Shown in pieces: positions 1-37,064 of a stretch of DNA of 37,064 bases. Within the stretch, counting starts at the first letter, position 1, and each line of letters begins with the position of its first letter. This stretch comes from an uncultured Actinomycetes bacterium (GTDB taxonomy: Bacteria; Actinomycetota; Actinomycetes; Mycobacteriales; Nakamurellaceae), in NCBI GenBank assembly GCA_937926105.1, contig CALANS010000037.1, positions 1-37,064 on the forward strand, given 5' to 3'. The position numbers were made by a program, and so were the translations under genes. The notes beneath the pieces were generated by a model that was given only the letters and a program-made list of their open reading frames with translations, did no database searches and had not been told where the DNA came from.

Positions 1-1
1 C

Positions 2-157
2 GACGAAGGGGTGCACTTCGAGAAGGCCTGGCTCGACCCGGAATCCGGCAAGGTCTTCTGCCTGTCGACCGGACCGGACAAGGAGGCCGTCAAGCGGGTA
101 CATGAGCGAGCCGGGCACCCCACGGATCAGGTGTACGAGCTCTCCGTCGAGGTCTGA
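2..157 (+). CDS. DUF4242 / SCO4226-like small protein, 3' end only
   Basis: The frame is open from the left edge and ends with TGA at 155-157, leaving 51 residues. The pattern with KVFCLSTGPDKEAVKRVHER followed by G-x-P and a beta strand near the C-terminus resembles the DUF4242 family, whose Streptomyces member SCO4226 is a small nickel-binding ferredoxin-like-fold protein. The start is outside the window. It lies outside the left attachment site, so it is host DNA that originally sat downstream of the tRNA-Lys gene. The family call rests on sequence feel alone. Confidence 0.6.
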   Translation, partial: DEGVHFEKAWLDPESGKVFCLSTGPDKEAVKRVHERAGHPTDQVYELSVEV

Positions 158-204
158 ACGGTCGGACCAGAGACCAGCCCCTCAAGTCGCAGTAGCCGGT
201 CAGC

Positions 205-378
205 TCACGGCACGACCATGGCCCGGCCGCGGATCTTGCCGTCGGGCAGGTCCTGGTAGGCCTGCGTTGCCTGGTCCAGTGAGTATGTGGTGGTCTCGAT
301 GGCGACCTGGCCGCGGTGGGCCATCTCGACGGGTTCGAGCAACTCGCGCCGACGCCCCCACAGCGAGGTGCCGACCTC
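205..378 (-). pseudogene. C-terminal remnant of a zinc-type alcohol dehydrogenase
   Basis: The minus strand encodes about 58 residues ending GKIRGRAMVVP and TGA. They match the typical C-terminal end of medium-chain zinc alcohol dehydrogenases: G-[ST]-L-W-G-x-R-x-E-L-x-E, then E-x-T-x-Y-x-L-x-x-A-x-x-A-Y-x-D-L and G-K-x-x-G-R-A. Upstream the frame loses family resemblance and meets a TGA near 430, so the catalytic and NAD-binding parts are missing. It is host-side relic DNA, not part of the prophage. Whether the phage or an earlier rearrangement removed the rest cannot be told. Confidence 0.6.
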
Positions 379-521
379 GCCTGGGCCTCGGAGTGCCTTA
401 CGCCCCGAAACCTGCTGCGCCCCCGGCCGACCGTCTATTCAGCGCTGAAGTGGGGCTCCAGGGCGCAGATTTCGAAATGGCCGCCCGCGCTGAGCGAAGC
501 AGGCGCATCGATGAAAAAGAA

Positions 522-558
522 GTGCGCCATCAGGGACTCGAACCCCGAACCCGCTGAT
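522..558. repeat. attL core (37 bp)
   Basis: Identical to 37011-37047. It corresponds, on the minus strand, to the tRNA-Lys 3' half: 3' side of the anticodon stem, T arm and acceptor 3' strand. To its right the sequence diverges from the tRNA (ACAGG instead of TAAGA), so this is the orphan partial copy. On the plus strand the core also encodes the peptide CAIRDSNPEPAD in the repressor frame. Confidence 0.95.
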
Positions 559-696
559 ACAGGTTCGCCGCAGGTCAGGGCACGGCTGTTCCTCGTGCCC
601 GATCTCCCTGAGCACGTCAACGCCGAGCCCAACGCGCCCGTGATCCCCATCGGCGCGCCGGCCGTCAACCCTGACGCCGAGCCCACAGCGGCGTAG
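559..696 (+). other. stranded 3' segment of the repressor gene (viral-form C-terminus)
   Basis: This 138-bp stretch continues, in the same frame across the att core, the repressor reading frame from the right end of the prophage. It adds 45 residues and TAG at 694-696. The added tail is rich in Pro and Ala and ends DAEPTAA, an AA terminus like ssrA-type degradation tags. In the prophage it lies 36 kb from the rest of the gene and has no start codon that makes sense, so it is silent. In the circular genome it would be fused to 36739-37047. Its stop is 9 nt before the integrase start, consistent with a repressor-integrase operon in the circle. Confidence 0.85.
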
Positions 697-705
697 GCGC
701 TCACG

Positions 706-1542
706 GTGCCGAGCGTTGTCCCGATTCATCGGTATATGACACCGAACCGATGGAAAGAACCGCTCACCGGCTGGCGCGCATGGCTGAAGTCCGGCGCCGT
801 CAGCAATCAGACCCTCGTCCTGCGTATGTACCAGCTCCGACGTTTCGCCGGTGACCACGCACAGCGATCTCCGTACAGCCTCACGCCCGACGACCTCGGC
901 GCGTGGCTCGCTGCGCAGGAATGGGGCGCTGAGTCGCTTCGCTCCTACCGCGCCGCGCTGCGCAGCTTCTACGGATGGGCGCACGCCGCCGGGCACACCG
1001 ACACCGACCCGGCGCGGCTCCTCCGGAAGATCAAGCCCGGCGCAGCTCGACCGCGGCCCGCTCCGGAGATCGCGATCGACCAAGCACTCGCCGAAGCCGA
1101 CGAACGCACATGGCTGCTGCTCATGCTCGGCAGCCGCGAGGGACTGCGCCGCGGCGAGATGGCTCGCATCCATTCCGATGACGTCGTGCGAGACGGTACC
1201 GGCTGGTCACTCATCGTGCACGGCAAGGGTGGCAAGGACCGAATGGTCCCGCTTCTGCCGACCGTCGCCACCGCGCTCCGGGCACGGCCGCGTGGTTGGA
1301 CCTTCCCGAACGGAAAGGGCGGTCCGATCACCTCGGCGCATGCCGGCGTGCTCATCCGGCGCGTGCTGCACGGCGCGACCGCGCACCAGCTGCGGCACCG
1401 ATTCGCCTCGACGGCCTACCAGGCGACGACCGATATTCGCGCTGTGCAGGAACTCCTCGGTCACGCGTCGGTGGCCACGACCCAGCGATACACCGCCGTG
1501 GCGGACGGTGCTCTCCGGCGGGTCATGCAGACAGCCGCGTGA
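706..1542 (+). CDS. int: tyrosine recombinase integrase
   Basis: A 278-residue phage integrase that would recombine attP with the tRNA-Lys attB. The N-terminal SAM-like core-binding domain is about residues 15-95 and the catalytic domain about 125-275. Visible catalytic residues are R148 in EGLRRGE, K177 in GKGGKDR, H227 and R230 in HQLRH, H253 in LLGH and Y262 in TTQRYTAV. The start is GTG at 706, without a clear Shine-Dalgarno. An ATG lies 10 codons further in. The protein ends MQTAA, an ssrA-like AA terminus, the same last three residues as the viral form of the repressor. It sits 147 bp from attL. In the circular genome it follows the repressor immediately and probably depends on that promoter. 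Confidence 0.96.
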   Translation: MPSVVPIHRYMTPNRWKEPLTGWRAWLKSGAVSNQTLVLRMYQLRRFAGDHAQRSPYSLTPDDLGAWLAAQEWGAESLRSYRAALRSFYGWAHAAGHTDTDPARLLRKIKPGAARPRPAPEIAIDQALAEADERTWLLLMLGSREGLRRGEMARIHSDDVVRDGTGWSLIVHGKGGKDRMVPLLPTVATALRARPRGWTFPNGKGGPITSAHAGVLIRRVLHGATAHQLRHRFASTAYQATTDIRAVQELLGHASVATTQRYTAVADGALRRVMQTAA

Positions 1543-1610
1543 TTCGTGCGATCGGCAGCGAATGCGCGCATACTGCGCAACACGTACGAACGACACGAGA
1601 GGAGCGGTCG

Positions 1611-2522
1611 ATGCACACCTACGATCATGAGCCGCCAATTATCGCCGGCACACCGACATGCGAAACGTGCGGTGCGACGAGGATGCGTGCCGGGGTCGAC
1701 GGCTTCACGGAATGCCTCGGCTGCGGCAGCCGCTACGCGGCGGCCGACTTCGTTCACGAATGGCAGCTATCGACACCCGACCCCGCAGATCACGGCAGCC
1801 TCGCCGACGCGCCAATTGCCCCACCCGCGCCCACAAGTGCCGATCTCAATGACGGCGACGAGGGTGCAAAAAACCGAAGGCGGATCGCCGGCGCTTTTGC
1901 GATTCTCGCCGTCGCCGTTGTCGCCGCCTTCATTTACGGAGCTGTAGGAAACAGTCACGACGACAGCGAGACCTCGGCGACGGCCGCGGGGGCATCGTCA
2001 GCCCCGGGCAGCTACACGCCAATAGCTACTAAGGTTTTCCGCGGTAGCGGAGACGACGTGATCGATATCGGCGAGTTCACGAGCGCGGCTATTCTGACAT
2101 TCCGCTGCGGTGCGTGCTCCGGCAACACCGTCGTGCAAACAGACGGTCGCGAAAGTCTTCTGGTCAACACAATTGGTTCCTACTCCGGGTCGCACTTCAT
2201 CAACATCCGCGACAACAGTATGACCACCAAGATCACCGTGACCGCGACGAGCGCTTGGGATATGTCTATCTCGGATATCACCACGGCACCGCGCGCGGCC
2301 AACGGAAACGGCGATGCCGCAATCCTCATCAATCAACCCGGCTCGAAGGCACAGATAACTAATCGCGGTGGCGGCAATTTCGTGGTGCAGGTCTACAGTC
2401 TGTCCGGGCACACGGACCTTGCAGTCAACGAGATTGGCTCCTATCAGGGAACCGTGCCGGTCGATGCGCCCGCTTTCATTCAGGTCGAGTCGGAAGGCGC
2501 ATGGAGCATCGCACTCGGATGA
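1611..2522 (+). CDS. membrane-anchored protein with zinc ribbon and repeated exterior domain (moron-type)
   Basis: A 303-residue protein of unknown function. Residues about 17-45 hold a zinc ribbon (CETC and CLGC), then a Pro/Ala linker, one membrane segment starting after KNRRR (AGAFAILAVAVVAAFIYGAV), and an exterior beta-rich region. The latter seems to be two copies of one module: LLVNTIGSYSG with a W-D-M-S-I ending, then LAVNEIGSYQG with W-S-I-A-L-G. ATG at 1611 follows GAGAGGAGCGGTCG, a good ribosome site, and the frame upstream is only integrase shadow. It lies downstream of int, on the opposite strand to all lytic genes, and before a strong terminator, the usual place for lysogenic-conversion genes. 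AT content looks higher than its neighbours. Surface display or superinfection exclusion is only inference. Confidence 0.85.
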   Translation: MHTYDHEPPIIAGTPTCETCGATRMRAGVDGFTECLGCGSRYAAADFVHEWQLSTPDPADHGSLADAPIAPPAPTSADLNDGDEGAKNRRRIAGAFAILAVAVVAAFIYGAVGNSHDDSETSATAAGASSAPGSYTPIATKVFRGSGDDVIDIGEFTSAAILTFRCGACSGNTVVQTDGRESLLVNTIGSYSGSHFINIRDNSMTTKITVTATSAWDMSISDITTAPRAANGNGDAAILINQPGSKAQITNRGGGNFVVQVYSLSGHTDLAVNEIGSYQGTVPVDAPAFIQVESEGAWSIALG

Positions 2523-2562
2523 CCTGTCAGCCCAGCATCGGGCCGACCTGTGTGGTGGACGC

Positions 2563-2603
2563 GAATGCCGCCCCGTCTCCACGAGGGAGGCGGGGCGGCA
2601 TTC
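2563..2603. terminator. bidirectional hairpin terminator between converging transcripts
   Basis: An 18-bp stem with one G-U pair and a 5-nt loop: GAATGCCGCCCCG (2563-2575) pairs with 2591-2603, extended inward by TCTCC/GGAGG. It stands between the stop of the rightward moron gene (2522) and the stop of the last leftward lytic gene (2648). No long T run follows on either strand, common for actinobacterial terminators. Confidence 0.8.
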
Positions 2604-2647
2604 TGGGCGCGGCAGCGGCAACTGCTTAGCGTCTCCTGGTAGGGCGT

Positions 2648-2959
2648 CTAAACGCGGGGCGGCTCGTGCCACTGGCCGGGCTCGTCACCTTGGCTGCGGC
2701 TGGTGGCCCAGTAGGCGTGGTCTCCGTCGAGAAGGACCTGGAGGTTCACCGCCGCGTTCTCGGTCGGGGGCTCGCCCCAGACGCGGACGATCACCGCCGG
2801 GTAGACCTGACCGGGACGCAGCGCGTTGTGATTCGGCAGCAGCGCGGTGGCCGCCGTGCTCGCGGGCATCGTATCAATCCTGCGCTGGCGGTCGTTGATC
2901 GCGGCGACGTCGCCCTCGGTGAGCATGTACAGGACGGTGCGTCCGAGGCTTGGAACCAT
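2648..2959 (-). CDS. hypothetical protein at the end of the lysis module
   Basis: A 103-residue soluble protein, last gene of the leftward late transcript. ATG at 2959 is preceded by AAGGAG with good spacing. Longer readings upstream run through the holin gene in another frame. The N-terminus MVPSLGRTVLYMLTEGDVAAI is followed by a part rich in Val and Trp with a compact beta pattern (YPAVIVRVWG, NLQVLLDGDHAYWATS). Proteins of this kind are often seen after holin in actinophages but have no assigned function. I see no membrane segment or catalytic motif. Confidence 0.8.
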   Translation of the reverse strand: MVPSLGRTVLYMLTEGDVAAINDRQRRIDTMPASTAATALLPNHNALRPGQVYPAVIVRVWGEPPTENAAVNLQVLLDGDHAYWATSRSQGDEPGQWHEPPRV

Positions 2960-3029
2960 GGTGTTCTCCTTGCTGACGGGGTGATGGTGTCGGGGCAGCC
3001 GTGGAAATATGCCGGGAAATATGCCGGCG

Positions 3030-3242
3030 CTACGGGGTCTTCGTGGGGCGGTTGGCGACGGCGAGTCCGTGGCCGCCGATGCCGGCGAGACCGAGGATCC
3101 AGATGACGATGTCCTTGACGGTGGCCAGGTCGGCGGCGCCGACCGCGACGAGCACGGCCAGCACGGCGAGAGTGAGGACAACCAGGAGCAGCGCGACCAC
3201 GTAGACGATGGTGCGCGCCCGGTCGGGCAGGTTCAGGTTCAT
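3030..3242 (-). CDS. holin
   Basis: A 70-residue protein with two hydrophobic stretches: YVVALLLVVLTLAVLAVLVAVGA (about residues 14-36) and VKDIVIWILGLAGIGGHGLAV, with a charged N-terminus and a short basic tail (NRPTKTP). Size, two membrane segments and position directly after the endolysin fit a class II-like phage holin that permeabilises the membrane to release the amidase. ATG at 3242 overlaps the endolysin stop as ATGA, so translation is coupled. AAGAAGGGA upstream may serve as the ribosome site. Confidence 0.85.
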   Translation of the reverse strand: MNLNLPDRARTIVYVVALLLVVLTLAVLAVLVAVGAADLATVKDIVIWILGLAGIGGHGLAVANRPTKTP

Positions 3243-4006
3243 GCTTTGGTTCCCTTCTTGAGAGCGGCCACATCGGCCTTGAGTACCGCGAGGTCGCGGA
3301 GAGCGGACGACAGGAAGTTGAGAGTGCCGGCGAGCGCGGCTGTGCCGTCGGGGTAGGTGACGGTGGCCCGCTTCCGGGCTTCGGTTTTCGAGACTCCTTG
3401 CGCGATCAGGTTTGTCATTTCGTTGGCGTCCACGAATGTCACTTTGGCCATCAGGTCCTCCAGGAAGTCGGTGCCGGTTGGGGCGGGGCGGTGCGCTGCG
3501 ATGCGGTTGCGCAGCTTGTTCATGTCGAGGTTCGGATCGACCTTGCGACCTTGCGGCACCGCGGCTTCTTTGTGGCCGCGCCACCGGATGCTGTAGTGGT
3601 CGCCGAGCGCCCGGCAGCCGGTGACCAGTGAGGCGTACTGCACCGCCGGCCACGGTGTGGAGCCGCCCGGGTTCTCGCACTCGACACCGATCGCCCGCGG
3701 GTTCGCAAAGTCCGGGTCATCGGTCGGGCCGGCGTGGTTGCAGTAGCCGGCGGCGATCACATACCAGACGCCGGACCGTCCGAGACCGAGCTGCGCGAGC
3801 GGGCCCTGTAGATCCGAGCGGCCGCCGCGCACCACATGCAGTGACGGGTAGTCGCCGGCGGCCGCGGCGGCCGTGCCGGTGTGGTGCACTAGGCCGCCGA
3901 ACGGGCCGTTGATGCCCCAGCCGTTCACGCCGCGGGTCTTCCACCCGGGCATCTCCCGGACCGGCAGCCCGGCGCCGCGCAGCACGTCCGCGAGATCAGT
4001 GAGCAT
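3239..4006 (-). CDS. endolysin, N-acetylmuramoyl-L-alanine amidase
   Basis: A 255-residue lysis enzyme cleaving the amide bond between muramic acid and the stem peptide. It has an amidase-2/PGRP-type catalytic domain (about 1-165). Likely zinc ligands are in the first His motif (LVHHTGT), the later GHKEAAVPQGRKVDP segment with His and Asp, and CNHAG in the middle. The C-terminal part (MAKVTFVDANEMTNL onward) is a smaller region ending in a helical, coiled-coil-like stretch, possibly cell-wall binding or multimerisation. ATG at 4006 is chosen. A GTG two codons earlier (4012) is also possible, with AAGGGG upstream serving either. It is coupled to the holin by ATGA. Confidence 0.92.
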   Translation of the reverse strand: MLTDLADVLRGAGLPVREMPGWKTRGVNGWGINGPFGGLVHHTGTAAAAAGDYPSLHVVRGGRSDLQGPLAQLGLGRSGVWYVIAAGYCNHAGPTDDPDFANPRAIGVECENPGGSTPWPAVQYASLVTGCRALGDHYSIRWRGHKEAAVPQGRKVDPNLDMNKLRNRIAAHRPAPTGTDFLEDLMAKVTFVDANEMTNLIAQGVSKTEARKRATVTYPDGTAALAGTLNFLSSALRDLAVLKADVAALKKGTKA

Positions 4007-4013
4007 CGGCACG

Positions 4014-4379
4014 TCACCCCTTGCCGTTCTCGATGTGTCGGTCGAGGCGTTCCGCGAGGGTTTGCACCCGGTCGGATGATGCCGCCGCGATCGCGGACGC
4101 TTTCGCTGCCTCGGTCTCCGCCCGCGCCGCTGACCGTTCGGTGCGGGTGATGGCGTCGCGCATCGACTGGCCGCCGTTCGGCAGCACCTGGTGCTGGATC
4201 GTGGCGATGGTCGTGTTCTGCGCGGCCATCTGATCCATCAGGCCGGGCCGGCCCGGCTCGCCCTCCACAGCGCGCAGCACCCGCCCGGCGCGGTGGATCG
4301 GCCTCCAGAACAGCGTCACGACGGCCGCGAGTGCGAGAACGACGCCGAGCAGTGTGGAAAGCGGGTCGAGCCAATCCAT
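4014..4379 (-). CDS. small membrane protein with coiled coil (DUF2746-like), lysis-associated
   Basis: A 121-residue protein with one N-terminal membrane segment (DPLSTLLGVVLALAAVVTLF) followed by a basic stretch, then a long Ala/Glu/Arg-rich helix (ERSAARAETEAAKASAIAAA) predicted as coiled coil, ending RLDRHIENGKG. It resembles the DUF2746-type membrane proteins near actinophage lysis genes, which may act as second holin or spanin-like partners, but function is unproven. ATG at 4379 is preceded by TGGAGG. It stops 8 nt before the endolysin ATG. Confidence 0.75.
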   Translation of the reverse strand: MDWLDPLSTLLGVVLALAAVVTLFWRPIHRAGRVLRAVEGEPGRPGLMDQMAAQNTTIATIQHQVLPNGGQSMRDAITRTERSAARAETEAAKASAIAAASSDRVQTLAERLDRHIENGKG

Positions 4380-4399
4380 CAGACCTCCAGGTATGCGTG

Positions 4400-4421
4400 A
4401 GCCCCGCACGACGGCGGGGCT
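4400..4421. terminator. hairpin in the gap before the lysis genes
   Basis: Perfect 8-bp stem (AGCCCCGC at 4400-4407 with 4414-4421) and a 6-nt loop, between the stop of the 4451-4741 gene and the start at 4379. No T tract. It could be a partial terminator or a processing signal separating tail and lysis expression. Confidence 0.45.
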
Positions 4422-4450
4422 GCGATCGGTGACGGGCCGGCGGGGGACGG

Positions 4451-4741
4451 TCAGGCGGGTGTGCCCAGCACCGCGGTGAGCGCATACAGGATGTGCGCGT
4501 CCGTCACCGCCGCCGGGTTCACCCCGGGCCGCGGTGTCGGGCTGTAGGTGGCCTGCGCGTACTCGTACACGGATGCGATCGTGTCACCCGTGTCCGTCGC
4601 AGCGGCGGCGGCGAGCCGGATCCGCACCGACTCCACCTGCTGCTGCCCGTAGCCCAACGTCGCGCCCAACGCGACCATGCGGGCCAGCAGATCCGAGTCG
4701 GAGGAAGCGGCGATTATCGACGCCGAGGTAGGAGTGGACAT
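4451..4741 (-). CDS. hypothetical tail/lysis junction protein
   Basis: A 96-residue soluble protein, mainly helical, with no recognised domain: SIIAASSDSDLLARMVALGA, a GYGQQQVESVRIRLAAAA helix, then a C-terminal TDAHILYALTAVLG. ATG at 4741 follows AAAGGA. It stands alone between the fibre genes and the lysis module, flanked by a hairpin downstream. It may be a tail-tip or chaperone accessory, but nothing in the sequence decides this. Confidence 0.75.
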   Translation of the reverse strand: MSTPTSASIIAASSDSDLLARMVALGATLGYGQQQVESVRIRLAAAAATDTGDTIASVYEYAQATYSPTPRPGVNPAAVTDAHILYALTAVLGTPA

Positions 4742-4769
4742 GAGAATGTTCCTTTCGGTGATGTGACTC

Positions 4770-5357
4770 TTACTCGATGACGGGGGAGCCCGGGTAGGTC
4801 GTCGGCCACGGCTGCACGGTTTGCACGACGGCCGCGAAGTTGTGGGTTCCGGTGCCGACCGCAATTCCGCCGAACTTGACGCTCCCTCCGATCCTCGAAT
4901 CGAACGTCGCGTCGTTTGCGGTGAACGCGGTGGTGTAGTTATACCCGGTGCCCTTCAGCAATCCGCCGACGTTGAAACTGGCGCCGTTAACAGCTTGGAA
5001 TCCGGTCGGGACGTTCATGAACGTTGTGCCGTAGGGCACCGTCCCCGTGGCGCTTCCGTTGATATACACCAAGCCGTTGATTCGCTGAACGGTGGCGGTG
5101 CCGCCGATGGAGCTGACGATGTAAGTTTCGTCAAGCCATCTCGGGCGAGTGTCCCCAACGGTGACGATCCACCCAGACGCCGTCTTGACCCACACCTGCG
5201 CGCCCTGGTCCCCGGTTGTGGAGTGGAACTCCGCGCCCTGCGTTGCTGCTGCGACCCACGCCGCCCCGGCCGCGTCGAGCGTCCCTGTGATGTCCGGGCG
5301 TCCCTGCCCCCAGTACTGCCGGCGAGACACCGTCTCCCCGTGGAGCACGGGGATCAT
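4770..5357 (-). CDS. minor tail / receptor-binding tip protein, paralogue A
   Basis: A 195-residue beta-rich protein, rich in Gly, Thr, Val and aromatic residues as in phage fibre-tip domains. It begins MIPVLHGE, the same start as the neighbouring 124-aa protein (MIPVLHAG), and both share a D-I-T-G motif soon after. The middle holds a GDQGAQVWVKTASGWIVTVGD segment and the C-terminal half looks like a jelly-roll-type head. ATG at 5357 has AGGTG just upstream. Probably part of the adhesion device, with different tips behind a common N-terminal attachment peptide. Confidence 0.75.
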   Translation of the reverse strand: MIPVLHGETVSRRQYWGQGRPDITGTLDAAGAAWVAAATQGAEFHSTTGDQGAQVWVKTASGWIVTVGDTRPRWLDETYIVSSIGGTATVQRINGLVYINGSATGTVPYGTTFMNVPTGFQAVNGASFNVGGLLKGTGYNYTTAFTANDATFDSRIGGSVKFGGIAVGTGTHNFAAVVQTVQPWPTTYPGSPVIE

Positions 5358-5367
5358 CGGGCACCTA

Positions 5368-5742
5368 CTAGGCGGGCACCCCGGGGTAGGGCGCCGGCGG
5401 GAAGTCGATCAGCTGCGGCAGCACGAGGACGTTCATCTCCGCGATGTCGAGTGTGCCGGTGGTGCCCGTCGTCCCGTCGTTCCGGAAGAACAAGGTGCCG
5501 GCGGGTGACCCGTTGCGGTAGTACTGCATCGGCGCGCCGTAGAAGTTCGTTCCCCACGCTCGCCAATGGGCGTTGAGGGCCGTCGTAGCGAGCGACGCCG
5601 ACGAGCTGGCGTTGGAGAACCTCCAGGCGAGAAACGGGCCGATGCGACGGACCAGGATCTTCCCGCCCGTCACGACACTGAACAAGCCCGTGATGTCCCG
5701 CCAGCCCGTGTCCGGCATCCCGGCGTGTAACACCGGGATCAT
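5368..5742 (-). CDS. minor tail / receptor-binding tip protein, paralogue B
   Basis: A 124-residue protein sharing the N-terminal MIPVLH and a D-I-T-G-L/T motif with the next gene downstream, but with an unrelated beta-rich C-terminal part (WRFSNASSSASLATTALNAH; VLVLPQLIDFPPAPYPGVPA). The Pro-rich end PYPGVPA echoes the TTYPGSPVIE end of the paralogue. ATG at 5742 overlaps the expected TGA of the broken mini-ORF upstream as ATGA. Confidence 0.75.
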   Translation of the reverse strand: MIPVLHAGMPDTGWRDITGLFSVVTGGKILVRRIGPFLAWRFSNASSSASLATTALNAHWRAWGTNFYGAPMQYYRNGSPAGTLFFRNDGTTGTTGTLDIAEMNVLVLPQLIDFPPAPYPGVPA

Positions 5743-5817
5743 GACGCGGTCCTGGTGGCGTGCTCATCGAGCCCACCGGCCCAGACGAGCGGGGGGGGGG
5801 GTGAATGTCAGCATCAT
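5739..5817 (-). pseudogene. 25-codon mini-gene shifted out of frame at a C11 tract
   Basis: GGAAGG-CGGC-ATG (start 5817) opens a frame beginning MMLTFTPPP that reaches a run of 11 C (coding strand). As written it ends after 17 codons (TGA at 5766-5764). With 10 C it would read LVWAGGLDEHATRTAS and stop in a TGA overlapping the next gene's ATG (ATGA at 5742-5739), exactly like the couplings elsewhere in this operon. That strongly suggests the 10-C version is the functional form. The extra C is either a real indel, a phase-variable tract, or a sequencing error. Confidence 0.55.
5791..5801. repeat. homopolymer G11 (C11 on the coding strand)
   Basis: Eleven consecutive G on the plus strand, the longest homopolymer I noticed in the window. 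It lies inside the mini-ORF between two tail-tip genes and puts it out of frame by one base. Confidence 0.95.
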
Positions 5818-5848
5818 GCCGCCTTCCATGTGAGAGACCCGGGGTGTT

Positions 5849-6910
5849 TCAGGCGATCGCATACCGGTCACCGCCGTGCACGAGAGCGCCGGCCGCGGGC
5901 ATCGGCAGCGCCGGGGCGTCGGTCATGGCCTGAATGCTGGTGCCGGCCAGGACGTCGAACAGGGTCCAGGTGACACCGTCCGTGGACTGGATGATCGAGA
6001 CGCCGTCCGTGGCTAGGAAGCGTGCCCCGCCGGTCCACCACACGACGCGTTTCATGTTCGCGGTGCCGAGCGGGTTGACCCGCGCCGTCCACGTCGTCGC
6101 CGTGGAGTTGGAGGTGGTGATGCCGCCGCCGTCGCCGACGACGCAGAACATGTTCTGCGTCGGCGAGTGGGCCGCCGACCGGGCGGGGCCGGGCAGGTTC
6201 GAGGTTCGGGCCGTCCAGCCCGACCCGTTCGTCGAAGTGGAGATCCGGCCGGCGTTGCCGGCGATCACCGCCAGCGCCGCCACCGTCGAGACGGCGATAC
6301 AGATGATGTGCTCAGATCCGAGCGCGTTGTTCGTGAAGTTCCACGGTGACAGCCCGGTGGTCGAGTAAGACAGTGTGCCGGTGGTGTTACCGCCCAGGAA
6401 CATGCCGAGCTTCGCCGACCAGCGGACCGCCCCGGTGTACAGGTTGTAGGCGTTGATGCGCTGCGACGCCCACGTGACACCATCGGTGGACACCGCCCCG
6501 TAGCCCATGTAGCCGGCGGCGACGAACCGGCCGCGCACAGGCGACCAGTCGATCGTGTTGAAGCCCTGCCCGGTCAGCGGGGTGGTGTGCTCCGTCCAGT
6601 GGATCCGGTCCGGGGACGTGTAAGTGTTACCGTTCGCGCCGGCCGCGCACAGCAAGCCCAGCGACGGCGCCCAGCACATGTCGGATATGTTGCCGACGAT
6701 CCCCGTCGAAGCGTCGATCGCCGCCTCGACGTCGGCGATCGTGATGAACTTGCTCGACGAGCCAATCGCCACGGCCAGATTCGGCGTGGACTTCGGGATG
6801 ATCTCGAAGCGGGTCGCCGGCAGCGCCCCGGTGATCTCCGCGCCGATGAACGCCCGCACGGTCTGCGTCGCCGCCCCGACCTCCCCGCCGCCCAGGAACA
6901 GCCGGCTCAC
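5849..6910 (-). CDS. tail fibre protein with Asp-box-like beta-propeller repeats
   Basis: A 353-residue protein. After an N-terminal virion-attachment part (SRLFLGGGEVGAA) come repeated motifs of the Asp-box/BNR type, about 40-50 residues apart: TSPDRIHWTEH, STDGVTWASQ, STSTNGSGWTAR, TTSNSTATTWTAR and QSTDGVTWTLFD. Such repeats form blades of sialidase-like or photosystem-stability-type propellers. A carbohydrate-binding role at the tail tip is likely. I see no sialidase active-site signature, so enzyme activity is not claimed. GTG at 6910 is chosen because it overlaps the upstream stop (GTGA). Confidence 0.8.
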   Translation of the reverse strand: MSRLFLGGGEVGAATQTVRAFIGAEITGALPATRFEIIPKSTPNLAVAIGSSSKFITIADVEAAIDASTGIVGNISDMCWAPSLGLLCAAGANGNTYTSPDRIHWTEHTTPLTGQGFNTIDWSPVRGRFVAAGYMGYGAVSTDGVTWASQRINAYNLYTGAVRWSAKLGMFLGGNTTGTLSYSTTGLSPWNFTNNALGSEHIICIAVSTVAALAVIAGNAGRISTSTNGSGWTARTSNLPGPARSAAHSPTQNMFCVVGDGGGITTSNSTATTWTARVNPLGTANMKRVVWWTGGARFLATDGVSIIQSTDGVTWTLFDVLAGTSIQAMTDAPALPMPAAGALVHGGDRYAIA

Positions 6911-7083
6911 AGCAGCGTCCAAGCCCCGGACGCCCGCAGGTGGAACGTGACCGTCCCCGAGGCGGGCTGAATCCACACCGTGCCGTCATCCACTGCGCCC
7001 GGGTCGGTCGCGCTGATGATCGTCGGATGGCCCGAGCCGTCGCCGAACGAGACGAGCTGGTCACCGAGGTAGAGGCTGATCAT
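6907..7083 (-). CDS. 58-residue tail-module protein
   Basis: Small gene locked between neighbours: its ATG (7083) overlaps the preceding TGA as ATGA and its TGA overlaps the following GTG. Sequence MISLYLGDQLVSFGDGSG, then TVWIQPASGTVTFHLRASG and an end AWTLL. It looks like a short beta-rich fibre-associated domain. Coding context and high-GC codon use match the neighbours. No known family is recognised. Confidence 0.75.
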   Translation of the reverse strand: MISLYLGDQLVSFGDGSGHPTIISATDPGAVDDGTVWIQPASGTVTFHLRASGAWTLL

Positions 7084-7562
7084 GACTGCACCAGGTATGC
7101 CATCGCCGGGTCCTTCGTGGCGAGCGCGTCAAACTCGGCCTTGGTTCCCACCCACACGTTGGTGAGCGTCACCGACCCTGCGGGCTGCAGCGCAGTGTCC
7201 GCCAGCTCGCCCTGCGCCGCGGTTGCATACGTTCCGGCCGGGGCCCCGCCGAGGTCCTCGTAGGTGAGCGCCACATTCCCGTCGACGTCCGGCAGCTTCC
7301 CCGCCACCGACGACACGGTGCCGGTTCCGTCCACGCCGCCCTCAGCGAGCACCGCCCAATGCGCCGTGTCCGCATCGGGGGTGGTTGCGGTCGCCGTGCG
7401 GTCCAGAATGCACAGGTACGTGGAGCGGCCGTTCTTCACGAAATCCATGGCCTGATACATCGCCGACGACGACCAGGTGCCTTTCCGCACGAGCCCGACC
7501 GGGCCGGGCATGAGCGGCCGCCACGCTGATGTGGCCGTGTCGAAGTACTTTGCGACCGCCAT
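7080..7562 (-). CDS. minor tail protein (fibre with upper-fibre-like repeat motifs)
   Basis: A 160-residue protein. The segment VRKGTWSSSAMYQAMDFVKN followed by RSTYLCILD resembles the carbohydrate-binding-like modules in phage fibres (G-x-W-x-x-x-x-x-Y-x-x-x-D-x-V). The next part (GTVSSVAGKLPDVDGNVALT, EDLGGAP) is the fibre repeat often found in upper tail-fibre proteins, and the end (AEFDALATKDPAMAYLV) is a capping motif seen in actinophage minor tail proteins. Linked to the next gene by ATGA. Confidence 0.8.
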   Translation of the reverse strand: MAVAKYFDTATSAWRPLMPGPVGLVRKGTWSSSAMYQAMDFVKNGRSTYLCILDRTATATTPDADTAHWAVLAEGGVDGTGTVSSVAGKLPDVDGNVALTYEDLGGAPAGTYATAAQGELADTALQPAGSVTLTNVWVGTKAEFDALATKDPAMAYLVQS

Positions 7563-7565
7563 GTC

Positions 7566-8417
7566 CTATGCCGCCTTCCAGGTGAGCGATCCGGACAGCA
7601 CCGCGCCGGCGGCGGGCGGCCCCAGGATCAGCAGCTGCGTCGTGGAGGCGTACGCGGCCCACCATTCGCCGACCGAATCCACCAGCCAGCCGTGGCCTTG
7701 CGGGAAGGCGGGGGTGAACCCGGCCGGGATCGTCGCCACATGCTCCACCGTGGAGGCTTTCGTCAGCCCGGAGATCGCGCACACGACACGGGTGCCGACC
7801 TTCTCGAGGGTGATCGTGCCGGCGGACGCCCCGGTGGTGAGCGCGGCGGTGGCGGTGGTGGCGCCGGCGCCGGCCGCGCCCGGCTTCCACGAGGATGTGG
7901 CCGCGTCGTACACGAGCGCGTCCTTATCGACCGCGCCCGTCGTGGCGACGTCGGTCAGGTCGTCCAGCGCCATCGGTGTCGCCGCCCCCGGGTCGGAGGT
8001 GTCCACCCAGATCCGGTCCGTCTCGGCCGGGGCCGCGCCACCGACGTGCGTGCCGGTCGCACCCACATCGCCGCGCGGGATCGTGAGCTTCGGCTTCGAC
8101 GCCAGTGGCGTGCCGGTCTCCTCCAGCGTCACGTCCGTGCCCGGGGCGCCAGTCACTACCGGCTGCCACTCGATCGTGGCCGCCGTTCCTGGGATGCCCT
8201 GAGGGATCCCCAAGCTCAGTTTCTGATTCGGGGCGTCTCCGTCGATCGCCGCTGTCGCGGGGTCTTCCGGGTCCAGTGTGGTCACCTGGTCGATCGTGAG
8301 CGTGTTCGCCGGGCCGCGGCGGCCCTCACCGAACGCCGCCTCCACCTGGTAGGTGACGCCGCCCATCTCGACGGTGAGCTGATACACGTTCGCGTTGAGC
8401 GTGGCCTCCGTGCTCAT
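7566..8417 (-). CDS. minor tail protein with collagen-like/baseplate segment
   Basis: A 283-residue structural protein. The N-terminal third (NVYQLTVEMGGVTYQVEAAF) is followed by a Gly/Pro-rich stretch with LSLGIPQGIPG and LTIPRGDVGATG, typical of the collagen-like joints of phage fibres, then a DRIWVDTSDPG motif common in actinophage minor tail proteins, and a C-terminal beta domain (STTQLLILGPPAAGAVLSGS) found in tail tips. The start is ATG 8417, overlapping the previous stop as ATGA. Confidence 0.82.
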   Translation of the reverse strand: MSTEATLNANVYQLTVEMGGVTYQVEAAFGEGRRGPANTLTIDQVTTLDPEDPATAAIDGDAPNQKLSLGIPQGIPGTAATIEWQPVVTGAPGTDVTLEETGTPLASKPKLTIPRGDVGATGTHVGGAAPAETDRIWVDTSDPGAATPMALDDLTDVATTGAVDKDALVYDAATSSWKPGAAGAGATTATAALTTGASAGTITLEKVGTRVVCAISGLTKASTVEHVATIPAGFTPAFPQGHGWLVDSVGEWWAAYASTTQLLILGPPAAGAVLSGSLTWKAA

Positions 8418-8773
8418 CGCGTGTATCCCTGCAGCCAGCGGGTCTCGCCGCGCACCCACGTGCGGGGCACCCCGGCGCCATCCACGGCCTCCAGGTCGTA
8501 GCCGCCATCGGAGTGCATCAGGCCCATGCGCGCCTTGTCCATCAGGGACCAGGCGATCACCCCGGTGGCGGCGCCGGAGACGTCCACATCCAGATCGATG
8601 TGCTCGTCGGATCCGGTCGCCGGCCGCCACTGGCAGCGCCACCCGGACCAGCCATCCGTCAGATCGACCGGCACGCCGGCGGCGTCCTTGATCGTGACCG
8701 TCCCGCCCGGCCAGCCGTCGTCGTCGTACAAAGTCACTGGCGGCAGCTGCGCCGGCTCGTTCACACCGCTCAT
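8414..8773 (-). CDS. small baseplate/tail-tip protein (BppU-N-like)
   Basis: A 119-residue protein of about eight beta strands: PVTLYDDDGWPGGTVTIKDA, then VDLTDGWSGWRCQWRP, GVIAWSLMDKARMG and a last strand WVRGETRWLQGYTR. The arrangement resembles the N-terminal domain of baseplate upper proteins that clip fibres onto the tail, an inference from pattern and place only. ATG at 8773 overlaps the upstream TGA, and its own TGA overlaps the next ATG. Confidence 0.75.
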   Translation of the reverse strand: MSGVNEPAQLPPVTLYDDDGWPGGTVTIKDAAGVPVDLTDGWSGWRCQWRPATGSDEHIDLDVDVSGAATGVIAWSLMDKARMGLMHSDGGYDLEAVDGAGVPRTWVRGETRWLQGYTR

Positions 8774-10434
8774 CGAACGGTCACCACCCCTCCTGTGTCG
8801 GCGATCGCCTGCACCATGTAGTCGTTGGTGGGCCCGGCGTAGACGTCGGTCCACGTGTAGCCGGTGAGGCCGGTGACATCGACTGAGACGATGCGCACCC
8901 CGTCGCGGAAGATGTCCAGCCGCACCGGCGGCGGGTTCTCCAGATCGGAGCCCTGGAACGTGACCTGCATCTGCACGGCGGCGTCCGCCTCCAGCGGGGT
9001 CAGCCGCACATACGGGGGACGGGGGAACGCCAGCTGCATCCCCACCCGGAGCGTGGCCCACTCGGACCACAGCTTGCCGCCGGCCGTGGTTTGCCTGCGC
9101 ACCTGGATGTGCTCGAACCCGGAGTCGTGAACACCGTTCGTTCCGGACACCCGCCAGTAGGCACCGTCCGGGGTGAACGTGAGGTCGTCTTCGATGATGC
9201 GGGTCTCGTCGGGGGCGCCGGCGTTGTCGGTGACCCGGCGGCCGTCGAACGCGGTCGCGTCCGCACCCATGTCGAGGGTGGCGATGTTCGCCGCCACCAC
9301 CGTGTCGTTCACCGCTGGGGCGATGAACGTCGGCGGCGCCGGCGCCTCCCGCAGCCAGAAGAACGAAGACGGCGACCACTCCGACAGGTTGGAGAACGAG
9401 TCGGTGGATCGGGCCTGCACCTCGATCTGCGCCGGGGCGGTGAACCCGGCCGTGGGCACCGTCCAGTCGCCCGGCCCAACCCGCGCCGCATCGACCTCGG
9501 TCCAGGTTCCGGTGCCGGCCGGGGCGTAGCGCACATCGACCTGCTGCATGTCGTTGCCCGGCCCGTAGTTCGACTCGATCGAAACGACCAGCGGCGCCGC
9601 GGCCGACACATCCGACCCGGAGACGGGGGCGGCGATCGACGGCGGGGTCAGCATGCCCGGCCGCTGCAGCACGAAATTGTCCAGCGCCGAGGCGTACGAC
9701 CCGGAGTCCGAGCCGCCCAAGCCGATGCCGTGCTTCGTGGCCTCCGAGTTGAAGCCATCGGTGACAGTGCGGGCCACGTCCAGCCCGTTCGGCTGATAAA
9801 TCTGAATCGTGGCGTCCGACGTCGCCACCCGCAGGATCTTGAACGCCGACACCGCCACGTTCGTCACGCCCGACACCACACCCGCGACGGACTTCTCCAG
9901 CATCAGATAGCGGTAGGAGCTGGTGCCCGAATACAGGTCCCGGGTCACCGACTGCGTGTAGGTGAACTCGACCATATGATCGAGGCCGTTCCACACGTGA
10001 TCAACCCGGCGGGTCGGGATGCCGTGCTGGTAGTCGAAATACTCCGTCCAGTCCGGCAGCCTGATCGAGCCGCCCTCGGAGCGGGTGCGGTTGCCCCAGC
10101 CGGTGCCATACCAATCCCCGTAGTACGAGTACGACTGGCTGTAGGCACGCTGCCGCAGCCTCCACCAGTTCGCCGTGTCCGACACCCGGAAATACAGTGC
10201 GTCCCCGCCGGCGAACCCGGTGTAGGCGTTGGCCTGCACATCGACGTCGCCGACACCGGCCTCCATCACCAGCATCGGATTGCTCGACACCGCCGCCGTC
10301 GTCTTCGCAGCCCCCGACGTGCGGGCCCACGCCCCGGCCAGCGCCGACCATGTCGCCCCGGTGGCGCCAACCGCCGAGCCGTTCAGATCCCCGGCGCCGG
10401 CGAAATCATCCGTGAACCGCAGCGTCGTCGTCAT
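8770..10434 (-). CDS. large minor tail protein
   Basis: A 554-residue virion protein. The first half looks like a concanavalin-like jelly roll (DDFAGAGDLNGS; ANWWRLRQRAYSQSYSYYGD; a VAVSAFKILRV strand). The second half contains three or so Ig/fibronectin-like modules with typical joints (PPSIAAPVSGSDVSAAAPLV, PTFIAPAVNDTVVAAN, PYVRLTPLEADAAVQMQVTF). Such proteins form side fibres or the tail tip of actinobacterial siphoviruses. Start ATG 10434 overlaps the upstream stop. Confidence 0.85.
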   Translation of the reverse strand: MTTTLRFTDDFAGAGDLNGSAVGATGATWSALAGAWARTSGAAKTTAAVSSNPMLVMEAGVGDVDVQANAYTGFAGGDALYFRVSDTANWWRLRQRAYSQSYSYYGDWYGTGWGNRTRSEGGSIRLPDWTEYFDYQHGIPTRRVDHVWNGLDHMVEFTYTQSVTRDLYSGTSSYRYLMLEKSVAGVVSGVTNVAVSAFKILRVATSDATIQIYQPNGLDVARTVTDGFNSEATKHGIGLGGSDSGSYASALDNFVLQRPGMLTPPSIAAPVSGSDVSAAAPLVVSIESNYGPGNDMQQVDVRYAPAGTGTWTEVDAARVGPGDWTVPTAGFTAPAQIEVQARSTDSFSNLSEWSPSSFFWLREAPAPPTFIAPAVNDTVVAANIATLDMGADATAFDGRRVTDNAGAPDETRIIEDDLTFTPDGAYWRVSGTNGVHDSGFEHIQVRRQTTAGGKLWSEWATLRVGMQLAFPRPPYVRLTPLEADAAVQMQVTFQGSDLENPPPVRLDIFRDGVRIVSVDVTGLTGYTWTDVYAGPTNDYMVQAIADTGGVVTVR

Positions 10435-10598
10435 ATGCGTGCCACCACCACAAGCTCACCCTCCACGGGCAGCACGATCACCGTCTGCCCGGCCGCGAGG
10501 GAGATCGTCGGCGACCCGGGCAGCCGGGCCGGCACCGCTTTCGTCGCGGCCGGGGTGAGCACCGTCAACGGGCTGACGGTTGCGACAGTTGCGCGCAT
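10431..10598 (-). CDS. 55-residue tail-module protein
   Basis: Short gene positioned by overlaps: ATG 10598 in TGATG with the preceding stop, its TGA shared with the next ATG. Residues VSPLTVLTPAATKAVPARLP and a final hydrophobic VIVLPVEGELVVVARI. No recognised family. The regular spacing within the operon is the main evidence. Confidence 0.65.
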   Translation of the reverse strand: MRATVATVSPLTVLTPAATKAVPARLPGSPTISLAAGQTVIVLPVEGELVVVARI

Positions 10599-11725
10599 CA
10601 CACGACCTCCCACTCCATGGAGAACGGGCCCGTATCGGGCATCGACCAGGAGCGGCCGCGCACCCGGCTCACACCGCCGGCGTCGATCCACTCGGCGATG
10701 TCGTCATGCCACAGCGCCAGGAAATCGCCGATCTTCGCCTTGATCACCGTGGTGCCGCGCATCTGCTTCAACGCCAGCTCGTCGCCGTGCAGCACCAAAG
10801 AGGCGTAATCCCAGGCGTCCAGGGCGACCGGCGGGGCCGGCACCACACCCAGGTACAGCTGCGACGACGGGCCCACATCCAGGTTGTCCTTGATGTACAG
10901 GGTGGAGCCGGCGACCGGCGGGCCGTAGAGGCCCCGCGAGTAGAAGAACCACCGGTTCGGGGCGCCCCACACATCCGTCGAGGTTGCATATTCCGGCTCG
11001 ACGATGCCCTGCGCCGTGTCGCCCATCGTGAACGTCCACTCGATCTCCCGGGCCGTCACATCGGCCAGCTTCCGAGAGCGCAGCCGGCCGTCCCAATCCG
11101 CCCACAGCGGCTCGTGCGCGATCATGCCCAGCAGCTCGTTGGCCACTTTCAACCACGACGCGGGCTGATCCCCGGAGGCGCCCCGGATCGGGAACAGCGG
11201 CCACGACCTCGCGGCCGGCAGCGTCGCCGCCGCCGAATCCGCGTCGATCAACACCGGGGCGCCCACCCCAGAAGCAGCGATCACCGCGTTCACCGCATCG
11301 ACGATCTTCGTTCCGGCCGGGATCGTGTAGGCGTCACCCACCAGGCGCTGCAGCAGCGACAGCACATCCTTACCCGCCGCGTCGAACGTCACCAGGTCCA
11401 CCCCGGACGGCTCGTCCGGCTTGTCGATCACATACACGCCCAGGTTCCAGCGGGTCGTGATGCCCGCCGCGGTCAGCAGCGCGTAGACGCGGACCCGGTC
11501 CACACCCCAGCGCAGCCGCCGCGAGATCCGCAGCCGCACCGCGCCATGCACATCGACCGTCATATTCCGCGACACCGTCAGCGACTCGACATCATCGGAG
11601 ATGTCCTCGATCACCGTCAGATCCGGGCGCACCAGCTCCACACCGAACCGGATCGAGGTGCCGTCCGTGAGCAGCTGCCTGCGCACCGCGGCAGCGTCGT
11701 AGCCGTCGCGGGCCAGCGGCTGCAT
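10598..11725 (-). CDS. minor tail protein, tail-hub type
   Basis: A 375-residue protein, third gene after the tape measure in transcription order, where siphoviruses place tail hub and baseplate proteins. It has a central region with a WNLGVYVIDKPDEP strand pair and SVNRNM-type basic segments, and a part (WADWDGRLRSRKLADV, GIVEPEYATS) like the hub proteins of actinophages that bind the tail tip. No peptidase motif is seen. Start ATG 11725 is in a TGATG overlap with the upstream stop. Confidence 0.78.
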   Translation of the reverse strand: MQPLARDGYDAAAVRRQLLTDGTSIRFGVELVRPDLTVIEDISDDVESLTVSRNMTVDVHGAVRLRISRRLRWGVDRVRVYALLTAAGITTRWNLGVYVIDKPDEPSGVDLVTFDAAGKDVLSLLQRLVGDAYTIPAGTKIVDAVNAVIAASGVGAPVLIDADSAAATLPAARSWPLFPIRGASGDQPASWLKVANELLGMIAHEPLWADWDGRLRSRKLADVTAREIEWTFTMGDTAQGIVEPEYATSTDVWGAPNRWFFYSRGLYGPPVAGSTLYIKDNLDVGPSSQLYLGVVPAPPVALDAWDYASLVLHGDELALKQMRGTTVIKAKIGDFLALWHDDIAEWIDAGGVSRVRGRSWSMPDTGPFSMEWEVV

Positions 11726-12108
11726 CAGACCGCCTCCGAATGCGAGACCTCGAGCACGGTGAAGCTGATCCTCCACCGGTCATTCATGGCGTACGGCTCC
11801 TCGGACACCGTCGTGTAGGCGCCGAACATGCGGGCCCGGATGAACCGGCCCCGGAAACACAGATGCACCCCGACGTGGGCGTCGATCCAGTCCGCCTCCG
11901 CGGCGGTGGCCAGCGTGCAGTTCACCGTGAACGAGCGCTTCTTACCCGGGCGGCGGAAGATCCGAAGCCGCCCCGACTCCATCGCCCGCACATCCGCCGG
12001 CAGATCCACCGACTTCGGCACCTGATCCAACGTGGCCAGCTCGAGCCGGTCGGCCGGATCGTCCAGCGCGGTCATCCACAACGTGGGCAGCTTGAGGGTG
12101 GCGATCAC
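11725..12108 (-). CDS. distal-tail-like protein after the tape measure
   Basis: A 127-residue protein. Position directly after the tape measure, size, and beta-rich content (RLRIFRRPGKKRSFTVNCTL; GVHLCFRGRFIRARMFGAY; RWRISFTVLEVS) fit a distal tail (Dit) adaptor between tail tube and hub. GTG at 12108 overlaps the tape-measure stop as GTGA, which decides the start. Confidence 0.75.
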   Translation of the reverse strand: MIATLKLPTLWMTALDDPADRLELATLDQVPKSVDLPADVRAMESGRLRIFRRPGKKRSFTVNCTLATAAEADWIDAHVGVHLCFRGRFIRARMFGAYTTVSEEPYAMNDRWRISFTVLEVSHSEAV

Positions 12109-15100
12109 CGCAGCGCCACCGTGCTGCCGCGCCGCTGCAGATCGGTGCGGGCGGCGTCCCACTCCACCAGCTCCACCCGGGCGGTACGCGCCATAGCGTC
12201 GGTGATCTCGCCGTCCCCGGCCAGGATCACCTTCGCGATGTACGCGGTCGGAGCGCTCGTGCTCGCCGCGCTGGCCTGTCCGACGTTGATGCCGCCGGGG
12301 CCGCCGGTGAGGATGCCGCGCATGCCCGCTATCGCGTCCTGGAGCGCCGGCGACCGGCGGCGCATGCCGGCGATCACCCCGTCCACGACCGGCACGCCGA
12401 CCTCGCGGTTCATCACCCCGGACGGCGAGTTGATATCCAGCGTCTTCTTGAACGCCGCGGTCATCGACTTGCCGAGCTCCTCCATCTTCGAGACCAGCGC
12501 CGCCTTGCGGGAGTCAAGGCCGGCGATCACCCCGTCCGCCGCCGAGACGCCTTGCCGCTTCATCTCGTCGGCGGTCAGGATCTCCACACCGCCGGACAGG
12601 TTCGCGATCGTGTCCTGTAGCTGCTGCTGCTCCGAGATCAGACCATCGACCACTGCCTGCGCGGCGTTGATCCCCGACCGGTACATCCACTCCGCAGACA
12701 GCGAGCCCATCTTCGTGCCCGTGCCGAACACCGCCGACTGCAGCGCGTTGATCTTCCGCAGCTCCGCGTCGGTCGCCGACGCCAGCGACGACGCCTGCGC
12801 GGCCGCGGCCGGGCCGGCGTCCATCATCTGCTGCCAGGTCGCCTGATTCAGACCGGAGGTGCGCAGCTTCTCCATGTCCTTCGAGAACTGCTCCTCGACG
12901 CGCAGCCGGTCCTCGAGCTGATTGATGATGCCCTCGGCGGACACCGCCATGCCCCAGCCGTCCGTGCCCTGCACCGAGGTCACCGACGCGAACTTCACCC
13001 AGGTCTGCGTCACCGCATCGACCCGCTGCCGGTACTGCTCCATCACGGCGTTGAGCGCCGACTGGGCCTGCTCCAGCTCCTTCGTCACCTCGGTACGGCG
13101 GGTCATCGCCGTCGCCAGATACGTCTCCAGCGCCCCGACCCGGGACAGCGTCGCCGACGAAGCGCCCGCCGCCCGCATGTCCTTCTCCAGCTGCTGCATC
13201 TCGCGGTGCATCGCATCCACACTGTCGGTGAGCGACGCCTCGAAATTGTCGATATCCGCGGTGAGGATCTTCAACCGCAACGATCCGAGCTGCCGCTGCG
13301 CCTCCGCCCCGAGATCGGCCAGCTCCTTGCGCAGCGCGTCCGCCTTCCGCGGATCCAGACCGTGCGCGAGCGCGTTCTCCAGAGAGCGCTGCGACCGGGC
13401 CAGCTGCGACTCGACCCCACGAATGCCGAACTCCGCGACGTCGAACGGCTTCTGCACCGACTTACCGATCCGGTCGAAGGTGCCCTCCACCGTGCGGGCC
13501 AGGGCCTCCTGCCGGGTCTGCTCCCGCCGCGCCGCATCATCCGCGCTCTTCTGCGCGTCCTTCTGCGCCTTCTCGGCGGCCTTCTGCGCCGCCGACTTCC
13601 CGCCGCCCGACCCGCCGCCCGACCCGCCGCTCGACGTGGACGCAGACGGGGTCACACCCAACGCGATCTTGTTGAACGCCGAGTCCGCCAACGCCGCCCA
13701 CTCTGACGCCGACTGGCGCGCCATCCGCGGATCCTGCAGCTGCTCCATCAACGACAGCACCCGGGCCAGCACCGGGGTCGCGTTGTCCACCGCGTTCAGG
13801 CTGAACGTCTTGTCATCGATCCGGATGCCCTGGATGAACCCCAGCTTGTCCGCGATCGCCTCAGCCGCCGGCACCGACATGCCCATGATCGTGGTGGCCA
13901 TGGCCACGAACCCGGCGCGCTGCTGATCGGCCGCCGCCCGCGCCGCCGCGACCGCGCCCTCCAGATCGCCAGTGGCCGCGACATGACGGTAGGTGGCCTC
14001 CACAGCCGACAGGGCATCATCCCGGTACTGGCCCATCGATGCGGCCAGGTCCCGGCCCGCCGCCGAGGTGAGATCCAGATCGCCCGCCGTGTCGAACAGG
14101 GCCTCGCCCGACTTCCGCGACGCCTCCTCGGCGTCACGCATCCCGTCCGCCAGATCCTGCGCCGACGCGTACACATCCGAAACCGCCTGCGAGAACGCCA
14201 CATCCACGCCCTGCGCCTCGAGAGCCGCCTGCGTGAACGACTTCACCGCGACCGTCGTCTTATCCCACTCCGCGGCCAGAGCCGACGCCCCGGAGCGCTC
14301 CTCGTCCTGCCACTGCGCCAGCTGAGACGCGTTCGCCGCCGCCAGCTCAGCCGCCGACGTCCGCTCCACCAGCGCCGCCCGCGCACCGTCCTGCGCATCC
14401 CGATACGTGCCCGCGGCGATCGCCGCCTGCACAGTCGAGGCCGCGTTCGCGCCGGTAGCTTCCGCGAGCGTCTTCTGCGAGTCCGACAGATTCGATGACG
14501 TGTTCTGCAATGCGTGCATCAACTCGTCGGTCTGCGAAATCGTAGAATTAGTGCCGTTGAACTGCGCGACGACGCTTTCGATTGGACCGCTGCTCAGTGC
14601 GGCGGTGCGGTCTTTGAACGCACCGAGCTTGCTCAGAACCGCGTCGAGTTCAGGCCCGCCGGCCTTCACAGCCGACACCATCTCGGTCACGCTCACACCG
14701 GCCTGCGTGAACGTGTCCCGGTACTTCGCCAGACTCGCAGCAATTGACGCATCCGAGTTCGCGATCAGCAAGCCGGTATTCTGATCGACCAGCGTGTTGA
14801 CATCCAGGAGCATTGCGTGCTGCCTATCCCAGGCCGCCGTGAGCTGGTCTACCGCAACAATCGCCGCACCCAAGGCCGCGCCGCGAGACAGTACCCCAGT
14901 CAGGCCGCTCAGCCGCGTCTGCGCTGTGGCAGCGGCAGCCCCCATCTGGGAAAGCTCCACGCCCTGGGCGGCCGCGAGGCCGCGCTGCAGCGTCATCTCG
15001 TCACGGAACCCGCGCGCCGAGGACGCCAATGACTCGAAGACGCGCGATTGCTGGAACAGCTTGAACCCGGCCAAGGCCGCGACGGCCACCTTCACCGGAC

Positions 15101-15971
15101 CCGGGATCGCATCCACGACGTCGATGACAACGCCGAGCGCGTCAGCGAGAGCGCCGAGGATCGGCACGAGATCCTCAGCGGCGAAGTTCGTCAGATCCGT
15201 CACGATCGGCAGCAACTTCTCACCGATCTCTGCCTGCGCATTCTGGAATTGAGCCGTGGCCGACTGCTGCGCGTTCGCCAGCTGGTCGATGTTCTTCACG
15301 AAGTCACCCGACGCCCGGGCGCCATCCTGATGGATGATCGCAAGGGTCGCGGCGGCCTTCTCCTGAGCGGTGAGAGCCGAGGCGTTGGTCTTGCCGCTTT
15401 CTGCCATCGCCTCCTGCTGCACACGGGCGGCGGAGATGTTCGGGATCACCTTCTGCAGCGCGTCGTACTCGCCGCGCATCGCGCCCGCGATGCGCTCGAG
15501 CACATCACCGGTCGTCAGGTTGTTGAAGCTCCCGAGGTCACCGGCGAGCTGCACGACGTCCTTCGACATGTCAACGACCCGGGCGCCAGTGAAGCCGATC
15601 TGCGCGAACATGTCACCGAAGGACGAACTCGCCTCGAGAGCGGCCTGCTCCGAGAGCCCCACCGACTTGTACGCGGTTTTGGCCCACGCATCCATCTCGG
15701 CGGCGCTTTCGTCGAAGATGACGCCAGACTTACCGACCGACTGCTGCAGATCCGACGCCTGCTGAACCGAGTCCTTCACGAACTTGCCGAACCCGATCGC
15801 CGCGAGGGCGCCGGCGGCCATCTGCGCGCCCTTCTGGAACGCCTTGCCCATACGGTCGCCGGACCGCTCCATGTCGCCGGCGAGATCGGTCGCCGAGCGG
15901 CCGACTTTGTCGAACACCGGGGAGGCCTTATCGACACCAAAGATGGTCGCCTGCAACGACTTTGTAGCCAC
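12105..15971 (-). CDS. tail tape measure protein
   Basis: A 1288-residue protein that sets tail length and is ejected with the DNA. The N-terminus (SLQATIFGVDKASPVFDKVG) and long Ala/Gln/Lys helices are typical of TMP. A hydrophobic segment (VKVAVAALAGFKLF) lies in the first third. The middle has a low-complexity Ser/Gly linker followed by a charged coiled-coil stretch (AAEKAQKDAQKSADDAARRE). The C-terminal part contains repeated SAADGVIAGLDSRKAALVSK-like helices. GTG at 15971 follows GGAGGTGAGCT. It is the largest gene in the window. Confidence 0.95.
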   Translation of the reverse strand: MATKSLQATIFGVDKASPVFDKVGRSATDLAGDMERSGDRMGKAFQKGAQMAAGALAAIGFGKFVKDSVQQASDLQQSVGKSGVIFDESAAEMDAWAKTAYKSVGLSEQAALEASSSFGDMFAQIGFTGARVVDMSKDVVQLAGDLGSFNNLTTGDVLERIAGAMRGEYDALQKVIPNISAARVQQEAMAESGKTNASALTAQEKAAATLAIIHQDGARASGDFVKNIDQLANAQQSATAQFQNAQAEIGEKLLPIVTDLTNFAAEDLVPILGALADALGVVIDVVDAIPGPVKVAVAALAGFKLFQQSRVFESLASSARGFRDEMTLQRGLAAAQGVELSQMGAAAATAQTRLSGLTGVLSRGAALGAAIVAVDQLTAAWDRQHAMLLDVNTLVDQNTGLLIANSDASIAASLAKYRDTFTQAGVSVTEMVSAVKAGGPELDAVLSKLGAFKDRTAALSSGPIESVVAQFNGTNSTISQTDELMHALQNTSSNLSDSQKTLAEATGANAASTVQAAIAAGTYRDAQDGARAALVERTSAAELAAANASQLAQWQDEERSGASALAAEWDKTTVAVKSFTQAALEAQGVDVAFSQAVSDVYASAQDLADGMRDAEEASRKSGEALFDTAGDLDLTSAAGRDLAASMGQYRDDALSAVEATYRHVAATGDLEGAVAAARAAADQQRAGFVAMATTIMGMSVPAAEAIADKLGFIQGIRIDDKTFSLNAVDNATPVLARVLSLMEQLQDPRMARQSASEWAALADSAFNKIALGVTPSASTSSGGSGGGSGGGKSAAQKAAEKAQKDAQKSADDAARREQTRQEALARTVEGTFDRIGKSVQKPFDVAEFGIRGVESQLARSQRSLENALAHGLDPRKADALRKELADLGAEAQRQLGSLRLKILTADIDNFEASLTDSVDAMHREMQQLEKDMRAAGASSATLSRVGALETYLATAMTRRTEVTKELEQAQSALNAVMEQYRQRVDAVTQTWVKFASVTSVQGTDGWGMAVSAEGIINQLEDRLRVEEQFSKDMEKLRTSGLNQATWQQMMDAGPAAAAQASSLASATDAELRKINALQSAVFGTGTKMGSLSAEWMYRSGINAAQAVVDGLISEQQQLQDTIANLSGGVEILTADEMKRQGVSAADGVIAGLDSRKAALVSKMEELGKSMTAAFKKTLDINSPSGVMNREVGVPVVDGVIAGMRRRSPALQDAIAGMRGILTGGPGGINVGQASAASTSAPTAYIAKVILAGDGEITDAMARTARVELVEWDAARTDLQRRGSTVALR

Positions 15972-15985
15972 AGCTCACCTCCAGA

Positions 15986-16150
15986 TCATCGGGACGGGTT
16001 CTTGCCGTAGGCGTCGGCGGCGTAGGCCAGGGCGTGGAAATCGTCCACCGCCATCTCCCACACGTTCATCGGGGTCAGACCCCCGTACAGGTGCAGCAGT
16101 GTCGGCAGCCGGGACAGGACAGCTAGTCGGATGTCTGCGAGGAGGGGCCA
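15986..16150 (-). CDS. tail assembly chaperone extension made by -1 frameshift (gpGT-type)
   Basis: Reading one base back from the upstream chaperone gives an open frame with no suitable start codon of its own: PLLADIRLAVLSRLPTLLHL, then TPMNVWEMAVDDFHALAYAA, ending GKNPSR and TGA at 15988-15986. This is the typical second chaperone sequence between the first chaperone and tape measure of siphoviruses. The frame relation (-1) is the canonical one. No A/T-rich slippery heptamer is present. The C run in GGC-CCC-TCC (about 16141-16150) is a possible slip site, so the exact left edge of the extension is uncertain. Confidence 0.7.
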   Translation of the reverse strand, partial: WPLLADIRLAVLSRLPTLLHLYGGLTPMNVWEMAVDDFHALAYAADAYGKNPSR

Positions 16151-16617
16151 GCGATCCCCGGCGCCGGCGGCTGCTGCGGGGTGCCGCCGACGGTTGCCGG
16201 GCCGCCATCCGCCGGCGGCAGCGTAGGGTCCGCCGCGTCGTCCTCGCCGGGCCGGGCGTCACCCGGGTCAGGCTCCACGCCGAGCCCCTCGAACGGGAAA
16301 TCCGCGGCCTGCTCCACAGTGAGGACCGAGCCGTCCGGGGCGCGGTCGCCGGCGCGATGCCGGGCCATCCACACCAGCGCCCGGTAGGCCTCCATCAGAT
16401 CCAGGCTCCGCGACATCGCCACCAGCACCTTGTCATTCGGGATGCCGATCAGCCGGTCCAGCATGCCCAGCCCGGTGTAGACGCGCGCCAGGTCCATGCC
16501 GGTGACCCGCTTGAGCTCGATGGTCTCGTTCAAAGTCACCCGGGACAGATCCAGCACCCCGTCCAGCTCGTACGCCCGGTCCGCGCCGCCCTCACCGGTC
16601 GGCAGGATCAGCCTCAT
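16123..16617 (-). CDS. tail assembly chaperone (gpG-type)
   Basis: A 164-residue protein. The N-terminal two thirds (AYELDGVLDLSRVTLNETIE; ARVYTGLGMLDRLIG; AYRALVWMARHRAGD) match the tail assembly chaperones that coat the tape measure before tube polymerisation. The C-terminal part is a Pro/Asp/Gly-rich linker (from about residue 115) through which the -1 shift would occur. Start ATG 16617 overlaps the previous stop as ATGA. The longer frameshift product would carry the 15986-16150 sequence. Confidence 0.88.
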   Translation of the reverse strand: MRLILPTGEGGADRAYELDGVLDLSRVTLNETIELKRVTGMDLARVYTGLGMLDRLIGIPNDKVLVAMSRSLDLMEAYRALVWMARHRAGDRAPDGSVLTVEQAADFPFEGLGVEPDPGDARPGEDDAADPTLPPADGGPATVGGTPQQPPAPGIAGPSSQTSD

Positions 16618-17099
16618 CTCGTCGCCTCCATCGCCTTATACGCGTCCTCGAGCGCTGACCACACGGCCTCGACCATTTCGTCCTCGTGCCGCTTGATCAC
16701 CGACCCGAAGAACGGCCGGCCCGTCTGCACCACCCACGTGTCCGCCCCGAACACGCGGTGCCGGAATGACACCTTGTTCTGCAGCCGCAACATCGGCTTG
16801 TGACCCTCCGGGATCTTCGCCGCGGTGCCCCGGATCCGCACACCCTGCTGCCGCGTACCGGTGGCCACCGCCGTCGACAAACCCGCCGCGATACCGGCCC
16901 GCACACCGGTGCGGCCGCGGCCCGGCCCCGAGGCGACGACCCGTTTCATGTCGTCGATCGTCTCGGCGCCGGCCTGCCGCAGCCGCCGCCGCGTCGCCGT
17001 CGCCAGCGACGGCTCGAACGTCTTCATCGCGGCCATGAAGCCGCGGAACATGGCCGGGTCGAACTCGACCCGGAAGTCCGACTCGGCCACGCCCGTCAT
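16614..17099 (-). CDS. HK97 gp10-like neck/tail completion protein
   Basis: A 161-residue protein with the features of the HK97-gp10 family: a helix with RRRLRQAGAETIDDMKRVVA, a central GTRQQGVRIRGTAAKI strand region, and the conserved end GRPFFGSVIKRHEDEMVEAV. This family normally acts between connector and tail tube. Here it lies after the major tail gene and before the chaperones, which is unusual. Start ATG 17099 overlaps the major tail stop. Confidence 0.75.
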   Translation of the reverse strand: MTGVAESDFRVEFDPAMFRGFMAAMKTFEPSLATATRRRLRQAGAETIDDMKRVVASGPGRGRTGVRAGIAAGLSTAVATGTRQQGVRIRGTAAKIPEGHKPMLRLQNKVSFRHRVFGADTWVVQTGRPFFGSVIKRHEDEMVEAVWSALEDAYKAMEATR

Positions 17100-18106
17100 G
17101 CCGCCGCGACGGTGTTCTGCAGCAGCGCGTACGCGAACAGGTCCGCGTCGTCCTCGTACGCCGTGAACGAGAACTGCTGCGTGATCAACTCGCCCTTGTT
17201 CGAATTGGGCAGGTTCGAGTCCAGCGCGATCTTCGGCAGCACCAGCTGCAGCGCCTCATCCGTGCCGCCGGCGACCTCGAGGAGCAGCGCCAGCCCGGTG
17301 CCCGCCAGGGACGCGTCCCGCAGCGTCACCGCGTCGAACTCGGCGGTGAACTGGCCGGTGATCTTCCGCCGGCCGTACGGCGGCGCCGACAGGCGGGTGC
17401 CGCCCGACCCGAACACCGGCACGTTGTCCGGCAGGCCGTTGTCCAGCGTGATCGTCAGATCCCGCACGTTCGACGCCGCGGTGCCCCCAGTGGCCTTCGC
17501 CGTCGTCGTGGGCGGCACCACGGTGCCGCCGATCGCCAGCGACGCCGAGAAGAACGTCAGCAGCGTCGAATCGGCCGTGTAGGCGGGGGTGACGAACGCC
17601 GGCGCGGTGTCCATGTCCTTGCCCACCCACGACGAGGTGAGCTTCACGAACTCGCCGTTCGACGCGTCGAGCTTCAACTGGTTGCACATCATGCCCGTGA
17701 AGGTGTGCGACGCGATCGTGGCCGCGGACGAGCCGATCGGCACACCCATCTGGATCGTGTACGACGGCGGCAGCCCGCCTGCCGCGCACGTCGCCAGATG
17801 GAAGTACGGGCCCGGCGCGGACCCGCCCGTTTCGATCGCGCCGAACGCCGCCTCCAGGAGGATGCGGGTATCGACCGAGTCCGCCTCCAGCTCGATGTCA
17901 CCCGACACGGTCAGGCTGCCCGGCACCCGGCCGGAAAAGCCCGGCCCGACCCGGCCTACCTTCATGCCCTCCGACTGCAGATAGTTGATCTGCTTCTGCA
18001 GCGGCGCCGCGGTGAACACCAGGTGCCGATCTACGGTCACGGCGGTGCCGTAGACCGTTTCCTTCTTGATGCCGATCGAGCAATCCGATGGCGCGAATGT
18101 CGTCAT
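17096..18106 (-). CDS. major tail tube protein
   Basis: A 336-residue protein that polymerises into the tail tube. N-terminal FAPSDCSIGIKKETVYGTAV, then EGMKVGRVGPGFSGRVPGSL and repeated beta hairpins with IELEADSVDTRILLEAAFGA are typical of actinophage major tail proteins (G-x-E-x-x-Y-G-T start motif). GGGGAAGCA precedes ATG 18106, and the start overlaps the previous stop (ATGA). Position upstream of the chaperones and tape measure supports the call. Confidence 0.9.
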   Translation of the reverse strand: MTTFAPSDCSIGIKKETVYGTAVTVDRHLVFTAAPLQKQINYLQSEGMKVGRVGPGFSGRVPGSLTVSGDIELEADSVDTRILLEAAFGAIETGGSAPGPYFHLATCAAGGLPPSYTIQMGVPIGSSAATIASHTFTGMMCNQLKLDASNGEFVKLTSSWVGKDMDTAPAFVTPAYTADSTLLTFFSASLAIGGTVVPPTTTAKATGGTAASNVRDLTITLDNGLPDNVPVFGSGGTRLSAPPYGRRKITGQFTAEFDAVTLRDASLAGTGLALLLEVAGGTDEALQLVLPKIALDSNLPNSNKGELITQQFSFTAYEDDADLFAYALLQNTVAAA

Positions 18107-18327
18107 TGCTTCCCCTTCTTTCCGGTCTTGGTCGCCGACTGGTCGGCCGGCGGATCAGCCGCGGCGTCACCGTCGGATGTCGCCGGCGGATCCGCCGGCA
18201 CCTGCTGAAAGTTCGGGTTGCTCGAAAGCCAGCCCGCCTCGACGTCGCTGACCTCGACCGTGGCCCCGGCCGGGAACACCCGGCCCGCCACATCCAGGGC
18301 ACGCCCCGACACATTGCGCATCAACAT
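18103..18327 (-). CDS. small head-tail module protein
   Basis: A 74-residue protein. The first half (MRNVSGRALDVAGRVFPAGATVEV) is a small beta module of the kind found before major tail genes. The second half is a disordered Asp/Pro tail ending in KTGKKGKQ. AGGAG lies 7 nt before ATG 18327. Role unknown, perhaps a head decoration or joining accessory. Confidence 0.75.
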   Translation of the reverse strand: MLMRNVSGRALDVAGRVFPAGATVEVSDVEAGWLSSNPNFQQVPADPPATSDGDAAADPPADQSATKTGKKGKQ

Positions 18328-18337
18328 TTCGCGACTC

Positions 18338-18790
18338 CTAGTTCCTCACACGGTTTTTCGCTTCGAAAGTGGCCAGCACCTCAACAGTGCGTCCCTGCCC
18401 GGTGTCATCCGAGAACGGCGCCGAATCCAGCTCGTGCCCGGTCAAAAGGCAGCTCTGCACCAGGCCGCCGAGCGTCTGATCCACCATGCGGGTGTGATGC
18501 TCGACCGCGTCCAGCAGCTCGTAGGCGCGGGCCGACGCGATCTCCTCCTGCTCCTGACCACCCGGCCGGAACACCGAGATCAACACCTCAACCGTGATCG
18601 TCTCGACGCGTTGCCGCTGCGGGCCCATCGGGCCCGGCTCCAGGCCCACCACCACCCGGCCCACCGAGACGATGTCCGCCGAGGTCTGGGGCCACGGATA
18701 GCCCACCTCGACCTGCACCGCGGTGTCAGCGATCGCCGTGACCATCATCGACTTGAACGCCGTACGGACCGCGCCGGCCGCGGTGGCCAT
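18338..18790 (-). CDS. tail terminator-like protein
   Basis: A 150-residue protein with an alpha/beta pattern: ADTAVQVEVGYPWPQTSADI, VETITVEVLISVFRPG, an EIASARAYELLDAVEHH helix, and a last strand GRTVEVLATFEAKNRVRN. Size and position between connector and tail tube fit the gpU-like terminator that caps the tail. Start ATG 18790 is in TGATG overlap with the connector gene. The call is by fold pattern and order, not by a signature motif. Confidence 0.7.
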   Translation of the reverse strand: MATAAGAVRTAFKSMMVTAIADTAVQVEVGYPWPQTSADIVSVGRVVVGLEPGPMGPQRQRVETITVEVLISVFRPGGQEQEEIASARAYELLDAVEHHTRMVDQTLGGLVQSCLLTGHELDSAPFSDDTGQGRTVEVLATFEAKNRVRN

Positions 18791-19362
18791 CAGGCGAACC
18801 CCGGCAACCGCGGCGTGGCCTGCAGCAGCTCCGCCACGGCGTTCGGCACCGCGAACCCGGCCGGCGTGTACACCACGTCGCCGCCGCCCTGATCGAACCG
18901 CGGCCGCGGCCCCTGCCGGGTGCGCCACAGATGCGCGAAAAGCATTGACGCGGCCAGCTTCTGATTCCCCGGCACGGCGGTCACACCCACCGTCACCGTC
19001 GCCACGATGTTGCGGCGGCCGGGCAGCCATGCCCGCGGCCACGTCGAGGAGCCGCGGTAGATGATGCCCAGCTCGCCCGCCGGCACAAAGTCGCCCGCCG
19101 ACAGGGTCGCGCCGGACTCGACGATCGACACCACCGCGGCGAACGGCCACGGCAACAGGATCGCCTCGCGCCCACCATCGGCCGTCTTAGACCGATCGAG
19201 CTGCGCCACCGGGCGCGACAGGTCCTCGATCACCGGCACCACCGCGTCGATGTAGCGCTGAACCAGCTCGTCGTTGGCCAGCTCACCGACAGACGTGCCC
19301 GCCGATGCTGCCGCCTCACGTGCCTCCGTGAGCGACAGCAGCACCGGCGTTGGCGTCGTCAT
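18790..19362 (-). CDS. head-tail connector protein (gp6-like)
   Basis: A 190-residue protein. An N-terminal helical part with DELVQRYIDAVVPVIEDLSR, a beta insertion (ESGATLSAGDFVPAGELGII), and a C-terminal helix bundle (NQKLAASMLFAHLWRTRQGP) are typical of phage gp6-type DNA-packaging connectors. The end GFAVPNAVAELLQ is common in actinophage relatives. ATG at 19362 begins 2 nt after the previous stop. Confidence 0.8.
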   Translation of the reverse strand: MTTPTPVLLSLTEAREAAASAGTSVGELANDELVQRYIDAVVPVIEDLSRPVAQLDRSKTADGGREAILLPWPFAAVVSIVESGATLSAGDFVPAGELGIIYRGSSTWPRAWLPGRRNIVATVTVGVTAVPGNQKLAASMLFAHLWRTRQGPRPRFDQGGGDVVYTPAGFAVPNAVAELLQATPRLPGFA

Positions 19363-19364
19363 CG

Positions 19365-19673
19365 TCAGTCGCCGGCCGTGCCGTCACCGGCGCCGTCAGA
19401 GCCGTCGTCAGCCCCGCCGGCGTCGTCGCCCGCGGGCGTGTCGGCCGGCGCGGCGGCGCCCTTGCCGCCCTTGCCGCCCTTGCCCTTGGCCGCGCGCGTG
19501 GCCTTGCTCACATCGAGCAACGCCTCGGTGCGCTTGATCTCCGCCTGCACCTCCGCGAGGCGGTCCTTGCGGCCGGCGTCCTTGTAGGCCTGCGCCTCGC
19601 GCTGCAGCCCCTCGAGGTACTCGGCTTGGGTCTTGCGTGCCGCGGCCGCGGCCGCGCTTTCGGTGTTCGACAT
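19365..19673 (-). CDS. small head-module protein with coiled coil and disordered tail
   Basis: A 102-residue protein. Residues about 10-60 form a charged helix (RKTQAEYLEGLQREAQAYKD; LAEVQAEIKRTEALLDVSKA). The rest is a Lys/Gly then Asp/Gly/Ala low-complexity tail. It follows the capsid gene and a terminator-like hairpin. TGGAGG precedes ATG 19673. It may be a scaffold-like or head-assembly accessory. No family recognised. Confidence 0.7.
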   Translation of the reverse strand: MSNTESAAAAAARKTQAEYLEGLQREAQAYKDAGRKDRLAEVQAEIKRTEALLDVSKATRAAKGKGGKGGKGAAAPADTPAGDDAGGADDGSDGAGDGTAGD

Positions 19674-19716
19674 AGAAACCTCCAGTTGTCGATGAATGGG
19701 GAGCGGGGGAGCGGCC

Positions 19717-19748
19717 CCCGGGCGCGACCGTCACGAGTCGCGCCCGGG
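19717..19748. terminator. strong hairpin downstream of the capsid gene
   Basis: Perfect 11-bp GC-rich stem (CCCGGGCGCGA at 19717-19727 with 19738-19748) and a 10-nt loop, 12 nt after the major capsid stop on the minus strand. No T run. It would lower expression of downstream connector genes relative to capsid or protect the capsid mRNA 3' end. Confidence 0.65.
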
Positions 19749-19760
19749 AACCACGAACGG

Positions 19761-21179
19761 TCAGCCGAAGGTCGGCGTGACCAAACCGGTGCCGGTGATC
19801 TTGCGGTGCACGGCCTTCGACGAGTCCTGCACCCGATCGAAGATCGCCGCGAAATACCCGTAGAGCACCAGGTCCACGCCGAGCTTCTTTGCCTGCGTCT
19901 GCTCCGCGCGGATGAACATCGGCGCCTTCGGGTCCTCCCACAGGTGCGCCTCCTGCCGGGCCACCAGGTACACCTCGTCCTGGTTGGTGCCCGTGCCGAG
20001 GTTGGTCACCACATGGTTATCGGTGACCACGGCGCCGCCGTCGGGCAGATGCCCGCGCACCCCCGCCGGGTAGGCGGCGGCCGCGTCCGTGCCCGCCGCC
20101 TGCCCGGGCACGCCCTGGTTGATGAACGGCCACGCCGTGGTGGTCTGAGCCTTGAGCCATGCCCAGCGACGCCCGTGCATCAGGGTGAGGAGGTCGCCCT
20201 CGTCGAGATCCAGCAGCGCGGACTCCACACCGGATGCCGCCTCCTGCACCTTCGAGTACAGCTTCGCAGCCGTCGGCGCCGCCTCCGTCCACGTCGCCAC
20301 CGTCGCCACCGCCGCCAGGCCCCACGTCGCCGAGTTGAGGAGCTTGTCGTCCAGCTTCGAGTTGTACGACTTCATCAGGTCCTCGAAGACGATGTCCTCG
20401 GTGCCGAGGGAACGCTCCACCGCCTGACGCGAGATCGTCTGTGCGCCGGCGTTCGTGCGCACCGACACCGAGATCATCTCGTCGTCGTAGTCGGTCTCGG
20501 ACACCGCCGACAGCTCCGACGTCTGCTCGTCGGCCGACGTCGAGGTGGTCTGCCGCGGGATGTAGACGGTCATGCCGGTGGCCGGCAGGTCGTGGTGCCG
20601 GCACTGGTCGGCGAACTTCCGGCCCGCCTGAGCCTTCGGCGCGTACAGATCGACCAGGTACTGCGGCACGACCAGGCCGGGCGCGCCCGATGTGGTCACA
20701 CCCGTGGCCGCCCGCACCAGCTGGTCGCCGCGCAGGGACCGCTCTTCCCGCTCGTGCTGGTAGAGCCGCTCGCGTGCCTGCCGGTTGCCCAGGAAATCGG
20801 CCGCCACGTCGGACAGGAACCGAACGCCCTTCGGGTCGGACTGCTCCGTGTAGGTGCGGGCCTCCGACACCACGACAGCGCCGCCTCGGGGCAGGACCTC
20901 ACGGGTCTGCTGCTGGGCCGCCTCGTCGGCGCGCTGCGCCGCTTCCTCGGTCTCCATCGGCGCCAGACGCGCGTCCAGGGCGGCGATCTCGCCGTCGAGG
21001 CGGGCCCGCTCGGTGTTCGCCGCCTCGGAGCGCTCCGACTCGGCCTCGGTCGGGTTACGCTGTCCGTCCGCGTCGCAGGCCGCCAGCACCTCCCGGATGA
21101 TCGTTGACTGCGCGGCACGCTGGGTCACCAGCGCCGCACGCTCGGCGCGCAGCCGCGCCAGCACCTCTTCGAACTTCAT
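19761..21179 (-). CDS. HK97-fold major capsid protein
   Basis: A 472-residue protein. The first ~115 residues are a charged coiled coil (ARLRAERAALVTQRAAQSTI; AANTERARLDGEIAALDARL), the delta-domain scaffold removed by the protease. The HK97-fold part follows (VTTSGAPGLVVPQYLVDLYA, VYIPRQTTSTSADEQ, ISRQAVERSLGTEDIVFEDL, AVHRKITGTGLVTPTF). AAGGGAAATGCC precedes ATG 21179, the first start in frame after the protease gene. The gene is separated from it by a 111-bp gap and followed by a strong hairpin, suggesting an independent, high-level message. Confidence 0.93.
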   Translation of the reverse strand: MKFEEVLARLRAERAALVTQRAAQSTIIREVLAACDADGQRNPTEAESERSEAANTERARLDGEIAALDARLAPMETEEAAQRADEAAQQQTREVLPRGGAVVVSEARTYTEQSDPKGVRFLSDVAADFLGNRQARERLYQHEREERSLRGDQLVRAATGVTTSGAPGLVVPQYLVDLYAPKAQAGRKFADQCRHHDLPATGMTVYIPRQTTSTSADEQTSELSAVSETDYDDEMISVSVRTNAGAQTISRQAVERSLGTEDIVFEDLMKSYNSKLDDKLLNSATWGLAAVATVATWTEAAPTAAKLYSKVQEAASGVESALLDLDEGDLLTLMHGRRWAWLKAQTTTAWPFINQGVPGQAAGTDAAAAYPAGVRGHLPDGGAVVTDNHVVTNLGTGTNQDEVYLVARQEAHLWEDPKAPMFIRAEQTQAKKLGVDLVLYGYFAAIFDRVQDSSKAVHRKITGTGLVTPTFG

Positions 21180-21290
21180 GGCATTTCCCTTCTGAGTGGA
21201 TGATCGGATTGCGCCGGACATACAGACGGGTCGCCGGCCCGGGCCTTGGCGCGGGGCGGACGGACGCGAATCGTCGCGGCAGGGGATCGG

Positions 21291-21959
21291 TCAGAGTGCG
21301 TGCGCCAGCAACTGCAGGCGACGGCGCCGGCCGAAGTCTTCCGGCGCCGCACGCAGCGCCGCCGAGGTGTAGGGGTTCGCGCCGTAGCCGACGATCGCCA
21401 CATCGCCGCGATGCAGATCGACCTCGTCGATGCGGTACTCCGTGTAGTCCGGGGACCACTGGCCGCGCACGATGCGGAACGCGAACGACATCTCGTCGTA
21501 CAGGCCGGCGCGGAGCTTCGGCGCCGCGTAGGCGACATCCGCGTCGGCCGGGTCGAGATCCGGGGCCAGCACATGCAGGCCCTCGTCGATCTCCTCGAGC
21601 TGCAGCGTGCCAGTCAACGTGCGGGCGATCCGCCGCATCTGGTCATGCCCCAGGACCAGGGGAACGTCAAGATCTACCCGGGCCAGGGTGCGCGCGAACG
21701 CCCCGGCGGAGATGATCTCCGTGTACGGGCCGAAGAAATCCCACATCTCGTAGCCGCGTTCCGTCGCCGACGCGATCCCGTCGAACGTCAGATGCCCATC
21801 AGTGGCCGCCTCGCGCAGCTCCACGCTCGCCAGGTGCGCCGACGCCCGGGCCAGCGACCCGGCCGGCTCCGCCATGCGACGCTGCCGCGGCCGATCCGCC
21901 CGCTGCGCAGTCTCCGCGCTCCGCAGCTGCGCGGCCTCCGAAATCGTCCTCACGCTCAC
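21291..21959 (-). CDS. prohead maturation protease (S78-type)
   Basis: A 222-residue enzyme that cleaves the capsid scaffold domain. The U35/S78 motifs are visible: GYEMWDFFGPYTEIISAGAF, VPLVLGHD with the catalytic His, LRAGLYDEMSFAFRI with the catalytic Ser, and IDEVDLHRGDVAIVGYGANP. GTG 21959 overlaps the portal stop as GTGA. ATG at residue 29 is a less likely start because it loses the coupling. Confidence 0.9.
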   Translation of the reverse strand: MSVRTISEAAQLRSAETAQRADRPRQRRMAEPAGSLARASAHLASVELREAATDGHLTFDGIASATERGYEMWDFFGPYTEIISAGAFARTLARVDLDVPLVLGHDQMRRIARTLTGTLQLEEIDEGLHVLAPDLDPADADVAYAAPKLRAGLYDEMSFAFRIVRGQWSPDYTEYRIDEVDLHRGDVAIVGYGANPYTSAALRAAPEDFGRRRRLQLLAHAL

Positions 21960-23236
21960 GATGTACCTCCCGGCTCGAATGACGGACCCGGCAGCGCCAG
22001 GGACGCGCCGAACTGCTCATTGACGATCTGCCGCGCCTCGTCCGACGTGATGACCTTGCCGACAGACAGGTAGATCTGCTGCAGCGCCCGGGCAAGATCG
22101 GCCTGCGCCGGCGCCGGCGACAGGCGATCGAACTCCGCCAGCTGCGCCTCGGTCAGCGGCGGCAGATTCCACAGGTCACGAATCTCGGACGGGGCGCGCA
22201 GCCGATCCCGCACCTGCTGGCCGAACATCGCCGACACCGTCTGCGGGTCCATCCGCAGCAGCGCATCCGAGTTCAGCTTCACGTACTGCGGATCACGGAT
22301 CATGCCGTGCGTCAGCGCCTCTTCACGCCGGGCGATCGCGGGCCCGAAGTTCATGATCAGGAACTGCAGGTTCCGTTGCACGATGTTCGCGTACGTCACC
22401 GACGAGCCGCCCGACACCATGGCGTCGATCAGGTCCGCCGGGCAGCTCATGTACCGGGCGATGTCCGGCAGGGTCGCCTGCTGCGCCGCCAGGAACTGCG
22501 TGTCCGCCTTCTGCGCGGTCATCGGCGAGAACTCCCACGCCTTACCCGCCACCCAGATATCGCCGCCGGACACCGCAGCCCGATACGACTCCTTCGCGTC
22601 CAGCGCCTCGGCACGGGTCAGGTCCTTGGAGTTGTTCCGCAAGATCCCGGACGGCACCGCCGAGTTCGTGTACCAGCCGACCGTGAACTCCTGCGCCGAC
22701 GTTGCCTGCGAGATCGCCAGAGCCGCATACGCGATCGGAGACAGCCCAACGGCCAAACCGGCCACCGTGTACTGCTTCTCGTGCCAGATCTCATCACGGT
22801 TGTACTTCGTGCCGCCGTACCAGTAGGTCACGACACGGTCCTTGTCCTGGCGAACCGTCACGTCCCGCGCCGGGATCAGATCCACCCGCGCCGGCCGGTT
22901 CGCGGCGTCCCGCGCGGTGATGATGCCGAACGTGTTCCCGAACGTGTCGAGGTCCTGCTGCGTCGAGTACATCCACTCCATGTAGCGCACGTCCGAGCCG
23001 CCCGGCTCGGTCAAAACCTTCGGCCGCGGCCGCTCGTACTGCACGCCGTTAACCCGCACGAACACGTCGAGCGGCAGCGTCGAGAGAAGATCGGCGCGCA
23101 GCCGTGTGCACGCCCACACTGCCGAGTTCCGGCGCGCGTCCTCCACGGTCGGCGCGGGGATCGACAGGCGAGATGTGCGCGGCGGGATCAGCTGCGACTT
23201 GGCGTCACGCCGCTCGCGTGCGAACAGAAGGCTCAC
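21956..23236 (-). CDS. portal protein (HK97 gp3-like)
   Basis: A 426-residue dodecameric portal. Typical segments are NSAVWACTRLRADLLSTLPL, GNTFGIITARDAANRPARVD, EIWHEKQYTVAGLAVGLSPI, RYMSCPADLIDAMVSGGSSV, and a C-terminal REIRDLWNLPPL-like motif (EIRDLWNLPPLTEAQLAEFD). GTG at 23236 overlaps the stop of the small membrane gene upstream (GTGA), better than longer in-frame options. It lies between terminase and protease in standard order. Confidence 0.93.
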   Translation of the reverse strand: MSLLFARERRDAKSQLIPPRTSRLSIPAPTVEDARRNSAVWACTRLRADLLSTLPLDVFVRVNGVQYERPRPKVLTEPGGSDVRYMEWMYSTQQDLDTFGNTFGIITARDAANRPARVDLIPARDVTVRQDKDRVVTYWYGGTKYNRDEIWHEKQYTVAGLAVGLSPIAYAALAISQATSAQEFTVGWYTNSAVPSGILRNNSKDLTRAEALDAKESYRAAVSGGDIWVAGKAWEFSPMTAQKADTQFLAAQQATLPDIARYMSCPADLIDAMVSGGSSVTYANIVQRNLQFLIMNFGPAIARREEALTHGMIRDPQYVKLNSDALLRMDPQTVSAMFGQQVRDRLRAPSEIRDLWNLPPLTEAQLAEFDRLSPAPAQADLARALQQIYLSVGKVITSDEARQIVNEQFGASLALPGPSFEPGGTS

Positions 23237-23388
23237 CGGCGGCGACCGCCCCGGCGCGCCAGCGCCCACGACACCGCCAGCAACGCCGCCCCCAGAACGA
23301 CGAGACCGAGACGCCAGTCCACGACCGCGGCCGCCGCCACGATCGCAGCCAGCCCGGCCGATTCGAGAATCGTTGTAATGACGTCCAT
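23233..23388 (-). CDS. 51-residue membrane protein between terminase and portal
   Basis: ATG at 23388 preceded by CGGAGGCGGA gives 51 residues with one or two hydrophobic helices (SAGLAAIVAAAAVV; LGLVVLGAALLAVSWAL) and an Arg-rich end ARRGGRRR. The overlap of its stop with the portal start supports real translation. Small membrane proteins are found here in several actinophages, function unknown. Confidence 0.7.
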   Translation of the reverse strand: MDVITTILESAGLAAIVAAAAVVDWRLGLVVLGAALLAVSWALARRGGRRR

Positions 23389-23399
23389 TCCGCCTCCGA

Positions 23400-24833
23400 T
23401 CAGAAGTAGAAGTCCGGCTCGGCGTCGTCGCCGTCGCTGCCCAGGCCCCAGCGGGCGCCGGTCACCGATACCAGCGGGCAGATGTCGGTGTCGCCGCGGC
23501 GGTTCCACGTCCACCCGGTGTCCGTCTCGCGCTTCGTGGCTCCCGCCACCGCGATGTTCAGAGCCGCCTGGTCGATGTGGCGCACCCGCTCCGGCACCCG
23601 GTCGTACAGCTGAGCGCACGCCGTGCGCATGTCACCGGACGACATCACCAAGCACTCGAGGCCCTCGTCCTCGAGGTCGGGCCGCAACTCCGCCGCGGCG
23701 CCGTTCGTCAGAATGATCGGCCCGGCCAGCGGCCGGGTCGCCTTCAACTGATGCAGCCGGCCCAGCAGAGCCGAGGTGCGGAACCGATCGTGGTAGACGA
23801 CCTCGATGTGCTCCAGGCCGTCGGCGCGCAGCCCGGCCGCGCCAATCGCAGCACGCGACCGATCCGGGGTGAGGTCCACCGCCAGCCAGCGCGGCACGTC
23901 CGGCGGGATCACCGACGCCGGGTCAGCCGCGGCCATCCAGTCCTCCACGGCGATCACCTGCACAATCGACACACCGTCGCGCCACTGGTTGAGAAACGCC
24001 CTGCGGAACTCGTCCTCGTTGTCGTCCTTCATCCCATCCCACGTCGCTGCGACCGCATCGAGCGTGACGGTGTAACCGATCGCCGGCATGCATGCGAGCC
24101 AAGTCTTCGGGTCCGAAGGATCGGCGTCGTCCGGGGCAGACCACTCGAAGTAGGCCACCCTGCCGGGCTGCCCGTCGATCGACCTGGCGCGGCCGCGAGT
24201 CACCTTCGGCTTGAGGTAGGTACTGCGCCGGTTGCCGGCGGTGGACACGACCCACAGCTGCGGTTCCGGCCGCGTGATCATCGCCGGGCGGAACGCCTGC
24301 TCCTTCGTAGCGTCGACCTCGTACCAAGCCTCGTCCGTGAACGCGAGGTCCAGAGTCGCGCCGTGCCCGGCCGCATCATTGCCGGCGTCGATGCCGTACC
24401 GCGACCCGTTGGCCCAATACAGCGCCTCGGAGTCGTTCGAATAGCGGACGCCACGGATCAGCCGGCCGAACGGCGACTTCTGCAACGCCGGCACATGCTC
24501 GTCGGCCCACTTCGCTCGCGCCTTGCCGCGGGTCTGCGCCGTGTACACGATGTTCTGCGGACCGCCGAACCCGAACGCCCGATGCGTCGAAACACCAAGC
24601 TCCAACGTCGTCTTACCCGACTGGCGCGGCGTCAGGAGATCAATCTCCGAGTAGTACAGCCGGCCCGTGGCCGGGTCGATCTCGCCGGCCACGTCCGCGA
24701 CCAGCTGCTGCCACGGCATGAACGGCGTACCGAGCGCGCCACCGGCCACCGCGATCTTCGGCCCGATCGTCTCCCGCGTGGGGTCCCGGCGCGTCGCGAA
24801 CCGCGGCGGACACGCCAGCGCCGGCCTAGGCAC
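23400..24833 (-). CDS. terL: terminase large subunit
   Basis: A 477-residue packaging motor. The Walker A-like motif LTPRQSGKTT is at about residues 67-76, Walker B LDLAFTDEAW near 158-167, and a coupling motif VVSTAGN follows. In the nuclease half, LAVDLTPDRS carries the first acidic residue and later DICPLVSVTGARWG lies near the end. The HK97-like terminase family is indicated. GTG 24833 overlaps the small-subunit stop by 8 nt. Confidence 0.94.
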   Translation of the reverse strand: MPRPALACPPRFATRRDPTRETIGPKIAVAGGALGTPFMPWQQLVADVAGEIDPATGRLYYSEIDLLTPRQSGKTTLELGVSTHRAFGFGGPQNIVYTAQTRGKARAKWADEHVPALQKSPFGRLIRGVRYSNDSEALYWANGSRYGIDAGNDAAGHGATLDLAFTDEAWYEVDATKEQAFRPAMITRPEPQLWVVSTAGNRRSTYLKPKVTRGRARSIDGQPGRVAYFEWSAPDDADPSDPKTWLACMPAIGYTVTLDAVAATWDGMKDDNEDEFRRAFLNQWRDGVSIVQVIAVEDWMAAADPASVIPPDVPRWLAVDLTPDRSRAAIGAAGLRADGLEHIEVVYHDRFRTSALLGRLHQLKATRPLAGPIILTNGAAAELRPDLEDEGLECLVMSSGDMRTACAQLYDRVPERVRHIDQAALNIAVAGATKRETDTGWTWNRRGDTDICPLVSVTGARWGLGSDGDDAEPDFYF

Positions 24834-25347
24834 GCTTCATGGCGGCGAGCAGCTGCGACAGCTCGTCGTCCGTCTTCGCAGACAGCTTCCGAATCTCCGA
24901 CAGCGTCGCCACCAGCTGCCGGGCCGCCCCGGCCACCGACGTGCCGGCCGCCTCATCGATCTCCTGCGCCAGCGCCACGGCCACCGCGGCCAGAGGCGGC
25001 ACACCCCGCGAACCCTCGTGCAACTCCAGCTCGGCGATAACCGCCGCCTCGACCTGCCCGGGTTCCTTGCCTGTCCCGCCTTCGGCCTCCGCTGTCGCAT
25101 CCGCCGGCGGTTCCGTCACGCTTACGGGCGGTGTTGTCTCGCTCGCCGCCGTGCCTGTATCGGGCTCCATCGCGGCGGACGCGTCGCGCGCACGCTTCCG
25201 GGCACGCTCCTCGGCGCGCTGCGCGGACTTCGCACGGGTGCACTTCCGGCACCGACAGCCCTTCCGATACCCGCCCGGCGTGCCGTGGTGGATCTCGGAC
25301 GCACGCCGCGAGACGGTGCGGCCGGCCGGCAATTCAGCATCGGTCAC
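24826..25347 (-). CDS. terS: terminase small subunit (putative)
   Basis: A 173-residue protein immediately before terL. The N-terminal part has a Cys/His-containing basic motif (HHGTPGGYRKGCRCRKCTRA followed by Lys/Arg-rich helix) likely to bind DNA, then an acidic disordered stretch, and a C-terminal helical part (AAGTSVAGAARQLVATLSEI; KTDDELSQLLAAMKRA) suited to oligomerisation. GTG 25347 is chosen since GGAGGTGCC lies just upstream. A longer reading to 25425 lacks a ribosome site. The call is mainly positional. Confidence 0.75.
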   Translation of the reverse strand: MTDAELPAGRTVSRRASEIHHGTPGGYRKGCRCRKCTRAKSAQRAEERARKRARDASAAMEPDTGTAASETTPPVSVTEPPADATAEAEGGTGKEPGQVEAAVIAELELHEGSRGVPPLAAVAVALAQEIDEAAGTSVAGAARQLVATLSEIRKLSAKTDDELSQLLAAMKRA

Positions 25348-25526
25348 GTCGGCACCTCCTGAACACCCCTCAGACGGTGTGTTTCCGCAGGTGGTGGGTC
25401 CCAACTCGTACAGCCGTGGGGACAAAAAATTGGCAGACGCGGGGTGAAGCGTCCTCGCAGGTCACCAAAAAACCGCAGGTCACAGCGCTGCCGCGAGTGC
25501 GACTGCGAGTTGTCCCTACTGTTCTG
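25348..25526. other. non-coding gap between HNH and terS, candidate cos region
   Basis: 179 bp without a convincing gene. It holds small runs such as GGACAAAAAATTGG and CACCAAAAAACCG that are rare in this GC-rich genome, and a short ACACC...GGTGT inverted repeat near 25365-25380. In HK97-like phages with an HNH gene next to terminase, cos usually lies here. The overhang cannot be read from the sequence. Confidence 0.4.
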
Positions 25527-25802
25527 TCACCAGTTCTCGGAGCGCACCAGGCGGCGCCTGGTCACGTTCGCCGACCGCGAGCTGTTGCACCCGAGATGCG
25601 CCGGCACCCAGTTCGACATGTCCCTCGGATCCGCGCCGACACCGACCTCGATGCGGTGATCCACGGTCGGCGACAGCCGGTGACGCACCAGGTCGAAGCG
25701 CAGCGCGCCGCCGCACCAGAAGCAATGCGTGAAGTTGCGCAGGAACTCGCGACGGTCACGCCGGTATTCGTAGGTCACCAGATCGGGGCGACGACCAGCC
25801 AT
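25527..25802 (-). CDS. HNH endonuclease (packaging-associated)
   Basis: A 91-residue nuclease. Zinc-ribbon Cys pairs CFWCGG and GCNSSR flank the HNH core: TVDHRIEVGV with the general-base His, then MSNWVPAHLGCNSSRSANV. Such small HNH proteins cut cos together with TerL in HK97-like phages. ATG 25802 is chosen. A GTG 3 codons upstream or a start near 25982 is possible, but the longer N-terminus is low in family character. Confidence 0.88.
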   Translation of the reverse strand: MAGRRPDLVTYEYRRDRREFLRNFTHCFWCGGALRFDLVRHRLSPTVDHRIEVGVGADPRDMSNWVPAHLGCNSSRSANVTRRRLVRSENW

Positions 25803-25940
25803 GCCGACCACCCGCCGATCCCGGCCGGTCCTCCGCCTGTGGGCTGACGCCCGGCCTACAGCGCGCGCTGCCGAGGACGGCGCTGCGACCAGGAGACGGA
25901 GAACCGGTGGCCTGTACATCGGCCTACCCGGAAGATGCGA

Positions 25941-25966
25941 AACGCCCCGGTGATCACCGAGGCGTT
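25941..25966 (-). terminator. hairpin between early and late leftward genes
   Basis: AACGCC (25941-25946) pairs with GGCGTT (25961-25966) and CGGT with ACCG around a GATC loop, with one mismatch. On the minus strand it is followed by TTTCGCATCTT, a weak T-rich tail. It lies between the 26017 gene and HNH. Confidence 0.5.
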
Positions 25967-25984
25967 CGGGAATTGGACCCACTC

Positions 25985-26020
25985 ATTCCCACTAGATGGC
26001 AACTTACGCAGAATTGTCAA
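25985..26020 (-). promoter_or_regulatory. possible leftward promoter ahead of the packaging genes
   Basis: Minus strand TTGACA at 26020-26015 is a perfect -35 hexamer. A weak -10 (TCTAGT or ATCTAG) follows after 17-19 bp. It overlaps the stop of the preceding small gene, and the gap of 214 bp down to the HNH gene is one of the longest in the leftward operon. A transcript would meet the hairpin at 25966-25941 after about 20 nt. Confidence 0.4.
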
Positions 26021-26244
26021 GGATGTCCAGCATCGCGCCGTGACACGCGCGGCGTGTCACGGCCGGGAGCGAACCCGAACGCTAGCGTCGCCGCGGTCGT
26101 GGAGCCGGCAGCACGCCGCCACGGCTGCGGACCACCACACCGGTGATGCTCACGCCACCGATCGACATCCGCCCGAACCTGGGCGGCATCGTCGTCCTCC
26201 ACCTTGATCTGCGCGCCGCACGCGCATGTCTCCTCGAGCTTCAC
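26017..26244 (-). CDS. small zinc-ribbon-like protein
   Basis: A 75-residue protein starting VKLEETCACGAQIKVEDDDA with a later HHRCGG, a likely single zinc site, and a Arg-rich tail. GTG 26244 overlaps the stop of the upstream gene as GTGA. Such short proteins are common in actinophage early regions, role unknown. Confidence 0.7.
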   Translation of the reverse strand: MKLEETCACGAQIKVEDDDAAQVRADVDRWREHHRCGGPQPWRRAAGSTTAATLAFGFAPGRDTPRVSRRDAGHP

Positions 26245-27089
26245 CGCCGGCGCTTCCGCTCCCGGGCCCGGGCCAGCTCGAGCACCTCGCCGAGACGCCA
26301 CAGCGGTGACCCGTCCGGCCCGATACCGCGCTGCGCCAGCCGGCCGCGGCGCACCCAGCCGGCCCACACCTTGTCATTGATCACGTACCCGTACGAGATC
26401 GGCAGCGCGTCGAGGATGTCATCCCGGGTCGCCAGGCCCGCGGCCGCCTCGTCCAGCAGCGCCGCCCGCCGAGCCGGCGCATCCTCCACGACCCGCTCGC
26501 ACTTCTGGCACAGCGCCGAGCCCGCGCCGCCCCGGGCGAACAGAGCGCCGCCGCACACCTCGCACTGCCCGGCATAGGCGACGGACGCCGACGGATCCAG
26601 CACACCGCGGCCGCGACGCACCGCCGCGGTGATGTCGTGCCGGATCCCGCGGGCCCGGGGATGCCGACGCACCCGGTCGAGCCGGGCCAGCAACCACGCC
26701 GCCATCGCCGCGAGCTGCGTCGCCTCACCGCCTCGATCGTCCGGCCAGCCGTCACCCTCGCCGAGATCCAACACCGCCAGCGCCAGCGCGGCCCGCAGAC
26801 CGTCCAGCGCACGCCGAGCCGACGCGTCGAACAGCAGCGGGCCGGACGCTCCACGGCCGCCGTTGCCGGTGCCGGACTGGCCCAGGCGGGCGAGCTGATC
26901 CTCGAGCTGCGCCGCCAGGCCGGGCACCGCATCCTGCTCCCACGGCAACACCCCAGCCGCCGGCGCCCGGGGCACGAGCTGCTCCAGGGCCTCACGTAGA
27001 TCCAGAGTGCAGGGCGGGCACAGCAGCGCATCACTGGACTTCTCACCACACCCGGGGCAGACACAGGCAGGCCTGACAACGCGACTCAC
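26241..27089 (-). CDS. DNA-binding protein with two zinc fingers and a C-terminal winged helix
   Basis: A 282-residue protein. Zinc finger 1 at the N-terminus (CVCPGCGEKS ... LLCPPC), a helical middle, zinc finger 2 (CEVCGG ... LCQKCE) and a MerR/winged-helix-like end (DKVWAGWVRRGRLAQRGIG, PLWRLGEVLELARAR). This architecture is frequent in actinophages between replication and packaging genes and is thought to be regulatory. CAGGAGATCAGC precedes GTG 27089, which overlaps the stop of the upstream gene. Role as late regulator is inference. Confidence 0.8.
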   Translation of the reverse strand: MSRVVRPACVCPGCGEKSSDALLCPPCTLDLREALEQLVPRAPAAGVLPWEQDAVPGLAAQLEDQLARLGQSGTGNGGRGASGPLLFDASARRALDGLRAALALAVLDLGEGDGWPDDRGGEATQLAAMAAWLLARLDRVRRHPRARGIRHDITAAVRRGRGVLDPSASVAYAGQCEVCGGALFARGGAGSALCQKCERVVEDAPARRAALLDEAAAGLATRDDILDALPISYGYVINDKVWAGWVRRGRLAQRGIGPDGSPLWRLGEVLELARARERKRRR

Positions 27090-28114
27090 GCTGATCTCCT
27101 GCGTCCACGGCGCCGTGAGCGGCGGCCGCCTGCCCGTGCCGTCCCGGCCTGTCCCGGCCCATCCCGGCCCGTACCTACCAGTCCAGACCTGTCCTGACCC
27201 GACCCGGGCCCGTCCCGACCCGACCCGGTAAATCTGGATCCTGCACCCCTCGGATCGACCGGAAATCTGTCGATCGGCGGCGCCGGCGTGGCCGGCGTCG
27301 CTGTGCGCGTTCCCCGGCCGGTGGCCGGGCCGCTGCTGTGTTCATCGCCTTCACCCGTGTGCGGGTGGTCGTGCGTGCGCGTTCCCCGGCTGGCTGCCGG
27401 GCCGCTGCTGTTCGCGTTCACCGACTGGCTGCCGGCCCGCTGATCCCGGGCGACCACAACAGTGATGCCCAGGTGTTTCGCGATGAACTCCGCCGACGCT
27501 GGTGAGTAGTGCGGCGGGGATGGGGGAGTGAGGAGGGGACGGTCCCAAGTCTCGGCGGCCTGCCGAGACGAGTTGCACGAGCGGCAGGCGACCACCAGGG
27601 TCTCCGCGGTCGCCTTCTGGTCCGTCTTCGTGACCGGGTTCAGATGGTCATAGGTGCCTGATCGGGCGCTCTTGCGGTCGCCCGGGCCCCACCAAGTGAC
27701 CACGCCGCACCAGCGGCACTGGTCGCCGTCACGCATGCGCACGACGGCGGTCACCAGCGGGTTGGTGTTGTCGTTCTTGCGCTGCCTCTCCGCGGCGATC
27801 TCCGCCGCCAGACGCATGTGCATGAACTCCGGGTCGGCGATCAGCTCCAGGTGTGTGAAGCCGCCGATGTCCTTCTCGCCGACGATCAGGCCGGTGGTCT
27901 TCCCGATCCTGATCAGCTCCGTGGTGCGGGCGCCGCCCATCAGGCTCGCCGTGCCGGGGTCCACCAGGTAGTCGGTGGTGAACGCGGCCGACTGCAGCAT
28001 GCAGCGAGCCAGCCAACCGAAGAGCTCGTTCACCGTGCGGTCGTCGCCCAGCACCAGCGCCTTCATGACGGCGGGGTACAGGGCGGCGTTATCGCCGGTC
28101 TTCAGCCACGGCAC
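27086..28114 (-). CDS. HNH-domain protein with repetitive disordered tail
   Basis: A 342-residue protein. The N-terminal part (MPWLKTGDNAALYPAVMKAL; GWLARCMLQSAAFTTDYLVD) is a conserved actinophage domain with an alpha-helical, perhaps DNA-binding, fold. The middle is an HNH nuclease: CRWCGV, TYDHLNPVTKTDQ, ETLVVACRSCNSSRQ. From about residue 230 the sequence is low-complexity with a repeated SSGPA-x-x-RGTRT motif and then Gly/Asp/Arg repeats. GTG 28114 has only a weak ribosome site. Role in DNA processing or replication is likely but not proven. Confidence 0.82.
   Translation of the reverse strand: MPWLKTGDNAALYPAVMKALVLGDDRTVNELFGWLARCMLQSAAFTTDYLVDPGTASLMGGARTTELIRIGKTTGLIVGEKDIGGFTHLELIADPEFMHMRLAAEIAAERQRKNDNTNPLVTAVVRMRDGDQCRWCGVVTWWGPGDRKSARSGTYDHLNPVTKTDQKATAETLVVACRSCNSSRQAAETWDRPLLTPPSPPHYSPASAEFIAKHLGITVVVARDQRAGSQSVNANSSGPAASRGTRTHDHPHTGEGDEHSSGPATGRGTRTATPATPAPPIDRFPVDPRGAGSRFTGSGRDGPGSGQDRSGLVGTGRDGPGQAGTARAGGRRSRRRGRRRSA
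27131..27200. repeat. 10-bp-period degenerate tandem repeats
   Basis: Seven consecutive decamers of the form GTCCCGGCCC (for example GTCCCGGCCT, GTCCCGGCCC, ATCCCGGCCC, GTCCTGACCC) in register. Similar but out-of-register units continue to about 27230. They fall within the disordered tail of the HNH gene. Period 10 is not a multiple of 3. Confidence 0.8.
27304..27411. repeat. two 36-bp direct repeats
   Basis: 27304-27339 and 27376-27411 match at all but a few bases (shared TGCGCGTTCCCCGGC and GCCGGGCCGCTGCTGT). Spacing of 72 bp keeps the codon frame and encodes the repeated SSGPA-x-x-RGTRT peptide. Confidence 0.85.
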
Positions 28115-28161
28115 GGACAGTGAGCCTTTCGATCAGGAGGCGGCAGAGACGGCGGGCGGGC

Positions 28162-28500
28162 CTACGGCGGCCGGTCCACCCGATCGCCCGGCCACGGGAT
28201 GACGGGCGCCACGGCCGCGCGCTTCAGCACCGGGATCACGCGCTCGCCGAGCGCCAGTCGCTCGACGTACATGCCGCGGCGCGCCGCGTACTCCGTCGCC
28301 TCGTCACGCGCGGCGAACAGCACCAGCCGGCTACGCTCGCGCGCACCTTCCCGGAACCCTGAGTGCGCCGCCCAGACGGCCACCGGCGCTTCCGGCTCGT
28401 CATCACCGACCCTCGCTCGCCACGCCTCGGCGAGCGCGTCCACGGCGCGCACAGCGCCGATACCAGCCAGCGCGGCCACGATCCACGCCGCGGCCCTCAC
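28162..28500 (-). CDS. membrane-anchored hypothetical protein
   Basis: A 112-residue protein with an N-terminal hydrophobic helix (AAAWIVAALAGIGAVRAV) and a cytoplasmic alpha/beta part (RLVLFAARDEATEYAARRGM, GERVIPVLKRAAVAPVIP). GTG 28500 overlaps the upstream stop as GTGA. No family recognised. Confidence 0.72.
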   Translation of the reverse strand: MRAAAWIVAALAGIGAVRAVDALAEAWRARVGDDEPEAPVAVWAAHSGFREGARERSRLVLFAARDEATEYAARRGMYVERLALGERVIPVLKRAAVAPVIPWPGDRVDRPP

Positions 28501-28745
28501 TGGTTACGCTCCCGAAAATCGGGCCACACCATGAGCGCCGCCTCGGAGACGATCGTGGCGGCCCGGGAGGCGCCCAGCGCCTCGCGCTGCTCCTGCGTCG
28601 GCTCGCCGAACTTGCGCCAGCCGAGGGTGTCGCGCACCTCGTCGATCGCGACCAGCACGGCACGCACCGCGTCCTCCACGTCGCCGGCCGCGTCGGCCTG
28701 GCGCAGCGCGCCGGCGAGTGATCTGCGGGCAGTGGTCATCGTCAT
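28497..28745 (-). CDS. hypothetical early protein
   Basis: An 82-residue, mainly helical protein: RRSLAGALRQADAAGDVEDA, VLVAIDEVRDTLGWRKFGEP, then QREALGASRAATIVSEAALM. ATG 28745 forms TGATG with the upstream stop. An ATG two codons later is also possible. No known domain. Confidence 0.7.
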   Translation of the reverse strand: MTMTTARRSLAGALRQADAAGDVEDAVRAVLVAIDEVRDTLGWRKFGEPTQEQREALGASRAATIVSEAALMVWPDFRERNQ

Positions 28746-28951
28746 CACCAAACACCCCGCGCGGAGTGACCGTCGGTCGGGTCGAAGGCCGTCGCCCACA
28801 TGATGGCGATGCGAAGGCCCCCGTCCGGATCGGCTCCGAGCATGCGCATGCGCGTCGCATATCTGTCGTACTTGGCTGCGCGCTCGAACGCATCACGGTC
28901 GATCAGAATGAGGAGCCGCGGCTGCAACCAATTGCGTATCCGCCGAATCAC
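28745..28951 (-). CDS. hypothetical early protein
   Basis: A 68-residue basic protein (VIRRIRNWLQPRLLILIDRD; AAKYDRYATRMRMLGADPDG). GTG 28951 overlaps the DUF4326 gene stop as GTGA, which sets the start. No family recognised. Confidence 0.68.
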   Translation of the reverse strand: MIRRIRNWLQPRLLILIDRDAFERAAKYDRYATRMRMLGADPDGGLRIAIMWATAFDPTDGHSARGVW

Positions 28952-29328
28952 CGAGGATCGCCGCCGTTCGCCAGTTCCAGCAGCACGTCGGCGTGGCAGG
29001 GCATGTCGAGATCGCACCAGCAGGCCAAGTCACGGCCAGCGAGCTCGGTGCGGATCCGATCCAGCAATGGATAGGTCCACTTGGCGCGGCCACGATGGCC
29101 GTCGGCGTACCGCCAGTTCGGGTACTCCAGATAGCCGCGCCGCGCCAGCACCTCGAAGTCCCGGACGACTAGTGTCGCTACCTGCCGCTCATCCAGCGAC
29201 GGATACTGCCCGGCGACGTCGGACAGCGAGATCGGGTTGCCGTACAGCGTGCGCCGGTCCACGATCACGGCGTCGGGATGCTCGGCGCGCCACGGCTGGG
29301 TGCGCGTCATCTGAATGCGTTGAGGCAT
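28948..29328 (-). CDS. DUF4326 family protein
   Basis: A 126-residue protein with the DUF4326 pattern: an N-terminal PQRIQMTRTQPWRAEHPDAV, then VDRRTLYGNP, and a C-terminal AGRDLACWCDLDMPCHADVL with conserved Cys-x-Cys and Cys-His. The family is widespread in phages and has no settled function. The Cys/His cluster could bind metal. ATG 29328 is chosen, though GTG 29331 directly before it is equal in merit. Confidence 0.85.
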   Translation of the reverse strand: MPQRIQMTRTQPWRAEHPDAVIVDRRTLYGNPISLSDVAGQYPSLDERQVATLVVRDFEVLARRGYLEYPNWRYADGHRGRAKWTYPLLDRIRTELAGRDLACWCDLDMPCHADVLLELANGGDPR

Positions 29329-29334
29329 CACGCG

Positions 29335-29616
29335 TCACCGCCAGTCCTTGGCCGGCGGCGTCGGGATTGTCACCGATCGTCGATGCCGCGCGCGCCACGG
29401 GGTGCGCACGGGATCCGGCGCAGGCTCGTAGATGATCACGGGCTTGCGCGCCTCGGCCGCCGCGCGATCGATCGCCTCAATCACGCCGCCGACTGTCACG
29501 CCGCGTATGAGCACGGTCTGTCCGGACCGCAGGAACACGGCGATGTGGTCCTCGTGGTGCTGTTGCACGGCGGCGATGTCGGCCGGGGCCACCCATGCGC
29601 TTCCGATGCGGATCAC
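29335..29616 (-). CDS. hypothetical early protein
   Basis: A 93-residue protein with a beta-rich start (VIRIGSAWVAPADIAAVQQH, IAVFLRSGQTVLIRGV) and a helix VGGVIEAIDRAAAEARK. GTG 29616 overlaps the previous stop. No family recognised. Confidence 0.7.
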   Translation of the reverse strand: MIRIGSAWVAPADIAAVQQHHEDHIAVFLRSGQTVLIRGVTVGGVIEAIDRAAAEARKPVIIYEPAPDPVRTPWRARHRRSVTIPTPPAKDWR

Positions 29617-29807
29617 AGGGGCACCTCCGCGTCGCGGAGCCGGCACCAGTGCGCTGGTGCGCGGGTGAGGACCTCGCGGGACTCCCGGTTACAGCACGGC
29701 TCGCCGATGGGGGCGTGGCAGTACTCGCAGGGCACCGAGGTGGCCAGGAGTCGCTGTTCTCTCATCTCCGCCCGGATCCGGCCCGGGCCCACCGCGTAGA
29801 CGGTCAT
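29613..29807 (-). CDS. small zinc-finger protein
   Basis: A 64-residue protein with the typical actinophage pattern C-x-x-C-x-A-P-x-G-x-P-C: VPCEYCHAPIGEPCCNRESR, then HWCRLRDAEVPL. The ATG at 29807 overlaps the upstream stop as ATGA. Likely binds one zinc, function unknown. Confidence 0.75.
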   Translation of the reverse strand: MTVYAVGPGRIRAEMREQRLLATSVPCEYCHAPIGEPCCNRESREVLTRAPAHWCRLRDAEVPL

Positions 29808-30349
29808 GACGCGGCCCGGTGCAGCTTGACGTGATCGAACGCCGCGGCGATAGCCGCCGGCCACAGGTCGAAGGACGACACGTCCCGGTCGCACGCGGTG
29901 CAGATGACGGCCCAGTCGCCGATGTCTCGGCGGACCTCGACGTGTCCGGCGGCGCGTATGCGGCGGCGCCGGGCGCGGGCCCGCCAGATCGCCTGCTGCC
30001 TTTTCATCGCCGCCCGGCACGGGTCGCAGATCGGTTCGCCGCGCCGCTTGTGCCGGTTGAACCCGGTGTAGGTGCCGCACTCCGCCCGGGAGCGCCGTTT
30101 CAACACAGTCGGCCGCGGCGGCGCCGGCGGCGCTGCCGGCGTGACGGTCGCCCGGGTGGGTTGGGCCGTCCGGGCCGGCGGGGACGCCGGGACGGGCAGC
30201 AGCTTGAGCCGGCCCTCGGCGAGATCGTCGAGGACCCGCTCCACCCGGGACACCCCGACGCCGAGCCGGGCCGCGACGTCGATCGCGTCCAGGCCCACGT
30301 CCAGCAGCCGCGCGATCGCGGCCGTCGTCTCAGTCCTCGTCGGTGTCAT
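29804..30349 (-). CDS. HTH and zinc-finger DNA-binding protein
   Basis: A 181-residue protein. N-terminal helix-turn-helix-like part (AIARLLDVGLDAIDVAARLG; GVSRVERVLDDLAEGRLK), a Pro/Ala linker, then a Cys-rich basic motif (RAECGTYTGFNRHKRRGEPI, CDPCRAAMKRQQAIWRARAR) like the one in the small terminase, and a last CTACDRDV motif. ATG 30349 lies 20 nt inside the end of the ParB-like gene. A later start is possible but would cut the helix-turn-helix. Confidence 0.75.
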   Translation of the reverse strand: MTPTRTETTAAIARLLDVGLDAIDVAARLGVGVSRVERVLDDLAEGRLKLLPVPASPPARTAQPTRATVTPAAPPAPPRPTVLKRRSRAECGTYTGFNRHKRRGEPICDPCRAAMKRQQAIWRARARRRRIRAAGHVEVRRDIGDWAVICTACDRDVSSFDLWPAAIAAAFDHVKLHRAAS

Positions 30350-31850
30350 CGCCCGGCCCGTCGTCATCGTCCGGCTCCTCGCCGTCTTCGTCGTCGTCCT
30401 CGTCCTCGTCTTCGTCGTCGTCTTCGTCGTCGCCGTCGTCGCCGGCGGCGCGCTCGGCGAGCTCGGCACGCACCTGCGCGATCCACTCCTGCTCCACCTC
30501 GGAGAGGCTGTAGCCGAGGGACGCGAGGTGCTCGAGGTAGGCGACCGCGATCGCCGAGCCGGCGCCGCGGATGATGCGGATCTCGATCCGGGCGGCGCAC
30601 GACGCCCACAGGATCGCCGTGTGCCGGGTCGGCGGCTGCGCCCACACAAACTCGCGCACCGCCTGCGCCGACGGCTCGACGGTCAGGCCCAGGATCGGGG
30701 CGAGCTGCTGGCAGTCGTCCCAGTACGGTTCCGCGACCGACCGGTACGACTCCGCGTCCCGGCGGGCCGCCCGGGCCAGCGCCCACTCGAGGACCTCCCG
30801 CGGCTGGTCCTTCCGCGCCACCACGCTGCGCAGGAACTCAACGCGCACCTGCCGGGCGGTCGCCCACCGGGCGGCGAACTCATCCTCGGCGGCCTGCTCC
30901 GCCTCGCGCGCCGCGATATCCTCCGCGGACATGTCCGGGTCGGTGCCGATCGTGTTCACGTGCCCGTTGGCTTCCCAGTCGAGGCACACGTATTTCTTCT
31001 CGACCTTCGGCTCGGAGCTGTACCGGTTCACCGACAGGTACACGGCGTCGCCCGGGCAGCGGCGGTGCGTCAGCGCGGTGATCTTCTTCCCCTGCGGGGA
31101 GCGCAGGTCCTCCAGCAGCGCCGGCCGCTCCGTCGAGTCCCATCTCGAGGTGCGCGGCCTCTTTGTCGTCACGGTGAGCCCGGCGTCTTTCGCCTCCTGG
31201 CGGGCGGCGGCCATCACCTCGGCGGTCTTGCGTTCGCGGCGCAGATCCGCGACCTCGTACTCCGTGTGGCCGTTCGTCGTGGCGGCCAGGAGCCGCTTCA
31301 CCGCGCCGGCGTCGTCCTGGAACTCGACCAGCGCGGCCAGGTCCTCGAGCGTCGCTTCACGCTCGTACGCCTTCTCGGCGAGATCAGTGCGCAGCGTCGC
31401 CGCGGCGCGGGCCATCTCGACCCGCTGCACCGGGCGTGCCGTGGCCCGGGCGACCGCCTCCACGTCGATACCGAGATCGAGCATGATCTGCGTCGCCCGC
31501 ACCTCCTCGGCGACCGTGAACCCGTCACGCACCAGACCGGTCACGGCCATGGTCTGCGCCGTCTGTCGGGCGGAGGCAAGATCCGGGCGCACAATGCACG
31601 GCAACACGGCGCCGGCGCGGGTCGCCGCGGCCTGCCGCCGGTTCCCGTCGATCGCCACATGCGTCACACCCGCCGGGAAGGTGTGCCCCTCCACGGTCTC
31701 GACCGGGACCACGATCAGGGGCACCAGCACACCCACCTCGGCGATCGACGCCGCCAGGGCGTCCAAGCCCCGGGACGCGTCCCGCACGTTATCCGGGTGC
31801 TGCGCCACCACACCCGGATCCAAATCCATCACAACAGCCTCGGCAGCCAT
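30330..31850 (-). CDS. ParB-like protein with long acidic C-terminal tail
   Basis: A 506-residue protein. The N-terminal ParB/sulfiredoxin-like domain shows HPDNVRDASRGLDALAASIA, then VGVLVPLIVVPV, VAIDGNRRQAAATRAG (box II-like G-N-R-R) and PCIVRPDL, followed by a KorB/HTH-like helical part (GFTVAEEVRATQIMLDLGID; ARPVQRVEMARAA). The last ~37 residues are almost only Asp and Glu. GGAGG lies 10 nt before ATG 31850 (GTG one codon upstream is possible). Phage ParB-like proteins may act in DNA transactions or regulation rather than partition. No ParA is present here. Confidence 0.85.
   Translation of the reverse strand: MAAEAVVMDLDPGVVAQHPDNVRDASRGLDALAASIAEVGVLVPLIVVPVETVEGHTFPAGVTHVAIDGNRRQAAATRAGAVLPCIVRPDLASARQTAQTMAVTGLVRDGFTVAEEVRATQIMLDLGIDVEAVARATARPVQRVEMARAAATLRTDLAEKAYEREATLEDLAALVEFQDDAGAVKRLLAATTNGHTEYEVADLRRERKTAEVMAAARQEAKDAGLTVTTKRPRTSRWDSTERPALLEDLRSPQGKKITALTHRRCPGDAVYLSVNRYSSEPKVEKKYVCLDWEANGHVNTIGTDPDMSAEDIAAREAEQAAEDEFAARWATARQVRVEFLRSVVARKDQPREVLEWALARAARRDAESYRSVAEPYWDDCQQLAPILGLTVEPSAQAVREFVWAQPPTRHTAILWASCAARIEIRIIRGAGSAIAVAYLEHLASLGYSLSEVEQEWIAQVRAELAERAAGDDGDDEDDDEDEDEDDDEDGEEPDDDDGPGDDTDED
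30361..30446. repeat. GTC/TCN triplet microsatellite coding the acidic tail
   Basis: An 86-bp run of near-perfect triplets (CGTCGT, CCTCGT, CTTCGT) on the plus strand, encoding Asp/Glu on the minus strand. Triplet repeats like this can change length without breaking the frame. Confidence 0.85.
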
Positions 31851-31905
31851 CACTACAATTCCTCCACTTTCCTTCACAGACAACAGGTTTCAGCCCACCC
31901 GCCGG

Positions 31906-32073
31906 TTACGAGTGGAGCGGCCATCTCCGTTTCACCGGGGCGATCCGCGGCAGCGGATGCACATCCAGCACCAAGTACTTTTCGAACTCCACATGCAGCG
32001 CCGCACCCGCCAGATACGGCGTCTGACAGCAGTCACACCGGCCATCCGCGGCCGCCTTCCGCGACGTGGTCAT
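31906..32073 (-). CDS. 55-residue Cys-containing protein
   Basis: ATG 32073 overlaps the preceding TGA as ATGA and gives 55 residues: MTTSRKAAADGRCDCCQTPY, then LHVEFEKYLVLDVHPLPRIA and an end PLHS. The CDCC cluster may hold metal with the His residues. The gene fills most of the gap before the ParB-like gene. No family recognised. Confidence 0.7.
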   Translation of the reverse strand: MTTSRKAAADGRCDCCQTPYLAGAALHVEFEKYLVLDVHPLPRIAPVKRRWPLHS

Positions 32074-32696
32074 TGGGTGTCACTCGTCTCGGACGCGGGC
32101 GACCAGCCGAGCTCGCGCATCATCTGATGCATCGCCTCGGCGCTGACCCGGTAGACGCCCGGCTCGTCCTGGCGCAGATGGCACCGCTGAGTTGTGCCCG
32201 GGTGCGACCAGTAGACGCCGGGTAGCTCGACCGCCTCGAGCGCTGATCCTGAACGCTCGTCCAGGGGAGCGAGATCCAGCATCCACGCCACGATCTCGTC
32301 CAGATCGTCAGTGACGAGATTGGCCATCTTCGCCATCAGTTCCGGCTCCTCGCCATCGCGGGTGAGGATCGCCGTGCGCTTGCCGGCCCCGGCGCACCAG
32401 CCCAGCTCGAGGTGCGCGGAGCGGCCGGCCGGCAGCAGCAACACACACACATCCGCCCACTGCATCGCCTCGAAATCCGAGCGGAACCCCTCGACCGCGC
32501 GCGGATGCTCCAGGGCGGCGACGTACTCATCTGCCGTCCACGACTGCCAATCCGGATCGATCTCCGACCACGCGAACCCGGTCGCGTTCGGCGGGTTCCG
32601 GAAGTCGTAGACCTCGTGACCCGCAGACCGCAGATGCGCGACCACCGCCGGCTGGCCCGGGTGCCGCCACGACGACGCCAAATAGATGCGCGCCAT
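32070..32696 (-). CDS. nucleoside 2-deoxyribosyltransferase-like protein
   Basis: A 208-residue protein. The N-terminal 120 residues follow the family closely: ARIYLASSWRHPGQPAVVAH, GHEVYDFRNP, FAWSEIDPDW, FRSDFEAMQWADVCVLLLPA and GRSAHLELGWCAGAGKRTAI, the Glu in the last motif being the usual nucleophile region. Related enzymes exchange bases on deoxyribosides or hydrolyse nucleotides. The C-terminal 80 residues look like a separate small domain (PGVYWSHPGTTQRCHLRQDE). ATG 32696 sits in TGATG with the upstream stop. Activity here is not proven. Confidence 0.85.
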   Translation of the reverse strand: MARIYLASSWRHPGQPAVVAHLRSAGHEVYDFRNPPNATGFAWSEIDPDWQSWTADEYVAALEHPRAVEGFRSDFEAMQWADVCVLLLPAGRSAHLELGWCAGAGKRTAILTRDGEEPELMAKMANLVTDDLDEIVAWMLDLAPLDERSGSALEAVELPGVYWSHPGTTQRCHLRQDEPGVYRVSAEAMHQMMRELGWSPASETSDTQ

Positions 32697-33163
32697 CACC
32701 GATCACCCGCCTCGAGTGCGAGCAACTGCCGCGGCATCTCGCCGGCCACGATCGCCCGCTCTACCGCCGGCAGGATGTGCTCGGCGACCGTGGCGCCGTC
32801 CGGCATCACCGTGTACGGCAGGAACTCCTGCTCGAACGTGGTGATTCCGGTCTCGATCACGTCGAGCTTCGCTTTGATCGCCAGCGTCAGCGATCGCCAC
32901 CGGCGGCGCACTTCGGCCTCCATCGCCTTCGTTGCTTCCGGCTGCTTGCGGCGTCTCCCGCCAGGCGAGACGGTGAACCCCTCCCAGTCGGTCGGCACCT
33001 CCAGGTTGAAGCGGATCGTGCGGCTGTGCGCGATGAACGTGACGAACGCGCTCTCGCCATCCCAGCCGGTCGCGAAGCTCCCCGCGCCGTACTTGCGGAT
33101 CAGACCGGCTATCTCCATCTGGGAGCGCTCCGGCGTGACCGTGGTGCCCTCTGCGTACGCCAT
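32696..33163 (-). CDS. conserved actinophage early protein of unknown function
   Basis: A 155-residue protein of a type I recognise from many actinobacterial prophages: AYAEGTTVTPERSQMEIAGL, YGAGSFATGWDGESAFVTFI, HSRTIRFNLEVP, RRRWRSLTLAIKAKLDVIET, FEQEFLPYTVMPDGATVAEH. The function is unknown, and the position among replication-type genes suggests DNA metabolism. ATG 33163 is in TGATG overlap with the upstream gene. Confidence 0.82.
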   Translation of the reverse strand: MAYAEGTTVTPERSQMEIAGLIRKYGAGSFATGWDGESAFVTFIAHSRTIRFNLEVPTDWEGFTVSPGGRRRKQPEATKAMEAEVRRRWRSLTLAIKAKLDVIETGITTFEQEFLPYTVMPDGATVAEHILPAVERAIVAGEMPRQLLALEAGDR

Positions 33164-33477
33164 CACGCCACCGCCTCGGCCAGGGCGGTCAGCACAGCGC
33201 GGGCCTGACTCGTGAGGAACTCGCGCTCGGCATCGGTGATCGACTGCCACTCGGATTCGGTCACACTGTCCGGCTCGTCGTATTCGGAGGCATGCAGCGC
33301 CCGCGCCACAGCCTCCACCTGCCGCGCGTCGTCCGGGTTGGGGCGGACGGTGGCGAGAGTGGCAGACAGCCAGCGGTCGAACGCGGCGCGCGCTTCATCA
33401 ACCGCTGTCGACTCAGCGATAAGGGCATTGACGTACTGAACGCGCACGTACTCCGTCGGCGGCGTGTAGGTGCTCAT
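33163..33477 (-). CDS. hypothetical early protein
   Basis: A 104-residue helical protein (PPTEYVRVQYVNALIAESTA; AAFDRWLSATLATVRPNPDD; DAEREFLTSQARAVLTALAE). ATG 33477 overlaps the upstream stop as ATGA. No recognised domain. Confidence 0.7.
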   Translation of the reverse strand: MSTYTPPTEYVRVQYVNALIAESTAVDEARAAFDRWLSATLATVRPNPDDARQVEAVARALHASEYDEPDSVTESEWQSITDAEREFLTSQARAVLTALAEAVA

Positions 33478-33701
33478 GCGGCGGCGCTCCTGTGGCCGGC
33501 GGCGCGCAGGGCGCGGTGCCGGCGGCGTAGCTCGCCGTCTTCGTCCGGGATCGGTCCGAGGGGCCGGGCGCCGATCCACCGGGTGCGCTCCATGGCGGTG
33601 TTGTGCGCCGTCTGGTAGGCGGCGTAGGTGCCGAGGGCGATCGCGACGACGGCCTGCACCGCGTAGGGGATCGCCGCGGCGATGATCTGCGTGGTGGTCA
33701 C
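33474..33701 (-). CDS. small membrane protein
   Basis: A 75-residue protein with one membrane helix (AIPYAVQAVVAIALGTYAAY) and an Arg-rich cytoplasmic tail. GTG 33701 overlaps the clamp-like gene stop (GTGA). Function unknown. It could affect the envelope during infection. Confidence 0.7.
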   Translation of the reverse strand: MTTTQIIAAAIPYAVQAVVAIALGTYAAYQTAHNTAMERTRWIGARPLGPIPDEDGELRRRHRALRAAGHRSAAA

Positions 33702-34507
33702 GACTCGTCACCGCCGTCGAGGTCGATCGTGAGCGTGGTCAGATCGACCGGCGCGTCGGTCTCTTTGGTTTCGGGTGCGCCGGTGTTGGGCGGGTCGGGT
33801 GGCAGCTCCGGGAGCACAGAGGACAGGGAGCCGAAGCTATCGAGCCATCCGCGCCGCGACGTGTCCCACCAGTCTTCGTCCGCGCCGGTGACCTGCCGGC
33901 ACATCAGAGCGCCGACGAACGACTCGCCGCAGGACACCACGACCGCCCGGGCGCCGGCTACTGGTTCGGCGAGTAGCTCCCACTCGAAGGCGCGGGTCGC
34001 GGCGGTGAATCGGGCCATGTAGTCGCCGGGCATCGGCAGCTGGGACGCTGGGGCGCGGTTTCGCCACAGGCCGGCCAGGATGGTGGGCACGTCCGGCCAG
34101 CGCGGATGCGGGGTCGCGGGCACGATCGTGAGTGACGTGCCCGGAAACAGGCCGCTGACATCTGTTACCGTGAGCGCCTTCTCGGTGACGTCGAGGCGCA
34201 CGACCGGGTTGTCGTCCTTGTTCGCCGGCCGGAACACCTTCAAAAGCAGCCGGGCCATCTCCGGGTACAGGTCGAAGCAGCCGAGGACTTGCGGGCGGTC
34301 CACCAGGTGCACGCCTGCCAGCGCCATGGTGAAGCGGTCGGTTGCGCCGACGTGCACGCCGGCCGCGGTGACGAACACGCGCAGCCGGGCGAGATCCGGC
34401 GTCACCTTCGCATCGGCCACGTGCGGCAAAGTTGACAGCAACGCCCCGCGGAGTGATCGGAGTTTCGCCGAGAACTGGAAGTCCACAAGCGTTTTCGTCT
34501 TAGCCAC
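33698..34507 (-). CDS. DnaN-like sliding-clamp family protein
   Basis: A 269-residue protein. The central segments (RLRVFVTAAGVHVGATDRFT, ALAGVHLVDRPQVLGCFDLY, DVTEKALTVTDVSGLFPGTS) show the beta-clamp pattern with G-x-x-x-G-A-T-D-R-x-x-x-A as in DnaN. It is shorter than bacterial clamps (about 370-400 residues). The C-terminal part is Pro/Asp-rich (PELPPDPPNTGAPETKETDA). It may recruit host polymerase or block the host clamp. GTG 34507 overlaps the previous stop; the extra upstream frame has no ribosome site. Confidence 0.78.
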   Translation of the reverse strand: MAKTKTLVDFQFSAKLRSLRGALLSTLPHVADAKVTPDLARLRVFVTAAGVHVGATDRFTMALAGVHLVDRPQVLGCFDLYPEMARLLLKVFRPANKDDNPVVRLDVTEKALTVTDVSGLFPGTSLTIVPATPHPRWPDVPTILAGLWRNRAPASQLPMPGDYMARFTAATRAFEWELLAEPVAGARAVVVSCGESFVGALMCRQVTGADEDWWDTSRRGWLDSFGSLSSVLPELPPDPPNTGAPETKETDAPVDLTTLTIDLDGGDES

Positions 34508-34862
34508 GGCTATCGACCACCCATCCGACGATGAACAGGAACAGAGCAAACGACACGATCCCGATACCGACCGAGGCGCCGAGGAACACCGCGAACGGGA
34601 TCCCGATCGCGAACGTGAGCGCGAACGCCGCGGAGATCAGCACCACGCCGAGGTGCCGGCGCCACGCACGCCGCGCCGGCCGGGGCCAGGCGTCAGCGGT
34701 CGGCGGGGTGATGACGATCATGTTGGGCGGCACGTCGAAGATCCGGGCGAGCCGCTCAACGATCAAGGCGTGCTGCGTGCACCACGGGCAGATGCAGCCC
34801 GGCCGGTAGTCGTGCCGCTCAAGGAACACACGCCCGGCACGGGTGCGAGGGTGCGGGCTCAT
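34500..34862 (-). CDS. membrane protein with N-terminal Cys motif
   Basis: A 120-residue protein: a soluble N-terminal part with CICPWCTQH (possible zinc site), basic linker WPRPARRAWRRH, then two membrane helices (LGVVLISAAFALTFAIGIPF; GASVGIGIVSFALFLFIVGW). ATG 34862 overlaps the upstream stop as ATGA. Function unknown. Confidence 0.75.
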   Translation of the reverse strand: MSPHPRTRAGRVFLERHDYRPGCICPWCTQHALIVERLARIFDVPPNMIVITPPTADAWPRPARRAWRRHLGVVLISAAFALTFAIGIPFAVFLGASVGIGIVSFALFLFIVGWVVDSRG

Positions 34863-35860
34863 CGAGGCTCACCCGCCTCGGCGCGGTAATCCGACACGAG
34901 ACGGTGCAGCTCGGCGGCGATCGAGTCCACGACCGCGCCGGCCCCGATCATCCGCAACTCGGCGGCGCCCACAGGAAGGCGGCGGATCACGTCGCCGATC
35001 AGGTCCGACAGCCCGTAGGCCGCGAGCTGCAGCCGGTGCCAGCGCCCCGCCGGCGTGTCCGGGGCGGGGATCTCCGTGCGCCCCGGCTCCGGTGAGGCGT
35101 GACGCGCCGCCGGGCCACGCCCCACCGGGGCCTCGTCCGCGCCCGGTACGCCGGCCCCCGCCGGCACACCATCGGACGGCGCGACGTCCGACAGTTCCTC
35201 ACCGAACGCGAAAGACTCCAAGGTGCCGTCCGGCACGGCGCGGGGAGAGTCGTCCCGCGCCGTGTCGGAGGCGTCTCCTACAGTCGCCTCATCCCGGGTG
35301 TGTCCAGCACCCGGCGCAACCGAAGGAGAGTCACTATGGGTGAAGCCGCGGACATCGCGCGGGGAGCCATGCCCCTCAGCGCCCGGGTCTACAACACCAC
35401 GCAGCCAGGGCCGCAGACGTACCAAGACCTCGGAAACGCGATCCTTAAGCTCGTCCGGGCGGTCGAGAACCTCGACGAGCGACTCCACCGCATCGAGCGT
35501 GTCGTGAGCCGATAGCTGCCGCTCAATCACCGCGGGGCCGTGCAGCACGCACGACGGGTTGTAGACACCGGCCAGCGACAGTGGCTCGAACGTCAGACAC
35601 GAACAGCGCGGGTCACTCGCCGGCAGATCGACGTCCAGACCTAGGTCGGTCAATGATTCGACCGAGGTGCGAACGACGCCGCGGATCCGGTCAAGCGCGT
35701 CGGCCGCGGCGATGAACGTGCGCGCGGCCGGGCCGTGGACGCGCTCCGCCCAGTCCCGCCAATCCATCAGCTCGTCGTCGCCCTCTACGGGCTCGTCCGT
35801 GCCGCAGTCGTCGGCGCCCAGCGCCCACGCGAGCCGGCGCCACTCCTGCACGTCGCTCAT
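34859..35860 (-). CDS. large hypothetical early protein with disordered middle
   Basis: A 333-residue protein. The N-terminal part has helices and a Cys-containing segment (DVDLPASDPRCSCLTFEPLS; YNPSCVLHGPAVIERQLS), the middle (about 160-270) is low-complexity Asp/Pro/Gly, and the C-terminal part is helical (WHRLQLAAYGLSDLIGDVIR; VVDSIAAELHRLVSDYRAE). ATG 35860 overlaps the upstream stop as ATGA. The middle overlaps a candidate gene on the other strand (35336-35515). No family recognised. Confidence 0.75.
   Translation of the reverse strand: MSDVQEWRRLAWALGADDCGTDEPVEGDDELMDWRDWAERVHGPAARTFIAAADALDRIRGVVRTSVESLTDLGLDVDLPASDPRCSCLTFEPLSLAGVYNPSCVLHGPAVIERQLSAHDTLDAVESLVEVLDRPDELKDRVSEVLVRLRPWLRGVVDPGAEGHGSPRDVRGFTHSDSPSVAPGAGHTRDEATVGDASDTARDDSPRAVPDGTLESFAFGEELSDVAPSDGVPAGAGVPGADEAPVGRGPAARHASPEPGRTEIPAPDTPAGRWHRLQLAAYGLSDLIGDVIRRLPVGAAELRMIGAGAVVDSIAAELHRLVSDYRAEAGEPR
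35336..35515 (+). CDS. candidate antisense small protein within the 34859-35860 gene
   Basis: ATG 35336 is preceded by GAAGGAGAGTCACT, one of the best Shine-Dalgarno sites in the window, and opens 59 residues with a sensible composition: MGEAADIARGAMPLSARVYN, then YQDLGNAILKLVRAVENLDE and RLHRIERVVSR, a likely coiled-coil helix. It is opposite the low-complexity middle of the leftward gene, so the two could coexist. Against it: no other rightward gene nearby and no evident promoter. It could be chance. Confidence 0.35.
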   Translation: MGEAADIARGAMPLSARVYNTTQPGPQTYQDLGNAILKLVRAVENLDERLHRIERVVSR

Positions 35861-36057
35861 GCGGACACCGCCCGGGACACGGTCCGGGGCCGGCGGGTCG
35901 GCCGCACCCGGGAGCCATCGACCCGGCGCACCGCGGTGCAGCCGAGGCACTTCTCGATCACGGGTGCTCCCGGCCGCCACGGCCGGTGATGCACCCACCG
36001 GATCGCCGTGCACGTATCGTCGTGCATCGCCGCCGGGCGCCACACCGGGCCCGTCAT
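35857..36057 (-). CDS. small zinc-finger-like protein
   Basis: A 66-residue protein with H-x-x-x-C and C-x-x-C spaced by about 25 residues (MHDDTCTAIRWVHHRPW; VIEKCLGCTAVRRVDGSRVR) and a basic tail. ATG 36057 overlaps the previous stop as ATGA. Possibly DNA-binding, function unknown. Confidence 0.72.
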   Translation of the reverse strand: MTGPVWRPAAMHDDTCTAIRWVHHRPWRPGAPVIEKCLGCTAVRRVDGSRVRPTRRPRTVSRAVSA

Positions 36058-36377
36058 CGCGTCACCGCCGGCGCCCACAGCTGCGCGCACTCGGTGACGA
36101 ACGCGACCACATCGGCGCGGCGCGGCGCGCGCGGCATCTCGCGAACCACGAGGCCGTCTGGGCCGTCGAGCCACGCCTGATAGCCGGTCCAGATGGCGTC
36201 GTTCTTCGGCCACCAGGTGTCACGGATCTCGACCCGGAAGTCGCCGGCGCGGACGGTCGCGCCGTAGTTCGCCCGGTTCACGACGTCCACGCTGCCGCGG
36301 GGCAGCTCGTGGACTTCGACGACGTGACCGGCAGCGTGCAGCGCCTCGGCCAGCCGATCCCACCGCGGGCTACTCAC
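36054..36377 (-). CDS. hypothetical protein, first after cro
   Basis: A 107-residue protein: SSPRWDRLAEALHAAGHVVE, YGATVRAGDFRVEIRDTWWP, WTGYQAWLDGPDGLVVREMP. The alpha/beta pattern shows no known family. It is the second gene of the leftward early operon and coupled to cro by GTGA (start 36377). In temperate phages this position often holds excisionase or another early regulator, but I see no winged-helix pattern here. Confidence 0.72.
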   Translation of the reverse strand: MSSPRWDRLAEALHAAGHVVEVHELPRGSVDVVNRANYGATVRAGDFRVEIRDTWWPKNDAIWTGYQAWLDGPDGLVVREMPRAPRRADVVAFVTECAQLWAPAVTR

Positions 36378-36625
36378 GACGCCACCGACCGATTCGCTGG
36401 TGGTTCGGCGAGTAGTTCCGACGTTGAGATGCCGAGTACTTCCGCGATGGTCGCGAGTTCGCCAGCCGTAATGGGCACTTGCCCCAGTAGCCGCCGCGAT
36501 ACTGCCGCGCCACTCACTCCCAACCGGTCCGCAAGCGCGGCACGCGATACGCGGCGTCTCGCGACCTCCGCGCGGACCTGATCAGCCACGCGCGTCGTGT
36601 TCGATGTAACGGAATGCGTTCTCAT
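36374..36625 (-). CDS. Cro-like helix-turn-helix regulator
   Basis: An 83-residue protein with an XRE-type HTH at about 26-50 (VSRAALADRLGVSGAAVSRR) followed by ITAGELATIAEVLGISTSEL. First gene of the leftward lytic operon, divergent from the repressor, as Cro is in BPs-like and lambdoid phages. ATG 36625 is preferred over the upstream ATG at 36661, since that would put the operator and promoter inside the gene. No ribosome site precedes it, and the predicted transcription start lies only 1 nt upstream, so the mRNA is probably leaderless. Confidence 0.85.
   Translation of the reverse strand: MRTHSVTSNTTRVADQVRAEVARRRVSRAALADRLGVSGAAVSRRLLGQVPITAGELATIAEVLGISTSELLAEPPANRSVAS
36606..36622. promoter_or_regulatory. 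imperfect second operator inside the start of cro
   Basis: GTAACG-N5-CGTTCT carries the same AACG-N5-CGTT core as the perfect operator at 36635-36655, 29 bp centre to centre. It lies in codons 2-7 of cro. Confidence 0.4.
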
Positions 36626-36632
36626 GTCCGCA

Positions 36633-36661
36633 ACTGTGAACGCTTTCCGTTCACATGTCAA
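36633..36661 (-). promoter_or_regulatory. leftward early (cro) promoter
   Basis: Perfect -35 TTGACA at 36661-36656, 17-bp spacer, weak -10 CACAGT at 36638-36633 (keeps the A2 and T6 positions). The expected start of transcription is about 36626, next to the cro ATG at 36625. The operator inverted repeat fills the spacer. Confidence 0.65.
36635..36655. promoter_or_regulatory. immunity operator (perfect inverted repeat)
   Basis: TGTGAACG (36635-36642), 5-nt spacer CTTTC, CGTTCACA (36648-36655): perfect 8-bp arms with 13-bp centre spacing, suited to a dimeric HTH repressor. It occupies exactly the space between -35 and -10 of the leftward promoter, so binding would shut the lytic operon. Confidence 0.8.
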
Positions 36662-36700
36662 GCCAGACGGAGACTTCTATCCATTCAATTTCTCAAGGTG

Positions 36701-36729
36701 GGTTCCACTGTCACGCATAGCGTGATAAT
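36701..36729 (+). promoter_or_regulatory. rightward repressor promoter, probable leaderless transcript
   Basis: GATAAT at 36724-36729 is a strong -10. The -35 is weak (around GGTTCC, 36701-36706, 17-bp spacer). The predicted start of transcription (about 36736-36739) coincides with the repressor ATG at 36739, and there is no ribosome site, so translation is likely leaderless. Confidence 0.6.
36711..36725. promoter_or_regulatory. inverted repeat at the repressor promoter
   Basis: TCACGC-ATA-GCGTGA, perfect 6-bp arms, abutting the -10 of the repressor promoter. Half-sites differ from the cro operator, so it may bind Cro or be an autoregulatory site. Confidence 0.5.
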
Positions 36730-36738
36730 CTTCGCTCC

Positions 36739-37050
36739 ATGACAGCATCACTGAAGTTGGTCCAGGGCACACCGGGACGGGCAGATGACGTCGCGCGGCG
36801 CCTCCGCGAACAGATCGCAGGGCGACGCATTAACGCCTACGAAATTGCACTGCGTCTTGGCGTGTCACACATGTGGATATCGCGGCGCACCACGGGGCAG
36901 ACGGAACTCAACGTTTCCGACCTCGACCGAATCGAGTACGCGACGGGCATCTCGGCGAACTACCTGTTCACGGGCACCGGCTCGCCTGGAGTGCCGATCG
37001 GCCCGGACGGGTGCGCCATCAGGGACTCGAACCCCGAACCCGCTGATTAA
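36739..37050 (+). CDS. rep: immunity repressor, integrated (truncated) form
   Basis: A 103-residue protein with an XRE-type HTH at about 31-55 (INAYEIALRLGVSHMWISRR) and a following NVSDLDRIEYATGISANYLF helix pair. Residues 92-103 (CAIRDSNPEPAD) are encoded by the att core, and the TAA at 37048-37050 is the first codon past the core, supplied by host tRNA sequence. In the circular phage the frame would go on through 559-696 to make 148 residues. It is divergent from cro, and its start is set by the leaderless promoter. The short form should be the active, stable repressor of the lysogen by analogy with BPs-type phages. Confidence 0.85.
   Translation: MTASLKLVQGTPGRADDVARRLREQIAGRRINAYEIALRLGVSHMWISRRTTGQTELNVSDLDRIEYATGISANYLFTGTGSPGVPIGPDGCAIRDSNPEPAD
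37011..37047. repeat. attR core (37 bp)
   Basis: Identical to 522-558. It joins the prophage end to host DNA so that the tRNA-Lys gene is kept whole: the 5' part to the right is host, the 3' part is core. It also encodes the last 12 residues of the repressor on the plus strand. Confidence 0.95.
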
Positions 37051-37064
37051 GAGTCAGCTGCTCT
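37012..37064 (-). tRNA. tRNA-Lys(CTT), 3' part (continues beyond the window)
   Basis: The minus strand reads AGAGCAG, anticodon arm CTGA-CTCTTAA-TCAG with anticodon CTT, variable region, T arm GGGTTCGAGTCCC-like stem-loop, acceptor 3' strand ATGGCGC and discriminator A at 37012. CCA is not encoded. About 53 of some 73 nt are inside the window. The prophage core begins in the 3' side of the anticodon loop. Confidence 0.92.

Follow-up and report, generated by a model that had tools for sequence, protein, structure and literature searches.

The insertion site of the prophage in the window (the whole stretch of 37,064 nucleotides analysed here) lies within the repressor gene that the prophage itself carries, so that integration swaps a 45-codon tail of that gene for a stop codon. 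We hold it highly probable, judging from the sequence, that this turns a predicted, likely unstable 148-residue repressor into a stable 103-residue one, which would likely give immunity. The feature is real and its mechanism very likely integration-dependent immunity; the tail removed by insertion is likely a destruction tag, the loss of which would turn immunity on.

The ends of the prophage are marked by a 36-mer with two exact copies in the window (0 expected in shuffles), which comparison extends to an identical 37-bp att core at both ends. The features found there are the following.

522..558, no strand: attL core, 37 bp (exact-copy search and comparison)
559..696, plus strand: displaced repressor tail, 45 codons ending -DAEPTAA, then TAG (frame translation)
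36739..37050, plus strand: short form of the repressor, as encoded in the prophage, an HTH protein of 103 aa (4.4e-16 to phrog_2328, transcriptional repressor, over residues 14-103; tblastn)
37011..37047, no strand: attR core, 37 bp, the 3' part of the host tRNA-Lys(CTT) (exact-copy search, comparison and ARAGORN)
37048..37050, plus strand: host-supplied TAA stop, the complement of tRNA nucleotides 36-38 (the last two anticodon bases and the next A)
37009..37064, minus strand: host tRNA-Lys(CTT), the portion within the window of a gene that reaches 37085 (ARAGORN on the extended locus L002)

Both cores were located within one repressor phase, as the earlier note had claimed, and the attP core lies inside the repressor frame. 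At attR the frame runs from ATG 36739 to TAA 37048-37050, the codon next to the core, and encodes 103 aa. At attL the same phase, when re-read, gives CAIRDSNPEPAD and then 45 codons (559-693) up to TAG 694-696, with the integrase GTG at 706 following 9 nt later. The lengths and spacing proposed earlier are thus borne out, the predicted 148 codons of the joined attP frame being the sum of 103 and 45. The proposal that integration swaps the repressor C-terminus stands as far as a change at integration is concerned; the change is a truncation, since all that the host contributes is a stop codon, without any further residue. Read from the sequence, the long form ends in -PTAA and the short form in -EPAD.

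ARAGORN found zero tRNA genes in the window alone. Once IMG/VR DNA past the window end was added, it returned an intact tRNA-Lys(CTT) gene of 77 nt on the minus strand (37009-37085), the host site that the earlier note had named; its 3' part is the core, which restores the gene at attR. The truncating TAA lies in this host gene. Because it is the complement of the last two bases of the lysine anticodon and the next A, the identity of the host tRNA helps to secure truncation: a lysine tRNA yields TAA in the core frame of the window while those three bases stand. Beyond the window end, the rest of tRNA-Lys(CTT) is followed by tRNA-His and then an oligoribonuclease gene. The oligoribonuclease has 90% identity to a JGI protein and 69-75% to proteins of named actinobacteria among the 120 matches listed, and its DNA reaches at most 79% identity in 401 genomes sampled from the larger family of G002; we take the host to be an actinobacterium. 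No empty attB was found among 14 of 20 neighbouring loci, which had no tRNA-Lys near (13 of them had tRNA-His). The IMG/VR provirus record of this element, G000, begins at window position 736, 30 nt inside the integrase. It thus lacks attL together with the repressor tail and the first bases of the integrase gene, while its far end takes in about 1.9 kb of host DNA. Automatic provirus boundaries would therefore hide such a switch.

In tblastn, the window repressor matched 140 phage records, annotated immunity repressors among them. The best matches were PhrostedPhlake gp44 (43.8%) and Gudmit gp36 (41.8%), then Butters, Charlie and others at 34.6% (to residue 103), the Charlie match covering residues 4-103; the nearest full-length relative, P0006, has 49% identity. 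An AlphaFold model from seven sequences had a mean pLDDT of 70, with helices within residues 14-81. Since residues 82-98 fall below 50, the core-coded end of the repressor looks like a flexible appendage in this model.

Directly downstream of the displaced tail lies the integrase, with an -AA end of its own.

706..1542, plus strand: tyrosine integrase, 278 aa, GTG start, ending -QTAA (Phage_integrase, 1.4e-20)

Residues R148, K174, H227, R230, H253 and Y262, which we take to be the catalytic residues, are invariant across 10 aligned relatives. SallySpecial is nearest (47.9%), followed by other small Gordonia phages, and among the matches listed 59 of 120 integrase relatives end in -AA. As for the remaining genes, PHROGs recognised terminase, portal, head, tape measure and minor tail proteins among the ten large frames between the cores, four of which had no match; Pfam gave zero matches for ten flank and accessory frames, and a search of solved structures one weak match (4ich, E 0.0052). 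A scan of IMG/VR with the window repressor alone confirmed no near relative, which would suit a decayed prophage that keeps the arrangement of a working ancestor and has lost the switching. We find such decay improbable: the cores are identical over 37 bp, and the frames for repressor, integrase, terminase, portal, head, tape measure and minor tail are all open and recognisable.

Upstream of the repressor, the control region holds a divergent gene and two palindromes.

36374..36661, minus strand: divergent HTH gene, Cro-like by position (HTH_3, 2.2e-07, above cut-off; ORF from TTG, with an ATG at 36625)
36635..36655, no strand: perfect palindrome TGTGAACG-N5-CGTTCACA, possible operator (1 match in the window, 0.10 expected)
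36711..36725, no strand: second palindrome TCACGC-ATA-GCGTGA, possible operator, adjoining GATAAT at 36724-36729 (seen by eye)

The Cro role is assigned by position. The first palindrome has a 76% direct copy at 36608-36628; near matches to the second are not above chance in the window (5 vs 5.97 expected). Both palindromes lie between the repressor and the divergent HTH gene and may be operators. A promoter scan of the control region found none. The GATAAT picked out by eye lies ten bases before the repressor ATG, so the repressor mRNA would be nearly leaderless.

These parts would work together as follows. In the excised circle, the 148-codon repressor gene and the integrase would form one operon, and host proteolysis of -AA ends would hold both proteins low, so that most infections would stay lytic. 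When integrase acts, the tail would be cut away and the short repressor would accumulate, bind operators around 36608-36725 and shut the divergent lytic promoter; the integrase would then be stranded about 36 kb from its promoter. Present in the sequence itself are the two 37-bp cores, the one frame, the host TAA, the -PTAA tail, the integrase -QTAA end and the divergent HTH gene. The logic of BPs, Brujita and Charlie, which the earlier note had invoked, is the best fit, and the window repressor is related in sequence to that of Charlie.

The integration-dependent design is already known in related phages, and the window adds a further case. The earlier note had left open whether this lineage has been described; according to the accessible parts of PMC5559632, the system and its 37-bp tRNA-Lys attP are known in Gordonia cluster CW, where attP lies within repressors of the integration-dependent type and GMA5, GRU3, Jeanie and McGonagall have an identical 37-bp attP matching G. 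terrae tRNA-Lys. In our searches 14 phage records held the complete 36-bp core, those of 7 Gordonia phages, some of which appear twice, and of one unannotated Bacteriophage sp.; Coeur and Rahul (3 records) shared 34 of its 36 bases. The same core lies inside annotated repressors of Gordonia phages. As the base before the 36-mer is G in 15/15 copies compared, the 37-bp core is also the same. The window thus agrees letter for letter in its core with the CW phages GMA5, GRU3, Jeanie, McGonagall, SallySpecial, Emperor and EricDab, which also have the nearest named integrases (up to 47.9%) and, in those read, the same core frame. However, integrase identity stays under 50%, the repressors are only distantly alike, and the listed CW genomes measure 15.9-17.7 kb vs 36.5 kb for the window element.

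The likeness of the repressor points elsewhere. Charlie and Butters (cluster N) and the Gordonia phage PhrostedPhlake share repressor homology that includes the core-coded end (34.6% and 43.8%), and they too have the attP region in the repressor and the same core frame. Their core sequence differs from that of the window, hence another tRNA. The tails of Charlie and PhrostedPhlake end in -AA like that of the window, unlike the Butters tail (-VA). On sequence comparison the element is therefore a mosaic, which combines a CW-like integrase and att core with a Charlie/PhrostedPhlake-like (cluster N-like) repressor. Across the rest of its length, a near-mode search of the phage collection gave no named-phage match for 700-25000, and for 14000-37000 the sole match was 65 bp of Arthrobacter phage Richie (two records). 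A sensitive search with 33000-37064 matched 278 records, and the best 15 of the 278 were all at the att/tRNA end.

The same logic has been tested at the bench in BPs (cluster G), where, by the accessible text of PMC4557955, the 103-aa short form (gp33-103) is active and the 136-aa long form (gp33-136) is degraded. Unlike in the window, the core of BPs and Angel is read in another frame, in which the host makes a Cys codon a stop (PMC9262239), and their tail ends in -DKAS. The Mycobacterium abscessus prophages (MabB, MabK and others) likewise have attP in the repressor, a host-made stop and -AA tags on some of their repressors and integrases, although their hosts, clusters and att sites are others and some of them are without -AA (PMC8092301).

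How far the -AA tail recurs was seen first among carriers of the core. IMG/VR held 13 contigs with the exact core: in seven, two of which (L020 and L022) have one common tail, the core lies in a repressor frame that runs past it, and 7/7 of these frames end in -AA; in four the frame ends at the core (in one because the contig ends there), and two are plain tRNA-Lys genes. As a measure of chance, of 8210 frames of 9-60 codons drawn at random from the window, 163 have such an end (2.0%). The idea that the core-sharing repressors are unrelated families was rejected: phrog_2328 matched all ten of the frames given to it, which makes them distant relatives. In one contig, L016 (minus strand), two cores lie 77 bp apart (3011-3046 and 3088-3123) with the same tail, ELLSLVTAA, after each, a tandem duplication of the att-tail unit.

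A wider tail test took 179 loci with a related integrase, the window being outside this set. An antisense tRNA T-arm motif was found within 1.5 kb upstream in 71 of them (65 distinct). Counting the readings that stop before the integrase body, -AA ends occurred in 15 of 62 in frame 0 (the frame of the window), 1 of 60 in frame 1 and 18 of 61 in frame 2, as against 158 of 5644 random readings. Frames 0 and 2 exceed the random share by a wide margin and frame 1 does not; this counts against a tail without any role that leaves both repressor forms working alike, as do the -AA end of the integrase and the BPs precedent (PMC4557955, accessible text). Overlaps of att sites and genes are common, and several relatives have tails that do not end in -AA (Angel and Barebow -AS, UmaThurman -PA, Butters -VA, P0006 -EAR); the two-residue end is a weak motif as evidence. 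Even so, we judge a tail without function very unlikely. Alternatively, the tail might be a regulatory domain, the two forms differing in binding or activation and not in stability, and a stabilised long form does modestly raise Prep activity; yet the BPs forms bind DNA similarly (both in the accessible text of PMC4557955), and the tails of exact-core contigs vary from 9 to 45 codons after the core and keep a common -AA end. A regulatory domain of this kind seems to us likewise very unlikely, and a destruction tag remains the likely reading of the tail.

Within the -AA frame, 32 of 34 loci had a stop no more than 8 codons from the T loop, vs 21.0 expected for a random frame, the 8-codon limit having been fixed after the table of stops was seen. 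The tRNA genes of Rhodococcus aetherivorans (G001) and the two of the window host served as stand-ins for those of the true hosts, a weakness of the test, with match scores down to 24/33 and some doubtful isotype calls. These counts suggest that -AA tails are nearly confined to two of the core frames, those where a stop follows early in the antisense tRNA. That one core can be read in two frames has already been reported (PMC9934374); in the accessible parts of the literature on such phages, we found no mention of a link between core frame and stop supply. In-frame -AA tails with related integrases and tRNA cores were also seen in genomes of Ornithinimicrobium, Rhodococcus, Brachybacterium, Labedella, Curtobacterium and Corynebacterium (loci that include L032, L046, L048, L050, L056 and L058), which suggests that the switch is widely distributed.

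Transcription of the host tRNA in a lysogen points at the repressor gene and is antisense to it, with the divergent HTH gene further along the same path. The 60 nt before the core were therefore folded in the tRNA sense, and a first survey showed strong hairpins in many loci. The set then analysed comprised 37 repressor genes, one from the window, 17 from named phages and 19 from unnamed loci hand-picked for an open upstream frame (L022, L141 and L144 were excluded as duplicates or near-duplicates). Perfect stems of 9 bp or longer, G-U pairs included, around a loop of 3-8 nt occurred in 24 of the 37 genes and, as a control, in 4 of 102 windows taken from other parts of these genes. With synonymous-codon shuffles, the stem had p < 0.05 in 20/37 genes vs 3/102 controls, and the folding energy in 23/37 vs 17/102; folding energy is a weak test, as its controls also exceed 5%, and we place the weight on stem length and covariation. 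Twelve of the 37 genes, 10 of them with a stem, came from 14 phages chosen after the idea arose, some being close kin of earlier phages; JustASigh (no T-arm motif in its repressor) and Nadezda (no annotated repressor) among these 14 were left out. Clustering at 70% identity reduced the 37 genes to 29 clusters, 18 of which have such a stem.

The eight bases after the 24 stems contain a mean of 3.41 T in the tRNA sense vs 1.50 in the repressor sense, and four or more T follow in 9 cases vs 1; with 9 of 24, fewer than half of the stems have a classic U-run. Across seven linkers from cluster CW, 98/98 pair cells are paired, vs 36-54% in slid controls, each linker being cut at its own best stem, which favours pairing. 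Four of the 14 pairs are changed on both sides, and one pair occurs in four forms; in either arm these paired changes also replace amino acids (GHAPSPDGDGAC vs GEAPSPDGDGAS). We conclude that the hairpin is selected as nucleic acid in the cluster CW group, and we infer that it would end host tRNA transcription. Stems fall short of 9 bp in Angel, Paito, Charlie, Butters, nine other loci and the window. A hairpin in the window too was considered and rejected, as its linker folds no better than shuffles (z -0.37 and -0.45), and no terminator-like site was found in window 36360-37064. Among the loci, perfect linker hairpins of 13-18 bp, placed as a terminator of the host tRNA gene would be, were observed in L005, L007, L016, L018, L021, L046, L132, L154 and L157, and in L260-L264, L266 and L268-L270.

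A tRNA terminator in a repressor gene was not found in titles and abstracts; the founding paper on integration-dependent immunity, Broussard 2013, lies outside this search, so that an earlier description may exist. None of the main texts of PMC5559632, PMC9262239, PMC8092301 and PMC9934374 contains the words terminator, hairpin, stem-loop or inverted repeat, the main text of PMC4557955 has one hairpin, which is unrelated, and the accessible parts of PMC8022706 and PMC9635641 hold no statement on a tRNA terminator in the repressor.

Altogether, we lean towards a repressor gene that carries host-tRNA functions on its other strand, with a frame limited by antisense stops and a linker that would double as tRNA terminator in many members. 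The prophage would displace the tRNA's own terminator, and the linker hairpin would replace it on the opposite strand; without it, tRNA transcripts would cross the repressor antisense into the divergent lytic genes. On this reading the window, which follows the frame rule and has no such hairpin, would have lost the terminator or never acquired it. What could be new is the frame rule together with the overprinted terminator, both of them traits of the family more than of the window.

The accessible parts of PMC4557955 and PMC9635641 propose integration-dependent immunity as a lysis-lysogeny switch that is simple and may be ancestral; to this the window adds a mosaic case, a 36.5-kb phage without a close named relative. 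The comparisons suggest that one short stretch may serve as repressor C-terminus, integrase site, tRNA 3' end, stop source and, often, tRNA terminator. Such overlapping constraints make a compact and testable case, and they would explain the recurring PDGDG-like linker peptide, which protein function alone leaves unexplained.
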